Shown here: piece by piece, positions 1 to 64,000 of the stretch
Numbering within the stretch: the first letter of the stretch is position 1
Layout: every line of letters begins with the position of its first letter
Assembly: GCA_029213195.1 (NCBI GenBank)
Contig: JARGNI010000003.1
Span: 124,001-188,000, forward strand
Origin: Verrucomicrobiales bacterium
Lineage (GTDB): Bacteria > Verrucomicrobiota > Verrucomicrobiia > Verrucomicrobiales > DEV007
Length of the DNA stretch: 64,000 nt
Reading direction: 5' to 3'
The notes under the pieces: model-generated
Database searches by the model: none
Told to the model about the DNA's origin: nothing
Seen by the model: the letters and a program-made list of their open reading frames with translations, nothing else
Position numbers and translations under genes: made by a program

Positions 1-177
1 TACAACGGGCGTCGCGTCCTTCACTACGGGATGACGAATCACAAGGAGTATTTTGCCGAAGGCACCGAAGCCTTCTTCAACCGCAACGATTTCTATCCCT
101 TCGTCCAGGCCGAGCTCAAGGAACACGACCCCAATCTCCACGCCCTTCTCGAGGAAATCTGGGGAAAGACTCCGTAG
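1..177 (+). CDS. C-terminal end of putative secreted zinc metallopeptidase (partial)
   Basis: The window opens inside a gene; the first frame runs 58 codons to a TAG at 175-177. The residues include NHKEYFAEGTEAFF, RNDFYPF and a closing LLEEIWG. This pattern resembles the end of secreted lethal-factor-like zinc peptidases common in planctomycetes and verrucomicrobia, where the glutamate after the NHKEYFAE-type motif is thought to be the third zinc ligand. The catalytic HExxH would lie outside the window, so the assignment rests on the tail alone. The next gene is convergent and ends 17 bases downstream. Confidence 0.5.
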   Translation, partial: YNGRRVLHYGMTNHKEYFAEGTEAFFNRNDFYPFVQAELKEHDPNLHALLEEIWGKTP

Positions 178-194
178 GAACGAAGCATTGCCTT

Positions 195-1517
195 CTAGCG
201 GAAATCGAGCGCTCCCCCGGAGATCTCGTATTCGATCCCGGCTCCGAAAGGCGCGGTGCGCTTGCTCCCGTCTTCCATCTTGAACTTTCCCTCGTCCCGG
301 TCGTTGGGTGGATCGAGGAATGTCGATCCGTGATACAGGGTCACGACGTTTTTCGTGCCCTCCTTGATTTTCAGATCTTCGTAGGACCCGAAGCGACAGT
401 TTTCGAAGAGGCAGTTCTTCGTGATGTAGAGAAAGCTCTGAGGAATCACACAGTCGATGAAATGACAGTTCTCCACCGTCAGCCAGTCTCCCTGTGCTTC
501 CCGGGTGGGATCGTCCCCTTCCTTGAACACGATCGGATCCAGATCGCAGTCGACGAAGGTGGTATTCGTGATCTTGAATCCCATCGCAGGTTTTCCGGGA
601 CGGCGGAAGTTCGATTTGTAGAGCACACAATGATCAAGAATGATCTTGGCGGAGTACCCGCTCATCCAGGCACCACCCTTCGCAAAAATCACTTCATCGA
701 AAAGGCTGCGTTTTGCCTCGTAGGTGCCCCCGAGGTCGGCACTGAGGAGGATCTGCCGAAAGCGACTTCCTTCGGCGATCAAGTGCCCTTCATCGAGGTA
801 AAGAGTCTCCCGCTCCAGGCTGGTCCCCTCGGGTAGGGTGAGCGTCACTTGGCGAAGCTTGCTTTCCTTGGGGAGCGATCCATCGCCACCGATCAGTTTC
901 TCCTGCAAACGATACACCCCGGGGGTCAGCTCGATCTCTCCGCCCTTTTCGTCGACGAGCCGCGGCGTTTTGATCATGCCCCTTGGACTAGCGACCACTT
1001 CCTGCGGTTTGGAACTGGCGAGAAGGCCATCTCCTTCTTTGCTCTTCAATTCGAGGATGTCGTCGCGCACTGCCAACGCCTCTTCCAGCTTGCCCGCTTT
1101 CGTCAACTCGACCTTTAGGATCTCGAGTCGCTTCACGAAGCGGTCTTTGACCGGCACCTTCGCGTCGGCGACCTCCGCCCTGATCTTCGCCTCTTCGTCC
1201 GCTAGTACGGCACGCATCCTCTCGATCCCGGGAAAGTCCTCGGTTCCGGCTTCCTGCTCTTCGAGGGCGAGCTCCAATTCCTTGTTGGCCTTGATCGTAT
1301 TATCGAGGTTCCCATCGGCTTGAAATTGATCTCGGAGTCGGGCCACCCCTCCAGCGTATTTACGGTAGAGATCGTCGATACGATCCTGACCTTTGGCCTC
1401 GATCATGAGGATCTCCACATTGTAGGCTTTCCGCGCCTCCTCGACGGTATCCGCATGGAGCCCCGACCAGGCTCCCAGCACGGCTATTCCTATCCCTACC
1501 CAGAGAGTCCTTTTCAT
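195..1517 (-). CDS. Secreted coiled-coil and beta-helix-like protein, function unknown
   Basis: 440 residues if translation begins at the ATG at 1517, which opens directly on a signal peptide (MKRTLWVGIGIAVLGAWSG...). The frame stays open upstream to 1583, but that would bury the signal. Residues 25-150 are charged and helical, with an RLRDQFQADGNLDNT segment that reappears in the gene at 6509-7438. The C-terminal half carries short repeats such as FVDCDLDPI, ENCHFIDC and ENCRF, which look like rungs of a right-handed beta-helix. Export is well supported; the function is not known. The nearest downstream neighbour on the left is convergent. Confidence 0.7.
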   Translation of the reverse strand: MKRTLWVGIGIAVLGAWSGLHADTVEEARKAYNVEILMIEAKGQDRIDDLYRKYAGGVARLRDQFQADGNLDNTIKANKELELALEEQEAGTEDFPGIERMRAVLADEEAKIRAEVADAKVPVKDRFVKRLEILKVELTKAGKLEEALAVRDDILELKSKEGDGLLASSKPQEVVASPRGMIKTPRLVDEKGGEIELTPGVYRLQEKLIGGDGSLPKESKLRQVTLTLPEGTSLERETLYLDEGHLIAEGSRFRQILLSADLGGTYEAKRSLFDEVIFAKGGAWMSGYSAKIILDHCVLYKSNFRRPGKPAMGFKITNTTFVDCDLDPIVFKEGDDPTREAQGDWLTVENCHFIDCVIPQSFLYITKNCLFENCRFGSYEDLKIKEGTKNVVTLYHGSTFLDPPNDRDEGKFKMEDGSKRTAPFGAGIEYEISGGALDFR

Positions 1518-1666
1518 GATTTCATAGTAAAGGAAGACCTTCTCGATTCCAGCACGGGATTCAGTGACGGTTTTCTTGCTCAAGAGGAGTAACCTTTTCG
1601 CGTCTTGGGGTATGCCAAAGGAGCAATCCGTGCGATCGGTCTTGGGAGCCTTCCTCCCTTTCCTCC

Positions 1667-2209
1667 ATGAGTTCGTATTGCGATATCGCCCCCGGACATC
1701 CGTTTCACGGTCCCTATCATGACAAGGCCTATGGGTTCCCCGTCCTGGGAGACCGCCCCCTCTTCGAGCGGCTCATTCTCGAGATCAACCAGGCGGGACT
1801 TTCCTGGCTGACGATCCTCAAGAAGCAGGAAAATTTTCGCGAGGCCTATGACCAATTCGATATCGAAGCCGTGGCAAACTATGGAGAAGCAGAGCGAAGC
1901 CGCCTGCTTTCCGATGCGGGAATCATTCGAAATCGTCTCAAGGTCGATGCCGCGATTCACAATGCGCAGACCATCCTCGCCCTGCAGGAGTCCCACGGAT
2001 CTTTTGCGAATTGGCTTCAGACCCATCATCCGCTTTCCAAGTCGGACTGGGTGAAGCTTTTCAAGAAGACGTTCAAGTTCACGGGAGGAGAGATCACGGG
2101 AGAGTTTCTCATGAGCATCGGCTATCTGCCGGGTGCCCATCGCCCCGATTGCCCTGTCTTTGAAGAAATTCGAAAGCAGAACCCTCTCTGGATGGACGCG
2201 CCCGACTGA
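1667..2209 (+). CDS. tag: DNA-3-methyladenine glycosylase I
   Basis: 180 residues, the usual length for Tag, which excises 3-methyladenine from alkylated DNA as the first step of base excision repair. The sequence has the family signature GLSWLTILKKQENFREAY, then AGIIRNRLKVDAAIHNAQ. The four zinc ligands known from E. coli Tag have counterparts at Cys5, His18, His158 and Cys162 (in AHRPDCP). The catalytic glutamate region LEINQAGLSW is present. It stands alone: the gene on the left is divergent and the next gene on the right starts about 90 bases after its stop. Confidence 0.95.
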   Translation: MSSYCDIAPGHPFHGPYHDKAYGFPVLGDRPLFERLILEINQAGLSWLTILKKQENFREAYDQFDIEAVANYGEAERSRLLSDAGIIRNRLKVDAAIHNAQTILALQESHGSFANWLQTHHPLSKSDWVKLFKKTFKFTGGEITGEFLMSIGYLPGAHRPDCPVFEEIRKQNPLWMDAPD

Positions 2210-2296
2210 TCCGGGGTGGGCTGGAGAGAGACGATTTTCTTCGGATGAGAACGCTCTCGTAACAGGATCCGAACATTTCACGGGGAGGATGGATTC

Positions 2297-3532
2297 ATGA
2301 AAACCCATCCATCCATTCTCCTTCGTTCCAACGGTTTCACCGTCATCGAATTGCTCGTCGTCGTCACCATCGTCGGTATCCTCGCAAGTCTCGCGATGCC
2401 GGCCTACATGAAGGTCCGCGACCGAACTTCCCTGAAAGCGGCTCATCTCGAAAGGATGGAAAACGGAAACGCCCCGGATCCTGCCGATGATCTCCTCATC
2501 AAGGAAGCGCTCCCCATGATCGAGTCGTTTCAGGCCGACTGGATCCTGAGCTCGGACTACCAGCGAGTCGGTCTCGAAGTCTATTCCCGCTACCAGCTCT
2601 CTGGAACCGGCAGCGTCCAATTCCAATCGGGAGACTCTTCCACCTCCCTCCCCTGCCATCTCCTCATCCCCTTTCCCGAGGGCACGATTGAGGCGACCAA
2701 TGTTTCGCTCCGGTTTCTGGATCCCGAGACGGGAGTTCTCGAAGAACCCTCCGGTGTCGAATACCGAAAAAACGGCATCTTCTGGAAGGGAAAACTCGAG
2801 CCCGGGAAGGTCGTCGAGGCCGAGTTCAGATTCACTTCGCTGGGAACGGAAGTCGCCGAGATCGTGCTCCCGCCGGCGAAACGACTCTCGTCCGTTTCCC
2901 TTTCCCTCGACCTCTCCCCCTCCTCCGCCCGCGAAATCACCAGCTACTCACTGATCCCCATCCAGGCTCGTGAAGGCAAATACGAGTGGAGCTATGGGAA
3001 CCTCGTTTCGGATCGAAACATCACCGTCAAGATTCCGGGAGCGGCAAGTCCGGGAGGAAGGCTTCTCACTCTGCTGCGCTTCATTGCCGTGGCTCTTCTT
3101 CTCTTTGGAGCCGGTTTTCTCTACATGAACGAATCGGTCGCTCCCGGTCGCCTCGACCAGTTTCGACTGGGCCACTTCTCACTCCTCGCTCTCACCTACT
3201 CACTCTTTTTCGTAATCTTCTCCGTGATCATTTACCGAGAACACCTCGGGGTCATTCCTGCCCTCGCGATTTCTGGAGTCTGTTCTCTCCCCCTCCTTGT
3301 GCTGCACGTCGGTCGTATCACCGATCTCCGGTTCGCCCTTCGTCACATCCTCCCCCTCGCCATCGCCACCCTGGCACTCGTCGTCATCGGGGTCTACGGA
3401 GGCCAGGCTCGCGACTACGGATTTCTCATTCTTTTCATCGGCGTGACGGCCTATCTCACGGTGACCTATAAGCCCAGCAGCCACCCTGTCCGCATCCTTT
3501 CGGCCACTCCAGCGACGGAAGCTGGCTCATAG
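2297..3532 (+). CDS. Prepilin-type leader protein with polytopic membrane C-terminus
   Basis: 411 residues. Residues 12-35 form a class III signal: cleavage would fall after Gly in NGFTVIELLVVVTIVGIL, leaving Phe+1 and the conserved Glu+5 used in pilin and pseudopilin assembly. The usual pilin globular domain is absent. Instead there is a soluble beta-rich middle (about 60-250) and then six or so hydrophobic helices from about residue 258 to 400. The tail loosely recalls CreD-type inner membrane proteins, but this is weak. A strong hairpin follows the stop. The join of a prepilin leader to a multi-spanning membrane domain is unusual. There is no frameshift in the reading frame that would suggest an artificial fusion. 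Confidence 0.75.
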   Translation: MKTHPSILLRSNGFTVIELLVVVTIVGILASLAMPAYMKVRDRTSLKAAHLERMENGNAPDPADDLLIKEALPMIESFQADWILSSDYQRVGLEVYSRYQLSGTGSVQFQSGDSSTSLPCHLLIPFPEGTIEATNVSLRFLDPETGVLEEPSGVEYRKNGIFWKGKLEPGKVVEAEFRFTSLGTEVAEIVLPPAKRLSSVSLSLDLSPSSAREITSYSLIPIQAREGKYEWSYGNLVSDRNITVKIPGAASPGGRLLTLLRFIAVALLLFGAGFLYMNESVAPGRLDQFRLGHFSLLALTYSLFFVIFSVIIYREHLGVIPALAISGVCSLPLLVLHVGRITDLRFALRHILPLAIATLALVVIGVYGGQARDYGFLILFIGVTAYLTVTYKPSSHPVRILSATPATEAGS

Positions 3533-3536
3533 TTCA

Positions 3537-3568
3537 CTCGGTGCCCGCCTCGCAACGCGGGCACCGAG
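3537..3568 (+). terminator. Hairpin terminator candidate after the prepilin-leader gene
   Basis: A perfect 12-bp stem (3537-3548 with 3557-3568, arm ctcggtgcccgc) closes an 8-base loop four bases after the stop codon at 3532. It is followed only by ctttcgcc, so the U-tract is poor. The position and stability still suggest transcription termination. Confidence 0.6.
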
Positions 3569-3729
3569 CTTTCGCCACCACAAGGTGCGAACCGAAATTT
3601 CGAAAAAAGATCCCACGTTTCGTTCGGGCTTCTATTTCATCACAATCGATTCTGAATTAGTGACTTAGAATCAAATTCTCTCCTCACTTTTCCAGAGTCG
3701 GGAGCAGAACCGAGGAAAAAAACTTTGCA

Positions 3730-3777
3730 AACAGACAGATTTGTCTGTTAATTCCAATAACAGACAGAACGTTCTGT
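3730..3777. promoter_or_regulatory. Two palindromic operator-like sites in tandem
   Basis: Site 1 is aacagaca-gatt-tgtctgtt (3730-3749), with perfect 8-bp arms. Site 2 contains the perfect 14-bp palindrome acagaacgttctgt (3764-3777). Both start with aacagacaga, and the two starts are 29 bp apart, close to three helical turns. Tandem palindromes of this size are typical of dimeric repressors such as TetR-type proteins. No regulator gene lies next to them. They sit just upstream of a small ORF and the TVP38/flavoprotein pair. Confidence 0.6.
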
Positions 3778-3795
3778 ATTAAAAGATTCCGGCAA

Positions 3796-4008
3796 ATGAA
3801 TATTTCCCCACCCTACTCTCACTCGGACTCCGCCAATTCTGCGAATCACTCATCGAAGGAGGTTTCCCACAAACCTGTCGAAAACGTGATTGGTGAAATG
3901 GTCAACTCCTTCTCCGAAGCCATCCTCCGCTACTCCTGCGACGAAGTTCATTGCCACATCGCCCAGAGCGAATTCGAACTCGTCGACTACGACACCCTTT
4001 CCCGCTGA
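3796..4008 (+). CDS. Small hypothetical protein
   Basis: 70 codons starting 18 bases after the second palindromic operator and ending 47 bases before the TVP38-type gene, so it would be the first gene of that unit. I recognise no domain. The second half (VENVIGEMVNSFSEAILRYSCDEVHCHI) looks like ordinary helical protein with two cysteines. There is no clear Shine-Dalgarno sequence, but these are rare across the window. It may be a real small protein or merely a leader region. Confidence 0.4.
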   Translation: MNISPPYSHSDSANSANHSSKEVSHKPVENVIGEMVNSFSEAILRYSCDEVHCHIAQSEFELVDYDTLSR

Positions 4009-4055
4009 TTCTGAATTTTTGCCGCCCTCTTCTCTCCCACCTCAATCTACTTCCC

Positions 4056-4790
4056 ATGAACACAACGCTTGCTACCGACCTCCCCACTGCCAACGAGACC
4101 CGAACCAGGAAGGGAATCCGATTCCTGAAGCCCGCTCTCCTGGTTCTCGGCCTCCCCGCCGTCATCGCTGCTTTCGCCCTTCTCCCCCTTGGTGAAATTC
4201 TCCAATCGGCAACCGGAGCGATCGAGTCACTCGGAATCTGGGCCCCGATCGCTTTTATCGCGCTCTACGCCATCTCGGTAGTCTTCTTCGTCCCCGGATC
4301 TGTGCTCACCGCCGCTTCGGGAACACTCTTCGGAATCTTCTGGGGATCGGTCTATGTTTCCATCGCTTCTGTCCTCGGAGCGACTCTCGCCTTCCTCGTC
4401 GGCCGCTATCTCGCCCGTCGCTGGGTCGAAAAGAAGATCTCAGGGAACGAAACTTTCGAGTCCATCGACGGAGCCGTGGCCAAAGAAGGATGGAAGATTG
4501 TCGGGCTGACCCGCCTGTCACCTGTCTTCCCCTTCACTCTCCTGAACTACGCCTACGGCATCACCCGGGTAAAACTCAGCCACTATGTCCTCGCGTCCTG
4601 GATCGGAATGATGCCGGGAACCGCTCTCTATGTCTACCTTGGCTCCCTCGGAAAAGCTGCCAGCGAAGCCGGAAGCAAATCTCCCGTCGAGTGGTCCCTC
4701 TACGGGGTTGGTCTCCTCGCCACGATCGGGGTCACCTTCTTCGTCACGAAACTGGCGCGACGAGCCCTCACGAAAAAAATCGAAGGATAA
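4056..4790 (+). CDS. TVP38/TMEM64 family (VTT domain) membrane protein
   Basis: 244 residues from the ATG at 4056, which gives a short cytosolic N-terminus before the first helix. The VTT/DedA-type core is clear: FVPGSVLTAASGTLFG, a glycine-rich reentrant segment, then GLTRLSPVFPFTLLNYAYG and an MMPGTALYVYLG segment. Relatives are lipid scramblase-like or transporter-like inner membrane proteins. It lies 51 bases ahead of a flavin disulfide reductase. That pairing recurs in several phyla and suggests joint function or regulation, here probably from the palindromic operators at 3730-3777. The substrate is unknown. Confidence 0.88.
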   Translation: MNTTLATDLPTANETRTRKGIRFLKPALLVLGLPAVIAAFALLPLGEILQSATGAIESLGIWAPIAFIALYAISVVFFVPGSVLTAASGTLFGIFWGSVYVSIASVLGATLAFLVGRYLARRWVEKKISGNETFESIDGAVAKEGWKIVGLTRLSPVFPFTLLNYAYGITRVKLSHYVLASWIGMMPGTALYVYLGSLGKAASEAGSKSPVEWSLYGVGLLATIGVTFFVTKLARRALTKKIEG

Positions 4791-4841
4791 GAATCGCACG
4801 AATCTCGCGAACACGTTTCACTACTCGCACTCTCTCCTATC

Positions 4842-6362
4842 ATGAGTCATCTCACTCCTCTCCTGCCACTCGACGAGCACAATCAGAAGCTGCAATCGAA
4901 TGTTCATCCCACCGACTGGGTCAATCCGACTCCGGATGGCACCTACAACATGGTCGTCATCGGTGGAGGAACCGCCGGTCTCGTCACTGCGGCCGGAGCC
5001 GCCGGCCTTGGGGCCAAAGTCGCCCTCATCGAGCGCAGCCTCCTCGGTGGAGACTGTCTCAATGTCGGATGTGTCCCCTCCAAGGCCATCATTGCCGCGG
5101 CCAAGCGCGCCGCCCAGGTTCGCGATGCAGAGGACTTCGGCATCCATGTGCCCGAAGGAGTCTCGATCGATTTCGCTGCCGCAATGGAGAGAATGCGGAA
5201 GCTCCGTTCCGACATCAGCCCCCACGATTCCGCACAGCGTTTCCAGGAACTGGGAATCGATGTCTTCCTCGGACAAGGCAAGTTCACCGGCGCGCACACC
5301 ATCGATGTGAATGGCACCGAGCTGACTTTCAAGAATGCCACCATCGCCACCGGAGCTCGCGCCTCGGCGCCCCCCATCGATGGGCTCGACACGGTCGACT
5401 ACCTGACGAATGAAACCCTCTTCTCCCTCACCGAAATCCCGAGGCGATTCGGGATCATTGGAGCCGGCCCGATTGGAGTCGAAATGGCGCAGAGCTTTGC
5501 CCGACTCGGATCCGAAGTGTTTCTCGTCGAATCCTCCGACGGAATTCTCCCGCGGGAAGATCCCGATGCCGGGGCAATTCTCCGGAAATCCCTCGAACGC
5601 GACGGCGTGAACATTCTCTGCTGCGGTCGCGATCTCAAGCTGCAGCCCGGCGAGGGTGGCGGCATTCGACTGACCGTGAAATCCGACAAAGGAGGCTACG
5701 ACGAAACCATCGATCAACTCCTCGTCGCCGTAGGAAGGGCCCCCAACGTGGAAGGTCTTGGATTGGAAGACGTCGGCATCGAGTATTCGAAGACAGGGGT
5801 CACCGTCAACGACAAGCTCCAGACCACGGTGAAGAACATTTACGCCGCGGGTGACATCTGCTCGAATTTCAAATTCACCCACGCCGCTGACTTCATGGCT
5901 CGGACCGTGATCGGAAACGCCCTCTTCCTCGGACGCGGAAAGAACAGCGATCTCATCATCCCCTGGGCGACCTACAGCGAACCCGAAGTCGCTCATGTCG
6001 GGGTGAACCCTCGGACCGCTCAGGAGGAAGGACTGGCCATCGATACCTACACCCAGGAGTTCAGCGGGATGGACCGGGCCATCCTCTCAGGGGAAACCGA
6101 GGGCTTCGTGAAAATCCATGTCAGGAGTGGCACCGACAAGATCGTCGGTGCCACCATCGTCGGTGCCAATGCCGGCGACATGATCGGAGAAATCACCCTG
6201 GCAATGAAACACAAGATCGGCCTAGGCAAGATCAAGGATACGATTCACCCCTACCCCACGATCGGAGAAGCGATCCGCAAGGTAGGCGATATCTACAACC
6301 GGACTCGACTCACCCCTCGGGTCAAGGCGGCGATGACCAAGTGGCTCAAGTGGACGCGATAG
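4842..6362 (+). CDS. FAD-dependent pyridine nucleotide-disulfide oxidoreductase (mercuric reductase/Lpd-like)
   Basis: 506 residues with the complete fold: FAD motif VVIGGGTAGLVTAAGAAG, the redox disulfide GGDCLNVGCVPSKA, the NAD(P) motif GIIGAGPIGVEMAQSFARLG, the second FAD motif YAAGDIC, and a C-terminal dimerisation domain with HPYPTIGEA carrying the catalytic His. Mercuric reductases have a vicinal cysteine pair at the C-terminus and often an N-terminal metal-binding domain; both are missing, so a mercury role is not supported. It is probably a broad disulfide reductase acting with the upstream TVP38-type membrane protein, with which it appears co-transcribed. Confidence 0.9.
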   Translation: MSHLTPLLPLDEHNQKLQSNVHPTDWVNPTPDGTYNMVVIGGGTAGLVTAAGAAGLGAKVALIERSLLGGDCLNVGCVPSKAIIAAAKRAAQVRDAEDFGIHVPEGVSIDFAAAMERMRKLRSDISPHDSAQRFQELGIDVFLGQGKFTGAHTIDVNGTELTFKNATIATGARASAPPIDGLDTVDYLTNETLFSLTEIPRRFGIIGAGPIGVEMAQSFARLGSEVFLVESSDGILPREDPDAGAILRKSLERDGVNILCCGRDLKLQPGEGGGIRLTVKSDKGGYDETIDQLLVAVGRAPNVEGLGLEDVGIEYSKTGVTVNDKLQTTVKNIYAAGDICSNFKFTHAADFMARTVIGNALFLGRGKNSDLIIPWATYSEPEVAHVGVNPRTAQEEGLAIDTYTQEFSGMDRAILSGETEGFVKIHVRSGTDKIVGATIVGANAGDMIGEITLAMKHKIGLGKIKDTIHPYPTIGEAIRKVGDIYNRTRLTPRVKAAMTKWLKWTR

Positions 6363-6508
6363 CCTGAGCCGTGGAATCAACCAAATTACCGAACACGATG
6401 TGCGGTTCGTAACGTCATGGTCATCGTTTCAGGAGGAATCAAACTCTTCTTTCGAGAGAATCTCTTGATAGGTAATGGGTTCGCATCAGCCCTAACCGAA
6501 AAACACTC

Positions 6509-7438
6509 CTAATCCGACTCCAGGAGATCTCGAGTCAAAACTGTTCCGATCGCAGACAGGCTTTCGTCACCCCACATATTGTCTGAGCTATTTTCCAGGG
6601 CGAGACTTTTCATATTCCCTCGAAGCCGGTCTGGTCTCTTGTTCAGAGAACCAAACTCCTCCTCCGTAACCCTTGTTGCGCCGACATCTTCTAGGATCCT
6701 GAAATCGCTCGCCCGAAAAGAAATTATTCGCTTCGATTCAGTGATTTCGAGTGCTGCGATAAAGTCTCTAGATCCACCTCGGTCCTCCAAGAGAATTACC
6801 AAACTATCACCCTCGGAGAATTCGAGAGTCTCTGATGTTGATGCCCATCTTGTAGCCCAAACCTTTTCTCCGTTCAGAAAGAAGGTAGCGCGATCATCAA
6901 CAAAGGCATGAATCTTTCCAGTTATCTTCAATCGCTCATCAGGAGACATCCTCGAAAGCTGAACTTTCAGTTCGGCGATCGCTTCGTTCAGCGCTTTTGC
7001 TTCGTCGAGCAAGCCAAGTTTTGTCAGCTCCCTCATTCTATGATCAAATTTTCTGATGTAGCCCGTTCGAAGATTCCAAAGGCTTTCCTCATGTCTAGAA
7101 TCGAGTTCCTGCAATTGCGACTGCAGTATAGAACGCATCCGCTCACTTCCCTCGACTACTACCTCCCCAGTCTCCTGGTTTTCCATGGCCAACTTCGCTT
7201 CCTCCTGAGCTGCCAGAACTCCTTTCAAATTTCCGACCTTCTGGAATGACTCTGCTAAGCGCAAGATCGCATTTCCATATTGTGCATAGAGTTTCCTTTT
7301 GCTCTCTAGGTAAGTTTCTTTCTCCGCTTTGACTTGGCCTTCAAAAACCTCAATGATATTTTCCGCAACCGACGTGGATACGATTAAGACAAGGACTGCC
7401 CAAAGTACAAGAGCTTTGTGTTTTTCCCGAGAGTTCAT
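6509..7438 (-). CDS. Secreted coiled-coil protein, relative of the gene at 195-1517
   Basis: 309 residues from the ATG at 7438, which starts a signal peptide (MNSREKHKALVLWAVLVLIV...). An upstream in-frame start at 7549 would give a second hydrophobic stretch and is less likely. Residues 25-150 match the N-terminal module of the gene at 195-1517 in spacing and pattern: YAQYGNAILRLAESFQKVGN, ENQETGE, then GSERMRSILQSQLQELDS. The C-terminal part has a small beta-domain with FVDDRATFFLNGEKVW, reminiscent of ligand-binding jelly-roll domains. The role is unknown. Its third-codon GC appears lower than in the neighbours. Confidence 0.7.
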   Translation of the reverse strand: MNSREKHKALVLWAVLVLIVSTSVAENIIEVFEGQVKAEKETYLESKRKLYAQYGNAILRLAESFQKVGNLKGVLAAQEEAKLAMENQETGEVVVEGSERMRSILQSQLQELDSRHEESLWNLRTGYIRKFDHRMRELTKLGLLDEAKALNEAIAELKVQLSRMSPDERLKITGKIHAFVDDRATFFLNGEKVWATRWASTSETLEFSEGDSLVILLEDRGGSRDFIAALEITESKRIISFRASDFRILEDVGATRVTEEEFGSLNKRPDRLRGNMKSLALENSSDNMWGDESLSAIGTVLTRDLLESD

Positions 7439-7795
7439 TCGCAAATGCAGGAGAAATGAGAGAGCAAGAATCACTACAATTACACAATTAGCCTCCCTGC
7501 CGCCCCGAGATTCAAGGCTTAAAATGAAAATTCTGAGCATTCGGCCCACTTCGGCCGCATTTATTAACTGACAGAAGCGGTATCGAGAAAAGAGAAAGTT
7601 GCCGGTTCAGCACACGAATGTGTGTAGCCAGCTGGACGCTACGGAACTCTTGCGCGTTCCGCTACACGAAAACCTGTAGCGGAAGATGCCAATCTTCCGT
7701 CCTTGCAAGGATTACAAACCGAACTACCAAACACCAGCCGACTGGCCAGAATCGGTGCTACTCGATTCTTCAATCGCGGCCCATCTCGCGCGATT
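7439..7795. other. Intergenic region with two hairpins
   Basis: No convincing gene is visible in these 357 bases. Two hairpins stand out: cggaac...gttccg (7642-7647 with 7656-7661), flanked by a tgtag/ctaca pair, and the perfect cggaagat-gcca-atcttccg (7680-7699). Together they look like an extragenic palindromic repeat unit. Confidence 0.6.
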
Positions 7796-8461
7796 CTACT
7801 CCTCCCCCCCCGTCGTCGGGATCTTGAAACCGAGCTTCTTCAGCTTGGGAAAAAGCACGTTGTGCAGATAGGGATTGTCGGGATTGAGACGGGCGTAGTT
7901 CTGGTGGTAGTCCTCGGCGAGATAGAACTCCTCCGCAGGCTCGACCGCGGTCACGATGGGATCTTCGAACTTCTTCGCCGCTGTCAGCTCCTTGATCTTC
8001 TTCTCGGTCGCCGCTTTCTGGAGATCGTCGTGGAAAAACACCACCGATCGGTATTGAGGACCCCGATCGTATCCCTGGCGATTCAAGGTCGTGGGGTCAT
8101 GAAGATCGAAAAAGAGGTCGAGCAGCTTGTCGAAGGAAAGCTTGTCCGGATCGAAGTAGACCTGGACGACTTCGACATGCTTGGTCCGCCCGGTCTTCAC
8201 CTTGTCGTAGATCGCCGTTTCCTTTTCGCCGCCCATGTATCCTGAGAGGGTCGATGCCACTCCGGGCGTCTGGTGAAAGAACTCCTCGACACACCAGAAG
8301 CAACCGGCTCCAAAGGTGGCGATCTGGACATTCTCAGGAAACTCCGTCTGATCCGGATTCTTCGCCATCTTCTCCTCCGCCTGGAGGCGATCAAGGGGTG
8401 AAAAAACAGAAAAGGCTGCCGCAAAATACAAGCCGGTGAGAACAAGAAAGGTCGGTTTCAT
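7796..8461 (-). CDS. msrA: Peptide-methionine (S)-S-oxide reductase, exported
   Basis: 221 residues. After an N-terminal signal-like helix (MKPTFLVLTGLYFAAAFSVF) comes the MsrA catalytic motif GAGCFWCVEEFF, in which the first Cys attacks methionine-S-sulfoxide. YDRGPQYRSVVFF and EDYHQNY are also family signatures. The only other cysteine near the active site is three residues on, and there is no C-terminal recycling cysteine. The resolving step may therefore use this CxxC-like pair or an outside thioredoxin. The gene starts 3 bases after the stop of an exported thioredoxin-fold gene, which makes the latter a likely reducing partner in the cell envelope. Confidence 0.93.
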   Translation of the reverse strand: MKPTFLVLTGLYFAAAFSVFSPLDRLQAEEKMAKNPDQTEFPENVQIATFGAGCFWCVEEFFHQTPGVASTLSGYMGGEKETAIYDKVKTGRTKHVEVVQVYFDPDKLSFDKLLDLFFDLHDPTTLNRQGYDRGPQYRSVVFFHDDLQKAATEKKIKELTAAKKFEDPIVTAVEPAEEFYLAEDYHQNYARLNPDNPYLHNVLFPKLKKLGFKIPTTGGEE

Positions 8462-8464
8462 AAT

Positions 8465-9199
8465 TCAGGATTTCGTAAAGATGGCACGCTGTCGCGGACT
8501 TAGCCACAGCAAAGCCATGGCGGGATCCGTGCGTGCAAATGCATTGATCTTGGTAGCCTGAACCTCGGAAAGGTTCAGTTTTTCCAGGGAAGTTCCGGAA
8601 AGTTGGTTCTTCTGATCGGAGGCATCCGTCATCAATACCCCCTCGATGGCCTCAAGCTTTCGTTCGCCCGTCCAGAAACAGAACATCGCGAAAGCCACGT
8701 CCTCGGCATGGGTTGACGCAGCTTTGCCCGCGAGCGCTTCGAGATACCCGGGAACTTCTCGATCGACCGCAGCAAGGGCATCGACCATGCGGGTGACGAG
8801 GGCCTCGGTGGTCCAGACCTTGTCTTTTCGCGGGATGACATCTTTTCCCTGGGGATTCAGAAATCGAATCACCTGGTAATTCCAGGAAGGCTCTCCAAAC
8901 GACTTCAGGATTTCCGCGTCCGCTCCGGGACGATTGTTGTAGACGAGAACCGGTTCGAACTCGGACTCAATCGCCTCCACGATCTGTGGGTGACTGAGCA
9001 CTTCCTTCCCGAATTTCTTGCAACCGCTGCAACCGGGGACTTCCTGGAAAAGCACGAGGACAGGTTTCCCGCTCTTCTCGGAATCCGCGTAGGCCCGTTC
9101 CAAATCCCGCCCCCACTCGACCTTCCCCACTTCGATATCCGCCGCTTGGATGAAGTCGGAAAAGACCAGGGAAACCGCAAAAAGAAACAGGACTTTCAT
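8465..9199 (-). CDS. Exported thioredoxin-fold protein
   Basis: 244 residues from the ATG at 9199 (MKVLFLFAVSLVFSDFIQA, a signal peptide). The frame is open to 9478 but those residues are not protein-like. The active site is VPGCSGCKKFGKEVL, a CxxC thioredoxin motif in the VPG-type group, followed by VLVYNNRPG and PSWNYQVIRFLNPQGKDV. The remaining 110 residues form a helical domain I do not recognise. It is the first gene of a two-gene operon with msrA, which suggests it delivers electrons for repair of oxidised methionine outside the cytoplasm. Confidence 0.82.
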   Translation of the reverse strand: MKVLFLFAVSLVFSDFIQAADIEVGKVEWGRDLERAYADSEKSGKPVLVLFQEVPGCSGCKKFGKEVLSHPQIVEAIESEFEPVLVYNNRPGADAEILKSFGEPSWNYQVIRFLNPQGKDVIPRKDKVWTTEALVTRMVDALAAVDREVPGYLEALAGKAASTHAEDVAFAMFCFWTGERKLEAIEGVLMTDASDQKNQLSGTSLEKLNLSEVQATKINAFARTDPAMALLWLSPRQRAIFTKS

Positions 9200-9324
9200 C
9201 TTCTCTGGGACGATCCAGTGGGACATTCTCTTACGGAAAAATGATCTCAAACCTCTCGGATTGTTATCTGGCTCCAGGCAAACAAGACAGAAACGAAGTC
9301 TTTCTCCCGTATCCACAATCCAAT

Positions 9325-10380
9325 ATGAGAAACACTCGAGCAACCACGCAAAAGCATCGCGTTTCTTTGGGAACCGATCTCGAAGGAACTCCGCCAAGGC
9401 CTTTCCCAAGGACTCCGGCACCCAAATTGGAGAAGACACCCCGTTTGCTCGAATTCGCACTTTGTATTCTTTTTGCACTATCCTTCACTGGATCGAAAGC
9501 CAGTGAGGAGCTGACTTTCTCTCATGTGGGGCTGGCAAGAACCTACCGTCTCCATCTTCCGCCCGGGAGCACGAGCGACTCCCCCCTCCCGCTCATCGTC
9601 GCGCTTCACGGAGCCACGATGAACGGGAAGCAGATGGAAGGTCTCACGAAACTGACTCGGCTCTCAAACCAGACCCGGGAATTTGCGGTCGCCTATCCCA
9701 GTGCCGACCCGAAGGGCAACGCCGGGATCTGGGATTTCCTGAGTCCACGAATCCCGACCGCCCAACCCTCAGACTCTCGAATCACCTCGGGGCGGGATGA
9801 CCTCGGCTTTCTCTCTGCCCTGATGGAGTCCCTCGTCGCCGAAGGCGTCGCCAATCCGAAACGCATCTACCTCACGGGCATGTCCAATGGCGCCTTTCTC
9901 GCCAATCGATTCGTCCTCGAGGAACCCGGACGAATCGCCGCAATGGGTCTGGTCGCGGGAACCTTCCCACGGATCCTCGAGGGAACCGAGGATACCGGGC
10001 ACATCCTCCCCATCGCCTACTTTCACGGCACGGGGGATGAGATCGTCAAGATCGATGGCTCCAGCTTCCTGACAAAACAAAAACTTTCCCTCTCCGCCCG
10101 GGAATACACCGAATGGTGGGTGAAGAGAAACGCCATCGCCGCCCGCCAACCTGAAACTATGGTGCTACCCAATCGAGATCCGGAAGACGCCTGCCGGGTG
10201 GAGCGATTGCGCTGGGACTCGGAAGCCGCCCCCGTCGTTTTCTACCGGATCCGGGGAGGTGGCCACACCTGGACCGGCGGACCCGACACCCAACCGACCC
10301 AACTTCTCGGTCCCATTGCAAAAGACATCGACGCGAGCACCTTGTTGTGGAATTTCTTTCGGAACTTCCAACTCGAATAA
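9325..10380 (+). CDS. Secreted alpha/beta-hydrolase esterase (LpqC/PHB depolymerase-like)
   Basis: Alpha/beta hydrolase with nucleophile motif GMSNG, an aspartate in FHGTGDEIV and the histidine in GGGHTWTGG, the classic triad of the LpqC/feruloyl esterase/PHB depolymerase group. The oxyanion region is VALHGATMNGKQM. A signal peptide lies at LLEFALCILFALSFTGSKA. The start is uncertain: ATG at 9325 places a long proline-rich stretch before the signal, while a TTG at 9427 would start right at it; the frame also stays open to an ATG at 9241. The substrate is not predictable. The divergent neighbour is the thioredoxin/msrA operon; the next gene overlaps or abuts its 3' end. Confidence 0.85.
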   Translation: MRNTRATTQKHRVSLGTDLEGTPPRPFPRTPAPKLEKTPRLLEFALCILFALSFTGSKASEELTFSHVGLARTYRLHLPPGSTSDSPLPLIVALHGATMNGKQMEGLTKLTRLSNQTREFAVAYPSADPKGNAGIWDFLSPRIPTAQPSDSRITSGRDDLGFLSALMESLVAEGVANPKRIYLTGMSNGAFLANRFVLEEPGRIAAMGLVAGTFPRILEGTEDTGHILPIAYFHGTGDEIVKIDGSSFLTKQKLSLSAREYTEWWVKRNAIAARQPETMVLPNRDPEDACRVERLRWDSEAAPVVFYRIRGGGHTWTGGPDTQPTQLLGPIAKDIDASTLLWNFFRNFQLE

Positions 10381-11627
10381 ACCACCCTTCTCTCTTGGAA
10401 TCCTACGCCCTGCTCCGCCTGATTGTTTTCCCGCTCGCGACCCTGGGGCTCTTCGCTCTCGGCATTTCCCTGGGAGCGAGGATTCTCCTTTCTCCGAAAA
10501 AGCAGGAAGAACTGAAGAACGCCCACTGGACCCTCCAGAATCGTGCCTTCTGGAATGTTCATCTCTACGGTTCTTTTCTCCGGCTGTTCTCCAACTTTCT
10601 CATGGGCGTGGTCATCGTTTACCTGGTCAGCGGCCACGAAATCGAGTTCACGCTGCCCGCCATCATCGCGCTGCTGGTCATCGGAATGCTGGTCACCGTG
10701 CCGCCCTTTTCTTCCTTTCGGAACCGGGTTCGCCGGCGCTGGGAACGAATCGACCTGAACCCGTATCGGGGGCGTATTTTCCTGTCTCTTCTCTTTTTTC
10801 TGCCCCTGCTCTTTCTCATCGTCGCAGTACCCACCATCCCTCGGGAGATTTCCCTGGCCTCCGTGCTTTTCGCCGGGCTCACTCTCGCCTTTCTGATCGG
10901 CTGGCAGGCCTGGGGTGGAGTCTGGCTTTCCAGGAAACTGGGCACTCTGATACCCGCACCTGAGAATTGGAAACAGCTGGTCGACGAGACCGCAAAGGAG
11001 ATGGGAGTGGACCCGCTCCCCCGGGTCTTCGTCGCGAACACGGCGATGCTCAATGCCTTTGCCTACCCCACCGGGCATGCCGTTTTCTTCACTCGTCCCG
11101 TTCTTGAAACCCTTCCCAAGGAACAAATTCGCGCCCTCGCCGAACACGAGCTGGGACACCTCCAGGAAGGAACCGGAAGCCATCTTCTTCGGGTATCCCA
11201 ACCTCTCATCTACTTCCCGATTCTCTGTCTGAATCCGCTGGCCTCCCACTTCGATTTCCCAGTCGCCCTCTTCATCAGTCTCGGAGGATTCTTTCTTGCG
11301 AGTCGACTCTATGCCCGATTCCTGCGGAAAGCGGAGTTCGAAGCCGATACCGCGGGACCCGACGAAGATTCTTCGTCGGCCGATCTCGCCGAGGCCCTGA
11401 CACGACTCCATCAGGAGAATCTCATCCCTGCCGTCCTGCCTCGCGGAGGATCCAAATCCCATCCCGATCTCTACGATCGGCTCCTCGCGCTCGGGGTCAC
11501 TCCCGACTACGAGCGACCGCCGGCACCGATGCCCGCTCTCATGGCGATGTTCGCCTTTGCCTGGATCCTCATCTGCGGCATTCTCCTCATCGCCCTCGAG
11601 ATCGCGATCTGGTGGTTCTGGGCCTAG
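10347..11627 (+). CDS. M48 family membrane zinc metallopeptidase
   Basis: 426 residues with a GTG start at 10347, overlapping the esterase gene by 34 bases; a TTG at 10395 right after the esterase stop is an equally good start. There are four to five membrane helices in the first 200 residues. The zinc site is AEHELGHLQE with a third ligand in KAEFEADTAG, as in Ste24/HtpX-type M48 peptidases. NAFAYPTGHAVFFT is the typical preceding segment. A final hydrophobic helix ends the protein. It probably degrades or processes membrane proteins; the target is unknown. It is convergent with the amidase gene. Confidence 0.88.
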   Translation: MEFLSELPTRINHPSLLESYALLRLIVFPLATLGLFALGISLGARILLSPKKQEELKNAHWTLQNRAFWNVHLYGSFLRLFSNFLMGVVIVYLVSGHEIEFTLPAIIALLVIGMLVTVPPFSSFRNRVRRRWERIDLNPYRGRIFLSLLFFLPLLFLIVAVPTIPREISLASVLFAGLTLAFLIGWQAWGGVWLSRKLGTLIPAPENWKQLVDETAKEMGVDPLPRVFVANTAMLNAFAYPTGHAVFFTRPVLETLPKEQIRALAEHELGHLQEGTGSHLLRVSQPLIYFPILCLNPLASHFDFPVALFISLGGFFLASRLYARFLRKAEFEADTAGPDEDSSSADLAEALTRLHQENLIPAVLPRGGSKSHPDLYDRLLALGVTPDYERPPAPMPALMAMFAFAWILICGILLIALEIAIWWFWA

Positions 11628-11652
11628 CGTCCAACACCTCTCGGGAACTCCC

Positions 11653-12729
11653 TCAGTCCTCCGGAACGAACTCTTCGGTGGGCGTCCGACCGAGTTTCCC
11701 GATGGCCTCCGGCATCTTCTTCTCATTCGCGAACTTCATGTAGGCTTCCAATCCGTCCGCGATGGCCTTGGCGAATTCCTCCCGCCAGGCGGGTGAGTGA
11801 GCCTTCTCGGCATCTTCGGGATTGGTCAGGAATCCCCCTTCGACGAGAATGGACGGCACATCGGCCCTGCGCAAGACGGTGAAACGAGCGCGCTTGAGCC
11901 CGCGATCGAACCCATCCATTTTGCTCAGCAGGGTGCGATAGACCACATTGGCAAGGACCTGGCGGGCTTCGGTATGATCGTCCCCCTCGCCCTCGAAGGT
12001 ATCCTTTCTCCGATCCGGTTTTGAACCGGTCGAGGGCGACCCGAGAGGTGGCATTGAAAAAATCTCGAACCCACTGGCCGCTGGCCGCCACGAGGCCGCA
12101 TTGAGATGAATACTCACAAAAATTGGATCCTCGTAGTTCTTCGTCATCTCGGGACGCTCACTGAGCGGGACGAAGAAATCGCTGAGTCGACTCTGCACGA
12201 CCTTGATCCCACGAGCCTCGAGAATCTTTCGAGAACGCTTCACGATATCGAGAGCATAGTCTTTCTCATATCCCTTGGGACTCTTCGCTCCTCGGTCATG
12301 CCCTCCATGACCGGGATCGAAGACGATCGTCTTGACCTTGCCGACCTGCGACACCGAGTCGGGGCGATACGTGGGAACGAGGACCGTGTTGATGTCGACA
12401 AGGGAAACAAATGCCTTTCCCAGCCCCTGCTTTTTCACGGGATAGGAAAACCAGTTTCTCACCCCGTTGACGATGGACTGGCGGCTGTCAACCTTGACGA
12501 GAAGAGAACGCGTTTCTCCCTCGAATGACAGTTCCTTGAGGTCCTTCCGACGATCGCCCTTCTTCATCCCGTAGGCCGTCGCGAAATCATTCAGCGCTAC
12601 GTAGGCCTGATCATCGATCTTGACCGTCCGCCACTGGGCCACCGGATTTGCTTCCGCATGCCCCGTTACCAGGGCCATCCCGGCAGCAAAGAACGAGGCG
12701 AGAAAAAGGAACCGGATGACGGAATGCAT
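11653..12729 (-). CDS. N-acetylmuramoyl-L-alanine amidase (Amidase_3), secreted
   Basis: 358 residues from the ATG at 12729, which begins a signal peptide (MHSVIRFLFLASFFAAGMAL). Residues 30-120 resemble the copper amine oxidase N-terminal type domain often found ahead of amidases (VALNDFATAYG). The zinc amidase domain follows: FDPGHGGHDRGA, a Glu in GYEKDYALD, VSIHLNAAS, and ILVEGGFLTNPEDAE with the catalytic Glu. It cleaves the amide bond between MurNAc and the stem peptide, in cell separation or wall turnover. It follows the 766-residue secreted protein by 7 bases and is surely co-transcribed with it. Confidence 0.92.
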   Translation of the reverse strand: MHSVIRFLFLASFFAAGMALVTGHAEANPVAQWRTVKIDDQAYVALNDFATAYGMKKGDRRKDLKELSFEGETRSLLVKVDSRQSIVNGVRNWFSYPVKKQGLGKAFVSLVDINTVLVPTYRPDSVSQVGKVKTIVFDPGHGGHDRGAKSPKGYEKDYALDIVKRSRKILEARGIKVVQSRLSDFFVPLSERPEMTKNYEDPIFVSIHLNAASWRPAASGFEIFSMPPLGSPSTGSKPDRRKDTFEGEGDDHTEARQVLANVVYRTLLSKMDGFDRGLKRARFTVLRRADVPSILVEGGFLTNPEDAEKAHSPAWREEFAKAIADGLEAYMKFANEKKMPEAIGKLGRTPTEEFVPED

Positions 12730-12736
12730 GATCGCT

Positions 12737-15037
12737 TCAAGGGAGTTCGACACCATCCTCCTGCTTCGTTTCAATTCTTCCCAGATTCCTCAGATAGGGT
12801 TCGTCAGGTTCGATTTGAAATTCCCTCTCCGCGATCAATCTCTGATCGTCCGGCTTGGTTTCGTCGTAGATCTCGAGGTGGTATCGACCGGGACTGACAT
12901 CCCATCCCTCTTCGCTTGCTGAGCCTGAATGGGTTTGTATCCAGAGATTTTCTCCCTCCGCCTTTCTCCGGAGAAGATAGGTCCATTCGTCGGCCCCCTC
13001 CCAGGTCAGCCGATGAGCGGATTTCACTTCTCCCAAGTCGAACCGGACCTCTTTCTCGCCGACAATGAGATTGGAAAAATGCAACGGCAGGCATCCCGCC
13101 TGCTGGAGGACGCCTCGGTAGTTCCCCATCCCGACCGACTCGAGGACCAGAGGTGCTCCTGGCGGAAACTCGATGCGAAAAGAATGCATTCCCTGGTAGA
13201 GGGTCAAGCTCCTCGGTTCTCTCGCTACGATCTCTTCGCGATGCCCTGGAATCTCCGCCTCGAAAACAACGCGCTGCGTAAACAGGGAGATTTCCTTTCT
13301 CGCCAGAAGCTTTGCCGCGGAGATTCTCACGAGAAAGATATCGGAATCCGGTTCAGCGATGATCTCCTGGCTTGCTCCCTTTTCTCCCGGATTTCGATGC
13401 GGATAGAGAGTCAGGAAAGCCCTGTCCTCATCGAAGAACATGAAATCCTCGCGCTCGATCTCGAATCGCCCTTCCTCATCGCCGCGAACCGTCGGGAGTT
13501 GCCAACTCTGCCGAGTCAAACCATTGGAGGTTTCAAACTCCTGCTGCTGCCCCAGGGAAAACCCTCGGAAGGGACTGCCGTTGACCCGGAGAACAAAATC
13601 GAAAACCTCGCTCTCCCTCGTGATCTCCGGAAGCGCCGAGAAATCCACTCCTCGATGATCGAGCTCTCCGCGCGCCACCTTGGCGGCCTTGGACGCCCCG
13701 ACTTTCGCGATCTCGAACAGCGCATGATTCGACTCTTCTCCCCGGATGCCAACGAGCCGATCCACGAAGGACCCGAGGAGATGGGGGTCCTCGATTCGGC
13801 CGACACGATTTGCCATGACTACGGCGATTCTCTTCTGGAGCGCAGGATCCTTCACCTCGGTGGCGAGAAGTGTGTCGAGGACATCGGTATTCAGATCTTT
13901 CCCGATAGTCGCCTCGTGCTCCAGGGCGAGGCAAGCCAGCCCTACCACCCGCTCGGAACTCTGGTGCGGAAGCTGGTAGGAGAGGTGCTGCGCAAGGCCA
14001 TCCTTTCCAAACATCAGGATGCCGGCGATGACATCTTCTCGTTTCTCCGTGTCTTCTCCGAGGCGTTTCCAGGCCAGTTCTCGCCAATCCATCTCATCCT
14101 CCGGAGTGGAGGAGACTGAGCTCGAAGTCCCGGCAAAGGGATCCCGGGCGGCACCAAAAATCGGCACCCCAAACTGACTGCCCTGCAACAAGGCCCGCAG
14201 GAGAAAAGCGGAGATCTTCCCATCTTCGACATAGCCGGGATTCAAGAGTGAGACGAGAACGACATAGGCATCCCTTTGCGAGGTAAAATCGTCAGCTCCC
14301 GTTCCACAGAAATGTCCCCAATCGCAACTGCCGATGGCATGGGCATCCTGCCACTCGGATCGGATCACCGAATGAGCCATCAGGGTGTAGTAGAGATCCT
14401 TGGAACGAGAGTAGTCGAGTTCACCGCGAGTCGAGTCTTCGAGCAAGGGGAGAGAAAGGCTCACCTCCTCGATGCCAGAGGCGAGACGCCAGCAGGCCTG
14501 CAATTCCTCTGGGAGTTCCCTGACGAATTCGGGAGCTTCTCGGCCCGCCTCCGGGAAGGGCGGCAATTTCGAAGTGAGTCCATCTTCTCCCCTTTCCATG
14601 AGAAGGCGGAGCCGCACCCGAACGAGCGAGGGAGCCAGCTCGCTGAAGACCACTCCGAGTCCCCGGTCGGTCTCATCGTAGATTTCTCGGAGAATCTGCC
14701 AGGCTTCCTCGGCAGGCTTCTCCTCCGCATGATGGAGAATCGAAGCGAGTGCTCTCTGCTTTGGATACCAGAAGTTGAAATTCTCCTGTGCCTCCGGAAT
14801 GGCCAGCAGGATCTCATCCGTTTGCCGAATCGCTTCGAGCACCTCCTTCGTCAGCCGCTTGCGTTCCTCCTCCCTCTGTTCGGCCGTTCCTTCCTGCAGG
14901 GATTGCAACTCGATGCGATTGGAGATTTCCTCCATCCGCCGGGCCGACTCCAGGATCTCTTCCGCCGAAGGCATTGCTGGCTCTGCCGACACGAAGGACG
15001 CAAAGGTGAAGCAAAGGCACAGCGGCAGGATTCTCAT
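12737..15037 (-). CDS. Large secreted protein of unknown function
   Basis: 766 residues with a signal peptide (MRILPLCLCFTFASFVSA). Residues 25-110 are strongly charged and helical. The middle (about 300-460) contains helix pairs that may be HEAT-like repeats (VVGLACLALEHEATIGKDL). The last 300 residues look beta-rich, with segments like FVLRVNGSPFRGFSLG and VSPGRYHLEIYDE that recall carboxypeptidase-regulatory or Ig-like modules. I cannot name the family. It is upstream of, and transcribed with, the amidase gene, so an envelope role is likely. Confidence 0.72.
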   Translation of the reverse strand: MRILPLCLCFTFASFVSAEPAMPSAEEILESARRMEEISNRIELQSLQEGTAEQREEERKRLTKEVLEAIRQTDEILLAIPEAQENFNFWYPKQRALASILHHAEEKPAEEAWQILREIYDETDRGLGVVFSELAPSLVRVRLRLLMERGEDGLTSKLPPFPEAGREAPEFVRELPEELQACWRLASGIEEVSLSLPLLEDSTRGELDYSRSKDLYYTLMAHSVIRSEWQDAHAIGSCDWGHFCGTGADDFTSQRDAYVVLVSLLNPGYVEDGKISAFLLRALLQGSQFGVPIFGAARDPFAGTSSSVSSTPEDEMDWRELAWKRLGEDTEKREDVIAGILMFGKDGLAQHLSYQLPHQSSERVVGLACLALEHEATIGKDLNTDVLDTLLATEVKDPALQKRIAVVMANRVGRIEDPHLLGSFVDRLVGIRGEESNHALFEIAKVGASKAAKVARGELDHRGVDFSALPEITRESEVFDFVLRVNGSPFRGFSLGQQQEFETSNGLTRQSWQLPTVRGDEEGRFEIEREDFMFFDEDRAFLTLYPHRNPGEKGASQEIIAEPDSDIFLVRISAAKLLARKEISLFTQRVVFEAEIPGHREEIVAREPRSLTLYQGMHSFRIEFPPGAPLVLESVGMGNYRGVLQQAGCLPLHFSNLIVGEKEVRFDLGEVKSAHRLTWEGADEWTYLLRRKAEGENLWIQTHSGSASEEGWDVSPGRYHLEIYDETKPDDQRLIAEREFQIEPDEPYLRNLGRIETKQEDGVELP

Positions 15038-15063
15038 TCCGCATCCAGTCTGCCAGAATTCTC

Positions 15064-15258
15064 ATGGGATGTCATCCGACTTCCCGTGCGGGAACGATAA
15101 TTCTTCAAGATCTGTCTCTCATCCACGCGGTGAGCGTCTACCGGAAAAATCACAAGGTCTACATGAGAGAAACTCGCCAGGGCGAAACCCGTGATTTCAC
15201 CGAATGGCACTGGGAGAACGGAAGACCCATCACCAACCTCTATCGGGCCAGTCGATAG
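15064..15258 (+). CDS. Possible small protein
   Basis: A 64-codon frame between divergent genes. The first third is not protein-like, but the last 43 codons, from a GTG at 15130, read as a plausible compact protein: YRKNHKVYMRET, TRDFTEWHWENGRPI and NLYRASR. It ends 62 bases before riboflavin synthase and might be a small gene in that unit. No family is recognised and there is no Shine-Dalgarno signal. Confidence 0.35.
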   Translation: MGCHPTSRAGTIILQDLSLIHAVSVYRKNHKVYMRETRQGETRDFTEWHWENGRPITNLYRASR

Positions 15259-15320
15259 CGCAGCCCGGGACCCCCTGAGATCCGGTTTCCCCGGCCTTGT
15301 CGTTGTGCTACTGTCGCGAC

Positions 15321-15914
15321 ATGTTTACCGGAATTGTCGAAGAGTGCGGAAGCGTCAAGGAACTCCGCCCCATAGCCACGGGGGCCGAGCTCTGGGTCAG
15401 TTCCTCATTTGCCAGCGAAGTGGAACTCGGGGAAAGCGTTGCCGTCAATGGAGCCTGCCTCACCGTCACGGAAGTGGTCGACGAGGCGATGCGGTTTGAT
15501 CTGCTCCACGAGACCCTCCGTCTCACCAATCTCGGTGATTGCGCCCCCGACAGCCCCGTCAACCTCGAGCGATCCCTCCGCATCGGAGACCGTCTCTCCG
15601 GGCATTTCGTACAGGGTCACGTCGATGCCTGCGCCGAGGTCATCGAATACAGTCAGTCCGGGCAGGACCATCAGCTCGTCGTTTCCCTGCCATCGGAATT
15701 TGCTCACCTCATGGTTCACAAGGGATCGATCTGTGTGAATGGGATCAGCCTCACCGTAGCCGAGCTGGAGAAAGATCGCTTCACCCTCTGGATCATCCCC
15801 CACACTCACGAAGTGACGAGCCTGTCGGCAATCCAGAAGGGTTCACGGGTGAATCTCGAATTCGATCTCCTCGCCAAGCACATCGCGAGGATCACGGAGC
15901 AGGCGGCCCAGTAG
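15321..15914 (+). CDS. ribE: Riboflavin synthase alpha subunit
   Basis: 197 residues from the ATG at 15321, giving the universal start MFTGIVEE. The protein has two lumazine-binding barrel repeats, each with its own motif: ESVAVNGACLTVTEV in the first and GSICVNGISLTVAEL in the second. GHFVQGHVD is the conserved loop at the active site. It catalyses dismutation of two 6,7-dimethyl-8-ribityllumazine molecules to riboflavin, the last step of the pathway. No other rib gene is in the window. Confidence 0.96.
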   Translation: MFTGIVEECGSVKELRPIATGAELWVSSSFASEVELGESVAVNGACLTVTEVVDEAMRFDLLHETLRLTNLGDCAPDSPVNLERSLRIGDRLSGHFVQGHVDACAEVIEYSQSGQDHQLVVSLPSEFAHLMVHKGSICVNGISLTVAELEKDRFTLWIIPHTHEVTSLSAIQKGSRVNLEFDLLAKHIARITEQAAQ

Positions 15915-16136
15915 CCTGTCTGCCATTCGCACTGAAGGCAGCAAAACCATACCGAAATCCTCTCGGAAGCTGTGCGCGAGTTCGGCTGGAATCAGGGATA
16001 CCTATTCGGAATTCTGCCCCACTCACCCGAACGGGTTCAACTCCCCCCCTGACAGATCCCCCAGGGATTCAAGGTTTCCACCCCAGGCAATTCACCGCAT
16101 TCATCTTCGGACCGAGCAAAACGAAAAACTGCTGCT

Positions 16137-17999
16137 TCAATCCTTCCGCGCCCGGTTGAGGAAGCTTCTCTTATCCTGTTCCCCGACCTTGTTGGATTTG
16201 ACGATGGCCTCGACGAGTTCTGCCGTCATGGGAAGCCTGAGGTTGGACAGGAGGAAATCGTGGGAATAGTAAGGAATCGAACTTTTCTCCAAGTCATCGT
16301 CGGTGAATAGTCGGATGAAAAACTCAGTCGCCTGGGGGGCTTCGACGGCTTTTACCGCGGAGAAAGCGGCAGCCCATTTGTAGTCGGCCGGGAGTTTTTC
16401 ATAGTATTCCACACAGATCTCGTAGAGGGAGGTCTCCGGGTTTACCTGGTTCATGTTCTGGAGGATCTCTTCCTGCATTTTCCAAGGCGTCCTCGGGATC
16501 GAGACCCGGCCGTTTTTCACCTTCGGCAGCGCGAGTTCCTCAATTCGATCGCGAAGCTCGGTGTATTCCGTAGGAGACACGTACCTCAAAGCACGCATGA
16601 GCGAATTCATGGCTTCCTGTTCCAAATACTTGTCATCGATAATCTCACCAAAAGCCCGCTGGCCTAGGTGCTGAATGACCGTATTTCGCAGGTCTTTCTG
16701 CTCTTCCTTGTTTGCGACACGCCGCACCAAACCTGAAAGATGATGAACCGCTTCCTGGCTTTGGGTGCGATCGTTCATCGCGGCTTCCGCAAGTTCGGTT
16801 TCCCACCCTGAGACGGCAGCGAGAAGATCGAGCTTGGAAAATTCTTCGTAGGGAGCAAACGGCTCGTTGAATCGGAACTCTCCCGCGTTCTCGGGTGGTC
16901 CGAGGAGAGCAAGCAGCCCGTCACCGAGCGCCCTTTTGCCTCCCATGGTAGCCGCGCGAAGAGTACGCGGTGTCATAGGGATTTTGCCCTCGAGGAGAAT
17001 CTGCTCGAGGCGCTCGGCTTCTGCTTCCGATACCGGACGGTTGCGAGACCGAATGAGTTCGACCAACATTCTACCCACATGTTCCGGAGGCCCCTTTTCG
17101 AGAGAAGCCCGAAGCTCCCGCTCCAGGGCTTGACCGATGCGCTCGTTGTTTTCGGCTGCCCAGGAACCATCCGTCTTGTAATCCCAGTCCGTGATTCCTG
17201 ACTTGCGACCTCCCACGCGAATCATGGCCGACATGAGCCGCATGGACGCATCCGCGCGGGCTGGATCGTTCCACTTCCCCAGCAACTCGACAAGTGCGTC
17301 CCCGACCGGTCCGTCGAGCAGTTGGGGATTGACGGAGAGGTGAGTGGGAACCTCGATATTGTGTTCATCATTCCGCTCGCCAATATACACCAGGAGATCG
17401 TCTACGGCGTCGACCGTCCCCGGCGCTGATTGTGCCTTCGCGATGATGGTATTGAGAAGAATTCCCCACTGGGTCCGGTCTTTCTCGATAAGTCCTTCTG
17501 CAATCGATCCCTGGCTGAGTCCGGACCAGTACTGCCAGTTCATGTTGTGAATGACGGCTGGAAGAATCGCGGCAACCATTCGCAGAGTCTCTTCATCGCC
17601 CGTCTCAATCTCCCGAATGAGCCTCGCCGTTAAAGGCCGAAAACCATCACTCCATTTCAGGATGGAAGAGAAGAAAAAGTCGTGCCACGGATGGCTCGAC
17701 CCATCTTTTGCTCCCTCCGCCATGATATACAGGGTCTCCAGCTTGACGTTATCGAGGAGTAATTTGGTGGTCTCCGGATTCTTGATTTTCGAGTGCATCC
17801 GCTCACACATTTTGACTTCGGCAGCGACGCTGTCGCGGGCGAGAGTGCGGGTAATCACCCTGGTCTGTTCCCTGGCTGTGCCATGATAGGGGTATTTCGG
17901 AAAAAGGTACGAGTAGCTGGGTATGGCGATCGCTGCGATCGAGGCGATTGCCATAATTGCCAGGGCAGCGAGCTTCGTTTTCTTTCCGATTTGTATCAT
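16137..17999 (-). CDS. Membrane-anchored helical protein in the sigma factor/kinase operon
   Basis: 620 residues. One N-terminal membrane helix (LAALAIMAIASIAAIAIPSY) is followed by a long, mostly helical extracytoplasmic part in which helix pairs recur, possibly HEAT-like. No family is recognised. The start ATG is preceded by a good AAGGAAA ribosome site. It lies 69 bases downstream of the reconstructed end of the kinase gene on the same strand, so it was probably a third member of the ECF sigma/kinase operon and may be a target or sensor. Unlike its two upstream neighbours, its frame is intact. Confidence 0.65.
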   Translation of the reverse strand: MIQIGKKTKLAALAIMAIASIAAIAIPSYSYLFPKYPYHGTAREQTRVITRTLARDSVAAEVKMCERMHSKIKNPETTKLLLDNVKLETLYIMAEGAKDGSSHPWHDFFFSSILKWSDGFRPLTARLIREIETGDEETLRMVAAILPAVIHNMNWQYWSGLSQGSIAEGLIEKDRTQWGILLNTIIAKAQSAPGTVDAVDDLLVYIGERNDEHNIEVPTHLSVNPQLLDGPVGDALVELLGKWNDPARADASMRLMSAMIRVGGRKSGITDWDYKTDGSWAAENNERIGQALERELRASLEKGPPEHVGRMLVELIRSRNRPVSEAEAERLEQILLEGKIPMTPRTLRAATMGGKRALGDGLLALLGPPENAGEFRFNEPFAPYEEFSKLDLLAAVSGWETELAEAAMNDRTQSQEAVHHLSGLVRRVANKEEQKDLRNTVIQHLGQRAFGEIIDDKYLEQEAMNSLMRALRYVSPTEYTELRDRIEELALPKVKNGRVSIPRTPWKMQEEILQNMNQVNPETSLYEICVEYYEKLPADYKWAAAFSAVKAVEAPQATEFFIRLFTDDDLEKSSIPYYSHDFLLSNLRLPMTAELVEAIVKSNKVGEQDKRSFLNRARKD

Positions 18000-18068
18000 T
18001 CAGGTTTCCTTTCTTGGTGAATTCCGGGGTTACTACGAGCAGGCTGGCGAAGTGCCTCATTTTTACTT

Positions 18069-19716
18069 TCAAAATTTCTCTGTGATGGTTTCCACCATGG
18101 TATCCACTGTCTCGGAAAGGGTCTCAACTCGCTCGATTGGACGGGTTTCGTCAGCCAGAACGCTACCGTTCCCCGTCGAAAGCAGCCTCACCTGAATGGA
18201 ATGCCCCTCTTCGCCTCAAGCGGTCAGAGTTCCTGCAAGCAACACGTCGACGCCTTCCTTACCCAGGACCGTAGCGAGAAAAGGATCCAGCCCGCTGCTG
18301 GAGGCCATGTCCCTGCCGGCAATGAATCGTTGCGTCCGTTCTATCTCGATCCTCGAGGGAGTGATCCGATAAACAATCGAAGCGAGCAATCGATCCGTCG
18401 ATCTCTCGGCCCACTCGTCGAGTTCGCTCTGCCCGGTTTTGTTTGCGGGTCGGCAGAATCGCCACGCGGATGAGTTCGCCATCCGCAAGCTGAGTGGCCG
18501 GGATTTCGAGCCACGTATAGAACAACGTCTCGTCCTCGCGAGCCGTTCCCGAAAAGACGAAGTAGTAGACCAGACCGAGGACAACCAGAAGAGCGGCGAT
18601 GCCAAAGATCCATCTTCCGGATCGACCGGATCGACCGATATCGGATGGATTCGGAGACTCGGATTTTTCTTTCCCTTCCGATGGCAAAGCTTCACTCCAG
18701 GGCACGGTGGCTTGCGCCTCCAGTTCGTCGGAATTTGTTTCCGGAAGCCGGTCAAAGTCACGTAGCGCCTCGTCGAGGTTTTCGTATCGTTCCGAGAGAT
18801 CGTGCGCCACCATCCTCTGCAGGAAAGATCGAAACGCGGTGGAATGGCCGGCGAGTTCAGCCCCGTCTGTGCGGAGGGGCTCATTTTTTACCGTCTCCAG
18901 CATTTGGAGTGGGCTCTGGCCCTCGAAAGGATCGTGTCCCGTGCTGATCTCGTAGAGGAGCACACCGAGCGCGTAAATGTCGGATTGCACCGAACTCCGG
19001 CTGCTCCCCGTGGCCAGTTCCGGTGACAGGTAGGGGATTGTTCCGATCACGGCACCCGTCATGGTGTGTTTCAGATCGGAACTCTCATTTCGCGAAAGCC
19101 CAAAATCAAGGATCTTCACGTTTCCTTCCGGCGTGACCATGACATTGGAACTCTTGATATCCCGATGGATGATGCCTTGTCGGTGGGCGTATTGAATGGC
19201 GACAAGCAATTGCCGGTAAACCGTGCAGAGGGCTTTTGGATTGGGGTAATCAATTTGCCGAAGGGTCACGCCGTCCACAAACTCCATCACGAGATAGAGA
19301 TCGTCCTCGTGTTTCCCGGCCGAGTAGACCTTAACAATGTTGGGGTGATCGAGCCGGGCGACATTTTTCGCCTCCGAGAGAAAGGAGTCAGCGAACTTGG
19401 GATCGTGCCGGAGATCCGGGCGGATGACCTTGATCGCCACCGCTCGATCGAGCACCGTGTCTTCTGCCTGCCAGACCTTTCCCATGCCTCCGGTGTCAAT
19501 GAGACGCCGCACGGGATGTCCCCCGATTTCCTCCGGCTGTTCCTCTGGGGAGGATGATCCCTCTTCACGAAGGGAAAAATGCAACCTTCGCGTCTTCTTG
19601 AGAAGTTGCGAGCATGGCTCACACCCTGCGATGTGCTGTTCGGTTTCAGGATCTGCAACAGACTCCTCGAGATCGAGGCAATAGTCGTAAATCTCTTTCT
19701 CGGAAAGACAGCGCAT
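18069..19716 (-). pseudogene. Zinc-finger Ser/Thr protein kinase with frameshift and in-frame stop
   Basis: The 485-codon frame (18259-19716) has an anti-sigma-like zinc finger (H28, C32, C35 in HIAGCEPC), then a complete Hanks kinase: glycine loop DTGGMGKVWQAED, Lys96, HRDIKSSN, DFG at 204-206 and SPELA. One membrane helix lies at about 369-391. After ILPT the frame becomes nonsense. Removing one G from the ggg run at 18447-18449 restores ILPTANKTGQSELDEWAE and a further 75 residues of a FlgO/TolB-like domain. A TGA at 18216-18218 then interrupts, but the same frame continues sensibly (EEGHSIQVRLLSTGNG) to a TGA at 18069. The kinase portion could still be made; the periplasmic domain could not. 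Confidence 0.8.
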
Positions 19717-19747
19717 AGTGCTACTACGGACAAGTGCCCCGGGTGGC

Positions 19748-20322
19748 TCAATCCTGAATGAGTTTTGCGCGAATTTGCTTCACGGTGTTGTAGAGGCGTG
19801 ACTTGACCGTGGCCGGTGGGATGTCAAGCATCTCGGCAATTTCCTGACGCGTCAGCTCCTCGACGTATTTCAGAAGGAAAAGACGGTTCGCTGCTCTTCT
19901 TTCAATTCATCGAGAACTTCGCCCAGGCTCCGACGGAGGTCTGCCCGTTCCGCAGAAGTAGCAGGGGACGGACCGATGTCCTTGAGATTGAGTTCGATGG
20001 TGTGACCCGAGAATGTGTCCGACCAACGCTTCTCGAGAAGCACAGGCCTCTTCTTTTTCAGGAAGTCGAGGCACTTGTTGCGTGTGATCCTGTAGATCCA
20101 CGGGCCAATTTTTTCGCCGAGTCGAAACCGGTCGATCGAGCGGCGAAACTGCAGAAATGCATCCTGTGCCAGGTCCTCCGCATCCTGCTTCGTGGAAACG
20201 TAATTCCCGCAGAAACGAACAAGTTTGTCGTGATACAAGCGATAAGCCTCGGCGAAGGCTTCCTCGTCCCCTTCCTTGATCCGACGGGCGAGGTCTTCTT
20301 CCGTTTGCGTAGAATCAGGCAC
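19748..20322 (-). pseudogene. ECF-type RNA polymerase sigma factor, frameshifted
   Basis: The intact frame from 20322 gives region 2 (EAYRLYHDKLVRFCGNYV, DAEDLAQDAFLQF, PWIYRITRNKCLDFLKKK) and reaches the start of region 4 (LKEEQRTVF), where it hits TGA at 19870-19872. Shifting by one base at ggaaaa (19876-19881) restores the rest of region 4: LKYVEELTRQEIAEML and PPATVKSRLYNTVKQIRAKL, ending at 19748. Without the shift the protein lacks its -35-binding helix-turn-helix. The kinase gene starts 31 bases after the restored stop. A -1 ribosomal slip could rescue it, but no strong slippery heptamer is present. Confidence 0.82.
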
Positions 20323-20391
20323 GGCTGATTGTTATGGGATACCGCAGGCTTTGACAAGGTCGAAGTCAGACGGTGCCGGAAAGGACCTTTC

Positions 20392-20460
20392 CAAGTCTGC
20401 TGCCAGCCCCTACTCAAGTCTGCTGCCAGCCCCTACTCAAGTCTGCTGCCAGCCCCTACT
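20392..20460. repeat. Three perfect tandem copies of a 23-bp unit
   Basis: The unit is caagtctgctgccagcccc plus tact, at 20392-20414, 20415-20437 and 20438-20460 with no mismatches. The last copy covers the stop codon of the SMP-30-like gene; the other two lie in the space leading to the sigma factor gene. Perfect identity suggests recent slippage expansion. Confidence 0.95.
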
Positions 20461-21388
20461 TCGGTGGTGCCTCGTTCTTCCGGGGGGCCTCAAAAAACAA
20501 CGCCCCTGCTGTCTTGGTCTTGCGACGGTAGATCTTTCCACCGTTCGCCACATAGAGATAGGCATGCCCCGGGCCGGCGAAACAGACGCTGACCAATCCG
20601 GCGGAAGGATCCGGTTTCGCGATGACGCCTCCCATGCGTCCGGTCGGATCGAACATCTGCAACCCTTCAGCCGTCGTCACGTAGTATCGTCCATGCACAT
20701 CGGTCGCCATCCCGTCGCCCTTGGCGACCTCGGGATCGGCAACGGGAGTCCGCATCTCCATGTAGGGTTGGGCATGTGCCAGGGTACCGTCCGCCTCGAT
20801 CCGAAAGGCGGTGACAAACTTTCCGCCATGATTCGAAACCACCAGCGTACCCTGGTCGCGAGAAAGGGAAATTCCGTTGGGCCTGGTGACATCTCCCGCG
20901 CTGACGACGGTCATTTTTCCAGACGGATCGATGCGTCGAATCTCCTGCGTCGGAGTCATCGTGAAATAAAGATTTCCGTCATGCGTCACGACGAGGTCGT
21001 TGGGCCGCACTTCCTTGACGAGTTCGGTTTCTTCTCCATCCGACGAGAACCGAACCACCCGCTGCTCTCTCGCAACACAGGCGTAGAGATTTCCATCCGC
21101 CCCCCACTGTAGACCGCTGATCCCCGGCGCGTCGGAGATGAATTCGGAAACTTCGCCCTTTTCATCGACCCGGTAGACGGCGGTTCCCTCTTTGACGTCC
21201 GAGAAATAGAGATTGCCTTCCGCATCCGTCGAGAGCCCGTCGGTAAATCCAAATCCCTCGACGACCACCTCCCAGTCTTCGCCCTCGATCAGGACCTGGC
21301 TCAAGGGCATGTCCTGGGCTTTCGAATGGTCGAAACAAAAAAGGAAACAAGCGCCGAGCAGGAAGGGGAGAGTTTTTCTTGGTCTCAT
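20456..21388 (-). CDS. Secreted SMP-30/gluconolactonase-like beta-propeller
   Basis: 310 residues with a signal peptide (MRPRKTLPFLLGACFLFCF). The six-bladed SMP-30 pattern is visible: GFTDGLSTDAEGNLYFSD, ISGLQWGADGNLYAC, RPNDLVVTHDGNLYFT, TRPNGISLSRDQGTLVVSN and DGMATDVHGRYYVTT, with Glu, Asn and Asp residues in the usual calcium-binding positions. Such enzymes hydrolyse sugar lactones. It follows an exported esterase by 24 bases, a pairing that is frequent in planctomycetes and verrucomicrobia and suggests joint work on plant or algal sugar esters. Confidence 0.88.
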   Translation of the reverse strand: MRPRKTLPFLLGACFLFCFDHSKAQDMPLSQVLIEGEDWEVVVEGFGFTDGLSTDAEGNLYFSDVKEGTAVYRVDEKGEVSEFISDAPGISGLQWGADGNLYACVAREQRVVRFSSDGEETELVKEVRPNDLVVTHDGNLYFTMTPTQEIRRIDPSGKMTVVSAGDVTRPNGISLSRDQGTLVVSNHGGKFVTAFRIEADGTLAHAQPYMEMRTPVADPEVAKGDGMATDVHGRYYVTTAEGLQMFDPTGRMGGVIAKPDPSAGLVSVCFAGPGHAYLYVANGGKIYRRKTKTAGALFFEAPRKNEAPPK

Positions 21389-21412
21389 GGGTAGGTATCG
21401 AGCTGGTGCAAT

Positions 21413-22282
21413 TTACTTGGCTTTCCAATCCCGCCAGATCCAGCGGAGCGTTTCAGGAAAGATGGCTCCACCATGACGGGCACTGTGTCTTCCCGTTCCC
21501 ATCACGAATTGGTAATCATAGCCGGAGAACTTCAGGGCCGCCGCCATCTGCTCGTTCGCGAGAGGCCAGTTTCCGTGGAGGTTATCGAGATCGTTTTCGC
21601 CTTCCTGGAGAAAAACGCGAAGAGGCTTGGGATCGGTCTTCCGAATCAGGGCCGGATAGACATGGCCTCCCCGGATGTTCGTGAAGCTTCCGATGTGACT
21701 GATGACCTTTCGAAAAGCATCGGGCCGCTCCCACGCGGCGGTGAAGGCACAGATTCCACCCGAACTGTTTCCACAGATGACACGATGATCCGGGTTGTCG
21801 GTCAGGGTGTAGGACTTGCCGACTTCCGGAAGGATCTCTTCGAGGAGAAACCGGGCATACTGGTCGCTGAGCGTGTCATATTCGAAGCTGCGATTCTTTC
21901 TCGGTTGGCCGCCCTCTTTCGCAGGAGGAACCACCCCGGGATTGATGAAGATTCCGATGGTGATGGGGATGTCGCCAGCGTGAATCAGGTTATCGAGAAC
22001 GGTCGGGGCACGAAAGGGTCCATTCTCCCGAACAAAGCCTCCCCCATCCTGACAAATCAACACCGCCGCGGATTTTCCTTTCTCATACTGGGCGGGGACA
22101 TAGACCCAGTAATCGCGAACCGTGCCCGGAAAGATCTCACTGGTCCAGGTATGCTGGGTGACTTCCCCCTTTGGAACGCCCTCCCTGGGTTGAGCATCAG
22201 GACCGGGGCGGTAGTCTTCGTCAGCGGCCCCGAGGGTAGCTGCTGTAAAAAGACAGGTCAGGAAAACAGAAATACGAATCAT
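21413..22282 (-). CDS. Exported enterochelin-esterase-like alpha/beta hydrolase
   Basis: 289 residues with a signal peptide ([19 protein letters not shown]). The fold follows the Fes/esterase D group: [29 protein letters not shown], the nucleophile motif [11 protein letters not shown], an acidic residue near [10 protein letters not shown], and the histidine in [12 protein letters not shown]. It heads a two-gene unit with the SMP-30-like lactonase. A siderophore role is not suggested by context; carbohydrate ester cleavage is more likely. Confidence is high for the family and low for the substrate. Confidence 0.87.
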
Positions 22283-22354
22283 GAGAGAACCGTGAGAGTG
22301 CAGGTCTCTCCAGATTCTGACAACTCTCGATTTGAAAAGATCACGGGAGCCGGC

Positions 22355-23236
22355 TCAATGCCCGAAGGGCAGGCAGAACGGATTCGGAAGGGAGGTCCCG
22401 AAATGGGGAGTGTGACCCAACGGAGAGATCCCTCCATGGCGAAACGGGCTGGGGACATGATTGCCGAAGGGAGTCATCACTCCCTGCCCGAATGGGGTCG
22501 AGATGACCGGCGCGCAATGCGGATCGATGACAGGGGGCACGACTGGATGAAACTCGCGATGAACCGGAGGGCGGATATCGAACTCGATCGCGGGTGGCGA
22601 CCATGGTCTCAAACTCCCTGCCTCGACCTCGCGCTGGCCGAAAAGCAAGGGCAACGACCGGAGCAACTGTCCGGCGAGGGACTCCTCTTCCTCGAAATAG
22701 GGAGCGCTCTCTCGATCCGAGGGTTCCGGAGTGTATCGGGGTTGCGGATCGGGGACCGGCGACTCCTCTATCCGAGGAGCTGGCTGGGGGTTCGGGTCGG
22801 AGTAGGAAGGCACTGATGGAATCCCGGTATCGGGATAGTCGGAACGCGGAACCGGAGCAGCCTTTGCTCCGCGGTCGGGTTGCGAAGCCGGAGGGGTTCC
22901 CTGTGGCTCATATGACTCCGTGCGAGTTCGATAATCGGATCCGTAGCCAAAGCGCGGCTTGGGCTCGGTCGCCCGGGGTGAGGCGGTGTCGGAAGTGAAC
23001 TGACTGATGGGAGCGACCTGCGCGACCACTCCTCCAGCCGGGATCACCGGATCGCGGGAACTTCGGCTGCGACTCGTGGTTCGACTGCCGGACCGCTCAT
23101 GCTGGTAGATGTAACCCGTGGCCGATTTCTTTCCATCACTGGATCGAAACTCTTTCTCAAGCACATCGGCCCGCACGGATTCGGAACAGGGAAAGGTAAG
23201 AACCAGGACAAAAACGAACGAGAACACCCTTTTCAT
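22355..23236 (-). CDS. Secreted proline-rich low-complexity protein
   Basis: 293 residues with a signal peptide (MKRVFSFVFVLVLTFPCSES). The middle is rich in Pro, Ser and charged residues. The last 60 residues repeat short PFG/PFR/PLG units (STPFGQ, MTPFGN, PSPFRH, SPLGH). No family is recognised. It is divergent from leuD and 72 bases upstream of the esterase gene. A structural or surface role is a guess only. Confidence 0.6.
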   Translation of the reverse strand: MKRVFSFVFVLVLTFPCSESVRADVLEKEFRSSDGKKSATGYIYQHERSGSRTTSRSRSSRDPVIPAGGVVAQVAPISQFTSDTASPRATEPKPRFGYGSDYRTRTESYEPQGTPPASQPDRGAKAAPVPRSDYPDTGIPSVPSYSDPNPQPAPRIEESPVPDPQPRYTPEPSDRESAPYFEEEESLAGQLLRSLPLLFGQREVEAGSLRPWSPPAIEFDIRPPVHREFHPVVPPVIDPHCAPVISTPFGQGVMTPFGNHVPSPFRHGGISPLGHTPHFGTSLPNPFCLPFGH

Positions 23237-23379
23237 AACTTCAGACTACCAAGGAATCCGACGAGCAGCAATGGCAATCCAGTCAGGAAAAATTCGAGAA
23301 TCCGGAGTCGCCACCGGCCTGAGATATGGATTTTTCCCCTTGAGTTTGGGGCTTCGTGGATCGAAAGAAGGGGAGAGTT

Positions 23380-23979
23380 ATGGCATTGGAAAAGATCACC
23401 TCAGTCACTGGCACCGCGGTTCACGTACCCGGTTCCGATATCGATACCGACCGGATCATTCCGGCTCGATTCATGAAGTGCGTCACTTTTGACGGTCTCG
23501 GTGAGTATCTCTTCTACGACGTTCGTCACCAGGAGGATGGAACTCCAAAGCCCCATCCTCTCAACGAGAGCCGTTTCGAGGGGGCCAGCGTCCTTCTTTC
23601 CGGGATCAACTTCGGTTGTGGAAGTTCGCGGGAACACGCCCCCCAAGCCCTTTACCGAGCTGGATTTCGCGCTGTCATCGCCCAGAGCTTTGCGGAGATC
23701 TTTTTCGGAAACTGCGCCACCCTCGGCGTCCCCTGCGCCATCGCTTCGGCAGATGACATCGAGAAAATCGCCGCCGCAGTGGAAGCCGACCCTTCGCTGG
23801 AGGTGACCGTCGACGTCGAGAAATCCGAAGTTCGTTTCGGCGAGGATTCCATCTCCGTAGAGATTCCAAGCACGGCCCGCGACGCCTTTCTCTCCGCGCA
23901 ATGGGATCCCATTGGTGAACTGCTCGAAGCCGAGGACGAGATCGCGGGGACGATCTCGGAACTCGCTTACCTCAAGTAA
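23380..23979 (+). CDS. leuD: 3-isopropylmalate dehydratase small subunit
   Basis: 199 residues. The ATG at 23380 is preceded by GGGGAGAG, a good ribosome site, and gives the start MALEKITSVTG. The swivel-domain signatures are DIDTDRIIPARFMK and GINFGCGSSREHAPQAL. With LeuC it isomerises 2-isopropylmalate to 3-isopropylmalate in leucine synthesis. No leuC or other leu gene is in the window, so the subunits are encoded apart. The gene stands alone; the next gene on the right is convergent. Confidence 0.94.
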   Translation: MALEKITSVTGTAVHVPGSDIDTDRIIPARFMKCVTFDGLGEYLFYDVRHQEDGTPKPHPLNESRFEGASVLLSGINFGCGSSREHAPQALYRAGFRAVIAQSFAEIFFGNCATLGVPCAIASADDIEKIAAAVEADPSLEVTVDVEKSEVRFGEDSISVEIPSTARDAFLSAQWDPIGELLEAEDEIAGTISELAYLK

Positions 23980-24007
23980 AAGACTCCCCCGTGATTCCGG
24001 GGATCTC

Positions 24008-25816
24008 TCACTGGTTGACCTGCTTTTCCAGCTCTTCCTGGGCTGACTCAGCCGATTCGTTGACCTGGCTCTGGAGCTTGTCCAGGTCCACGTTGAATGG
24101 GAGCTTGGGCATGTTGGGCTGATCCATGTGCTCCAGCTTCTCCCGCTCTTCGACCACGGCACCGGAGTCCCTGAGGTTCTGATCGGCTTGGTTGAGATAC
24201 CCATCCATCTGGTCGGTGAGCTGGTTGAGGCCGTCGATCGCCTTGCCCTTGACCATCTTGTCCCCTTCTTCTCCCTCGGGGTCATCGACGATTTCGACAG
24301 GAAGAAAGTCGAGGAGAACGGAGCCTGGCTCGAGAAAGGCCAAGGCCTTGTTCTTGTAGTCCTTGACCACCTCGCGAGGCATGAACAGGTAGGCCGCATA
24401 GGCACTTCCCACGAGGACTGCGATCGTGATGAAAAATCGACGAATCCGCTTCACCCAGGGAGAACGCTTGTGGTAATCGCCCAACTGCATCATCTCGCGG
24501 GCAAAGGCATCCTTTTCCTCATCGGCCATCGGTGCCATGGGCCGCCCATCGCCATCGAGAACGACAGGCTCATCCGAAGAAGGTGGTGCCCCGATCTGGG
24601 CGAAGGGAGAAGGCGCCGCGGCCCCGGAATCCGATCCCGAGGTTTCTCCGAACGGGGATTTCTGCTCCCCACTCGAAGCAGCCCTCGTGGCAGAAGAGTC
24701 CGAAGAGGAGGGCTTCTCCTTGAAGAGCGCTTCGGCGAATCCGGGAGCATCGCGATTGGACGCATCGGGAGTGGCAGAACCGGTCGAGAAAGGGGAAATG
24801 CTCGCATGGTTCTGGCTTGGCACTTTCGTGCCCCAGCCGGAATGCACTCCCGTGTCCTCCTTGTTGCTGCTGAATAGCGCTGACTTCTCCGGCAAGGCAT
24901 CGAACTCGAATGGATCCTCTTTCTCCACAGGAACCTCTTCGACCGGCTCCAGAGCGGGAGAGGCCAGATCGTCGACGGGAACTGGCGCTTCGGAAATCTC
25001 CTCAGGAGGGCTCATCGAGACTTCGTCCTCAGGTTTTTGAATTTCGGCGGGAGCTGGCATCTCCATCGTGGTGTCCACAGGGTCCGCAGCCACTTCCGAT
25101 TTCGGGTTCGATTCCGTTTGCGAAAGAATGTCATCCCACGGAGGAGGAGATCCTTCCGGCAGCGAGCTGAAATCAAAGGAAGAAGCCTTACTCTCGGGGT
25201 TCGACTCCGCGGTCGGCTCTGGCTGAGTCGCAGGCTCCTCGACAGCTTCGACCTTGGGCTCGGAAGCGTCCGCGGGAGCGGATGAAACTTCCTGAACCGG
25301 AGGCGTGTCCCGATCCGGAAATCCCCAGGAAGACCCGGAAGCAGCGGCAAGCTCGGGGGACTTCGGCGAAGTGGACGGAGCGACTGGAGTCGCTACCTCG
25401 ACAGGCGCAGTGACGGCCTGTGCGGGGGGCGTCGCGGGTGGAGACATCTCGGTGCTTGGCGCCATCTCTACCAACGGTTTCGTCGGAGCGACTTCCGGTT
25501 GGGTAAGAGGAGGGGGCGTGGAAGGCGCGGTTGATGGGATGGATGCGACCGTCTCCGGTTCCCCCGCTGGCTTGCTCCCAGGATTCTCTGCCGTGGCAGC
25601 AGTCTTTGCCGCGCGAGTATCGACCAGTTTCACGACTCCCCCCTCGTCGACGGCCATGACAGGAATACTGCAGTGCACACAAGCGCCTGCGATTCCGACA
25701 TGCTTTCTCCGGAGATTGAGTTTCCCCGAACATTCGGGACAGAAGAGACGGACGACCTCCTCGGGATCAAGGGTGGACATCGGTCCAGGCTGGGATGCGG
25801 CGGAAGATGAGCTCAT
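24008..25816 (-). CDS. Zinc-ribbon, low-complexity, single-span membrane protein
   Basis: 602 residues. Near the N-terminus a four-cysteine ribbon (FCPECSGKLNLRRKHVG then ACVHC) is followed by about 400 residues rich in Pro, Ala, Ser and Glu. A single membrane helix (IRRFFITIAVLVGSAYAAYL) lies about 140 residues from the end, after which comes a charged helical tail. There is no signal peptide, so the ribbon should be cytosolic. It lies 35 bases after its paralogue at 25852-28299, on the same strand. The function is unknown. Confidence 0.72.
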   Translation of the reverse strand: MSSSSAASQPGPMSTLDPEEVVRLFCPECSGKLNLRRKHVGIAGACVHCSIPVMAVDEGGVVKLVDTRAAKTAATAENPGSKPAGEPETVASIPSTAPSTPPPLTQPEVAPTKPLVEMAPSTEMSPPATPPAQAVTAPVEVATPVAPSTSPKSPELAAASGSSWGFPDRDTPPVQEVSSAPADASEPKVEAVEEPATQPEPTAESNPESKASSFDFSSLPEGSPPPWDDILSQTESNPKSEVAADPVDTTMEMPAPAEIQKPEDEVSMSPPEEISEAPVPVDDLASPALEPVEEVPVEKEDPFEFDALPEKSALFSSNKEDTGVHSGWGTKVPSQNHASISPFSTGSATPDASNRDAPGFAEALFKEKPSSSDSSATRAASSGEQKSPFGETSGSDSGAAAPSPFAQIGAPPSSDEPVVLDGDGRPMAPMADEEKDAFAREMMQLGDYHKRSPWVKRIRRFFITIAVLVGSAYAAYLFMPREVVKDYKNKALAFLEPGSVLLDFLPVEIVDDPEGEEGDKMVKGKAIDGLNQLTDQMDGYLNQADQNLRDSGAVVEEREKLEHMDQPNMPKLPFNVDLDKLQSQVNESAESAQEELEKQVNQ

Positions 25817-25851
25817 AGGAAAAAATAGGAAATGGCGAAAGTTTCGGCGCG

Positions 25852-28299
25852 TCAGGGCTGGGGCTCGTTAGCGGGGGCCCCCGGAGTCGTTCCCGGAAGC
25901 AGCAAATCCTGGTTCAACACGGCTCCTTCCGGGTTGAACTTCTGTTCCATGAAAGCGCGGGCCTCTACGATGTATTGGTCGACAGGGAGCACGAATGACG
26001 CCAAGGCTGCTCCACAGACAAAACCGATCAAGACAACCAGGAAGATGACAAGACCTTTCCGAGGCCCCTTCTTCTTCGACCGCTTCTTTTCGCCTGCCAA
26101 AGAGGAAGGCTCGGAGTCCGCTTGTCCCGGGGCGGGAGTCGGGGAAGCCTGAGTCTCGGGCGCCTCATTTGGGGACGTATCGCCTCCTGGGAGAGTGGGA
26201 GGCACCTGAGCGGGCGTCTCCGTGAAAGGTGATGGAGCCGCTTCGCCAAAAGGAGACGACGGTGCCTCTGCGAAAGAAGATTCAGAAAAGGGAGATGGCG
26301 CAGACTCCGTTGCAGGAGAATCGGAGAATGGCGATGCCGTTTCCGCGGGAGACTCCGAAAAGAGAGAGTCTGCGGAAGCCGAATCCGACGCCGGTGAGAA
26401 AGGCTCGGCAGCGTCGGTGAAAAAGGGTGACTCCTGGGGAGCCGCATCCGTCGGCTTGTTCTCAACCGGAACCGCAAATGGATCGGCAAATCCTGCGGGT
26501 TCGGGGGCAGCCTGAGACGAGGTCTCCGGAACGGGCATTGGCGAAGAAGGAGGCGCATCCTCCATTCCGAATCCCGCGGGCTGGCTGGTCGGAATCTGGA
26601 ATCCGTCGCTGGAAGCCATCTCCTCCTCGTTCGGGAAGGCAGGGGAAACCTCGGACTCGGACTTCAGCTCCGCAGTGGGGCTCGGGTGGGATTGCATGGA
26701 CGGCTCGGCCTGGGGAGCCGCATCAGCAAAGGCGGATGTTTCCCCCATCGAGAACCCGCTGGAGGCACCAAATCCGTCCGATATCGCTGGTGCCTCGGGA
26801 GACGAAAGATTCTCCCCGGCAGTGGGCGCAGCAAAGGGCTCTTCGGGAACCGGGAGAGGGGCGAGATCGATGCTCGGCTGGTCGCTCGACCCGATCGATC
26901 CTTCCCAGCCTGACGCCAAGGGCATTTCCTCACTTTTCTCCTGGACCGCGTCACCCTTCTCGAAGTCAGACCCGAAGACGGTTTCCAGTGGGTCCTGCGC
27001 AGGACTTTCCGGGCTCATCGGAGTCGGAGCTGCGTCAAATCCCACGGGGGCTTCCGGAAGCGATCCTTTCTCGGCAGGAGCTGGCGGAGTATCTCCCGAG
27101 AAAGGCGAGGGTGCAAATCCGTCAGCTACCGCGCTCTCGGACGGAGCGGTATCTTCAGTCGACTCGGGAGAGAAGTCGAGATCACCAAATCCTACGGGGG
27201 CGAGCTCCTCGTCTCCTGGCAAAGCAGTGGGGATCGCATCCTCCTTCACGGCCGCATCGGGCTTGGCTTCCGCTGCCGCCTCGGGTCCCTCACCCCAACC
27301 CGAAAAGCCACCGCTGAAATCGGCAGTCGGGTCAGGTTCGGGAGCTTCGTTCCCAGTTTCCAAATCGCCAAAACCGGCAGGAATCTCAGTCGGCTCTTCT
27401 GTCGAAGCGGAAGCTGGTTCCGGAGAATCCATTCCCGACCAGCCTGCAAATGCGGGAGCAGGTTCGGTCTCTTTTGTCGAATCCTTCTGCTCTTCCTCTT
27501 GGGACGCGAGGGCTTCGGGAGCGTCTCCCCATCCACTTGCAAAGCCATCGGACAGCTCTCCTAGAGCAGGTTTCTCCGAATCGACGCCTTCCTCCGAAGG
27601 GTCAACCTCTTGTGCTTTTTCCTTTTCGGATTCCGCATCGGAGAAGCTCTCGATCGACTCGGACTGAAGTTCTTCCGTGGCCGATGTATCCAGGGACGAA
27701 TCTTCCTCGGTCGTCTCGGGGGTCTTGGCAGGAATGGGTTCCAGGGCAAAAACCTTGACCTCCCCTTCCAACCCGGAACGTGCCGCGACGATCTTCGTGT
27801 CGCACCAGACACAGGCACCTTCTACACCCACATGCTCCTTCCGAAGGACGAGTTCTTCCTCACACGAGGGGCAATGAAGGTGAAGCAGATCAGGATCCGC
27901 CTCTTCAACGGGATCCTGAGCCTCCTCCACTTGATTCTCCGGCTCCGAGGCTTGCTCTTCGCTGCTATCTTCGAAAGCCTCCTGGGTCTCGGGCTCTGGG
28001 TTCAGATGGGAACGCGAAATCTCGACACGCCCATTCGATTCGACTTGATGCGCCCTGTTTCCAATTTGCACCCCGACCACCCGAGGTCCGGCAGGCGGCT
28101 TGGATTCGACACCCGGAATTTCCATATCATCAGGCAGAGACGAGAGAGCGACCTCCCCTTCGATCTCTTCCTCGGAATTCGCCTCGAGGCTGCGCAACTC
28201 CTCCTCTCCGAATCCCATCGATTGAAGGAATTGAGTGTTGGGTCCCACTTTCTCGGTCGGGTCAGAAGGAGGCGATGTTTGTTTGTCTTCGAATTCCAT
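25852..28299 (-). CDS. Zinc-ribbon, low-complexity, single-span membrane protein (paralogue)
   Basis: 815 residues built like the following gene. A ribbon with Cys143, 146, 163 and 166 (HCPSCEEELVLRKEHVGVEG, ACVWC) is followed by 550 acidic, Pro/Ser/Glu-rich residues with recurring FGD/GFG and SPF units (for example APSPFSESS, APSPFTETP), then a membrane helix (GLVIFLVVLIGFVCGAALAS) and a 55-residue tail. The shared HVGxxGACxxC core shows that the two genes arose by duplication. The disordered linker may tether the ribbon far from the membrane. The upstream region is strikingly AT-rich. Confidence 0.72.
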   Translation of the reverse strand: MEFEDKQTSPPSDPTEKVGPNTQFLQSMGFGEEELRSLEANSEEEIEGEVALSSLPDDMEIPGVESKPPAGPRVVGVQIGNRAHQVESNGRVEISRSHLNPEPETQEAFEDSSEEQASEPENQVEEAQDPVEEADPDLLHLHCPSCEEELVLRKEHVGVEGACVWCDTKIVAARSGLEGEVKVFALEPIPAKTPETTEEDSSLDTSATEELQSESIESFSDAESEKEKAQEVDPSEEGVDSEKPALGELSDGFASGWGDAPEALASQEEEQKDSTKETEPAPAFAGWSGMDSPEPASASTEEPTEIPAGFGDLETGNEAPEPDPTADFSGGFSGWGEGPEAAAEAKPDAAVKEDAIPTALPGDEELAPVGFGDLDFSPESTEDTAPSESAVADGFAPSPFSGDTPPAPAEKGSLPEAPVGFDAAPTPMSPESPAQDPLETVFGSDFEKGDAVQEKSEEMPLASGWEGSIGSSDQPSIDLAPLPVPEEPFAAPTAGENLSSPEAPAISDGFGASSGFSMGETSAFADAAPQAEPSMQSHPSPTAELKSESEVSPAFPNEEEMASSDGFQIPTSQPAGFGMEDAPPSSPMPVPETSSQAAPEPAGFADPFAVPVENKPTDAAPQESPFFTDAAEPFSPASDSASADSLFSESPAETASPFSDSPATESAPSPFSESSFAEAPSSPFGEAAPSPFTETPAQVPPTLPGGDTSPNEAPETQASPTPAPGQADSEPSSLAGEKKRSKKKGPRKGLVIFLVVLIGFVCGAALASFVLPVDQYIVEARAFMEQKFNPEGAVLNQDLLLPGTTPGAPANEPQP

Positions 28300-28317
28300 G
28301 AAGAATTTTTATCAGGA

Positions 28318-28415
28318 AAGGAGTAATTTATTATCATTATAATATTAATTATAGAAATTACAAAAACATTTTTTAAGGCGAATTGATTTTTGTTTTTATT
28401 AAGGAAAGTTTAGCA
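28318..28415. promoter_or_regulatory. AT-rich divergent promoter region
   Basis: About 100 bases of very AT-rich sequence in a GC-rich window, between the divergent zinc-ribbon gene and a lipoprotein gene. A TATAAT lies at 28338-28343 on the + strand inside the near-palindromic stretch attataatattaattat. The AAGGAAAG at 28401-28408 is the ribosome site of the lipoprotein. Confidence 0.6.
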
Positions 28416-29246
28416 ATGCCCCCTCTTTATCCCCGGATTTCGCTCCTCGTTTCCGTTCTGCTCGTCAGCTGTGTTTCCGTCGATACTCCCGCTGGCCCCA
28501 ACCAGGCGGGATCTGGGATCACCCTCTCCGACGCCGATGCCGCTGCGATCGGAAAGAAGATCTGGAAGAACGAATGCAACGGCACCATCGAAGGCCTGAC
28601 TACCTGGAATGTCGGGGAAGACTTCCCCTCTCTCGGGATTGGGCATTTCATCTGGTATGTGAAAGGCCGGCCAGGTCCCTTCCAGGAAAGCTTCCCCGCA
28701 TTGATCCGTTATTTCCAGGAAACCGGCGTCGCCGTCCCTCGTTGGGTGGCCGAAGCCGACGGATGCCCCTGGAAAACTCGCAACGACTTCGTCAAACTGA
28801 AGGACAGCCCCCAGATGAAGGAGCTCCGCTCGTTCCTCGCCAATACCGTCTCTGAACAGACCGGGTTCATCGTCCTACGGCTCGAGATGGCGCTCCCCAA
28901 GATGAAACAGGCCACCCCGGGAGCAGAGGACAAGCAACGCCTCCATGAGAACTTCTACAAGGTGGCCTCCACCCGGACCGGCGTCTATGCCCTCATCGAC
29001 TACGTGAACTTCAAAGGCGAGGGCATCAAACCAGAAGAACGCTACCAGGGACAGGGCTGGGGACTTCGTGATGTCCTCCTCGCGATGAAACCCAGCTCCG
29101 GCGGACAGGAATCCGCGGTCGCTTTCAGCGAAGCGGCCAAGCTGGTCCTGAATCGACGGATCGCCAACTCCCCCCCGAGTCGCGGCGAATCCCGCTGGCG
29201 TGCCGGATGGATGAACCGATGCGAAAGCTACAAGCACGGATTCTGA
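28416..29246 (+). CDS. Lipoprotein of a conserved lysozyme-like hypothetical family
   Basis: 276 residues from the ATG at 28416, served by AAGGAAAG. A lipobox (LLVSVLLVSC) marks a lipoprotein. The mature part has a pattern I recall from conserved hypothetical proteins of several Gram-negative groups: IWKNECNGTIEGLTTWN, SLGIGHFIWY, ALIDYVNFKGEG and YQGQGWGL. The first motif, with its Glu, recalls the catalytic start of lysozyme-like domains, but no enzymatic role is proven. It is a single gene between an AT-rich promoter and ndk. Confidence 0.7.
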   Translation: MPPLYPRISLLVSVLLVSCVSVDTPAGPNQAGSGITLSDADAAAIGKKIWKNECNGTIEGLTTWNVGEDFPSLGIGHFIWYVKGRPGPFQESFPALIRYFQETGVAVPRWVAEADGCPWKTRNDFVKLKDSPQMKELRSFLANTVSEQTGFIVLRLEMALPKMKQATPGAEDKQRLHENFYKVASTRTGVYALIDYVNFKGEGIKPEERYQGQGWGLRDVLLAMKPSSGGQESAVAFSEAAKLVLNRRIANSPPSRGESRWRAGWMNRCESYKHGF

Positions 29247-29322
29247 GCAAATTTTCCCTTTCTTCTCCATCGATCCCGCCTAGATATAGGCAAAAACACT
29301 CCAACCCAGACTCTTGCTACCC

Positions 29323-29748
29323 ATGGCCACCGAACGCTCCCTCATTCTCCTGAAACCAGACACCGTCACGAAAAAACACTGTGGTGAGGTCATCGACCGA
29401 TTCGAAAAAGCGGGATTCCGCATCGCCGGCACCAAGATGATGGCGTTGTCCGACGAGATCCTCGCCGAGCACTACAGCCACGTCGCAGACAAGCCTTTCT
29501 TTCCGAACATCGTCGAGTTCATGCAATCCTCTCCCGTGATTGCCATGGTCCTCGAGGGGGACGACGCCATTTCCAAGATCCGCGGCATGCTCGGCCCCAC
29601 CAATTCCCAGGAGGCAGAAGCCGGCACCATTCGCGGTGATCTCGGCACGGACATGATGGTCAACGTCTGCCACGCTTCCGATTCTCCCGAAAACGGCGAA
29701 ATCGAGGTGAACCGCTTTTTCGACGCCTGCGAGGTGTTCGACTACTGA
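29323..29748 (+). CDS. ndk: Nucleoside diphosphate kinase
   Basis: 141 residues from the ATG at 29323 (MATERSLILLKPD). It transfers gamma-phosphate between nucleoside tri- and diphosphates through a phosphohistidine, here the His in NVCHASDSPENGEIEV. Other core positions, KPDTV and RGDLGTD, are present. The active site has NVCHASDS in place of the common NxxHGSDS, a minor variation. It is convergent with dtd, 16 bases away. Confidence 0.96.
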   Translation: MATERSLILLKPDTVTKKHCGEVIDRFEKAGFRIAGTKMMALSDEILAEHYSHVADKPFFPNIVEFMQSSPVIAMVLEGDDAISKIRGMLGPTNSQEAEAGTIRGDLGTDMMVNVCHASDSPENGEIEVNRFFDACEVFDY

Positions 29749-29754
29749 TCGATC

Positions 29755-29774
29755 TCGGGAGAAATCACTCCCGA
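29755..29774. terminator. Hairpin between convergent ndk and dtd
   Basis: The sequence tcgggag-aaatca-ctcccga has a perfect 7-bp stem and lies across the short gap between the two stop codons, overlapping the end of dtd. It could serve both directions. The downstream T content is modest. Confidence 0.5.
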
Positions 29775-30217
29775 TTCTTCGAATCGATCCAGATCGTGAC
29801 CGGCCCATCGTTCACGAGCTGGACATCCATCATCGCTCCAAATTCACCGGTAGCGATTTCCTGCTCCATCTGCTGCCCGAGCCGTTCGACGAACTTCTCG
29901 TAGAGCGGGATCGCGAGATCCGGAGGAGCTGCCCGCTCGAAACTCGGCCGGGTCCCTTTTTTCACCCGAGCATGGAGCGTGAACTGGCTCACAACGAGGG
30001 CTGCGCCCCCCGTATCGAGCAGCGATCGATTCATCTTCCCCTCCTCATCGGGGAAGATCCGGAGCGCGAGAATCTTCCGAACGAGCCAGTCGATGTCGTC
30101 ATCTCCGTCTGCTTTCTCGATCCCGAGGAACAGGAGAACTCCCGCGCCGATCCGACTTTTCTCGGTTCCCTCGATCGTAACCGAGGCTTCACGAACTCGT
30201 TGCAGGAGGATTCTCAT
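29765..30217 (-). CDS. dtd: D-aminoacyl-tRNA deacylase
   Basis: 150 residues, the normal DTD length. It removes D-amino acids, and glycine mischarged on tRNA-Ala, from tRNA. Both active-site motifs are present: VSQFTL and the cross-subunit proline motif, here NDGPVT. The N-terminus MRILLQRVREASVTIEG is typical. It is divergent from rseP, 151 bases away. Confidence 0.96.
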   Translation of the reverse strand: MRILLQRVREASVTIEGTEKSRIGAGVLLFLGIEKADGDDDIDWLVRKILALRIFPDEEGKMNRSLLDTGGAALVVSQFTLHARVKKGTRPSFERAAPPDLAIPLYEKFVERLGQQMEQEIATGEFGAMMDVQLVNDGPVTIWIDSKNRE

Positions 30218-30368
30218 ACGTTTTTTCGTCGAATTTCGCTTCTTCTGAGCCCACGCAGATCGTAACGACTACCCTTTGCCTCTCGGAGCGACGGTGGTAT
30301 ATTCCGCGCTCTCGGTCCCGACTCAAGAAGCGATCGTTCCCCGAGAATCCTTTTCTGCCAACTCTTTC

Positions 30369-31853
30369 ATGGAAATCCTCATCTCTGTCCTCCGCTTTGT
30401 CGGCATCCTGTTCCTTGTCCTCATGGTGTTCAACATCATGATTGTCGTCCACGAGTGGGGTCACTTTCTCGCAGGCCGCTGGCGCGGTCTCTACATTGAC
30501 CGATTCCAGATCTGGTTCGGAAAACCCCTCTGGAAAAAGACCTACAACGGAGTCCAGTACGGCCTCGGATCGATCCCGGCAGGTGGCTTTGTTTCGCTCC
30601 CCCAGATGGCCCCCATGGAAAGCATCGAGGGCAAAGTCGAAGGGGAAGATGGCGAGGAAATCCCCAAGGACCTCCCACCCATCACTCCGCTGGACAAGAT
30701 CATCGTCGCTTTTGCCGGCCCACTCTTCAGCTTTCTCCTCGCCGTCTTCTTCGCCTGTATCGTTTTTGCGGTGAAGAAACCTGTTTCCGAGTCGGTTGGA
30801 ACGACCACGATCGGACGCGTCATCGCCGAGTCGCCTGCCGAAAAGGCAGGGATTCAGCCCGGAGACACGATCACCTTCGTCGATGGAAAAAAGGTCGAGA
30901 AATTCCAGGGGATGGATCGCTCCATCATGTGGACCATCATTTCGAGTGAGAATCAGAACATCGAGGTCGACCTCATTCGCCCGGGAGTCGGAGAAATGAC
31001 GGTCACGGTCGAGCGCCCTGCCGAGGCGGATAATGGCTCCGTCGATGGCCCCTGGTTCAAGCAAGTCTGGTCCTACCTCAGCAAGCGCCCCCCTCTTCGC
31101 ACCATCGGCGTTCTCCCGCAGGTCTCCCCCGTCGTGGGCCGCCTTCTCGAGAACAGCCCCGCAGAGCAGGCCGGATTGAAAACCGCAGATGTGGTGAAGA
31201 AAGTGAACGACCAGGAAGTCTCAACCCCCAAGCAAGTCGGTGAGTATCCGTGGAAGGCAGGAGAGACCGTTACCCTCACGATCCAGCGAGGAGACGAGGT
31301 CCTGACCAAGGAAATCACCCCTCGTGTTCCCGAAGTCGGAGGGGAGAAGCCCATGCTCGGAATCGAGTGGGACGCCGAGGGGATTCGTACTCTGGTCCGG
31401 GAAAACCCTGTCACCCAGGTGGTCAACAGCTTCAACGCCATCGTGAAAACATTGAAAGCCGTCTTCACCCCCACCTCCGATGTCAGTGCCGGTCACCTCA
31501 GTGGGCCCGTAGGAATCATGGGACTCTACTACGATCTTTTTCAGCACGAGGACGGATGGCGCCTCGCCCTCTGGTTCAGCGTCCTGCTTAATGTAAACCT
31601 GGCGATCCTCAACTTGCTGCCCTTTCCCGTCCTCGACGGAGGCCACATCGTCATGGCATCCGTAGAATGGGTAAGAAAGCGTCCGATCCCTTTCAAACTT
31701 CTCGAAATCGTCCAGACCGCCTTTGTTCTCATGCTTCTCGGATTCATGGCCTTTGTTACCCTCAAGGACGTTGGTGACCGAATACCATCCGGCGAACAGG
31801 CGGAACCTGGAGAGACCCCGAAATTCCTGCCCCTCAAAGACGACTCGGAATGA
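30369..31853 (+). CDS. rseP: RIP metalloprotease RseP (site-2 protease)
   Basis: 494 residues from the ATG at 30369, which starts in the first membrane helix. The zinc motif is VVHEWGHFLAGRW in the first helix, with the third ligand in NLLPFPVLDGGHI near the end. Two PDZ domains lie in between, each with a VIAESPAEKAGIQPGD- or LLENSPAEQAGLKTAD-like ligand loop. It cleaves membrane anchor proteins such as anti-sigma factors within the bilayer. The stop overlaps the ispG start (ATGA), so the two are translationally coupled. Four membrane helices are expected. Confidence 0.95.
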   Translation: MEILISVLRFVGILFLVLMVFNIMIVVHEWGHFLAGRWRGLYIDRFQIWFGKPLWKKTYNGVQYGLGSIPAGGFVSLPQMAPMESIEGKVEGEDGEEIPKDLPPITPLDKIIVAFAGPLFSFLLAVFFACIVFAVKKPVSESVGTTTIGRVIAESPAEKAGIQPGDTITFVDGKKVEKFQGMDRSIMWTIISSENQNIEVDLIRPGVGEMTVTVERPAEADNGSVDGPWFKQVWSYLSKRPPLRTIGVLPQVSPVVGRLLENSPAEQAGLKTADVVKKVNDQEVSTPKQVGEYPWKAGETVTLTIQRGDEVLTKEITPRVPEVGGEKPMLGIEWDAEGIRTLVRENPVTQVVNSFNAIVKTLKAVFTPTSDVSAGHLSGPVGIMGLYYDLFQHEDGWRLALWFSVLLNVNLAILNLLPFPVLDGGHIVMASVEWVRKRPIPFKLLEIVQTAFVLMLLGFMAFVTLKDVGDRIPSGEQAEPGETPKFLPLKDDSE

Positions 31854-33646
31854 GCCGCCCCTACACCCCCTCCCCCTCTTCCATTTCTCGCAGAGAAACT
31901 CGCGCCGCCCAAGTCGGCCCAGTGGGGATCGGTGGTGACAATCCTATCCGAGTGCAATCCATGCTCACGAGTGACACTCGTGATGCCGACGCCTGCGTGA
32001 AGGAGTCGATCGAGCTGATCGAAGCAGGTTGCGAAATCGTACGCGTCACCGCCCAGACTCGGAAAATCGCAGAGAATCTCGAGCCCATCGTCGCGGGCAT
32101 TCGAGAAAGCGGATCCAATGTCCCTGTCGTCGCCGATATTCACTTCAAACCCGATGCCGCCATGGAAGCGGTCAAGTGGGTCGAGAAGGTCCGGGTGAAC
32201 CCGGGGAACTACGCCGACAAGAAGAAATTCGCCGTTCTCGAATACACCGACGCAGAATACGCCGAGGAGTTGCAACGCATCGACGATGCATTCTCCCCTC
32301 TCGTCGAAGAAGCGAAGAAACGCGGCGTCGCGATGCGGATCGGGACCAATCACGGTTCGCTGAGCGACCGGATCATGAATCGCTTCGGCGATACTCCCCT
32401 GGGAATGGTCGAGAGTGCCCTCGAGTTCGCCCACATCGCGAGGAAGCACGACTATCACAACTTCGTCTTTTCGATGAAGGCGAGCAATCCCAAGGTCATG
32501 ATCGAGGCTTACCGCCTCCTCATCGCCCGACTCGCCGAAGAAGGAGAAGACTGGAACTACCCCATTCACCTCGGTGTCACCGAAGCGGGAGATGGAGAAG
32601 ATGGTCGCATCAAGAGCGCCATCGGTATCGGCTCTCTCCTCGCCGACGGGATTGGCGACACCATCCGAGTGAGCCTCACCGAGGATGCCATCTATGAGAT
32701 TCCGGTCGCCCGTGCTCTCGTGGAAATTGTCGAAGAGATTCGTGCCGCTCATCCCGGAGACAGCCAGGTCATGAGCTGGGACCAGGCTCCCTGGAATCCT
32801 TTCACCTACGAAAGACGCGCTTCCGAAACCCTCGAAGTCATGGGGGTCGATCTCGGCGGCGGAGAAACCATCCGCGTCTTCACCTCCCAGGAGAAGTGGA
32901 ACGCCGTCGCCCACAAGCTGGCCAGGATGGGAGACTTTCAGCCCGAGATCGTTCTCGAACAATCCGGCGTAGAGGAGATCGACCCTCGCGAGGATTCCGA
33001 AATCGCCCGTATCAACGCAAGCGAGTGCCCTGTCCTCGTCACCGTGATCGACGGAATCGATCTTCCCGTGATCCAGGCCTTTCGCCTTCTCGCCACGCGA
33101 TTGCAAAGCCGTCATCCCATCCTTCTCAAGGATACCCTGACACCCTCCCAGAATCCCGAGGCCGATTTCACCCGCACCCTCCTCACCGCGAGCATGAACA
33201 TCGGTTCCCTGCTCTGCGATGGCATCGGCGATGCCATTCTCGTCCAGGGCGAGCAGGCTCCCGGGCAGTCCCTACGCCTCTCCTACAACATTCTCCAGGC
33301 GGCCGGATCCCGGATCTTCAAGACCGACTACGTCGCCTGCCCGAGCTGCGGCCGGACCCTCTTCAACCTCCAGACCACGACCCAGAAGATTCGCGAAGCG
33401 ACCGGTCATCTCAAGGGCGTCCGTATCGCGGTGATGGGTTGCATCGTCAATGGTCCCGGAGAAATGGCCGATGCCGACTTCGGCTATGTCGGCGGCGCCC
33501 CCGGCAAGATCAATCTCTACGTCGGCAAGGAAGCGGTGAAGTTCAACATCCCCGAAGACGAAGCCGTCGAGCGTCTCATCGACCTGATCAAGGAACACGA
33601 TCGCTGGATCGATGCTCCAAAAGAGGTCGTCGAAATGGCGGACTAA
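31850..33646 (+). CDS. ispG: 4-hydroxy-3-methylbut-2-en-1-yl diphosphate synthase, long form
   Basis: 598 residues. It makes HMBPP from MEcPP in the non-mevalonate isoprenoid pathway. The TIM-barrel half starts with IRVQSMLTSDTRD; the iron-sulfur half contains CPSCGRTLF and VMGCIVNGPGEMADADFGY, holding the cluster cysteines. The long form has an inserted domain (roughly 270-480) between the two halves, as in Chlamydiae, Bacteroidetes and other PVC bacteria and in plants, in contrast to the 370-residue E. coli type. The start overlaps the stop of rseP by four bases. Confidence 0.96.
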   Translation: MSRPYTPSPSSISRRETRAAQVGPVGIGGDNPIRVQSMLTSDTRDADACVKESIELIEAGCEIVRVTAQTRKIAENLEPIVAGIRESGSNVPVVADIHFKPDAAMEAVKWVEKVRVNPGNYADKKKFAVLEYTDAEYAEELQRIDDAFSPLVEEAKKRGVAMRIGTNHGSLSDRIMNRFGDTPLGMVESALEFAHIARKHDYHNFVFSMKASNPKVMIEAYRLLIARLAEEGEDWNYPIHLGVTEAGDGEDGRIKSAIGIGSLLADGIGDTIRVSLTEDAIYEIPVARALVEIVEEIRAAHPGDSQVMSWDQAPWNPFTYERRASETLEVMGVDLGGGETIRVFTSQEKWNAVAHKLARMGDFQPEIVLEQSGVEEIDPREDSEIARINASECPVLVTVIDGIDLPVIQAFRLLATRLQSRHPILLKDTLTPSQNPEADFTRTLLTASMNIGSLLCDGIGDAILVQGEQAPGQSLRLSYNILQAAGSRIFKTDYVACPSCGRTLFNLQTTTQKIREATGHLKGVRIAVMGCIVNGPGEMADADFGYVGGAPGKINLYVGKEAVKFNIPEDEAVERLIDLIKEHDRWIDAPKEVVEMAD

Positions 33647-33896
33647 CAGGAAAACAGCGATCCCCCGATGGGATCACCGGTACCGCCTGAATCCGCCTGT
33701 TTGCGTTACAAGACAGCGCGGGGCGAAATCGCTGCACTCGCGCTTTCATTGGCTCGTAGCATTTCCATTCCCGACTTTTCTACTACACTTTGCGTCTTGA
33801 AACCTGCGACTGGTGCTACCCGATAGTGCATTCTCCAACGGAATGATTTCCGTAAGATCCGATTTTCGTCCCCCTACCGTCCCCATCAAAAGAACA

Positions 33897-36800
33897 ATGC
33901 ACGCCGCTTCCTCACGACGACAAGTATTCTGCTTCGCTTTTTTTGCAGCGGTCTGCTCGATCTTTCTCCCGCTGGGAGCCGTGGCGAAACCAGCTTCCGC
34001 GAATGTCGATCTCGATCCGACCGTGCTCCGCGACCAGGCCCTGACCATCCTCGAAACACATTGCGTCTCCTGTCACGGTCCGGACAAAGAGAAGGGAAAG
34101 ATCCGCCTCGACGCCCTCGAAACGATCGACCCGGTGGATCTGCAGAAACTCTATGCCGAGGTTCAGGAAGCCGTTCACTTCAAAGACATGCCGCCCGAGG
34201 ATGCGGAACAGCAGCCCAACGATACTGAGCGCGAAATCCTCCTGCAGTGGCTCGACAGCCAGCTGACCGGCGATGCCGCAAAAGCCCTCGCCGAGAAACT
34301 CCTCCGCTTTGAATATGGAAACGTGGTCGATCACGAGGCGCTGTTTTCGGGCGACCATGCCGACCTGCCCGCTTCCACCCCCGACCGACGGTGGATCATC
34401 AGTGAATATATCTTCAACGAGAAGGTCAATCGTCTCCTCGACTACCACCCATCACGCACGATCTACGGTAGCTCGCACCCGGTCGAAGGAGACAGCGGCA
34501 TCCACTGGAGCCCGAAGACCGAACACGGAAACAAGTTCCGCAGGACCATTGCCAACCCTTTCCTGCTCCCTGAATCGGTCGGGGTGCGCTACTCCGTGCA
34601 TCAGCGCGTGACCGCAGGGCACTTGCTGACCATGGTCGGCAACGCCAAGCGCATCGCGGGACACATGACTTCTGAGGCAACGATGAAGTCGCAGTATCCG
34701 GCGATGTATGCCTTGATGGAAGACGAGTTGGAGCATCGGGAAACAATGCGGTCACGCAAAGACTTCCTGTCCACCGACCAATACATGGATCGCCTGCTCC
34801 AGGAGATCTATGGCGACAAGAACGAGGCGCTTTTGCCCAAGTTGGTGCGGGTTGAGATCCCGTTCCCGGGCATACGGAAAAGAAAATTCCCGGGGGAGAA
34901 AACCTATCGCATTCAGAACCCCGAGTTCCTCAACCGGCTGGACAAGCAGGACACCGACGCGATTTTTCGAAGCATCGTGACATACAAGTCCGCTCCATAC
35001 GAAGTCACCGAGAATACGGCAAAAGAGATAAGGGATGAGAAGGGCTCGCCCTGGGCACCTTACCTGGACGATCAGCGCGCCGAGTATGAAAAGATCATCC
35101 TGCAAGCCGAAGACGACTGGGTCAGGCACGGCATCTCCAATTATCGCATCGAGAACCGTATCACCTTGATGAAGGTGTTCTGGGACCACTGGGACATGGA
35201 TGTAATCTACCGCGAAGCCCAGAAACATGGCCCTGCACCAGCCTACAAACCCTTGGGTGATGCGGAGATGGAAGTGATCGTTGCGACGATCCAGAAACAC
35301 CGCGAGGAAGGTGACAGCTACGGGACGATCATTGAAAAATGCCTGTCTGACTGGGACGCGTCGTTCGAGCAGAAACGTGAGTCGGCGGTCGGTGTCGATG
35401 AGGCCCGGATCGACGCATTGATCGATGAGGTGTATGCCAGGATTTTTGAGCGTCCACCAAGTGAATCGGAGTCTGCCGAGAACCGCGAATTGCTCAAGCT
35501 GTTCCTGGGCAGACTTGAGCGGCAGCAGGCGATTGCCAAGCTGATCGAGTCCTTGATCCTGAATACCGAGTTCGCCTACCGCCATGAGTTTGGGGCGGGC
35601 ACCGGAGATGAGTATGGCCGACGGATGATGTCTCCGAGAGATGCCAGTTATGCCCTTGCCTATGCGCTGACCGACTCAAGTCCGGACGAAGAACTGGCGA
35701 AGGCGGCACGGGAAGGACGGCTTGATACGCGTGAAGATTACGAGCGAGAGGTGCGCCGGATGCTCAAACGCCGCGACCGATGGACGATCATCGACGAAGC
35801 AGTGCAGGCAGCCAATCTCAATCCCAGCGTAACGAACCAGCCGATCCGAAAGTTACGGTTCTTTCGCGAGTTCTTCGGATATCCCAAGGCTCTCAAGGTC
35901 TTCAAGGACGACAGCCGGTTTGGAGCCGGTCGCCATGAGCAAGCCGTCAGCAGACTGATCGAAGAAGCAGACATGCTGGTCGAACATATTCTCGAGGAGG
36001 ACAAGCGAGTCTTTGAAGAGCTATTGACCACCGAAAAATTCTACATCTTTCACAACGGAGACAACACATCGATGACGGCCGCGTCCGATGCCCTGAAGAG
36101 CATTTATGACCATTTCAAGGACAAGGACTGGCAGGAATGGAAGCCGGAAGATGTTGCCACGCACGAAGCTTTCCTGAGAGAGCACTGGGAGTTTCAGCGT
36201 GAGAAAGAGGGGGATCACCCCGCAATCCTCAAGAAGCTTCAGCGGATGATGGCAGGGCTCGAGCTGCACTTTGGCGAAGTCCAATCCGGCGCTCTTCCTT
36301 ACATGAAAAACGGAATGGGATTCTGGCACGGAGGGCCGGTACTCGGCCGGTCCGGACAGCAGATGCGGGGCGAACAGGTTACGACCTACTGGAATCTTGA
36401 CTGGCGGACTTGGGACTACCCGGCTCAACAGCCGGCAAAGATCCCGAATCGCAAAGGCATTCTCACTCACCCCGCCTGGCTTATCGCTCATTCTCAGAAC
36501 CTGGAAACCGACCCGATTCACCGTGGGAAATGGGTTCGGGAGAAGCTGCTCGCCGGTACGATTCCCGACGTCCCGATCACGGTCGACGCGGTCATTCCCC
36601 CCGACAAAAACAAGACGCTCCGCCAACGGATGGAAGACCGTACGGGTGCCGAATATTGCTGGCGCTGCCACGAGAAAATGGACCCCCTCGGATTTCCTTT
36701 CGAGATGTATGATGACTTTGGACGATTCCGCACCGAGGAGAACCTCGAGGACCCGGAGAACCTTCTCCAACCTGCGGACAAGAACAACCTGATCTTTGGT

Positions 36801-37118
36801 GCAAGCCTGCCGGTCTACCAAACCCTGCCGGTCGATGCCCGTGGCGCCTTGAAAGGCACGGACGACCCCAATCTGGATGGGGAGGTCAAGGATGCCTTCG
36901 ACTTGATCGACCGATTGGCAGAGTCGGATAAAGTTCGCCAATCCATCATTCGGCATGCTTTCCGCTATTTCCTGGGGCGCAATGAAACCCTATCGGATTC
37001 CAGGACCTTGATCGATGCCGAGAAAGCTTACCTCGAAAGCCATGGCAGCTTCGATGCCGTCATCGTATCCCTGCTGACTTCCGACTCTTTTATCTACCGT
37101 AAACCCATAGAAAACTGA
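33897..37118 (+). CDS. Secreted PSCyt1/DUF1592 haem-binding protein
   Basis: 1073 residues from the ATG at 33897, which begins the signal region (FCFAFFAAVCSIFLPLGAVA). A planctomycete-type cytochrome c module follows with haem motif CVSCHG and the distal methionine in KDMPPED. Later come a DUF1592-like segment (ASYALAYALTDSSPDEELA), a DUF1588-like segment with a second CxxCH in CWRCHEKMDPLGFPFEMYDD, and a C-terminal DUF1585-like segment (FRYFLGRNETLSDSRT). These proteins are abundant in PVC bacteria and probably act as periplasmic electron-transfer enzymes. The partner DUF1552 gene starts one base after the stop. Confidence 0.9.
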   Translation: MHAASSRRQVFCFAFFAAVCSIFLPLGAVAKPASANVDLDPTVLRDQALTILETHCVSCHGPDKEKGKIRLDALETIDPVDLQKLYAEVQEAVHFKDMPPEDAEQQPNDTEREILLQWLDSQLTGDAAKALAEKLLRFEYGNVVDHEALFSGDHADLPASTPDRRWIISEYIFNEKVNRLLDYHPSRTIYGSSHPVEGDSGIHWSPKTEHGNKFRRTIANPFLLPESVGVRYSVHQRVTAGHLLTMVGNAKRIAGHMTSEATMKSQYPAMYALMEDELEHRETMRSRKDFLSTDQYMDRLLQEIYGDKNEALLPKLVRVEIPFPGIRKRKFPGEKTYRIQNPEFLNRLDKQDTDAIFRSIVTYKSAPYEVTENTAKEIRDEKGSPWAPYLDDQRAEYEKIILQAEDDWVRHGISNYRIENRITLMKVFWDHWDMDVIYREAQKHGPAPAYKPLGDAEMEVIVATIQKHREEGDSYGTIIEKCLSDWDASFEQKRESAVGVDEARIDALIDEVYARIFERPPSESESAENRELLKLFLGRLERQQAIAKLIESLILNTEFAYRHEFGAGTGDEYGRRMMSPRDASYALAYALTDSSPDEELAKAAREGRLDTREDYEREVRRMLKRRDRWTIIDEAVQAANLNPSVTNQPIRKLRFFREFFGYPKALKVFKDDSRFGAGRHEQAVSRLIEEADMLVEHILEEDKRVFEELLTTEKFYIFHNGDNTSMTAASDALKSIYDHFKDKDWQEWKPEDVATHEAFLREHWEFQREKEGDHPAILKKLQRMMAGLELHFGEVQSGALPYMKNGMGFWHGGPVLGRSGQQMRGEQVTTYWNLDWRTWDYPAQQPAKIPNRKGILTHPAWLIAHSQNLETDPIHRGKWVREKLLAGTIPDVPITVDAVIPPDKNKTLRQRMEDRTGAEYCWRCHEKMDPLGFPFEMYDDFGRFRTEENLEDPENLLQPADKNNLIFGASLPVYQTLPVDARGALKGTDDPNLDGEVKDAFDLIDRLAESDKVRQSIIRHAFRYFLGRNETLSDSRTLIDAEKAYLESHGSFDAVIVSLLTSDSFIYRKPIEN

Positions 37119-37119
37119 C

Positions 37120-38514
37120 ATGGCTCTGAACCGACGCGAATTTTTCAAGAAGACGGCTCTTGGCACCACTGGCCTTGCGCTGACTCCTTCCTTCACCCAC
37201 CTCCTCGGAGCTCCAGTTGACGGCACGGCGACAACTCCCCATCGGTTCGTCTTCCTCCGCAAATCGAATGGCAACCTGCCCAAGCAATTCAGCCTCCCGT
37301 CGTTCTCGTCCGAGGAGCTGAAAAAGCACGAGGAAAAAGAAGCCTTCGAGGTGGCGCTCGACAGGCATGAATTGCCCGACTGGCTCAAGGGACTCGAGAA
37401 TCACAAGGAGAATATGACCTTGCTGCACGGCATCTCGATGTCGGTCAGCGGCGGCGGGCATTACTCCTACTCGGGCTGCATGGGCGCTTACAAGGCGGGA
37501 CGCGATATCCTCAGCAACATCAAGTGGGCGACCGTGGACTTCGAACTCGCAAAACTGTTTCCTTCTCCCTTCGGGCACGTGGAAATGTCGCTGGCTGTGC
37601 CTCACGGGCGAGATCACCGGACAGGGATCGTATCCGGATACTCCGCTCCTGCTCCCCAGCAGCGGAACTACTGCTATGCGGATCCCATGACGGCCTACAA
37701 TGAACTGTTCAAGTCCGTTACCAACACCGAAGAAGTCGCAGCCGACAACGCCCTCCTCGACTATCTGCGTGGCCAGGAAACCCGTCGACTCCATGGCCTG
37801 GGCGGCGACGAACGCCTGAAGATCAGTGACCAGGTGGACTCCCTGGAGTCGATTCGGGATCGGAATTCCAAGGTCGCGGAGCTGGGCGATGTGATCAAGC
37901 AACACCTGCCCGAGATCGACCCGATCCACGCCAACGGAGGACCCGACGCGACACTGCCGCAAAAGCAGGCTGCCTTCACCGACATCATCGTCGCTGCGCT
38001 GGCCTCCGGCCTGACAAACGTGGTCACCTACACCATCGACGATCTGGGTACGGACATCAGCTCTCTTCCGGAGAACAATGAAAAAACAAGCATCCACGCA
38101 GTCGGCCACGGACAAGGCGGGCGATCGGATGTCATGCGTGATGCGATCAAGACTCACCACATGAAACAGGTGGAGACTCTTGTCACCAAGCTCAAGGCAG
38201 TCCCCGAAGGCACCGGAACGATGTTCGACAATACCACCATTATCTACATGCCAGAGACCGGTGCGGGACACCACAACCCGGACACCGAAGCCCCCATGGT
38301 CTTGATGACCGGGAAGAATTCAAAACTCGATCTTGCCGGACGATATATCCGACTTCCCTTTCACGGAACAGTAGGTCACCAGACATTGAGCAACTGGTAT
38401 ACGACTTTGCTGAATGCCTATGGAAACCCCATCGAACACTACGGCGACCTGGACCTCACGATGCAGCGCCGGCGCCTGAAACAGACCGGAGCGATCGAGC
38501 GTTTTCTGATCTAA
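37120..38514 (+). CDS. Tat-exported DUF1552 protein
   Basis: 464 residues with a twin-arginine leader (NRREFFKKTALGTTGLAL). The rest matches the DUF1552 pattern: PHRFVFLRKSNGN, LLHGISMSVSGGGHYSYSGCM, and a late block with YMPETGAGHHNPDTEAPM. The fold is related to alkaline phosphatase/sulfatase-like DUF1501 proteins. It is co-transcribed with the preceding DUF1592 cytochrome, the standard arrangement in planctomycetes and verrucomicrobia. The reaction is not known. Tat export suggests a cofactor or early folding. Confidence 0.9.
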   Translation: MALNRREFFKKTALGTTGLALTPSFTHLLGAPVDGTATTPHRFVFLRKSNGNLPKQFSLPSFSSEELKKHEEKEAFEVALDRHELPDWLKGLENHKENMTLLHGISMSVSGGGHYSYSGCMGAYKAGRDILSNIKWATVDFELAKLFPSPFGHVEMSLAVPHGRDHRTGIVSGYSAPAPQQRNYCYADPMTAYNELFKSVTNTEEVAADNALLDYLRGQETRRLHGLGGDERLKISDQVDSLESIRDRNSKVAELGDVIKQHLPEIDPIHANGGPDATLPQKQAAFTDIIVAALASGLTNVVTYTIDDLGTDISSLPENNEKTSIHAVGHGQGGRSDVMRDAIKTHHMKQVETLVTKLKAVPEGTGTMFDNTTIIYMPETGAGHHNPDTEAPMVLMTGKNSKLDLAGRYIRLPFHGTVGHQTLSNWYTTLLNAYGNPIEHYGDLDLTMQRRRLKQTGAIERFLI

Positions 38515-39031
38515 AACGCCGCTGAGTCAGCTACCGATTCCATTTCTCGGCTGGCCGGAAGTGTTTCGGACGGAAGCGAATACGATGTGTCCCCGAAAGG
38601 GTGAGCGGGCTTGGAGTCACCCGTTAGACCGCTTCTCAAGAGTCTTTTCGCAAATCAAAGTTTTTTGGGGAAGGATGCTAGCTCGCTTCGCTCGATTCAC
38701 GAAAATACTTTCGAGAAACGGTCTGCCGGATCAATAGCGCAGAGATTGCCGAGCTACTGAAAAATCTCACCGCCACGACCTCGATTCAAGACTTCGCGAA
38801 CCGAAAAGGGCAATGGCTGAACTCGGCCGTGGAGGAAAGTGGCGAACCACCCAGAGTGGATATTCCAACTTCAGAACCCGCATCTAGGATTCCGAACCAC
38901 ATCCGGCCTCACGCCGATTGGTGGAGCGGATTCGAAAGAATCCGCTCCGAAGGCTCGTATCCGGATCGATGAATAGGATGTTCGCCCCCGCACCCTATCA
39001 ATCCTCCAATTCCTGAACGTTCCGCCCTGCC
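38515..39031. other. Intergenic region with a gene-like remnant and a GAAA hairpin
   Basis: No complete gene is visible in these 517 bases. An open frame at 38682-38972 without a usable start reads like protein near its end (AEIAELLKNLTATTS, then PNHIRPHADWWSGFERIRSE) and may be the remains of a gene. Within it lies a perfect 11-bp stem with a GAAA loop. Confidence 0.5.
38923..38948. repeat. Perfect 11-bp inverted repeat with GAAA loop
   Basis: Arms ggagcggattc and gaatccgctcc enclose gaaa, a GNRA-type tetraloop that makes a very stable RNA hairpin. There is no T-tract behind it, so it is not a typical terminator. It sits 84 bases before the lipoprotein gene at 39032. Confidence 0.8.
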
Positions 39032-39679
39032 ATGAAACTCCTTTTGTTCAGATTGCCTCTGCTTGTGTTTTTCGCAACATGTCAGGCGTGCACGACGACA
39101 CCGGAGCCCTCGACCACGGTGAACCACGAAACGGTGAGAAAGCCGAATCCGGAACCTGACGATCACGGTCGCATCATCGCCTGCGGATGGTGGTGTGGAG
39201 CTCCTCCCATCCGCGTCTCCGCATCAACGACCTTGAAAGATGAGACCTTCCCCCACGCGTTTTCGCCAGATTACCTACTCGACGCCAAGAAGGAAACCGT
39301 GTGGGTGGAGGGAGTGAACGGTCACGGAATTGGGGAGCGAATCACTTTCTCTTTTGATATGACAGATCGTAAACCTCAAGACACGGATTTGGGAATCAAC
39401 AGCGTATCGATCATCAATGGATACCCAGAGACCGACGAACTATGGCAGGCGAACTCTCGGGTGAAACGTTTGCACGTCTACTATGACAACGTGTTGGTGG
39501 AATCGATCGAGCTTGCCGACATCCCGACTTATCAGCAATTCGATCTTCCACGCTATGTTTTCACCACAGGAGAAATTCATGAAGTCTCTTTCGAGATTGC
39601 CGAAGTCTATCCCGGATCCCGTTTCGAGGACACGGTTCTAGCCGATGTCCTGTTCAACGGATTTGGCGTGACGCATTGA
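39032..39679 (+). CDS. Lipoprotein with NADase-type glycan-binding/discoidin-like domain
   Basis: 215 residues with a signal and probable lipobox (FFATCQAC). The mature region reads as a galactose-binding-like beta-sandwich: LDAKKETVWVEGVNGHGIGE, INSVSIINGYPETDELWQAN, SRVKRLHVYYD and FEIAEVYPGSRFEDT. This is the pattern of the small glycan-binding domain found beside bacterial NADases and in stand-alone lipoproteins. A catalytic domain is absent, so it is likely a surface binding protein. The neighbours give no further clue. Confidence 0.72.
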   Translation: MKLLLFRLPLLVFFATCQACTTTPEPSTTVNHETVRKPNPEPDDHGRIIACGWWCGAPPIRVSASTTLKDETFPHAFSPDYLLDAKKETVWVEGVNGHGIGERITFSFDMTDRKPQDTDLGINSVSIINGYPETDELWQANSRVKRLHVYYDNVLVESIELADIPTYQQFDLPRYVFTTGEIHEVSFEIAEVYPGSRFEDTVLADVLFNGFGVTH

Positions 39680-40074
39680 CCCGTGGTCAGAGAACATCAG
39701 CGAATGGGCTCGCCATGCGCACCGACCCTACCTCTCGCTTGGACGGGATAGCTCTCGCCATGAGATTTCCAGAACGATTGATTCGCTGACTTTTTGCTTC
39801 TACGATGAGGTGACAGCCGAGGGGCTGCGGAAGCCTCCCCGTTCAGAGAAACCGGGAGAGGACAGGGCAACGCAACCTTACCCAAGAAGTCCCAGCCTTG
39901 GCACCCGAATGAAAACCCCAAACACTCAAACACAATACCGAAGCCCACCGCCGGCAGCAGGACCCCGACTGAAACTCGGTCGAGGTTGACATGGCGGGAC
40001 GACCTCGGCATCCTGACCAGAAACCAACCGGGATTTCGTTCCCAATTCGCCCCCGCGAACCCCATCTGCAGAAT
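39680..40074. other. Intergenic region, nothing recognised
   Basis: 395 bases with no plausible gene or RNA. A ttgaca at 39984-39989 could be a -35 element for the next gene, but no matching -10 is clear. Confidence 0.5.
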
Positions 40075-40533
40075 ATGACTGACGAATCCCCACAGACCAG
40101 GAAGCGGCTCATCTCGGGAGTCGGTATGATTCTCGGTCTGATCGCACTCGCTACAGCCTTCCTTTCTCCCACCATCGCCGAGGCGATCGATCCCCCGGCA
40201 CCACCGATTGAAGAGGTAACCGTCGATCTCGCCACTCGCTTGATCGATGCCGCCAAGGCCAAGGCGGCTGGCAAAGAGTATGAGGCGGCGGTTGCGTCAC
40301 CGAAGTTGCCCTCTCAATTTCTCTACCCGCTTGTGATCGGACTCGGAATGATTGCTGCCGCGTTCGGGATCGCGGCACTGATCCGCTCGGAAGATCGCAC
40401 GATGGCGGGCGGCGCCATTGCACTCGGGATCGGGGCAGCTGTCATCCAGTGGTCGATGATGATCGTTGGCGCAATCCTCCTCGTGCTCCTCGTCATCGCC
40501 GTTATCGGGTTTCTCACGGGCGGCGGGATTTGA
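40075..40533 (+). CDS. Small membrane protein, unknown
   Basis: 152 residues from the ATG at 40075; the open frame extends back to 39991 but the added residues are not protein-like. It has one helix at the N-terminus (GMILGLIALATAFLSPTIAE), a short soluble segment, and then two long hydrophobic stretches (FLYPLVIGLGMIAAAFGIAA and WSMMIVGAILLVLLVIAVIG). No family is recognised. Confidence 0.6.
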   Translation: MTDESPQTRKRLISGVGMILGLIALATAFLSPTIAEAIDPPAPPIEEVTVDLATRLIDAAKAKAAGKEYEAAVASPKLPSQFLYPLVIGLGMIAAAFGIAALIRSEDRTMAGGAIALGIGAAVIQWSMMIVGAILLVLLVIAVIGFLTGGGI

Positions 40534-40686
40534 GAGCCACGAGCCGGGCGGCCAGCCGCAAGAGAACTAACGACTCGGCTCCCAGGAGAGCCGATTGACT
40601 TTCGGATCGGGCGTCTCTAGCCTCGGGTCTGGACCGCATACGCATCCGTAGAGAACGCGCGCCTCTTCACTCTCGATCCCAGCAAA

Positions 40687-41187
40687 ATGACAGACCCAAC
40701 CGAAATTCATCGGACCAGCTTGAGAACTGCGCTGGACCGCGCTGACCGAAGGGTTTTCTTTTCCGTGATAATCCTGGCGCTAGGATTGCTCGCGGGCCTG
40801 GCTTCTTCCGGACCGAGTGGAATTTCCCTTCCCGCCGGATTTCGGGTCGCCTCACCCGAGGTGCTTTTCTGGGGCATCCTGTTCCTTCACCTGGGCAATG
40901 GGATCCGCTATTGCTTCTACTTGAAAAGAGCCTCCAACATCGCGAGTTGCTTACCCAGCGAGATCCGGAAAGATGTCCTCTCTCACCCTTCGCCAGCAAC
41001 CTCGCACCTGGGAAACGCTGCGGGGCACATGCTTCTCCTGACCGTCCTGTCATTTCCGATCGCAAGAGACGCCCTTCTCGCACCCGGGTTCTTCCAGTTC
41101 GGAGTCGCTCTCTTGTTGAGTTCTCCGTTTCTGATCGGTCCGATGAGGGTTCGGAAAGATCTCCAGTTCGTCAAACCAGGAACGTGA
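40687..41187 (+). CDS. Small membrane protein, unknown
   Basis: 166 residues with about four hydrophobic segments (VFFSVIILALGLLAGLASSG, VLFWGILFLHLGNGIRYCFY, HMLLLTVLSFPIARDA, FFQFGVALLLSSPFLIGPM). No family is recognised. It starts 153 bases after the previous small membrane protein on the same strand; co-transcription is possible. Confidence 0.55.
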   Translation: MTDPTEIHRTSLRTALDRADRRVFFSVIILALGLLAGLASSGPSGISLPAGFRVASPEVLFWGILFLHLGNGIRYCFYLKRASNIASCLPSEIRKDVLSHPSPATSHLGNAAGHMLLLTVLSFPIARDALLAPGFFQFGVALLLSSPFLIGPMRVRKDLQFVKPGT

Positions 41188-41274
41188 TCAGGAGAGCGGC
41201 GGTAATTGATCGCCATACTGCAGAGATTGCAGACTTGAACCGGCTCGCCATTCCGTGGAATCTTGAAACCTTCC

Positions 41275-42483
41275 ATGATTCTCCGAACTTTCCTGCTCGC
41301 CACTCTTCTTTCCAGCTTCTCGTTCTTCGGGAGATCCGCCGACTGGCCTCAGTGGCTGGGCCCCGGGACGGACGGAGTGAGCGCGGAAGATTTACCAGTG
41401 GAAATCGACCTCTCAGACGTCACCTGGACAGCTGACCTCGGGATCGGATTCTCCTCCTTTTCCGTAGCCGAGGGTCGTGTCTTCTCCATGGGGCACTCCG
41501 AAGGAAAGGAAACCGTCTGGTGTCTCGATGAAAAAGATGGGAGCTTGATCTGGAGTGATTCGTATCCGGCGGACTTGATGCCCAACCTTCACGAAGGTGG
41601 TCCAGGAGCGACCCCGACAGTGGATGGCGATCGCGTCTACACGATGAGCAAAGACGGTCAACTCCGGGTCTACGAGACCAGCACCGGGAAGATTCTCTGG
41701 ACCAAGGACATGATGGCTTTGTCAGGAATGAGGCGAATTCCCGAATGGGGATTTACCGGCTCTCCCCTGATCCTCGATGACCAGGTTCTCATCGAGGCCG
41801 GTGCCACCTTCTCCTTCGATAAAGAAACAGGAGAAGAAAAGTGGCGGAGCGAAGAGTATCGTCCGGCTTATGGAACTCCCCAGATTTTTGAAGTGGAAGG
41901 CCAGCAGCGAATTGCCACCCTCAAGACCGACGGTCTGGTCATCCTCGATCCTTCAGACGGGACAACCCTTGGATTCTCGATGTGGCGGACCAGCTTTCAA
42001 ACGAATTCCACCACCCCGCTCGCGGTAGGCAACGGACGTCTTTTCATCTCCACGGGATACGACCAGGGGTGTGCGCTGTTTCAATTCTCAAACGGGAAAC
42101 TGAACAAGATCTATGAGAACAAGAACATGTGCAATCACATGGGAAATTCCGTCCTGATCGACGGGCACCTCTATGGGTTCGACGGCACGGCCCATCGAGG
42201 TCGACCGGTGGAGTTCACCTGTCTCGACCTGGAAACCGGGGAGAAAAAATGGCATTTCGAGGACTATCGCTACGGCAGCATCATGGCCGCGGGGAGGGAC
42301 TTGATCGTCCTGACGGAAACCGGCGAACTGCTGATCGGGGTTGCTTCAACCGAAGGTTTTCGCCCCCGAGTGCGTCACCAGATTCTCCAAGGCCGCTGCT
42401 GGACCCCTCCCGTGCTCGCCAACGGCGTCGTCTACGCGCGAAATGCCGCGGGCAAAATGGTCGCGATCCGGGTAAAGGGGTGA
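41275..42483 (+). CDS. Secreted PQQ-type beta-propeller protein
   Basis: 402 residues from the ATG at 41275, which begins a signal peptide (MILRTFLLATLLSSFSFFG). DWPQWLGPGTDGVSAE is the characteristic first strand of this PVC-rich group. Propeller blades follow with GKILWTKD, GEEKWRSEEYR and GEKKWHFEDY-type motifs. Such proteins resemble BamB or quinoprotein propellers but lack dehydrogenase catalytic features, and no cofactor can be assigned. A second gene of the same type lies at 52210-53472. Confidence 0.85.
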   Translation: MILRTFLLATLLSSFSFFGRSADWPQWLGPGTDGVSAEDLPVEIDLSDVTWTADLGIGFSSFSVAEGRVFSMGHSEGKETVWCLDEKDGSLIWSDSYPADLMPNLHEGGPGATPTVDGDRVYTMSKDGQLRVYETSTGKILWTKDMMALSGMRRIPEWGFTGSPLILDDQVLIEAGATFSFDKETGEEKWRSEEYRPAYGTPQIFEVEGQQRIATLKTDGLVILDPSDGTTLGFSMWRTSFQTNSTTPLAVGNGRLFISTGYDQGCALFQFSNGKLNKIYENKNMCNHMGNSVLIDGHLYGFDGTAHRGRPVEFTCLDLETGEKKWHFEDYRYGSIMAAGRDLIVLTETGELLIGVASTEGFRPRVRHQILQGRCWTPPVLANGVVYARNAAGKMVAIRVKG

Positions 42484-42586
42484 TGCGTGACCAAGGGAGC
42501 GACCTGTCTCTCGCTCCTGAACGATACCGTTTGCGCCGTCCCTTCCTGGCGGCTAAATTCCAGCTTCTCCTCCCCTCCATTCTGAT

Positions 42587-43360
42587 TTGAAGATTCACCC
42601 CACCGCTTTCGTCGATCCCGCAGCTGAGATTGGCGAAGATGCTCAAATCGGATGTTTTGCGGTGGTGGAAGCGGGTGCGAAGATTGGCGATCGCTGCACC
42701 CTCGAAGGTCATGCCCAGGTGCTCTCGCACGCCGAAATTGGCGACGACTGCCTCGTCGGAGGCAACTCCATCATTGGCGGTGCTCCCCAGGATCTGGGCT
42801 TCGACAGTCGAGTCCCCAGCAAAGTTCGCATCGGCCCAGGAAACACATTTCGGGAGAACGTCACGATTCACCGAAGCACCACGGAGAACGGCGTTACGGA
42901 AATCGGATCGAACAACTACTTCATGGTCGGAACCCACGTAGGGCATGACTGCGTCATTGGAGAGCGCAACATCCTCGCCAATCAATGTATGCTGGGAGGT
43001 CACGTCGTCCTCGGTGATGGAGCCTTCCTCGGAGGCGGTGCCGGATTGCACCAGTTTGTACGGATCGGCAGTCTTTGCATGATCAAGGGAAACGCCAGCA
43101 TCAGCCAGGATGTGCCGCCCTATGTGATCATTTCCGACTCGAACCGAGTCCGGGGGCTGAACGTCATTGGGATGCGTCGTGCCGGCATGAATGCCGCCAC
43201 CCGGAAGAATGTGAAGGAAGCCTTTCACCAGATGTTTCTCAACGAGCGAAACCTCCAGGAAGCGCTCGATGATACCCTGCCTCACGAGTGGGAACCGGAG
43301 GCTCAGGCCTTCATTGACTTCTTCCGGGGCGAGACAACTCGGGGTGTCTGTCGCCCTTGA
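42587..43360 (+). CDS. lpxA: Acyl-ACP--UDP-N-acetylglucosamine O-acyltransferase
   Basis: 257 residues starting at TTG (42587), which gives the family start KIHPTAFVDPAAEIGE. It shows left-handed beta-helix hexapeptides, the catalytic histidine in MVGTHVGHDCVIG, and the C-terminal helical block NVIGMRRAGMNA. It acylates UDP-GlcNAc as the first step of lipid A synthesis, so the host makes LPS. No other lpx gene is adjacent, unlike the lpxD-fabZ-lpxA cluster of proteobacteria. It is convergent with the following methyltransferase gene. Confidence 0.95.
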   Translation: MKIHPTAFVDPAAEIGEDAQIGCFAVVEAGAKIGDRCTLEGHAQVLSHAEIGDDCLVGGNSIIGGAPQDLGFDSRVPSKVRIGPGNTFRENVTIHRSTTENGVTEIGSNNYFMVGTHVGHDCVIGERNILANQCMLGGHVVLGDGAFLGGGAGLHQFVRIGSLCMIKGNASISQDVPPYVIISDSNRVRGLNVIGMRRAGMNAATRKNVKEAFHQMFLNERNLQEALDDTLPHEWEPEAQAFIDFFRGETTRGVCRP

Positions 43361-43398
43361 TCTGCAGGCAGAAAACACTTTCAGTTTCTCGCCAGCGC

Positions 43399-44619
43399 TC
43401 ACTTCCTCTCCAGCGTCACGACACACTCGAGATGCCTCGTCTGGGGAAAGAGGTCGAAAGGCTGAATGCGTGTGATCTCGTAGGTGTCCTTGAGTTGTTC
43501 GAGATCGCGAATCTGGGTCGCCGGATTGCAGCTGACATAGACAACCCGCTTCGGCCCGAACTCGATCAACTGGTTCAAAAACTCGAGACTGCTCCCCTTT
43601 CTCGGAGGATCGATGACCACGGCAGTACGACTCGGATTGTAGGCAACCTCTGCGAAGATGTGAGCGGCATCGCCCTGGATGAACGTGCAATTCTCAATGT
43701 CGTTCTGCTTCGCATTGCGCTTTGCCCAGTCGATCGATGATTCGCTGATCTCGATTCCGACGGCTTCCGAAAAATGTCTTGCCGAGGTCAGGCAGAACAG
43801 TCCCGCGCCACAGTAGGCATCGACGAGGAACTCTACGCCGCCATCACCGAGCGCTTCCTTGCGGACATGATCCGCAAAGGCGGGAAGAATGTGGGGATTG
43901 TTCTGGAAGAACTCGCCGGCATGGAAGGAGAAGCGCAAATCTCCCACCATTTGCTCGCACATTTCCGTGGGATCCGTCGCGACGTAGCCATCGAGAGAGT
44001 CCCGCAGGAGGAGCGTTGCCCCTTTCTTGTAGAAGGACGCTTTCTCCGTAACCGAAGCCCTCACCGAGGGAAGACGCTCGTTGATCGTTTCCGACGCGAT
44101 CGGGCAATGCGGCACATCGAGAAGCTGCTGCCGACGACCGAAGAGAAGAAACCCAATCGGTCCCATCTCCCCATCCCGAGGCTTCTGGAAGTGAGGTGTG
44201 ATCTTCGATCGATACCCATAAACCTCGGGGGAAGGATGCACGGGATCGACCGGGAACTCGATTCCCGCCATTCGCTGAAGCAGTTCGGCGACCTGCTGCT
44301 GCTTCCACTCGAGTTGTTTCTCGTAGGAAAGATTCTGGTATTGGCATCCGCCACATTCCCCGAAGAGCGAACAACGAGGTTCGACTCGATGAGGACTCGG
44401 TTCGATGACTTCGATCAGGTCCGCCTCGGAATAGTTGGCCGAGTTCCGAAAAACACGGGCCTTCACGGTCTCCCCGGGGAGGGCAAACATGACAAAAACG
44501 ACCCATTCATTGACGCGGGCCACTCCCTGTCCAAGGTTGGTGAGGGACTCGATTTCGACCACGAGCTCTTCGTGGTAGGCGAAGGGGTCATCGTTGAATT
44601 TTTTCGGTTTTCGCGACAT
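43399..44619 (-). CDS. RlmD/TrmA-type uracil-5 RNA methyltransferase
   Basis: 406 residues from the ATG at 44619 (MSRKPKKFNDD). A TRAM domain opens the protein (LVVEIESLTNLGQGVAR), then an iron-sulfur cysteine set (CSLFGECGGCQYQ), the SAM-binding VDAYCGAGLFCL, and the catalytic loop VVYVSCNPATQIRD. It methylates U to m5U in 23S rRNA or tRNA; the exact base cannot be told from sequence alone. It is divergent from glgB by 82 bases. Confidence 0.92.
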   Translation of the reverse strand: MSRKPKKFNDDPFAYHEELVVEIESLTNLGQGVARVNEWVVFVMFALPGETVKARVFRNSANYSEADLIEVIEPSPHRVEPRCSLFGECGGCQYQNLSYEKQLEWKQQQVAELLQRMAGIEFPVDPVHPSPEVYGYRSKITPHFQKPRDGEMGPIGFLLFGRRQQLLDVPHCPIASETINERLPSVRASVTEKASFYKKGATLLLRDSLDGYVATDPTEMCEQMVGDLRFSFHAGEFFQNNPHILPAFADHVRKEALGDGGVEFLVDAYCGAGLFCLTSARHFSEAVGIEISESSIDWAKRNAKQNDIENCTFIQGDAAHIFAEVAYNPSRTAVVIDPPRKGSSLEFLNQLIEFGPKRVVYVSCNPATQIRDLEQLKDTYEITRIQPFDLFPQTRHLECVVTLERK

Positions 44620-44701
44620 GGCATTGAAGATGCTAAGCACTCTACGCAATCTTTGAAGACCTGCTTTAGAAATTTGAAACCGAGTCTACACTGCCTCCGT
44701 G

Positions 44702-46909
44702 ATGTCATCAGAAACAAGCACTTACACTTCCGACCCAAATGAAATCGCTCAGATTTTGAGCGCTTCGCATGCCGATCCTTTTGGTTTCCTGGGGTTGCAC
44801 GAGAATCCGGCGGGAGAGGGAATGGTGCTTCGGGTTTTCCGTCCAGAAACGCAGGGAGTACTGATGACGTCCGATCAGGGAGATGAGGTCGAACTGACGA
44901 AGATCGACCCGGCTGGATTCTACGAGGCGGTGCTGTCGGACAAGGAGGAACGCTTTGCCTATCGCCTCACCTTTCAGTTTTCGGAGAGCGCCTACGGACC
45001 CATCGAAGACCCCTATTCGTTCGGTGCGATCATGGGCGAGCAGGATCTCCATTACTTTGGTGAAGGTACCCACCGTCATCTCTGGAAAACAATGGGGGCA
45101 CACGTTCGCGAGTTCGGTGGCGTCGCCGGAGTCACCTTTGCGGTCTGGGCTCCCAACGCCCATCGGGTCAGCGTGGTTGGCGATTTCAACGTCTGGGATG
45201 GGAGAGTCCACCCGATGCGGAACAACAATGGGGTCTGGGAAATTTTCCTGCCCGGAGTAGGAGCCAACGAACACTACAAGTTCGAGATCATTGGTTCCGA
45301 AGGGAACCTCTTCAACAAGAGTGACCCCTTCGCCTTTTTCTCTCAACACGGGACCCAGACCGCGAGCATCACCTTTGATCTCAAGCAATATGAGTGGGAC
45401 GACTCCGATTGGATGCAGAAACGGGCCGAGGCCGATCCCTATCACGGACCGCTCTCCGTCTACGAGGTCCATCTCGGATCGTGGAAACGACGCTTCGAAG
45501 AAGAGAATCGCTTTCTCACCTACAAGGAGCTTGCCGATGAGCTGGTCGACTATGTCAGCGACATGGGATACACCCATATCGAGCTGATGCCGGTCGCAGA
45601 GTTCCCCTTTGACGGCTCCTGGGGCTACCAGATCTGCGGCTACTTTGCTCCGACGAGCCGATTCGGAAACCCGGATGAGTTCCGCGAGTTCGTCGACCGC
45701 TGTCACCAGAGAGGCATTGGCGTGCTCGTCGACTGGGTGCCGGCCCACTTCCCCAAAGACGCTCACGGACTTGCCAAGTTCGACGGCACCGCTCTCTACG
45801 AGCACGCCGACCCCCGCCAGGGAGAGCACGCCGACTGGGGAACCCTGATCTTCAACTTCGGGAGAAACGAGGTCCGAAATTTTCTCATCAGCAATGCGAT
45901 GTATTGGCTGCAGGAGTTTCACATCGACGGACTGCGGGTCGATGCGGTGGCCTCCATGCTCTATCTCGACTACTCACGGGAAGATGGCGAATGGATCCCG
46001 AACCAGTTCGGGGGACGCGAGAACATCGAAGCGATCGATTTCCTCAAGCAGATGAACCAGATCTGCTACGAGGAGAATCCGGGCATCATGACGATCGCGG
46101 AGGAATCGACCGCCTTTCCCGGAGTCTCTCGCCCGGTCGACACCGGCGGACTGGGATTTGGTTTCAAATGGAACATGGGTTGGATGAATGACTCGCTCAC
46201 CTACATGAGCCATGAGCCCATTCATCGGAAGTATCATCATGGGATGGCGACTTTCTCGATGATCTACGCCTATCACGAGAACTACATGCTCGTTCTGAGC
46301 CATGACGAGGTCGTCCACGGCAAAGGGTCCATGGTCCAGAAAATGCCGGGTGACCGTTGGCAACAGATGGCGAACCTGCGGATGTTCTACGCCTGGATGT
46401 TTGCGCACCCCGGCAAGAAGCTGCTCTTCCAGGGACTCGATATCGGCCAGTCCGAAGAGTGGAATCACTCCCAGAGTGTGCCCTGGCACCTCCTCGACTA
46501 CGGAGAGCACGAAGGGATCCAGAAGGTGGTGCGTGATCTCAACCACCTCTACGCGGCAGAGCCGGCCCTTCACGAACTCGATCACGAGCCGGGTGGGTTC
46601 GAATGGATCGATCACAACGACGCGAAGCACAGCATCTTTTCCTTCATCCGACGGAGTCGTCACGGTGAGACCATCGTGGCCGTCGTCAATGCCACGCCTG
46701 TCTCTCGCGAAGGTTATCGTCTCGGAGTTCCCGAACCGGGATTCTACGAAGAGATTTTGAATTCCGATTCGGAGCTGTATGGCGGATCCAACATGGGATC
46801 ATCCGGGGGAATCCCGACGTCGGACCAGGAAGCCCACGGTCGCGGTCACTCCATCGGCATCAATCTCCCGCCGCTCGCGACGGTCTTGTTCAAGCTACGA
46901 GTGGTGTAG
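44702..46909 (+). CDS. glgB: 1,4-alpha-glucan branching enzyme
   Basis: 735 residues from the ATG at 44702 (a GTG directly before it is also possible). It has an N-terminal module (ADPFGFLGLHE) and a CBM48 domain (FAVWAPNAHRVSVVGDFNVW), then the GH13 barrel: VLVDWVPAHFP, the nucleophile Asp in GLRVDAVASMLYLDY, the acid Glu in IAEESTAFPGV, and LSHDEVVHGKGSM. It creates alpha-1,6 branches in glycogen. No other glg gene is near. It is convergent with pyc, and the gap holds a 9-bp stem at 46965-46997 without a T-tract. Confidence 0.96.
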   Translation: MSSETSTYTSDPNEIAQILSASHADPFGFLGLHENPAGEGMVLRVFRPETQGVLMTSDQGDEVELTKIDPAGFYEAVLSDKEERFAYRLTFQFSESAYGPIEDPYSFGAIMGEQDLHYFGEGTHRHLWKTMGAHVREFGGVAGVTFAVWAPNAHRVSVVGDFNVWDGRVHPMRNNNGVWEIFLPGVGANEHYKFEIIGSEGNLFNKSDPFAFFSQHGTQTASITFDLKQYEWDDSDWMQKRAEADPYHGPLSVYEVHLGSWKRRFEEENRFLTYKELADELVDYVSDMGYTHIELMPVAEFPFDGSWGYQICGYFAPTSRFGNPDEFREFVDRCHQRGIGVLVDWVPAHFPKDAHGLAKFDGTALYEHADPRQGEHADWGTLIFNFGRNEVRNFLISNAMYWLQEFHIDGLRVDAVASMLYLDYSREDGEWIPNQFGGRENIEAIDFLKQMNQICYEENPGIMTIAEESTAFPGVSRPVDTGGLGFGFKWNMGWMNDSLTYMSHEPIHRKYHHGMATFSMIYAYHENYMLVLSHDEVVHGKGSMVQKMPGDRWQQMANLRMFYAWMFAHPGKKLLFQGLDIGQSEEWNHSQSVPWHLLDYGEHEGIQKVVRDLNHLYAAEPALHELDHEPGGFEWIDHNDAKHSIFSFIRRSRHGETIVAVVNATPVSREGYRLGVPEPGFYEEILNSDSELYGGSNMGSSGGIPTSDQEAHGRGHSIGINLPPLATVLFKLRVV

Positions 46910-47015
46910 ACGGTCTGTTGAAAGTCTAAACGCCTCCGGAGGAGAGCCGATCTTGGAGTTTTTCTCCTCCCTCCAAGAACTCTTCCTCGAGGGAGGATTG
47001 AAAAACACGGTGAGA

Positions 47016-50000
47016 TCAAGGCTCGATCACCGCGAGCAGATCGTCGGTTTCGACGGCAGCTCCTTTGGCGGCGTGGATCTCGGTCACGGTGCCGGCCGAA
47101 CCTGCCGAGATCGTGGTGAGCATTTTCATCGCTTCCAGGGTGATGATGGCATCGCCTTCCTCAACCTTGGTTCCGACCTCGGCATTGATCTCGGTGACCA
47201 TTCCCGGCATCGGTGCGACGGCCTGTAGCGGATCGTTCTGATCTCCCTTGGCGCGAGTCACGACATTCTTTGGTGCATGCGCGAGGTCGACGACTTGGGA
47301 CTCGCGTGGCATTCCGTTGAGTTCGTAAAAGACATTGCGTCTCCCTTCTTCATCCGGCTCACTGATTCCGATCAGCTTGATGAAAAGAACTTTCCCCGGA
47401 GCGATCTCCACGGAGATCTCCTCGCTGATACAAAGTCCATAGAAGAAGGCGGTCGTCGGAAGACCGGAAACGCGGTCATGGTCCTTCACGAACTGATCGA
47501 ACTCCTCGAAGACCCCAGGATACATGAGGTGACTGTAGAGATCGTCATCGCTCGCTGAACGTCCCAGCTTACCAGAAAGTTCTTTCCGGGTCAGCTCGAG
47601 GTCGACCGGTTCGGCCAACTCTCCGGGACGCAAGGTCGTGGGAGCACGGTCACCAAGGACGGCTTTCTGCACATCGGTTGGCCAACCTCCGTCGGGCTGC
47701 CCGAGTCCACCCCAGAGCATGTCGATGACCGACTCGGGGAAGTCGACACTGCCCGGATCGAGCGAAGTGACCTCCGATGGCTTGATCCCTCGCGTGATAA
47801 GGAACATGCACATATCCCCGACCACCTTGGAGCTCGGCGTGACCTTGATGATGTCTCCGAAAAGTTGGTTCACCTCCGCATAGGTGCGGGCGATCTCCGG
47901 CCAACGATGACCGAGCCCCATGGCATTGGCCTGCTCCTTCAGGTTGGTGAACTGACCTCCAGGCATCTCGTGGATGTAGACCTCGGCCGATCCGGAACGG
48001 GGGGACGTGTTGAAAGGCTCGTAGTATTCGAGCACTTCTTCCCAGTAGTCGGACATCTCATTCAGCGCATCCTCATCGAGACCAGGATCGCGACCCCGAC
48101 ATTCGAGAGCGGCACAGACCGAGTTGAGGTTTGGCTGACTCGTCGATCCCGACATGGAAGCAATCGCGAGGTCCGCAATATCGACTCCAGCATCGGCCGC
48201 GGTGAGCACCGAAGCGGCGTTGAGCCCGGAGCTGTCGTGGGTGTGGAAATGTATGGGGAGCCCGATTTCTTCCCGGAGAGCCTTGACCAGTTTCGGCGCA
48301 GCAAAGGGACGGCAGAGACCCGCCATGTCCTTGATCGCGAGAATGTGGGCTCCCATCCGCTCGAGCTCTTTCGCCTTCTCGACGTAGTATTTCAGCGAAT
48401 ACTTGTCGCGCTTGGGGTCATCGATATCACCGGTGTAGCAGATCGCCGCCTCGCAGACAGCATAGGGTTCGTTGCGAACCGATTCCATCGCCACCTTCAT
48501 ATTGGGGAGGTAGTTGAGAGAGTCGAAAATCCGGAAGATATCCATCCCCGACTCGGCGGCATGATGGACAAATCCGGCGACGACGTTGTCGGGATAGTTG
48601 GAATATCCCACCGCGTTGGATCCGCGGAAAAGCATCTGGAAACAGATGTTGGGCACTTTTTCCCGAAGCTCGCGCAGACGTTCCCAAGGGCACTCCTTGA
48701 GAAAGCGCATCGCGGTGTCGAATGTCGCTCCGCCCCACATCTCGAGACTGAAGAGATTCGGCGTACGCTGGGCCACGGCGCGAGCCACATTGGTCATGTC
48801 GACGGTCCGCATCCGGGTCGCGATGAGCGACTGGTGAGCGTCCCGCATCGTCGTATCGGTAATGAGGAGAGGCTTCTGCTCGCGAATCCACTGCGCAAAT
48901 CCTTCGGGCCCCAGCTCAAGCAACTTGTTTCGCGAACCTTTCGGGATATCTCCCCGGATGTCATACTGCGGAACTCGCGCCGGCTCCATGATGTGCCCCG
49001 GCTTGAAGCCCTTGGCGGTCGAGTTCCCGTTGACCGTGACTTCGCTGAGGTAGGCAAGCAACTTGGTCGCCCGATCGCGACGCGGCTGAAATTTGAAGAG
49101 ATCCGGATTGGTATCGATGAGACGGGTTGTCGCCTGCCCCGTCTTGAAGGTATCGTCGAGAATCACGTTCTCGATGAAGGGGATGTTCGTCTTCACCCCA
49201 CGAATTCGAAATTCCCGAAGAGCTCGATCCATCCGCTGGAGGGCGATATCAAAGCGAGGACCAAAAGCGGTCAGCTTGACGAGCATGGAGTCGTAAAAGG
49301 GGGTGATCACCGATCCGGCGTCCCCGGCTCCGGCATCGAGACGGATTCCCAATCCGGCAGCCGAGCGATAGTTCAGGATCTTGCCATAATCGGGAGAGAA
49401 ATTGTTCGCTGGATCCTCGGTCGTGATCCGGGCCTGAACGGCGAATCCATTGCGAGGGATGTCTTCCTGTTCCGGGATGTCGATCTCGTGGCTGTGGAGA
49501 TCGTGCCCCTTGGCGACGAGAATCTGGGAGCGTACCAGGTCGATGCCCGTGATGATCTCGGTCACGGTGTGCTCGACCTGGATCCGGGGGTTCATCTCGA
49601 TGAAGAACCACTCGTTGGTGTCCATATCGAGAAGGAACTCGACCGTTCCCGCGTTGTTGTAGTTCACCGCCTCGGCCACTTTCACCGCGGCATCGCAAAG
49701 TTCCTGCCTGACCGTCGGATCGAGATCCACCGACGGGGCGATCTCGATCACTTTCTGGTGACGTCGCTGGACGGAGCAATCGCGCTCGTGCAGGTGCACG
49801 ATATTGCCATGTTTGTCCCCGAGGATCTGAACCTCGATGTGCTTGGCACGACCGACAAATCGCTCAAGGAAAACGGCAGGATTGCCGAAGGCATTTTCTG
49901 CCTCGGCCTGGGCCTGGTCGAGAAGGGTGTCGAGCTCTTCCTCTTTCTGAACGACCCGCATTCCACGTCCACCGCCTCCGAAGGCGGCCTTGATGATGAG

Positions 50001-50495
50001 GGGAAACCCAATCTCGCGTGCGACCTTCATCGCCTCATCGCGATCGGAAACCGGTTCTTCCGTTCCGGGAAGAGTCGCTACCTCCGCCTTCTTGGCGAGA
50101 TGACGAGCCGAGACCTTGTCCCCCATCGCATCAAGCATCTCGGGATCGGGACCAATGAAGTTGAGACCCGCCTCGCGACAGGCTCGAGCAAAGTCCGCAT
50201 TCTCGGAGAGAAATCCGTAACCTGGGTGGATCAGCGTGGCACCCTTTTCCTTGGCGAGTCGGACGATTCCCTCGATATCGAGATAGGCACCGACAGGCCC
50301 CTTCTCTTTCCGAAGCTGATAGGCCTCGTCGGCTTTGAAGCGATGGCGGGAAAACCGATCCTCGTCCGCGTAGATCGCCACAGTCCGAAGACCGAGCTCG
50401 GTGGCAGCACGGAAGATCCGAATCGCGATCTCGCCGCGATTGACCACCATCAGTTTTTCGTTCGTCACAGGTTCCTTGATTTCGGCATCCGACAT
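47016..50495 (-). CDS. pyc: Pyruvate carboxylase
   Basis: 1159 residues, full length for single-chain Pyc. Biotin carboxylase (residues about 10-460) has MVVNRGEIAIRIFRAA and the ATP loop GGGGRGMR. The carboxyltransferase (about 540-1000) has the metal-binding TTMRDAHQSL and HFHTHDSSGLN. The biotin carrier ends the chain with the lysine in LEAMKM. It carboxylates pyruvate to oxaloacetate with ATP and bicarbonate. It is a single gene in convergent orientation to glgB; the start is 125 bases from the end of the arsR-like gene. Confidence 0.97.
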   Translation of the reverse strand: MSDAEIKEPVTNEKLMVVNRGEIAIRIFRAATELGLRTVAIYADEDRFSRHRFKADEAYQLRKEKGPVGAYLDIEGIVRLAKEKGATLIHPGYGFLSENADFARACREAGLNFIGPDPEMLDAMGDKVSARHLAKKAEVATLPGTEEPVSDRDEAMKVAREIGFPLIIKAAFGGGGRGMRVVQKEEELDTLLDQAQAEAENAFGNPAVFLERFVGRAKHIEVQILGDKHGNIVHLHERDCSVQRRHQKVIEIAPSVDLDPTVRQELCDAAVKVAEAVNYNNAGTVEFLLDMDTNEWFFIEMNPRIQVEHTVTEIITGIDLVRSQILVAKGHDLHSHEIDIPEQEDIPRNGFAVQARITTEDPANNFSPDYGKILNYRSAAGLGIRLDAGAGDAGSVITPFYDSMLVKLTAFGPRFDIALQRMDRALREFRIRGVKTNIPFIENVILDDTFKTGQATTRLIDTNPDLFKFQPRRDRATKLLAYLSEVTVNGNSTAKGFKPGHIMEPARVPQYDIRGDIPKGSRNKLLELGPEGFAQWIREQKPLLITDTTMRDAHQSLIATRMRTVDMTNVARAVAQRTPNLFSLEMWGGATFDTAMRFLKECPWERLRELREKVPNICFQMLFRGSNAVGYSNYPDNVVAGFVHHAAESGMDIFRIFDSLNYLPNMKVAMESVRNEPYAVCEAAICYTGDIDDPKRDKYSLKYYVEKAKELERMGAHILAIKDMAGLCRPFAAPKLVKALREEIGLPIHFHTHDSSGLNAASVLTAADAGVDIADLAIASMSGSTSQPNLNSVCAALECRGRDPGLDEDALNEMSDYWEEVLEYYEPFNTSPRSGSAEVYIHEMPGGQFTNLKEQANAMGLGHRWPEIARTYAEVNQLFGDIIKVTPSSKVVGDMCMFLITRGIKPSEVTSLDPGSVDFPESVIDMLWGGLGQPDGGWPTDVQKAVLGDRAPTTLRPGELAEPVDLELTRKELSGKLGRSASDDDLYSHLMYPGVFEEFDQFVKDHDRVSGLPTTAFFYGLCISEEISVEIAPGKVLFIKLIGISEPDEEGRRNVFYELNGMPRESQVVDLAHAPKNVVTRAKGDQNDPLQAVAPMPGMVTEINAEVGTKVEEGDAIITLEAMKMLTTISAGSAGTVTEIHAAKGAAVETDDLLAVIEP

Positions 50496-50620
50496 AGCGG
50501 GCCAACTATAATCGGTGGAATTCGTGGTGAAAGGTCGATTTTCGCGAATTCACGTGCGCGAGCGACGCAATTGTATCGGATTCCGCCGACAAGAGGGATC
50601 CCGTTGTGCCTCAAGGAGAA

Positions 50621-50956
50621 TCAAATCTCGTAGGTCACCGCACTCTCCGCCTTGGCCCGGCGATTGAGCTTGTCGCAAACGAGATCACAGAGCTCGAAAA
50701 CCATGGGCTCACCGATGGCATAGAAAACCTGGTTTCCCTGCTGTTCCCGGGTCAGGAGCCCCGCTTCGTAGAGGGTTCGAAGCTGCTTGGAGACATTCGC
50801 CTGCGAAGTCGAAAGCGCTTCCACGATCTCGTTGACGGAGGATTTCCCTTTCCGGAGGTGCTGCAGGATGGCGAGCCGCGTGGGTTCAGCGAACACCTTG
50901 AAGAAAGCAGCCACTTTCTCCAAAGCTTGGGAATCGAGGGCAGTTTTGGCTGGCAT
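50621..50956 (-). CDS. ArsR/SmtB-family repressor
   Basis: 111 residues with the winged helix pattern FAEPTRLAILQHL, then SSVNEIVEALSTSQANVSKQ as the recognition region. Its only cysteines form a CDLVC pair in the last helix (FELCDLVCDKLN). That placement recalls the sulfide/persulfide sensors BigR and SqrR, but those also need a Cys in an earlier helix, which is absent. It is divergent from two YeeE/YedE-type genes, and a palindrome overlaps their leader. A role in sulfur sensing is inferred from context. Confidence 0.85.
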   Translation of the reverse strand: MPAKTALDSQALEKVAAFFKVFAEPTRLAILQHLRKGKSSVNEIVEALSTSQANVSKQLRTLYEAGLLTREQQGNQVFYAIGEPMVFELCDLVCDKLNRRAKAESAVTYEI

Positions 50957-51008
50957 CGATCCATCATACCTCAGAATAGACGAGAAACAAATTTAATTGA
51001 CTGTATAA

Positions 51009-51024
51009 CTATATGGTAATATAG
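51009..51024. promoter_or_regulatory. Palindromic operator candidate of the ArsR-type repressor
   Basis: The 16-bp sequence ctatat-ggta-atatag has perfect 6-bp arms and lies 8-23 bases before the first YeeE/YedE start, in the AT-rich gap between the divergent genes. ArsR-type operators are AT-rich palindromes in such positions. Confidence 0.55.
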
Positions 51025-51031
51025 ATACCTA

Positions 51032-51577
51032 ATGAAAGAGCAAAACTCCCTCTCTCTCCGTCAGCCGATCTGGAATCCCTTCTTTGTGGGTGCCGGGATC
51101 GGAATCCTCAGCTGGCTTGTCTTTCTTGTCGTCGACAAGCCACTCGGCATGTCGACCGAAGTCTCCAAGCTGTCCGGATGGGTCACCGCCGTATTCACCG
51201 GAATGGACTCGGTCGAATCCAACCCCTACTGGGCATCGAAGACACCGGCTTTCGGCTACAGCACGATTTTTCTCCTCACCACTGCCGTAGGTGCTTTTCT
51301 CAGCTCCCGGCTCGGTGGAACCTTCCGCATCGAGAAAGTCCCCAGCGTCTGGAAAGAATTCTACGGGGGAAGTGTCGCAAAACGCATGATCGCCGCCTTC
51401 GCCGGAGGAGCCATCCTTCTCTACGGGGCGAGAATGGCAGGCGGCTGCACCAGCGGTCACGGCATCAGCGGGACCCTGCAACTCGCCGCCTCCGGTTGGG
51501 TCTTCTTCCTCGCCATGTTTGCCTCCGGAATCGTGACGGCACGCCTTCTCTTCCGTTCTCCTCAGCAGAAATCCTGA
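51032..51577 (+). CDS. YeeE/YedE-family sulfur transporter half
   Basis: 181 residues, about four membrane helices. The diagnostic motif is GGCTSGHGISG, whose cysteine passes sulfur species in thiosulfate transporters of this family. In other bacteria paired small YeeE proteins (PmpA/PmpB-like) are regulated by BigR/SqrR-type ArsR proteins. The divergent ArsR gene and the following second half fit that picture. The second gene starts 34 bases downstream. Confidence 0.87.
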   Translation: MKEQNSLSLRQPIWNPFFVGAGIGILSWLVFLVVDKPLGMSTEVSKLSGWVTAVFTGMDSVESNPYWASKTPAFGYSTIFLLTTAVGAFLSSRLGGTFRIEKVPSVWKEFYGGSVAKRMIAAFAGGAILLYGARMAGGCTSGHGISGTLQLAASGWVFFLAMFASGIVTARLLFRSPQQKS

Positions 51578-51611
51578 ACCATCCCCTCTTCACCCTCCAT
51601 TTGATTTCGAT

Positions 51612-52187
51612 ATGAATACAATTCCTTTTTCTACCTCTTCGCCCACGGGATGGATTCTCGCGGCTGTCTTCGGACTGATCTTCGGCGTCCTTCTCCAGAA
51701 GGGCGGAGTCACCAACTACAACGTCATCGTAAACCTCTTCCGTTTCCGTGACTGGACCGTTCTCCGAATCATGCTCACCGCGATCCTCGTCGGAGGAATC
51801 GGCGTCTTCGGCATGATGCAGTTCGGCTGGCTCGAGGGATACCACATCAAGGATTTGAACTTGCCCGGGCTCCTCCTGGGTGGCTGCCTCTTCGGAATTG
51901 GAATGGTGCTCTACGGCTACTGTCCCGGGACCGGAGTGGCGGCTATCGCCACCGGCAGCGTTCATGCACTCGTCGGCTTTGGCGGCATGCTCTTCGGGGG
52001 CATTGCCTATGCCCTGAGCTACGGAGCTCTCAAGGAGTCTCTTTTTACCCACGGTGCGTTCGGAAAAGTTCGCCTCACGGAAACTCTTCCCCTTCCCGAA
52101 TGGACACTCTGGATCGTTCTGGTTGGCATATCCCTCCTGGTCTTCCGCCTCCTCCGAGGACCGAAGCTGCAGGAAGAGGCCAGCTGA
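51612..52187 (+). CDS. YeeE/YedE-family sulfur transporter, second half
   Basis: 191 residues with about five membrane helices. The family motif is seen as GGCLFGIGMVLYGYCPGTG, with two cysteines, and GVTNYNVIVNLFRFRDW near the start. It pairs with the preceding gene to form a bipartite transporter, probably for thiosulfate or another reduced sulfur species. The next gene is convergent, 22 bases away. No rhodanese or persulfide dioxygenase gene is in the window. Confidence 0.87.
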   Translation: MNTIPFSTSSPTGWILAAVFGLIFGVLLQKGGVTNYNVIVNLFRFRDWTVLRIMLTAILVGGIGVFGMMQFGWLEGYHIKDLNLPGLLLGGCLFGIGMVLYGYCPGTGVAAIATGSVHALVGFGGMLFGGIAYALSYGALKESLFTHGAFGKVRLTETLPLPEWTLWIVLVGISLLVFRLLRGPKLQEEAS

Positions 52188-52209
52188 TTCAATCCGGCAA
52201 AATCCTCCT

Positions 52210-53472
52210 TCACTCCCCGATCGCATAAAGGTGCGTCTGGGAGCGGAGGAGCAATTTTCCTCCGGCAACGGCAGGAGTGCCGTTGAATTCGGTGGTGTCG
52301 CTCTCGATCCGATTCTGGGCGACCAGCTCGAGCCGGTCTCGACTCGGTGCGAGAACAAAGGTTCCATTACCCCGACTTTGCGCATAGATCAATCCTCCAG
52401 CGAGAATCGGAGAGGCGTAGAAAGGCTTTCCACGGCCTCCGCCCTGCAGACCCGGAAGACGCTCGGCCCAGAGAGCCTCGGCCTCGCCCGGCTCGGCGGC
52501 AAAAGCGATACCGGAATCCGAGATCCAGTAGAGAACGCCATTGTGCTCCACCGGAGCGGTCATGTAGGTGGCCGGTTTCTGCGTATCATAGAGCAACTGG
52601 TCTGTCGCGTCCCCGGTCACCCCGATGGGAATCGCGACCCGCGCCGTTCTCGGGAATCCACCGGAAATGGTCAGGACTTCGTCGCTGACCGCCGTGGTAT
52701 TCGAGTTGTTCCCCGGGAGATTGTATCGCGCCGTCCAGCGCACTTCTCCGTTGCTGGGGTCCAGCCCCATCCATTCGGCTGCTCCCGCAAAAACGAGATC
52801 GGTCCGATTCTCGTCGACTTCGACCACGACCGGAGTCCCGTAAGTCTGCTCGAGACTCGGGCGTTTCTGCTCCCAGACGATCGCCCCGCTCGACTTGTCG
52901 AGAGCGAGGATCGCCCGACGCTCATCTCCTGCTGGAATGATCAGAAGATCCTCGTAGAGAATCGGACTCGAGGCCGAACCCCAGCGCTTCTGCGAGGATT
53001 GTCCACCGGTCTCGACCGCCCACAGCTTCTCTCCATCGAGGTCGAAAGCCACGACGCCCGCCTTTCCGAAAAAGCAGTAGAGGTTCTCCCCATCGGAAAC
53101 CGGCGTGTTGCTCGCCCAACCGTGCTCCAGGATGTAGCCCCGGGCTTCGTCTTCGGGAAATCCCACCGGAACGGTCTGCTGCCAGACGACCTCCCCGGTC
53201 GCAAGCGCGATCCGAAACAGGTGCCTTTCAACCTCATTTGCCTGCCCGGTGTAGGAAGTGCAGAACACGGCATCTCCGATCACGATGGGAGACGAACTTC
53301 CCCGCCCCGGCAGTTCCGTCTTCCAGACGACACCGTCCTCGGCGCTCCATTCTCGAGCCACGGATTCCTCGCTGACCCCTTGGGCGTTGTCCCCCCGGAA
53401 CTGGTTCCAGTCGGCATGAAGCGAGGCGGTGGCAGAAATGAGGATTCCAGAGAAAAGAAGAAAAAAGCGCAT
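52210..53472 (-). CDS. Secreted PQQ-type beta-propeller protein
   Basis: 420 residues from the ATG at 53472 (MRFFLLFSGILISATASLHA, a signal peptide). DWNQFRGDNAQGVSEESV is the conserved opening of this group. Blade motifs include GEVVWQQTVP, GEKLWAVETGG, SGAIVWEQKR and GEVRWTARY. It resembles the propeller at 41275-42483 in overall design but is clearly a separate member. No catalytic residues of quinoprotein dehydrogenases are recognisable. Confidence 0.86.
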   Translation of the reverse strand: MRFFLLFSGILISATASLHADWNQFRGDNAQGVSEESVAREWSAEDGVVWKTELPGRGSSSPIVIGDAVFCTSYTGQANEVERHLFRIALATGEVVWQQTVPVGFPEDEARGYILEHGWASNTPVSDGENLYCFFGKAGVVAFDLDGEKLWAVETGGQSSQKRWGSASSPILYEDLLIIPAGDERRAILALDKSSGAIVWEQKRPSLEQTYGTPVVVEVDENRTDLVFAGAAEWMGLDPSNGEVRWTARYNLPGNNSNTTAVSDEVLTISGGFPRTARVAIPIGVTGDATDQLLYDTQKPATYMTAPVEHNGVLYWISDSGIAFAAEPGEAEALWAERLPGLQGGGRGKPFYASPILAGGLIYAQSRGNGTFVLAPSRDRLELVAQNRIESDTTEFNGTPAVAGGKLLLRSQTHLYAIGE

Positions 53473-53616
53473 GCGGTTACAACAACACAAAGAGGAAAAA
53501 GTTGCGACAAAGGATCGTGTTTTGTGCCTCAGAAACCCTAACTTTCCGCGCCGGGAAGGGTCGGAGATCCGACTTGAAAACGAATCCTGCTCATGAGAGC
53601 GTACCTCGCATTCTCG

Positions 53617-54450
53617 ATGAAAGGATTCAGGCTACAACTCGTCCTCTTGCTGCTGTCGGCTCTCGTGCTGACGGCTTGCCAGGTACCGAGTTCGGTCACC
53701 GTGGAATCTTCCTCGTCTCCCTTTCCCAAGGAGACACTCCCCGAGCCCTTCCGTCCACTCATCGTCGGTCTCGATGCGCCGACCTGGGACAACCAGGAGA
53801 AGACGATCAACTACTTCGGGTGGGATCGAAAAATCGACAACACCTACACCCGGATCAAGACCAGCGAGAAAGTGATCGCGATCACTTTCGACGATGGCCC
53901 TCACGGACAGAACACTCCGCGGCTTCTCGACATGCTCAAGAAGCGGAATATCAAGGCGACCTTCTACGTGGTCGGAAACATGGTGACCTACAACCCGCAG
54001 ATCCTTCGCCGCATGATCGCAGAAGGACACGAAATCGGAAATCACACCGTCAGCCACGGAAACCTCGCCCGCATGAGCAATTCGGCGCTGCGAACGGAGT
54101 TGCAGAAAGCCCACGATCAGATTTTGAAAGAAACCGGTATCGAACCGCGCACGATGCGCCCCCCTGGAGGAGCGATCACCCGGGATCAGAAGCAATTCAT
54201 GCTGGAGGAATTCGGCTATCCGACCATCCTCTGGTCGGTTGATCCGATGGACTGGAAAAAGCCCGGCCCCTCCGTCGTGACCCGCCGTCTTCTCGACGGC
54301 GCAGCCCCGGGTGGCATTCTCCTCGTGCACGACCTTCACAAGGCGACCGTGGATGCAATGCCGGCCACCCTCGATGGGCTGCTCGCCCAGGGATATCGTT
54401 TCGTCACCGTGACCGAACTCATCGCGATGGATGAGAGTGGGCAGGAGTAA
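53617..54450 (+). CDS. Polysaccharide deacetylase (NodB domain) lipoprotein
   Basis: 277 residues from the ATG at 53617, which directly precedes a lipoprotein signal (LQLVLLLLSALVLTAC); an ATG at 53593 is an alternative. The NodB domain shows TFDDGPHGQNTPRLLDML with the metal-binding Asp pair, the HTVSHGNLA histidines, the arginine in RPPGG, and ILLVHDLHKAT with the late catalytic histidine. It removes acetyl groups from GlcNAc or MurNAc polymers in the envelope. It is convergent with ptxE, 11 bases apart. Confidence 0.92.
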   Translation: MKGFRLQLVLLLLSALVLTACQVPSSVTVESSSSPFPKETLPEPFRPLIVGLDAPTWDNQEKTINYFGWDRKIDNTYTRIKTSEKVIAITFDDGPHGQNTPRLLDMLKKRNIKATFYVVGNMVTYNPQILRRMIAEGHEIGNHTVSHGNLARMSNSALRTELQKAHDQILKETGIEPRTMRPPGGAITRDQKQFMLEEFGYPTILWSVDPMDWKKPGPSVVTRRLLDGAAPGGILLVHDLHKATVDAMPATLDGLLAQGYRFVTVTELIAMDESGQE

Positions 54451-54461
54451 GGGATCGCTCG

Positions 54462-55328
54462 TCAGATTTTCATGGCGTATTCGCAGAACTTGCGAGCACA
54501 GCTCGTTTCCGGCAAATTGCTGGAGGTAATCAACTGAAGCCGTTTCTTTAATTTTATTCCTCGGAGATTCACCTGATAGAGCGACCCTGCTTCCAGTTCC
54601 TCTTTCACAGCGGAACGCAACACCAAAGACACGCCAAGCCCTGCCTTGACGCCTTCCTTGACCACCTCAGTGGAACCAAGCACCTGTGTGACCTTCAGCT
54701 TTCCTGCGATGGACCCGAAGCCCTCACTGATGACTCGACCCGTCCCCGTACCGGATTCTCCGCCAAGAAGATTCTCTTCCTCAAGCAGATCTGCCTGAAC
54801 GAGCCTGCGACCGGCCCACCGGTGTCCTGGGCCAACGATAAGAACAAGAGGTTCTTCACGCCAGATTTCGTTGTGGAACCTTCGACTTTCGGGATCCGCC
54901 TCATTCCACCATTCCATTGCAGCTACGTCAATTTCACCCTGTTGCAGCTTCTCAGCGACTTCGGGATTGGAAGCGATCGTCAGTTTCCCCTTAATCTCAC
55001 TCTCATTCATGAATTGGGCAAAGATCGGCTGAATGAGGTAGGTACCTACGTTGGACGATGCTCCCACTCGCAATTCATCGGAATGCAGGCTGAGACGGGC
55101 TCGCTCGGCGATTTCAATCAAGGTGCGGGCATGACGAACAAAGGCGACCGCACGATGGGTCGGAACGCAAACTGTCCCCCTCTCGATGAGACAGACCTCG
55201 AGTGATTGTTCCAACTTGCGAACATGCTGTGAAACCGCTGGCTGGGATATGCCCAGTTCCCTGGAGGCAGCTCCAAAACTCCCGGTATCGACAACGGCGA
55301 GAAAGCTCTTGAGCTGGGATAGATTCAT
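54462..55328 (-). CDS. ptxE: LysR-type regulator of the phosphite operon
   Basis: 288 residues with an N-terminal winged helix (MNLSQLKSFLAVVDTGSFGA, ISQPAVSQHVRKLE) and a ligand-binding domain of two alpha/beta halves (VGASSNVGTYLIQPI). It is the last gene of the operon and overlaps ptxD by four bases, as does the order in Pseudomonas stutzeri ptxABCDE, where ptxE encodes a LysR-type protein. It probably responds to phosphite or phosphate status. The general family is certain; the operon role is inferred from position. Confidence 0.87.
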   Translation of the reverse strand: MNLSQLKSFLAVVDTGSFGAASRELGISQPAVSQHVRKLEQSLEVCLIERGTVCVPTHRAVAFVRHARTLIEIAERARLSLHSDELRVGASSNVGTYLIQPIFAQFMNESEIKGKLTIASNPEVAEKLQQGEIDVAAMEWWNEADPESRRFHNEIWREEPLVLIVGPGHRWAGRRLVQADLLEEENLLGGESGTGTGRVISEGFGSIAGKLKVTQVLGSTEVVKEGVKAGLGVSLVLRSAVKEELEAGSLYQVNLRGIKLKKRLQLITSSNLPETSCARKFCEYAMKI

Positions 55329-56344
55329 GAAGGGAAGGATGAAGAAAGGACTTCCGGATTCAGCGCTTGCGAAGGAACCTCACCTTTGAAAAAGGCTTCC
55401 AGCTGAGAAGCTGCCTCAAGGGTGATTGCTCTTCTAATCTCGTCCACGGCCGATCCAAGATGAGGAGTAAAGAAGGTTTGGTCCTGATTGTCCAGAAGTC
55501 GAGTCGGAATGGAGCGCGGGCGGTCTGCCAGTGCCCAGTCCTCCATTTCGAACACATCAGCGGCGTAGGCTCCCAGGTGGCCCTTCGTAAGCGAATCGGC
55601 AACCGCTTCCTCATCGACAACGGACCCCCGACAGACGTTGACTAGGATGGCACCCGGGGGCATTCGCTCAAGAAACCCGCGGTCGACGAGATGACGGGTC
55701 GCCGGAATGAGAGGAAGGAAAAGAGTGAGGATGTCAGACTCAGTCGCCACCGTTTCCAGATCGACCAGTTCGGCCCCGAGTTCAGCGGCAACGGACTCCT
55801 TGGCAGGATCTGGATCCATCGCCAGAATACGACAGTCGAATCCGCTCAACCGTCGAGCGAAGGCCTGGCCAACCGCACCAAAACCAACCAATCCGATGGT
55901 CTTTCCGGCAAGACCCGTGCCGTAGAGCACCGGACGCCATCCCTGGAACGTTCCGCTGCGCACAAGACGATCTCCGGCGACACATTTCCGAGCCACTCCA
56001 AGCAACAGTGCCATGGCAAGCTCTGCTGTAGGTGCCGTGAGGAGATCGGGGACGTTGGTAAAAAGAACACGGTTCTCAGAGCAGGCTTCGACATCGAAGT
56101 TGTCATAGCCCTTCAGCGCACCAGCGATGATGCGAAGGCGCTCGCATTGATTGAGAAAGAGGTGATCCACCGCATCCGGCATGAAAACGAGCAACCCGTC
56201 TGCGTCACGACAATGCCGCATCAGGATTTCCCGGGGAAAGGACTCCCGCGTACGATTCGTCACCGGCTCACAAAAGGACTCGAGAAACTCAACGACCTCG
56301 CGGTGAACCCAGTGGGTCACCACAACCTTTGGTTTTCGGCTCAT
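55325..56344 (-). CDS. ptxD: Phosphite (phosphonate) dehydrogenase
   Basis: 339 residues from the ATG at 56344. Among 2-hydroxyacid dehydrogenases it specifically shares PtxD stretches: ALKGYDNFDVEAC, PDLLTAPTAELA, FQGWRPVLYGTGL, CRGSVVDE, YAADVFEMEDWALADRPR and TPHLGSAV. Residues matching the known phosphite site are all present: Met55, Lys78, Thr103, Trp136, Tyr141, Arg239, Glu268, His295 and Ser298. The NAD motif is GLVGFGAVGQAF with Asp177 after the second strand, favouring NAD over NADP. It oxidises phosphite to phosphate with NADH formation. It starts 13 bases after the permease stop. Confidence 0.95.
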   Translation of the reverse strand: MSRKPKVVVTHWVHREVVEFLESFCEPVTNRTRESFPREILMRHCRDADGLLVFMPDAVDHLFLNQCERLRIIAGALKGYDNFDVEACSENRVLFTNVPDLLTAPTAELAMALLLGVARKCVAGDRLVRSGTFQGWRPVLYGTGLAGKTIGLVGFGAVGQAFARRLSGFDCRILAMDPDPAKESVAAELGAELVDLETVATESDILTLFLPLIPATRHLVDRGFLERMPPGAILVNVCRGSVVDEEAVADSLTKGHLGAYAADVFEMEDWALADRPRSIPTRLLDNQDQTFFTPHLGSAVDEIRRAITLEAASQLEAFFKGEVPSQALNPEVLSSSFPS

Positions 56345-56357
56345 AAGAAGTCTAAGC

Positions 56358-57167
56358 CTACTTGAAGCGACGCCGCAAGAGAGCTCCGGTTCCATCGACA
56401 ATCATGACCATGGCGAGGATCACCAGAATGATGGCGAACATCTCGTCGTAGCGAAGAATGCGAAGAGCTCCAATAAGCTGGAATCCGATTCCACCCGCTC
56501 CCACGATCCCCAGCAAAGTTGAAGCGCGGAAGTTGTACTCCCAGCGATAAAATGCCGTGTCTGCCATCTGCGGAACGACCTGGGGAAGGTATCCATGGAT
56601 GATCGTCTGGAATCGATTCGCGCCCGTGCTTTCCACAGCTTCCACTGGCCGCGGATCGACATGCTCGATGGATTCCGCAAAGAACTTACCCACCATACCG
56701 ATCGAGTGAATCCCCAGGGCGAGAGCTCCCGGCAACACACCGAAACCTACGGCTGCCACGAGAACGATTCCAAGAATCAGCTCCGGAACGGCACGGGTCA
56801 GGTTCAGGATCCCGCGGGCAACCTGATAGACGACGGGGTGCGGGGTGGTATTCTGCGCAGCAAGGAATCCGATCGGAACCGAAAAGACAATCGCGAGCGC
56901 GGTCCCCCCAATACTCATCCCGAGCGTGTCGACGAGCGGCATGATCCATTCTTTCCAGTTTGAAAAGTCCGGAGGCAGCATCTCCAGGAAAAGACTCCCC
57001 ATATCGGGCATGCCTTCCCAAAGCCTGGCGAAATCGAAAAGGTCGACATACCAGCAAGCCGACACGACGACGGCGAGCACGAGTCCTACTTCGAGGTAGT
57101 TGCGGCGACGCTGCCGGACCTCTCGATCCAGCAGCGTCCCGTAGTTTGCAGGAGAAGCATTCTCCAT
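56358..57167 (-). CDS. ptxC: Phosphite ABC transporter permease
   Basis: 269 residues with six membrane helices, homologous to PhnE. The EAA loop that docks with the ATPase is EAVESTGANRFQTIIHGYLP. Other conserved parts are VDTLGMSIGGTALAI and RAVPELILGIV. It starts 22 bases after the stop of the binding protein gene. PhnE-like permeases also serve phosphonates; the phosphite assignment comes from linkage to ptxD. Confidence 0.9.
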   Translation of the reverse strand: MENASPANYGTLLDREVRQRRRNYLEVGLVLAVVVSACWYVDLFDFARLWEGMPDMGSLFLEMLPPDFSNWKEWIMPLVDTLGMSIGGTALAIVFSVPIGFLAAQNTTPHPVVYQVARGILNLTRAVPELILGIVLVAAVGFGVLPGALALGIHSIGMVGKFFAESIEHVDPRPVEAVESTGANRFQTIIHGYLPQVVPQMADTAFYRWEYNFRASTLLGIVGAGGIGFQLIGALRILRYDEMFAIILVILAMVMIVDGTGALLRRRFK

Positions 57168-57189
57168 AAGTTGATGATTCCGTCCGGAA

Positions 57190-58038
57190 TTAATCCAGGA
57201 TTGCCGTGAGCTTCCTCACCTTGTCGTAGTCCTCGTCCTTCGCTTCTGCAAATCCGTCTGCCTTGAGCTTTCCGAGGATATCCTCGTCCTTGAGGCTGTA
57301 GAAGGCATTGCGGATTTTCTCCTGAAGCTCTGGATCGAGGTACCCCTGCATCGTCCACGGATAGTTGGGATACGCGGGAGATACCTCAAGAACCACAACC
57401 TTCTTCGGATCGATAGTCCCCTTCTTCACGAGAGCCTCGTAGATCGGTTGGCTCATGCCGCCGACCTGGGCATTTCCATTTTGAACTGCAAGCGCAACCG
57501 CATCATGCGATCCCAGGAACTGCTCCTCGTAGTCCTTTCCGGCCTCGAGTTTGCGGTCGAGGAGGAGGGATTTTGGAATAAGGTGACTGGAGGTAGAAGC
57601 CTGGTCACCATAGGCCATTGTCTTTCCCTTCACATCTTCAGGCTTCTTCATCCCTGCTTCTGCGTTCCCGATAAATATACTGTGATACGTTGCCGAACCG
57701 TTTTTCATCTGGGCCGCAAACGGAACGAGTTCGGGACTTTTGTCCTTCGCAAGAACGTAAGAGAGCGGACCAAAGTAGCCGAGTTCGAGACGCCCGCGAC
57801 GCATGGCCTCAATCATGGAAGAGTAGTCAGTGGTGACCACGAGCTCGACCTTCTTTCCCAGTTTCGACTCAAGATACTTCTTGAGACCATCGTTTGCCTT
57901 GATGATCGTGGACGCATTTTCGTCGGGGAGGAGAGCAACGCGAAGGATCTCAGGATTGCTCTTTTCGTCTGCCTGGGCCGTCTGGACCAGTGTGAATGCT
58001 GCGACGAGGGCAGCGGCTACGTAATGTAGGTGCTTCAT
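57190..58038 (-). CDS. ptxB: Phosphite ABC transporter periplasmic binding protein
   Basis: 282 residues with a signal peptide (MKHLHYVAAALVAAFTLVQT). It is of the PhnD/PtxB type: LRVALLPDENASTIIKAN, MRRGRLELGYFGPLSYVLA, TYHSIFIGNAEAG and GDQASTSSHLIPKSLLL, whose serine and threonine residues form the anion pocket. The gene lies between ATPase and permease. Substrate preference between phosphite, hypophosphite and methylphosphonate cannot be read from sequence with certainty; the adjacent ptxD favours phosphite. Confidence 0.92.
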   Translation of the reverse strand: MKHLHYVAAALVAAFTLVQTAQADEKSNPEILRVALLPDENASTIIKANDGLKKYLESKLGKKVELVVTTDYSSMIEAMRRGRLELGYFGPLSYVLAKDKSPELVPFAAQMKNGSATYHSIFIGNAEAGMKKPEDVKGKTMAYGDQASTSSHLIPKSLLLDRKLEAGKDYEEQFLGSHDAVALAVQNGNAQVGGMSQPIYEALVKKGTIDPKKVVVLEVSPAYPNYPWTMQGYLDPELQEKIRNAFYSLKDEDILGKLKADGFAEAKDEDYDKVRKLTAILD

Positions 58039-58072
58039 TTTATTAATGTGTTTGTGGGTGGGTTAGGAAAAT

Positions 58073-58921
58073 TCAGACAGTTCGTGCTACAGGCCATTGT
58101 TCTTGCGTCGTATGATCCGGCGTGGCTGATGGATCTTCAGCTTCTGCATCGGGGGCCTTACCTTCTCCTTCGTAGATGGAATCGATCGCGCTCTCGTCCA
58201 ACTTCTCGGCAACATCATCGAAAACGACATCCCCCTTCGCCAAGGCAATCACCCGATCACCAAACTCTCTCGCATATTCGACCTGGTGAAGACTGATCAC
58301 GAGAGTGATCCCGTCGCGGCGACAAATTTCTCGAAGCAAAGTCAGGAGCTGCCGTGAGGTGGCCGGATCCAGGCTCGCTACCGGCTCATCGGCGAGAACC
58401 AAGGTGGGTTCCATTGCCAGTGCCCGAGCCACTCCCACCCGCTGTTGTTGTCCTCCGCTGAGTTGGTCGACCCGCTGGAGCGCCTTGTCGAGCATTCCGA
58501 CACGATCAAGACAATTAAGGGCCAGCTCGCGATCTTCCCGGGGCAGCGAGAAGAGCGACCGCAAAGTTCCAAAGCGCGATATGCGACCCGCCAGCACATT
58601 GGTCAATGCGGTCTGGCGACCGATCAGCTGATGCTGCTGGAAAACCATGCCTGTTCGCCGACGGTGCTGGCGAACTAGTCGCCCATTGCCGAGTTCCCCC
58701 AGTTGCGGGCAGATCACAGCCCCGTCGGTGGGCTGAACGAGAAGATTCATGGCACGCAACAGCGTTGACTTCCCGGCTCCAGATCTCCCAAGCAGAACCG
58801 TGACCTCTCCTTTTCGAATTTCGATATCCTGCGGAAGAAGGGCTCGAACTCCACCCGGATAGGTGACTCCAACCCCTTTCAATCTCAAGACTTCAGGCTG
58901 AGAGGAGATTCCTTCATTCAT
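58073..58921 (-). CDS. ptxA: Phosphite ABC transporter ATPase
   Basis: 282 residues of the PhnC type: Walker A GRSGAGKSTLLRAMN, Q-loop VFQQHQLIGRQ, signature LSGGQQQRVGVARAL, Walker B TLVLADEPVASLD and switch ISLHQVEYA. The last 45 residues are an acidic, probably disordered extension not needed for the fold. It is the first gene of the operon, with a TATAAT promoter about 40 bases upstream of its ATG. It gives energy for uptake through ptxC. Confidence 0.92.
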   Translation of the reverse strand: MNEGISSQPEVLRLKGVGVTYPGGVRALLPQDIEIRKGEVTVLLGRSGAGKSTLLRAMNLLVQPTDGAVICPQLGELGNGRLVRQHRRRTGMVFQQHQLIGRQTALTNVLAGRISRFGTLRSLFSLPREDRELALNCLDRVGMLDKALQRVDQLSGGQQQRVGVARALAMEPTLVLADEPVASLDPATSRQLLTLLREICRRDGITLVISLHQVEYAREFGDRVIALAKGDVVFDDVAEKLDESAIDSIYEGEGKAPDAEAEDPSATPDHTTQEQWPVARTV

Positions 58922-58952
58922 AATAATTCGTGATCGTTTTTCTGATTCGTTA

Positions 58953-58974
58953 GAGAAACATTATATATTTTCTC
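58953..58974 (-). promoter_or_regulatory. Promoter of the phosphite operon with overlapping inverted repeat
   Basis: On the minus strand a perfect TATAAT (58960-58965 in + coordinates) lies inside an inverted repeat, gagaaa (58953-58958) with tttctc (58969-58974). No -35 consensus is found at the usual distance, so an activator is likely. Further upstream an inverted pair tcgtgac/gtcacga (59004-59010 and 59032-59038) could be its binding site. Confidence 0.55.
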
Positions 58975-59207
58975 AAGAACAACACCGAACCTTGGTTAAG
59001 AAATCGTGACCCGCATCGGTGTGATTTTTTCGTCACGAGTCGGGTTGATTCGTCCCCCTCAAGTCCACCGTTCTCTGCCAGTCCAAAACCGAACAGGACT
59101 TCAGGCCTGACCACCCGGAACAGGATAAAGCGAACACACGTCTATCAGCGGTGACGTATCACGAATTCGCTTGCTCAAAAGTTCAGGTGCCGCGAACGGA
59201 AGCAGAG

Positions 59208-61055
59208 ATGACCTCCACTCTGCTTACGGCATTCTGCCTCGGACTGATCAGTGCCTGTTCACTTCCCCTGGGCGCGCTGACATCAAAGATTTGGCGTCCG
59301 AATGACCGGGTCATCGCTTTTCTCATGGCTTTCGGGGGAGGAGCCCTGCTCGCCGCCCTGACGATCGACCTCGCGGGTCCGGCTCTCGCCAAGGGCCATT
59401 TCTACTGGCTTGCTGGAGGCTGCATCCTCGGTGGCGTGCTCTTCGTCGTGCTCGACCAGGTCGTGAACCAGCATGGCGGCTTTCTCCGAAAGGTCTCGAC
59501 GACGGTTTTCTATCTTCGTCGGCAAGAGACCCGAAGGCTCCGGAAAATGATCTCGCGACTACGTCGACTGAGCCTGTTCTCTGACTTGCCAGCGGCAGAT
59601 ACGACCAAGGTGGTCGCGGCCCTGAAATCTCATCCCATCCGGAAAGGAGAAACCCTTTTCCGAGAGGGCGATGAAAGCGGATGCATGTTCCTCATCGAGG
59701 ATGGGACGGTAGAATTGCTGGATCCCAAGGATGGGATGAAACCCCTCCTGAAGCTGAAAAAGGAAGACTCCTTTGGTCACTATGCCTTTCTCACCAATTC
59801 CCGCCACGCTGCCGTGGCCAAAGCAATCAGTGACGGGCGGGTGCTCATCCTGCCCCGCACTTCTTTCGAACGGATTGTCACCGAGAGCGATGAAGTCCAG
59901 CATCACTTTGCCGAATTCCTTCGCGACCCCGAAGTCACCCGCTACCTGACAGAACGCCAAGAAATGGTAGCTCCAGACGTCGAAACATGGCGAGAGAAAG
60001 CCATCACTTCGGTGCTCGAAGGTCGACGCCCCCCCATTCCCACGGGAGAAGCGCCGGAGGAACCCGACCTCCGCGAGGTGCTGGAACAGGTCAGCCGGAT
60101 TCCCATTTTTCACGGCCTCCCCGACGAAGACATCGAGTTTCTCGCCAACTGCTGCTTCAGCAAAAGCCACGCCCGAGGGCATACGTTTTTTCATAGGGGA
60201 GAACCGGCCGATCGGCTCCATATTCTCGAGGCCGGCCAGGTCGTAATGCTCGACCCCAAGGCGCCCGATCGAAGCCCTCTTCGGCTCGATGCCATCGATG
60301 AGTTTGGGGCGCTTTCTTTCCTGACCGGAGCCAAGCACTCAGTTTCTGCAGTCGCCTCCTCCGATGTCACAGTGCGTGTCCTACTTCGTCGGCACTTTGA
60401 CGCGCTCATGGAACGCTCTCCCGCCTTTGCCTCCGCCGTGGAGGAATTCATTCACAAGGAAACTCTCGCCGAGTATCTGCAGAAAAAGCATCGGTTCGAT
60501 ACCGACAAGACCGCTCGCTGGGTTTCGCGAGCACTCGGGCGGGCCAGTGGTCGCAGCCTCCTTCCGTCCGCCTCCCGGATGACCCGGGAGATCCAGCAGC
60601 ACGGGGGTGCTCCCCTCGCGATCTGGCTGGGAATTCTTCTCGATGGCATTCCTGAATCTCTTGTCATCGGTGCCAGCGTCGGGGCCAAGGGAATCGTCAG
60701 CACCTCGCTCATCGCGGGACTCTTCCTCTCCAATTTTCCCGAAGCCCTCTCCAGTTCCGTGGGGATGCGCCAGCAGGGAATGAATTTCCGCCGGATCTTC
60801 GTCATGTGGACCTCCCTGATGTTTCTCACCGGAATCGGGGCCGCCCTCGGCGTGGTGTTCTTTGCGGGTGCACCACCGGTTCTCTATTCGCTGATCGAAG
60901 GGGTCGCGGCAGGAGCCATGCTGACCATGATCGCCCAGACCATGCTACCGGAGGCCTATTTCAAGGGCGGATCGATCACTGGATTTGCCACTCTCCTGGG
61001 GTTCCTCGCGGCGATCTTTTTCAAGACACTCGAAGGATCCGGAGGAGGGCACTGA
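59208..61055 (+). CDS. ZIP-type metal transporter with two inserted cNMP-binding-like domains
   Basis: 615 residues from the ATG at 59208. The first 85 residues hold three membrane helices of a ZIP transporter (AFGGGALLAALTIDLAGPAL). Two cyclic-nucleotide-binding-like domains follow (about 121-240, RLSLFSDLPAAD; and 296-420, RIPIFHGLPDED). Helices four to eight resume at about 470 with GILLDGIPESLVIGAS and FLSNFPEALSSSVGM, the positions of the ZIP metal site. The loop between helices 3 and 4 is cytosolic in ZIP proteins, so the domains would sense the cytosol. Their phosphate-binding loops (FGHYAFL, FGALSFL) lack the usual FGE glutamate, so cAMP binding is doubtful. Confidence 0.82.
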   Translation: MTSTLLTAFCLGLISACSLPLGALTSKIWRPNDRVIAFLMAFGGGALLAALTIDLAGPALAKGHFYWLAGGCILGGVLFVVLDQVVNQHGGFLRKVSTTVFYLRRQETRRLRKMISRLRRLSLFSDLPAADTTKVVAALKSHPIRKGETLFREGDESGCMFLIEDGTVELLDPKDGMKPLLKLKKEDSFGHYAFLTNSRHAAVAKAISDGRVLILPRTSFERIVTESDEVQHHFAEFLRDPEVTRYLTERQEMVAPDVETWREKAITSVLEGRRPPIPTGEAPEEPDLREVLEQVSRIPIFHGLPDEDIEFLANCCFSKSHARGHTFFHRGEPADRLHILEAGQVVMLDPKAPDRSPLRLDAIDEFGALSFLTGAKHSVSAVASSDVTVRVLLRRHFDALMERSPAFASAVEEFIHKETLAEYLQKKHRFDTDKTARWVSRALGRASGRSLLPSASRMTREIQQHGGAPLAIWLGILLDGIPESLVIGASVGAKGIVSTSLIAGLFLSNFPEALSSSVGMRQQGMNFRRIFVMWTSLMFLTGIGAALGVVFFAGAPPVLYSLIEGVAAGAMLTMIAQTMLPEAYFKGGSITGFATLLGFLAAIFFKTLEGSGGGH

Positions 61056-61170
61056 TTCGAAAGGTTTCCTGAAAAATCCCCACGGCAACTCCCTCGCATC
61101 ACCCACCGAACTGCATGATTCTTCCGTGAATTTTCCTTTTCTAATTCACCGACCTCGCTTTGGCTAAGGC

Positions 61171-63753
61171 ATGCGATTTCGTCAGCTTTCCGTCCCCCTG
61201 CTTTTCGTCCTTCCCATCCTCGCGCTGTTCTGGGTGGTCGGCCTTCCCGACTCTTCCGCCCAGGGAAAAAAGGGCAAGAAAACCAAGCAGGCGAGAACCT
61301 CTTCCCTTTCTCAGACCGCTCCCTTTGCGGAACTCAACCGGGGGCAAGTCCACGAAGACTTCCCGGCGATGTGCCTCAATGAGGAAGGCAAGCCCATCGT
61401 CGCCTTCATCGAACACGATGGGCAGTCCGACACCCTCCGTCTCGCCGAACTGGGAGAAGACGGAAAGCTAAAGGTCGTCGACAGAATTTCCGGCGAGGGG
61501 ATCTCCAATATCACGCAACCCTGCCTCACCCGGATGCCCAACGGGCGACACCTCTGTGTCTGGTCGCAGCTGGAAGCGGATGGTCAGTGGGACCTCATGG
61601 CTCGCGTCATTGGACGAAAGGGGAAGGCGGCACTCGCGGAGCCGATTCGGATCACGAAAGGCGGAGGGAACGACATTTTCCCGGACCTGGGAACGGATCG
61701 GCACGGCCGAGTCTGGATCACCTGGCAGCATCTTGAAAATGGGGTGGCTACCGTTCTGGCCCGACACGGGACAGGAGATCCCGTAAACTGGTCCGATACG
61801 ATCGCCGTCACCAATGAGAAGGCCGGAGGGGACTGGGAACCGCGCCTCGCCTTTGGCGCGAAAGACGAAGCGCTCATCGTTTTCGACAGCTACCGCACCG
61901 GGGATTTCGATGTCTACCTGGCTCGCGTTACTCCCGACGGTGCGGTCGCCGATCCCCTCCCTCTCGCCCAGACCGATCGCTACCAGGCGCGAGCCGAAGC
62001 GGCCACCTCACCCGACGGCAAATCGCTTTGGGTGGCTTACGAAGACGGCATCACCCGCTGGGGAAAGGATCTCGGATCGGAGTGGCGGAAGAAGGGCGGC
62101 GGTCTTCATCATGATCGCCAGCTCAAGGTCATCTGTGTCGATCTCGAGACCGACGAGATCAAACAAGTCTCCGACATCACCGCACTCCTCCCCGACCTCG
62201 TCGCCAACCCGCAGAGCGTCGGCACCGGTGCCATCGATGTCCCGGAAGTCATCATCGATGGAGAAGGACATCCCTGGGTTTTCTTTCGCTATTGCCTGAT
62301 GAAGAGCCCGGGATTCTGGCAAATTGCCTATGCCCGGCTTGATCCTGACACTGGAGACTGGACAAAACCCGAAGTTCTCGGGAACAGCTCCTTCTGCCTC
62401 GACCGGCGCAGCCCTGTCGCCCTCGATCCAACCGATGGGTCGATCGCGATCGCCTATGCGAGTGATGGAAGACGCAACAAGCAGGCCGGCGATACCGGGA
62501 TCTTCCTGGCCCGACTCGATCCCCAGGCAGAACGCGAATCGGTCGGCCCGATGCCTTTCGACCTGCTTCAGGAAGCCCCGAGCCAACTGGAGCCCTACAA
62601 CGATAGCCCGGAGCGAGATCGTGACGATCACCACACCTGGGAAATCGACGGAGAAACCTACCAACTCGTCTGGGGAGATGTTCACCGTCATACCGATTTC
62701 TCGAACTGCAGGACGACCGACGATGGCTGCATCGTCGAGCACTTTCGCTACGCCATCGAAGCCGGTGGACTCGACTTCCTCGGGACCTCCGACCATACCG
62801 AAATCGGGAAGCGCTACACCGCCTATGAGTGGTGGCAGACGCAGAAGCTGGCCGACCTGTTTCACAATCCCGGGCATTTTGCTTCGCTCTACGCTTATGA
62901 GCGCGAACAGAAGTATCCCTACGGACATCGCAACGTGCTTTTCCTCGAGCGGGGCGGACCGATCGTCTACATCAAGCGGAAGAATTACGAAGAACACACT
63001 CCAGGCGCCTTTCCCCTGCCGAAACCCGACGGTGACATTCTCGGAGACATTCCCCCCTGGCACCTCTGGGAACTCCTGCGAAAGCACGGCCAACGCGCCA
63101 TCACCATCGAACACACCTCCGCCGGTAGTATGGGAACGGATTGGAGCAAGTATGAGAAACTGGATCCTGAGTTCGAAAACATCCTCGAGGTCTTCCAGGG
63201 GTCTCGAAACAGCAGCGAAGGGGAAGGAGCCCCGCAACCTCCCATCGTCGTGGGAGGACCCCAGGTTTCGAAATTCAAGGGCAACTCGGCCAAGGGAACC
63301 TGGCAGGTCGCACTGGGGCTGAATCATCGCCTCGGTGCCTTTGCGAGCTCGGACCATCGCTCGACCAACCTTTCCTACGGTGGAGTCTATGTGAAGAAAC
63401 TCGACCGCAAGGAACTCTTCGACGCGATGGATGCACGCCGCACCGTCGCCGCAACCGACAAGATCTTCATGGAATTCTCCTGCAACGGAAAGGCGATGGG
63501 AGAAATTTTCGAAACTTCGGAGCCAATCACCCTCGAGATGAAAATTCTCGGAACTGCTCCGATCTCGCGCGTGACGCTGGTCCGGAACGAAAAAGACTAC
63601 GTGGTCTTGGAACCCACCGAGGGATCCAATGACTTCACACAGAACCTCACCGATGAAAAACCGGAACCCGGAGAGAATCGCTACTACGTCCGAGTCGAAC
63701 AGACCGATGGAAACATGGGCTGGACCTCACCGGTATGGGTGACTGTGAAATAG
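61171..63753 (+). CDS. Secreted beta-propeller with C-terminal PHP/DUF3604-like domain
   Basis: 860 residues with a signal peptide (LSVPLLFVLPILALFWVVG). Residues 50-460 are repeated beta blades (GRVWITWQHLENG, DEALIVFDSYRTGDFDVYLA), a sialidase-like propeller. From about 499 a PHP-type metal site appears (WGDVHRHTDFSNC, FLGTSDHTEIG, ITIEHTSAG, FASSDHRSTN), as in the DUF3604 group, followed by a small beta-domain. The metal ligands suggest a phosphoesterase-like or hydrolytic role outside the cell. It is followed by a convergent sulfatase gene. Confidence 0.8.
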   Translation: MRFRQLSVPLLFVLPILALFWVVGLPDSSAQGKKGKKTKQARTSSLSQTAPFAELNRGQVHEDFPAMCLNEEGKPIVAFIEHDGQSDTLRLAELGEDGKLKVVDRISGEGISNITQPCLTRMPNGRHLCVWSQLEADGQWDLMARVIGRKGKAALAEPIRITKGGGNDIFPDLGTDRHGRVWITWQHLENGVATVLARHGTGDPVNWSDTIAVTNEKAGGDWEPRLAFGAKDEALIVFDSYRTGDFDVYLARVTPDGAVADPLPLAQTDRYQARAEAATSPDGKSLWVAYEDGITRWGKDLGSEWRKKGGGLHHDRQLKVICVDLETDEIKQVSDITALLPDLVANPQSVGTGAIDVPEVIIDGEGHPWVFFRYCLMKSPGFWQIAYARLDPDTGDWTKPEVLGNSSFCLDRRSPVALDPTDGSIAIAYASDGRRNKQAGDTGIFLARLDPQAERESVGPMPFDLLQEAPSQLEPYNDSPERDRDDHHTWEIDGETYQLVWGDVHRHTDFSNCRTTDDGCIVEHFRYAIEAGGLDFLGTSDHTEIGKRYTAYEWWQTQKLADLFHNPGHFASLYAYEREQKYPYGHRNVLFLERGGPIVYIKRKNYEEHTPGAFPLPKPDGDILGDIPPWHLWELLRKHGQRAITIEHTSAGSMGTDWSKYEKLDPEFENILEVFQGSRNSSEGEGAPQPPIVVGGPQVSKFKGNSAKGTWQVALGLNHRLGAFASSDHRSTNLSYGGVYVKKLDRKELFDAMDARRTVAATDKIFMEFSCNGKAMGEIFETSEPITLEMKILGTAPISRVTLVRNEKDYVVLEPTEGSNDFTQNLTDEKPEPGENRYYVRVEQTDGNMGWTSPVWVTVK

Positions 63754-63759
63754 AGCGAA

Positions 63760-64000
63760 CTATTTCGCTTTCTTCTTTCCCCGACGCGGTTGCCCCATGT
63801 CACCTCGCCAGGATTCGTAGAGCGCTTTCATCTCGGCGACCTTCTCCGGAAACTCGGACGAGAGGTCTTTCGTTTCTCCGATGTCGTCCTTGAGATTGAA
63901 GAGGAGCAAGCCCTCGGGATAGACCGTATCTGGGGCGGAAGTGGCGAGATTGTTTTCATCGAGAACGTAATCAGTATGCACCCATCCCGCAGACTGGATC
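63760..64000 (-). CDS. C-terminal end of a sulfatase (partial)
   Basis: 80 codons are inside the window; the gene continues beyond base 64000. The tail has the usual sulfatase ending: WVHTDYVLDE, then LLLFNLKDDIGETKDLSSEF and a final charged, lysine-rich end. The catalytic Cys/Ser motif lies outside. PVC bacteria carry many secreted sulfatases for sulfated polysaccharides. Confidence 0.85.
   Translation of the reverse strand, partial: IQSAGWVHTDYVLDENNLATSAPDTVYPEGLLLFNLKDDIGETKDLSSEFPEKVAEMKALYESWRGDMGQPRRGKKKAK

Follow-up and report, generated by a model that had tools for sequence, protein, structure and literature searches.

The ptx locus and its surroundings

In this work, we have analysed a 64,000-nt stretch of Verrucomicrobiales DNA (the window), which belongs to a host genome of 5.9 Mb in 115 contigs. 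Five genes on its minus strand, at 54462-58921, form a ptxABCDE operon (Table 1), transcribed in the order ptxA, ptxB, ptxC, ptxD and ptxE, with the LysR gene overlapping ptxD by 4 bases. This anatomy is read directly from the DNA and bears out the first-pass annotation, which had claimed five same-strand genes in the order of the known operon. The spacing that it gave (34, 22 and 13 bases between successive genes, then an overlap of 4) is right if ptxD starts at the ATG at 56344; a longer frame with a TTG start opens at 56401.

Table 1. Features of the ptx locus and its neighbours (window coordinates).
Feature	Coordinates	Strand	Basis
ptxA, predicted ATP-binding subunit of a phosphite ABC importer (PhnC-type)	58073..58921	-	TIGR02315
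ptxB, predicted periplasmic phosphite-binding protein	57190..58038	-	5JVB match and nine pocket residues
ptxC, predicted importer permease (PhnE-type)	56358..57167	-	TIGR01097
ptxD, predicted NAD-dependent phosphite dehydrogenase, 339 aa	55325..56344	-	PDB 6IH2 match, residues, tree
ptxE, predicted LysR-type regulator	54462..55328	-	Pfam HTH_1 and LysR_substrate
Candidate regulatory block upstream of ptxA, GTGACGAAA..TCAC..GATTTCTTAACCAAGG	58977..59036	-	Conserved with the congener locus L002
Polysaccharide deacetylase adjoining the operon	53593-54450	+	32/34 members of the genus have close homologues, often two
ZIP-family metal transporter	59151-61055	+	Pfam: two cyclic-nucleotide-binding domain matches ahead of a C-terminal ZIP match

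Against curated NCBIfam profiles, the ptxA product scored 290 bits with TIGR02315 (PhnC; cut-off 266), the ptxC product 302 bits with TIGR01097 (PhnE; cut-off 217) and the ptxB product 244 bits with TIGR01098 (phosphate/phosphite/phosphonate-binding; cut-off 112). PtxD and the LysR gene matched general or sub-cut-off families only, and the NCBIfam search returned no PtxD-specific model among the profile matches of PtxD. The Pfam assignments agree with the profile-based ones for the operon.

The neighbouring genes told little about the insertion history: the deacetylase is genus-wide, strong relatives of the ZIP protein occur in only 3 of 34 genus genomes (host included), and in the regions examined neither has a second window neighbour beside it. 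The domain layout of the ZIP protein looks unusual. Elsewhere in the window (50621-52187), an ArsR-type regulator is divergent from a pair of Sulf_transp (YeeE/YedE-type) half-proteins, a layout for the transport of sulfur compounds. A further cluster in the host genome (L111, 2322-9421, C21) comprises, on one strand, selA, the gene of a substrate-binding protein that exceeds the cut-off of TIGR04553 (a putative selenate transporter model), two genes of permease-like proteins and finally selB, which suggests selenium uptake and selenocysteine use.

Upstream of ptxA, 56-115 bases from its start, lies a block of about 60 nt that is shared with a congener carrying the same operon. Its local alignment between the two loci scores 38, against a maximum of 29 in 1000 dinucleotide shuffles, and a search of the whole host genome that tolerated up to one mismatch finds its core, GATTTCTTAACNAAGG, at this site only. 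From this comparison of two species, we regard the block as a candidate operator for PtxE, or else a candidate promoter element. Promoter and terminator scans gave results near chance, Rfam gave no family above threshold for the 64-kb window, and the host's matches to PhoB-type regulators are all below the curated cut-off.

Diagnostic residues of PtxD and PtxB

The closest solved structures to PtxD are phosphite dehydrogenases, with PDB 6IH2, the Ralstonia sp. 4506 enzyme, first (E 2e-110), and variants of the Pseudomonas stutzeri WM88 enzyme at E ~1e-92; the next family is glyoxylate reductase (E 2e-63). Identity to these crystallised enzymes, which have been assayed, is only ~51% (Ralstonia) and ~48% (WM88), a point against the assimilatory reading of the operon. 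The residue alignment shows M53, L75, K76, L100, W134, Y139, R237, E266, H292, S295 and R301 (WM88 numbering) all kept, and identical to both solved phosphite dehydrogenases. The catalytic set (K76, R237, E266 and H292) is intact, and D and P occupy positions 175/176, a pair shared with the Ralstonia enzyme that would fit the use of NAD. The further residues R301, Y139 and S295, also present here, have roles in PtxD described in PMC6303947, where R301 is reported to be invariant among PtxD homologues and not in the rest of the superfamily. The earlier claims that all recognised active-site residues are retained, and that the protein has three quoted motifs, hold in the alignment and in the translation, respectively. 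Across our PtxD alignment, Arg replaces the catalytic Lys76 in 12 of the 87 rows; the window protein keeps Lys.

In a 74-row tree, a branch with an SH-aLRT support of 99 separates all PtxDs, that of the window among them, from the remaining 2-hydroxyacid dehydrogenases, although this outgroup consists of five rows with very long branches. The outcome that would have spoken against the original annotation, a grouping with glycerate or phosphoglycerate dehydrogenases, is therefore not what the tree gives.

The best PDB match of the ptxB product is Te_PtxB (5JVB, E 4e-94). PMC5700983 names L20, D22, Y55, Y100, S130, T131, S132, H160 and Y208 in the Te_PtxB-phosphite structure, and the window PtxB is identical at 9/9 (L37, D39, Y72, Y118, S148, T149, S150, H178 and Y226), so that the capping Tyr with its Asp, the STS-H motif and the two further pocket Tyr are all present. 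According to the same paper, mutation of the capping Tyr in Te_PtxB makes phosphite binding 2-3 orders of magnitude weaker. This Tyr and its partner Asp set phosphite binders apart from PhnD of E. coli, in which the two positions are Asp and Thr.

Two other kinds of system were met among the loci compared. In L038, L044, L058, L062 and L075 (mostly betaproteobacterial), ptxD is divergent from ptxABC, a distinct operon layout, and PtxB is ~48% identical to that of the window yet has a complete phosphite pocket. In L072, L073 and L074, ptxD lies beside transporters whose binding-protein pocket pattern is ARWYNTSFD; since four of its residues (W, N, F, D) agree with the HtxB changes reported in PMC5700983, these three may be hypophosphite-type systems.

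Proposed function and its alternatives

The phosphite operon first proposed for this locus agrees with the profile and solved-structure matches, with the residues of the catalytic site and the binding pocket, and with the gene order and the trees. We propose that it is very probably a complete assimilatory system, in which ptxABC would import phosphite and PtxD would oxidize it to phosphate as a phosphorus source. Periplasmic phosphite would be captured by PtxB and brought in with ATP by PtxC and PtxA, and cytoplasmic PtxD would convert phosphite and NAD+ to phosphate and NADH, thereby supplying phosphorus. High-affinity import coupled to NAD-dependent oxidation is thus the likely role of the operon; the catalytic activity and substrate of PtxD, like the regulation of the operon, we infer from characterised homologues. 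Control of the operon probably falls to PtxE, the LysR protein, perhaps via the conserved upstream block.

A dissimilatory pathway, in which PtxD would pass phosphite electrons to energy metabolism, also has to be weighed, since PtxD and a PtxE-type regulator are known from both kinds of pathway (PMC11933879). We consider it very unlikely. The dedicated importer is present, and ptxABC is the hallmark that distinguishes assimilatory from dissimilatory systems (PMC11933879); moreover, the operon is flanked by the deacetylase and the ZIP-family transporter, and profile and Pfam searches placed the neighbouring genes in families other than those of a ptdCFGHI cluster beside ptxDE.

Even less credible is a phosphonate importer that happens to stand beside a 2-hydroxyacid dehydrogenase of the glyoxylate/hydroxypyruvate type. 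It is true that the ptxA and ptxC products match phosphonate-transporter models and that the NCBIfam matches of PtxD are glyoxylate reductase and similar families, below their cut-offs. Against this, PtxB has retained the capping Tyr and its Asp, which are specific to phosphite binding and are replaced by D and T in PhnD of E. coli, and PtxD keeps M53, Y139 and R301, all of which are changed in three compared 2-hydroxyacid dehydrogenases, two of them from the host genome. The position of PtxD in the tree also speaks against this reading, and PhnJ was not found in the host genome.

That the operon sits on a contaminant or misbinned contig of non-verrucomicrobial origin might be suspected from an assembly in 115 contigs, possibly a MAG, and from the rarity of ptx in the host family, but we give this almost no credence, as the operon is embedded in a contig that is at least 188 kb long and has a GC content near that of its surroundings, 32 of the 34 genomes of the genus have the adjoining deacetylase, and the congener's copy of the operon shows protein identities of 63-87%.

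Distribution, ancestry and comparison with known ptx systems

The host, described at first as a likely PVC bacterium, does belong to the Verrucomicrobiales, and a genome of the same genus, also named Verrucomicrobiales bacterium, has the same operon. The initial framing placed the experimentally studied ptx systems mainly in Proteobacteria and some cyanobacteria; the rarity elsewhere that it implied is overstated for sequence data. In most of 80 PtxD-bearing loci retrieved from public genomes ptxABC adjoins ptxD, and loci with both occur in Cyanobacteriota, Pseudomonadota, Nitrospirota, Thermodesulfobacteriota and Myxococcota, as well as in other Verrucomicrobiota, including an Opitutales MAG. 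The gene order of the window recurs in many of these genomes. Relatives of PtxD are also common on plasmids (700 records). Within the host group ptxD is accessory, as ptx is present in 2 of 75 genomes of the family and 3 of 388 genomes drawn evenly across the phylum. The GC content of the ptx genes is 0.53-0.57, close to the 0.57 of the whole window, and thus gives no compositional sign of recent import.

Five Verrucomicrobiota sets (the window, L002, the Opitutales MAG and two further genomes of the phylum) fall on one side of a branch in a quick unrooted tree of concatenated PtxABC, with support of 98. The PtxDs of the same five form one group (support 97) in a quick unrooted tree from which distant outgroups were left out, and split into two groups in the quick 74-row tree that includes them. 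As these are quick trees, and both the PtxABC and the outgroup-free PtxD trees are unrooted, common ancestry of ptx within the phylum is plausible and not established. We tentatively suggest, with slightly less than even confidence, a long-standing Verrucomicrobiota ptxABCDE lineage that few species keep, that has moved or been lost within the phylum in place of repeated recent imports, and that would have its own operator in the window's genus.

The phosphite operon itself is known and widespread, and the modest novelty is the lineage that Verrucomicrobiota would have of their own. New here are the Verrucomicrobiota grouping of PtxABC, and of PtxD in the tree without distant outgroups, and the conserved block upstream of ptxA as a candidate operator. 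We found no description of phosphite oxidation genes in Verrucomicrobiota in the open-access literature, subscription papers lying mostly outside the search; two papers name both ptxD and the phylum, but the passages concerned deal with other matters. The range of bacteria known to carry all the genes for drawing phosphorus from phosphite now includes Verrucomicrobiota, and our results suggest that their version is a distinct lineage. This bears on the extent of reduced-phosphorus use and on efforts to date ptxD or map its occurrence, while leaving the pathway unchanged.

One of the closest known systems is that of the congener (L002, G030:C20, JARGOP010000004.1), with a complete operon in the same order and the shared upstream block. 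Identities to the window are 74% for PtxA, 87% for PtxC, ~68-69% for PtxD and 63% for PtxE. Its flanking genes, in contrast, are unlike those of the window, and the homologues of the window deacetylase in that genome lie on other contigs. Trichodesmium PtxB (5JVB) shares the nine pocket residues, including Leu20 and Tyr208, although its host is cyanobacterial and its overall sequence has diverged. Similarly, Ralstonia sp. 4506 PtxD (6IH2) is 51% identical over 327 residues and shares the cofactor-specificity positions D175/P176, but occupies a branch of its own in the PtxD tree. The operon annotated on a P. aeruginosa plasmid (L107) has the gene order of the window, a PtxD nearly identical to that of WM88, and beside it a LysR gene whose product is 45% identical to the window PtxE. 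Finally, the P. stutzeri WM88 ptxABCDE operon has the same five genes in the same order, the same active-site residues and a LysR gene that likewise overlaps ptxD, although it belongs to a different phylum and its PtxD is 48% identical to ours.
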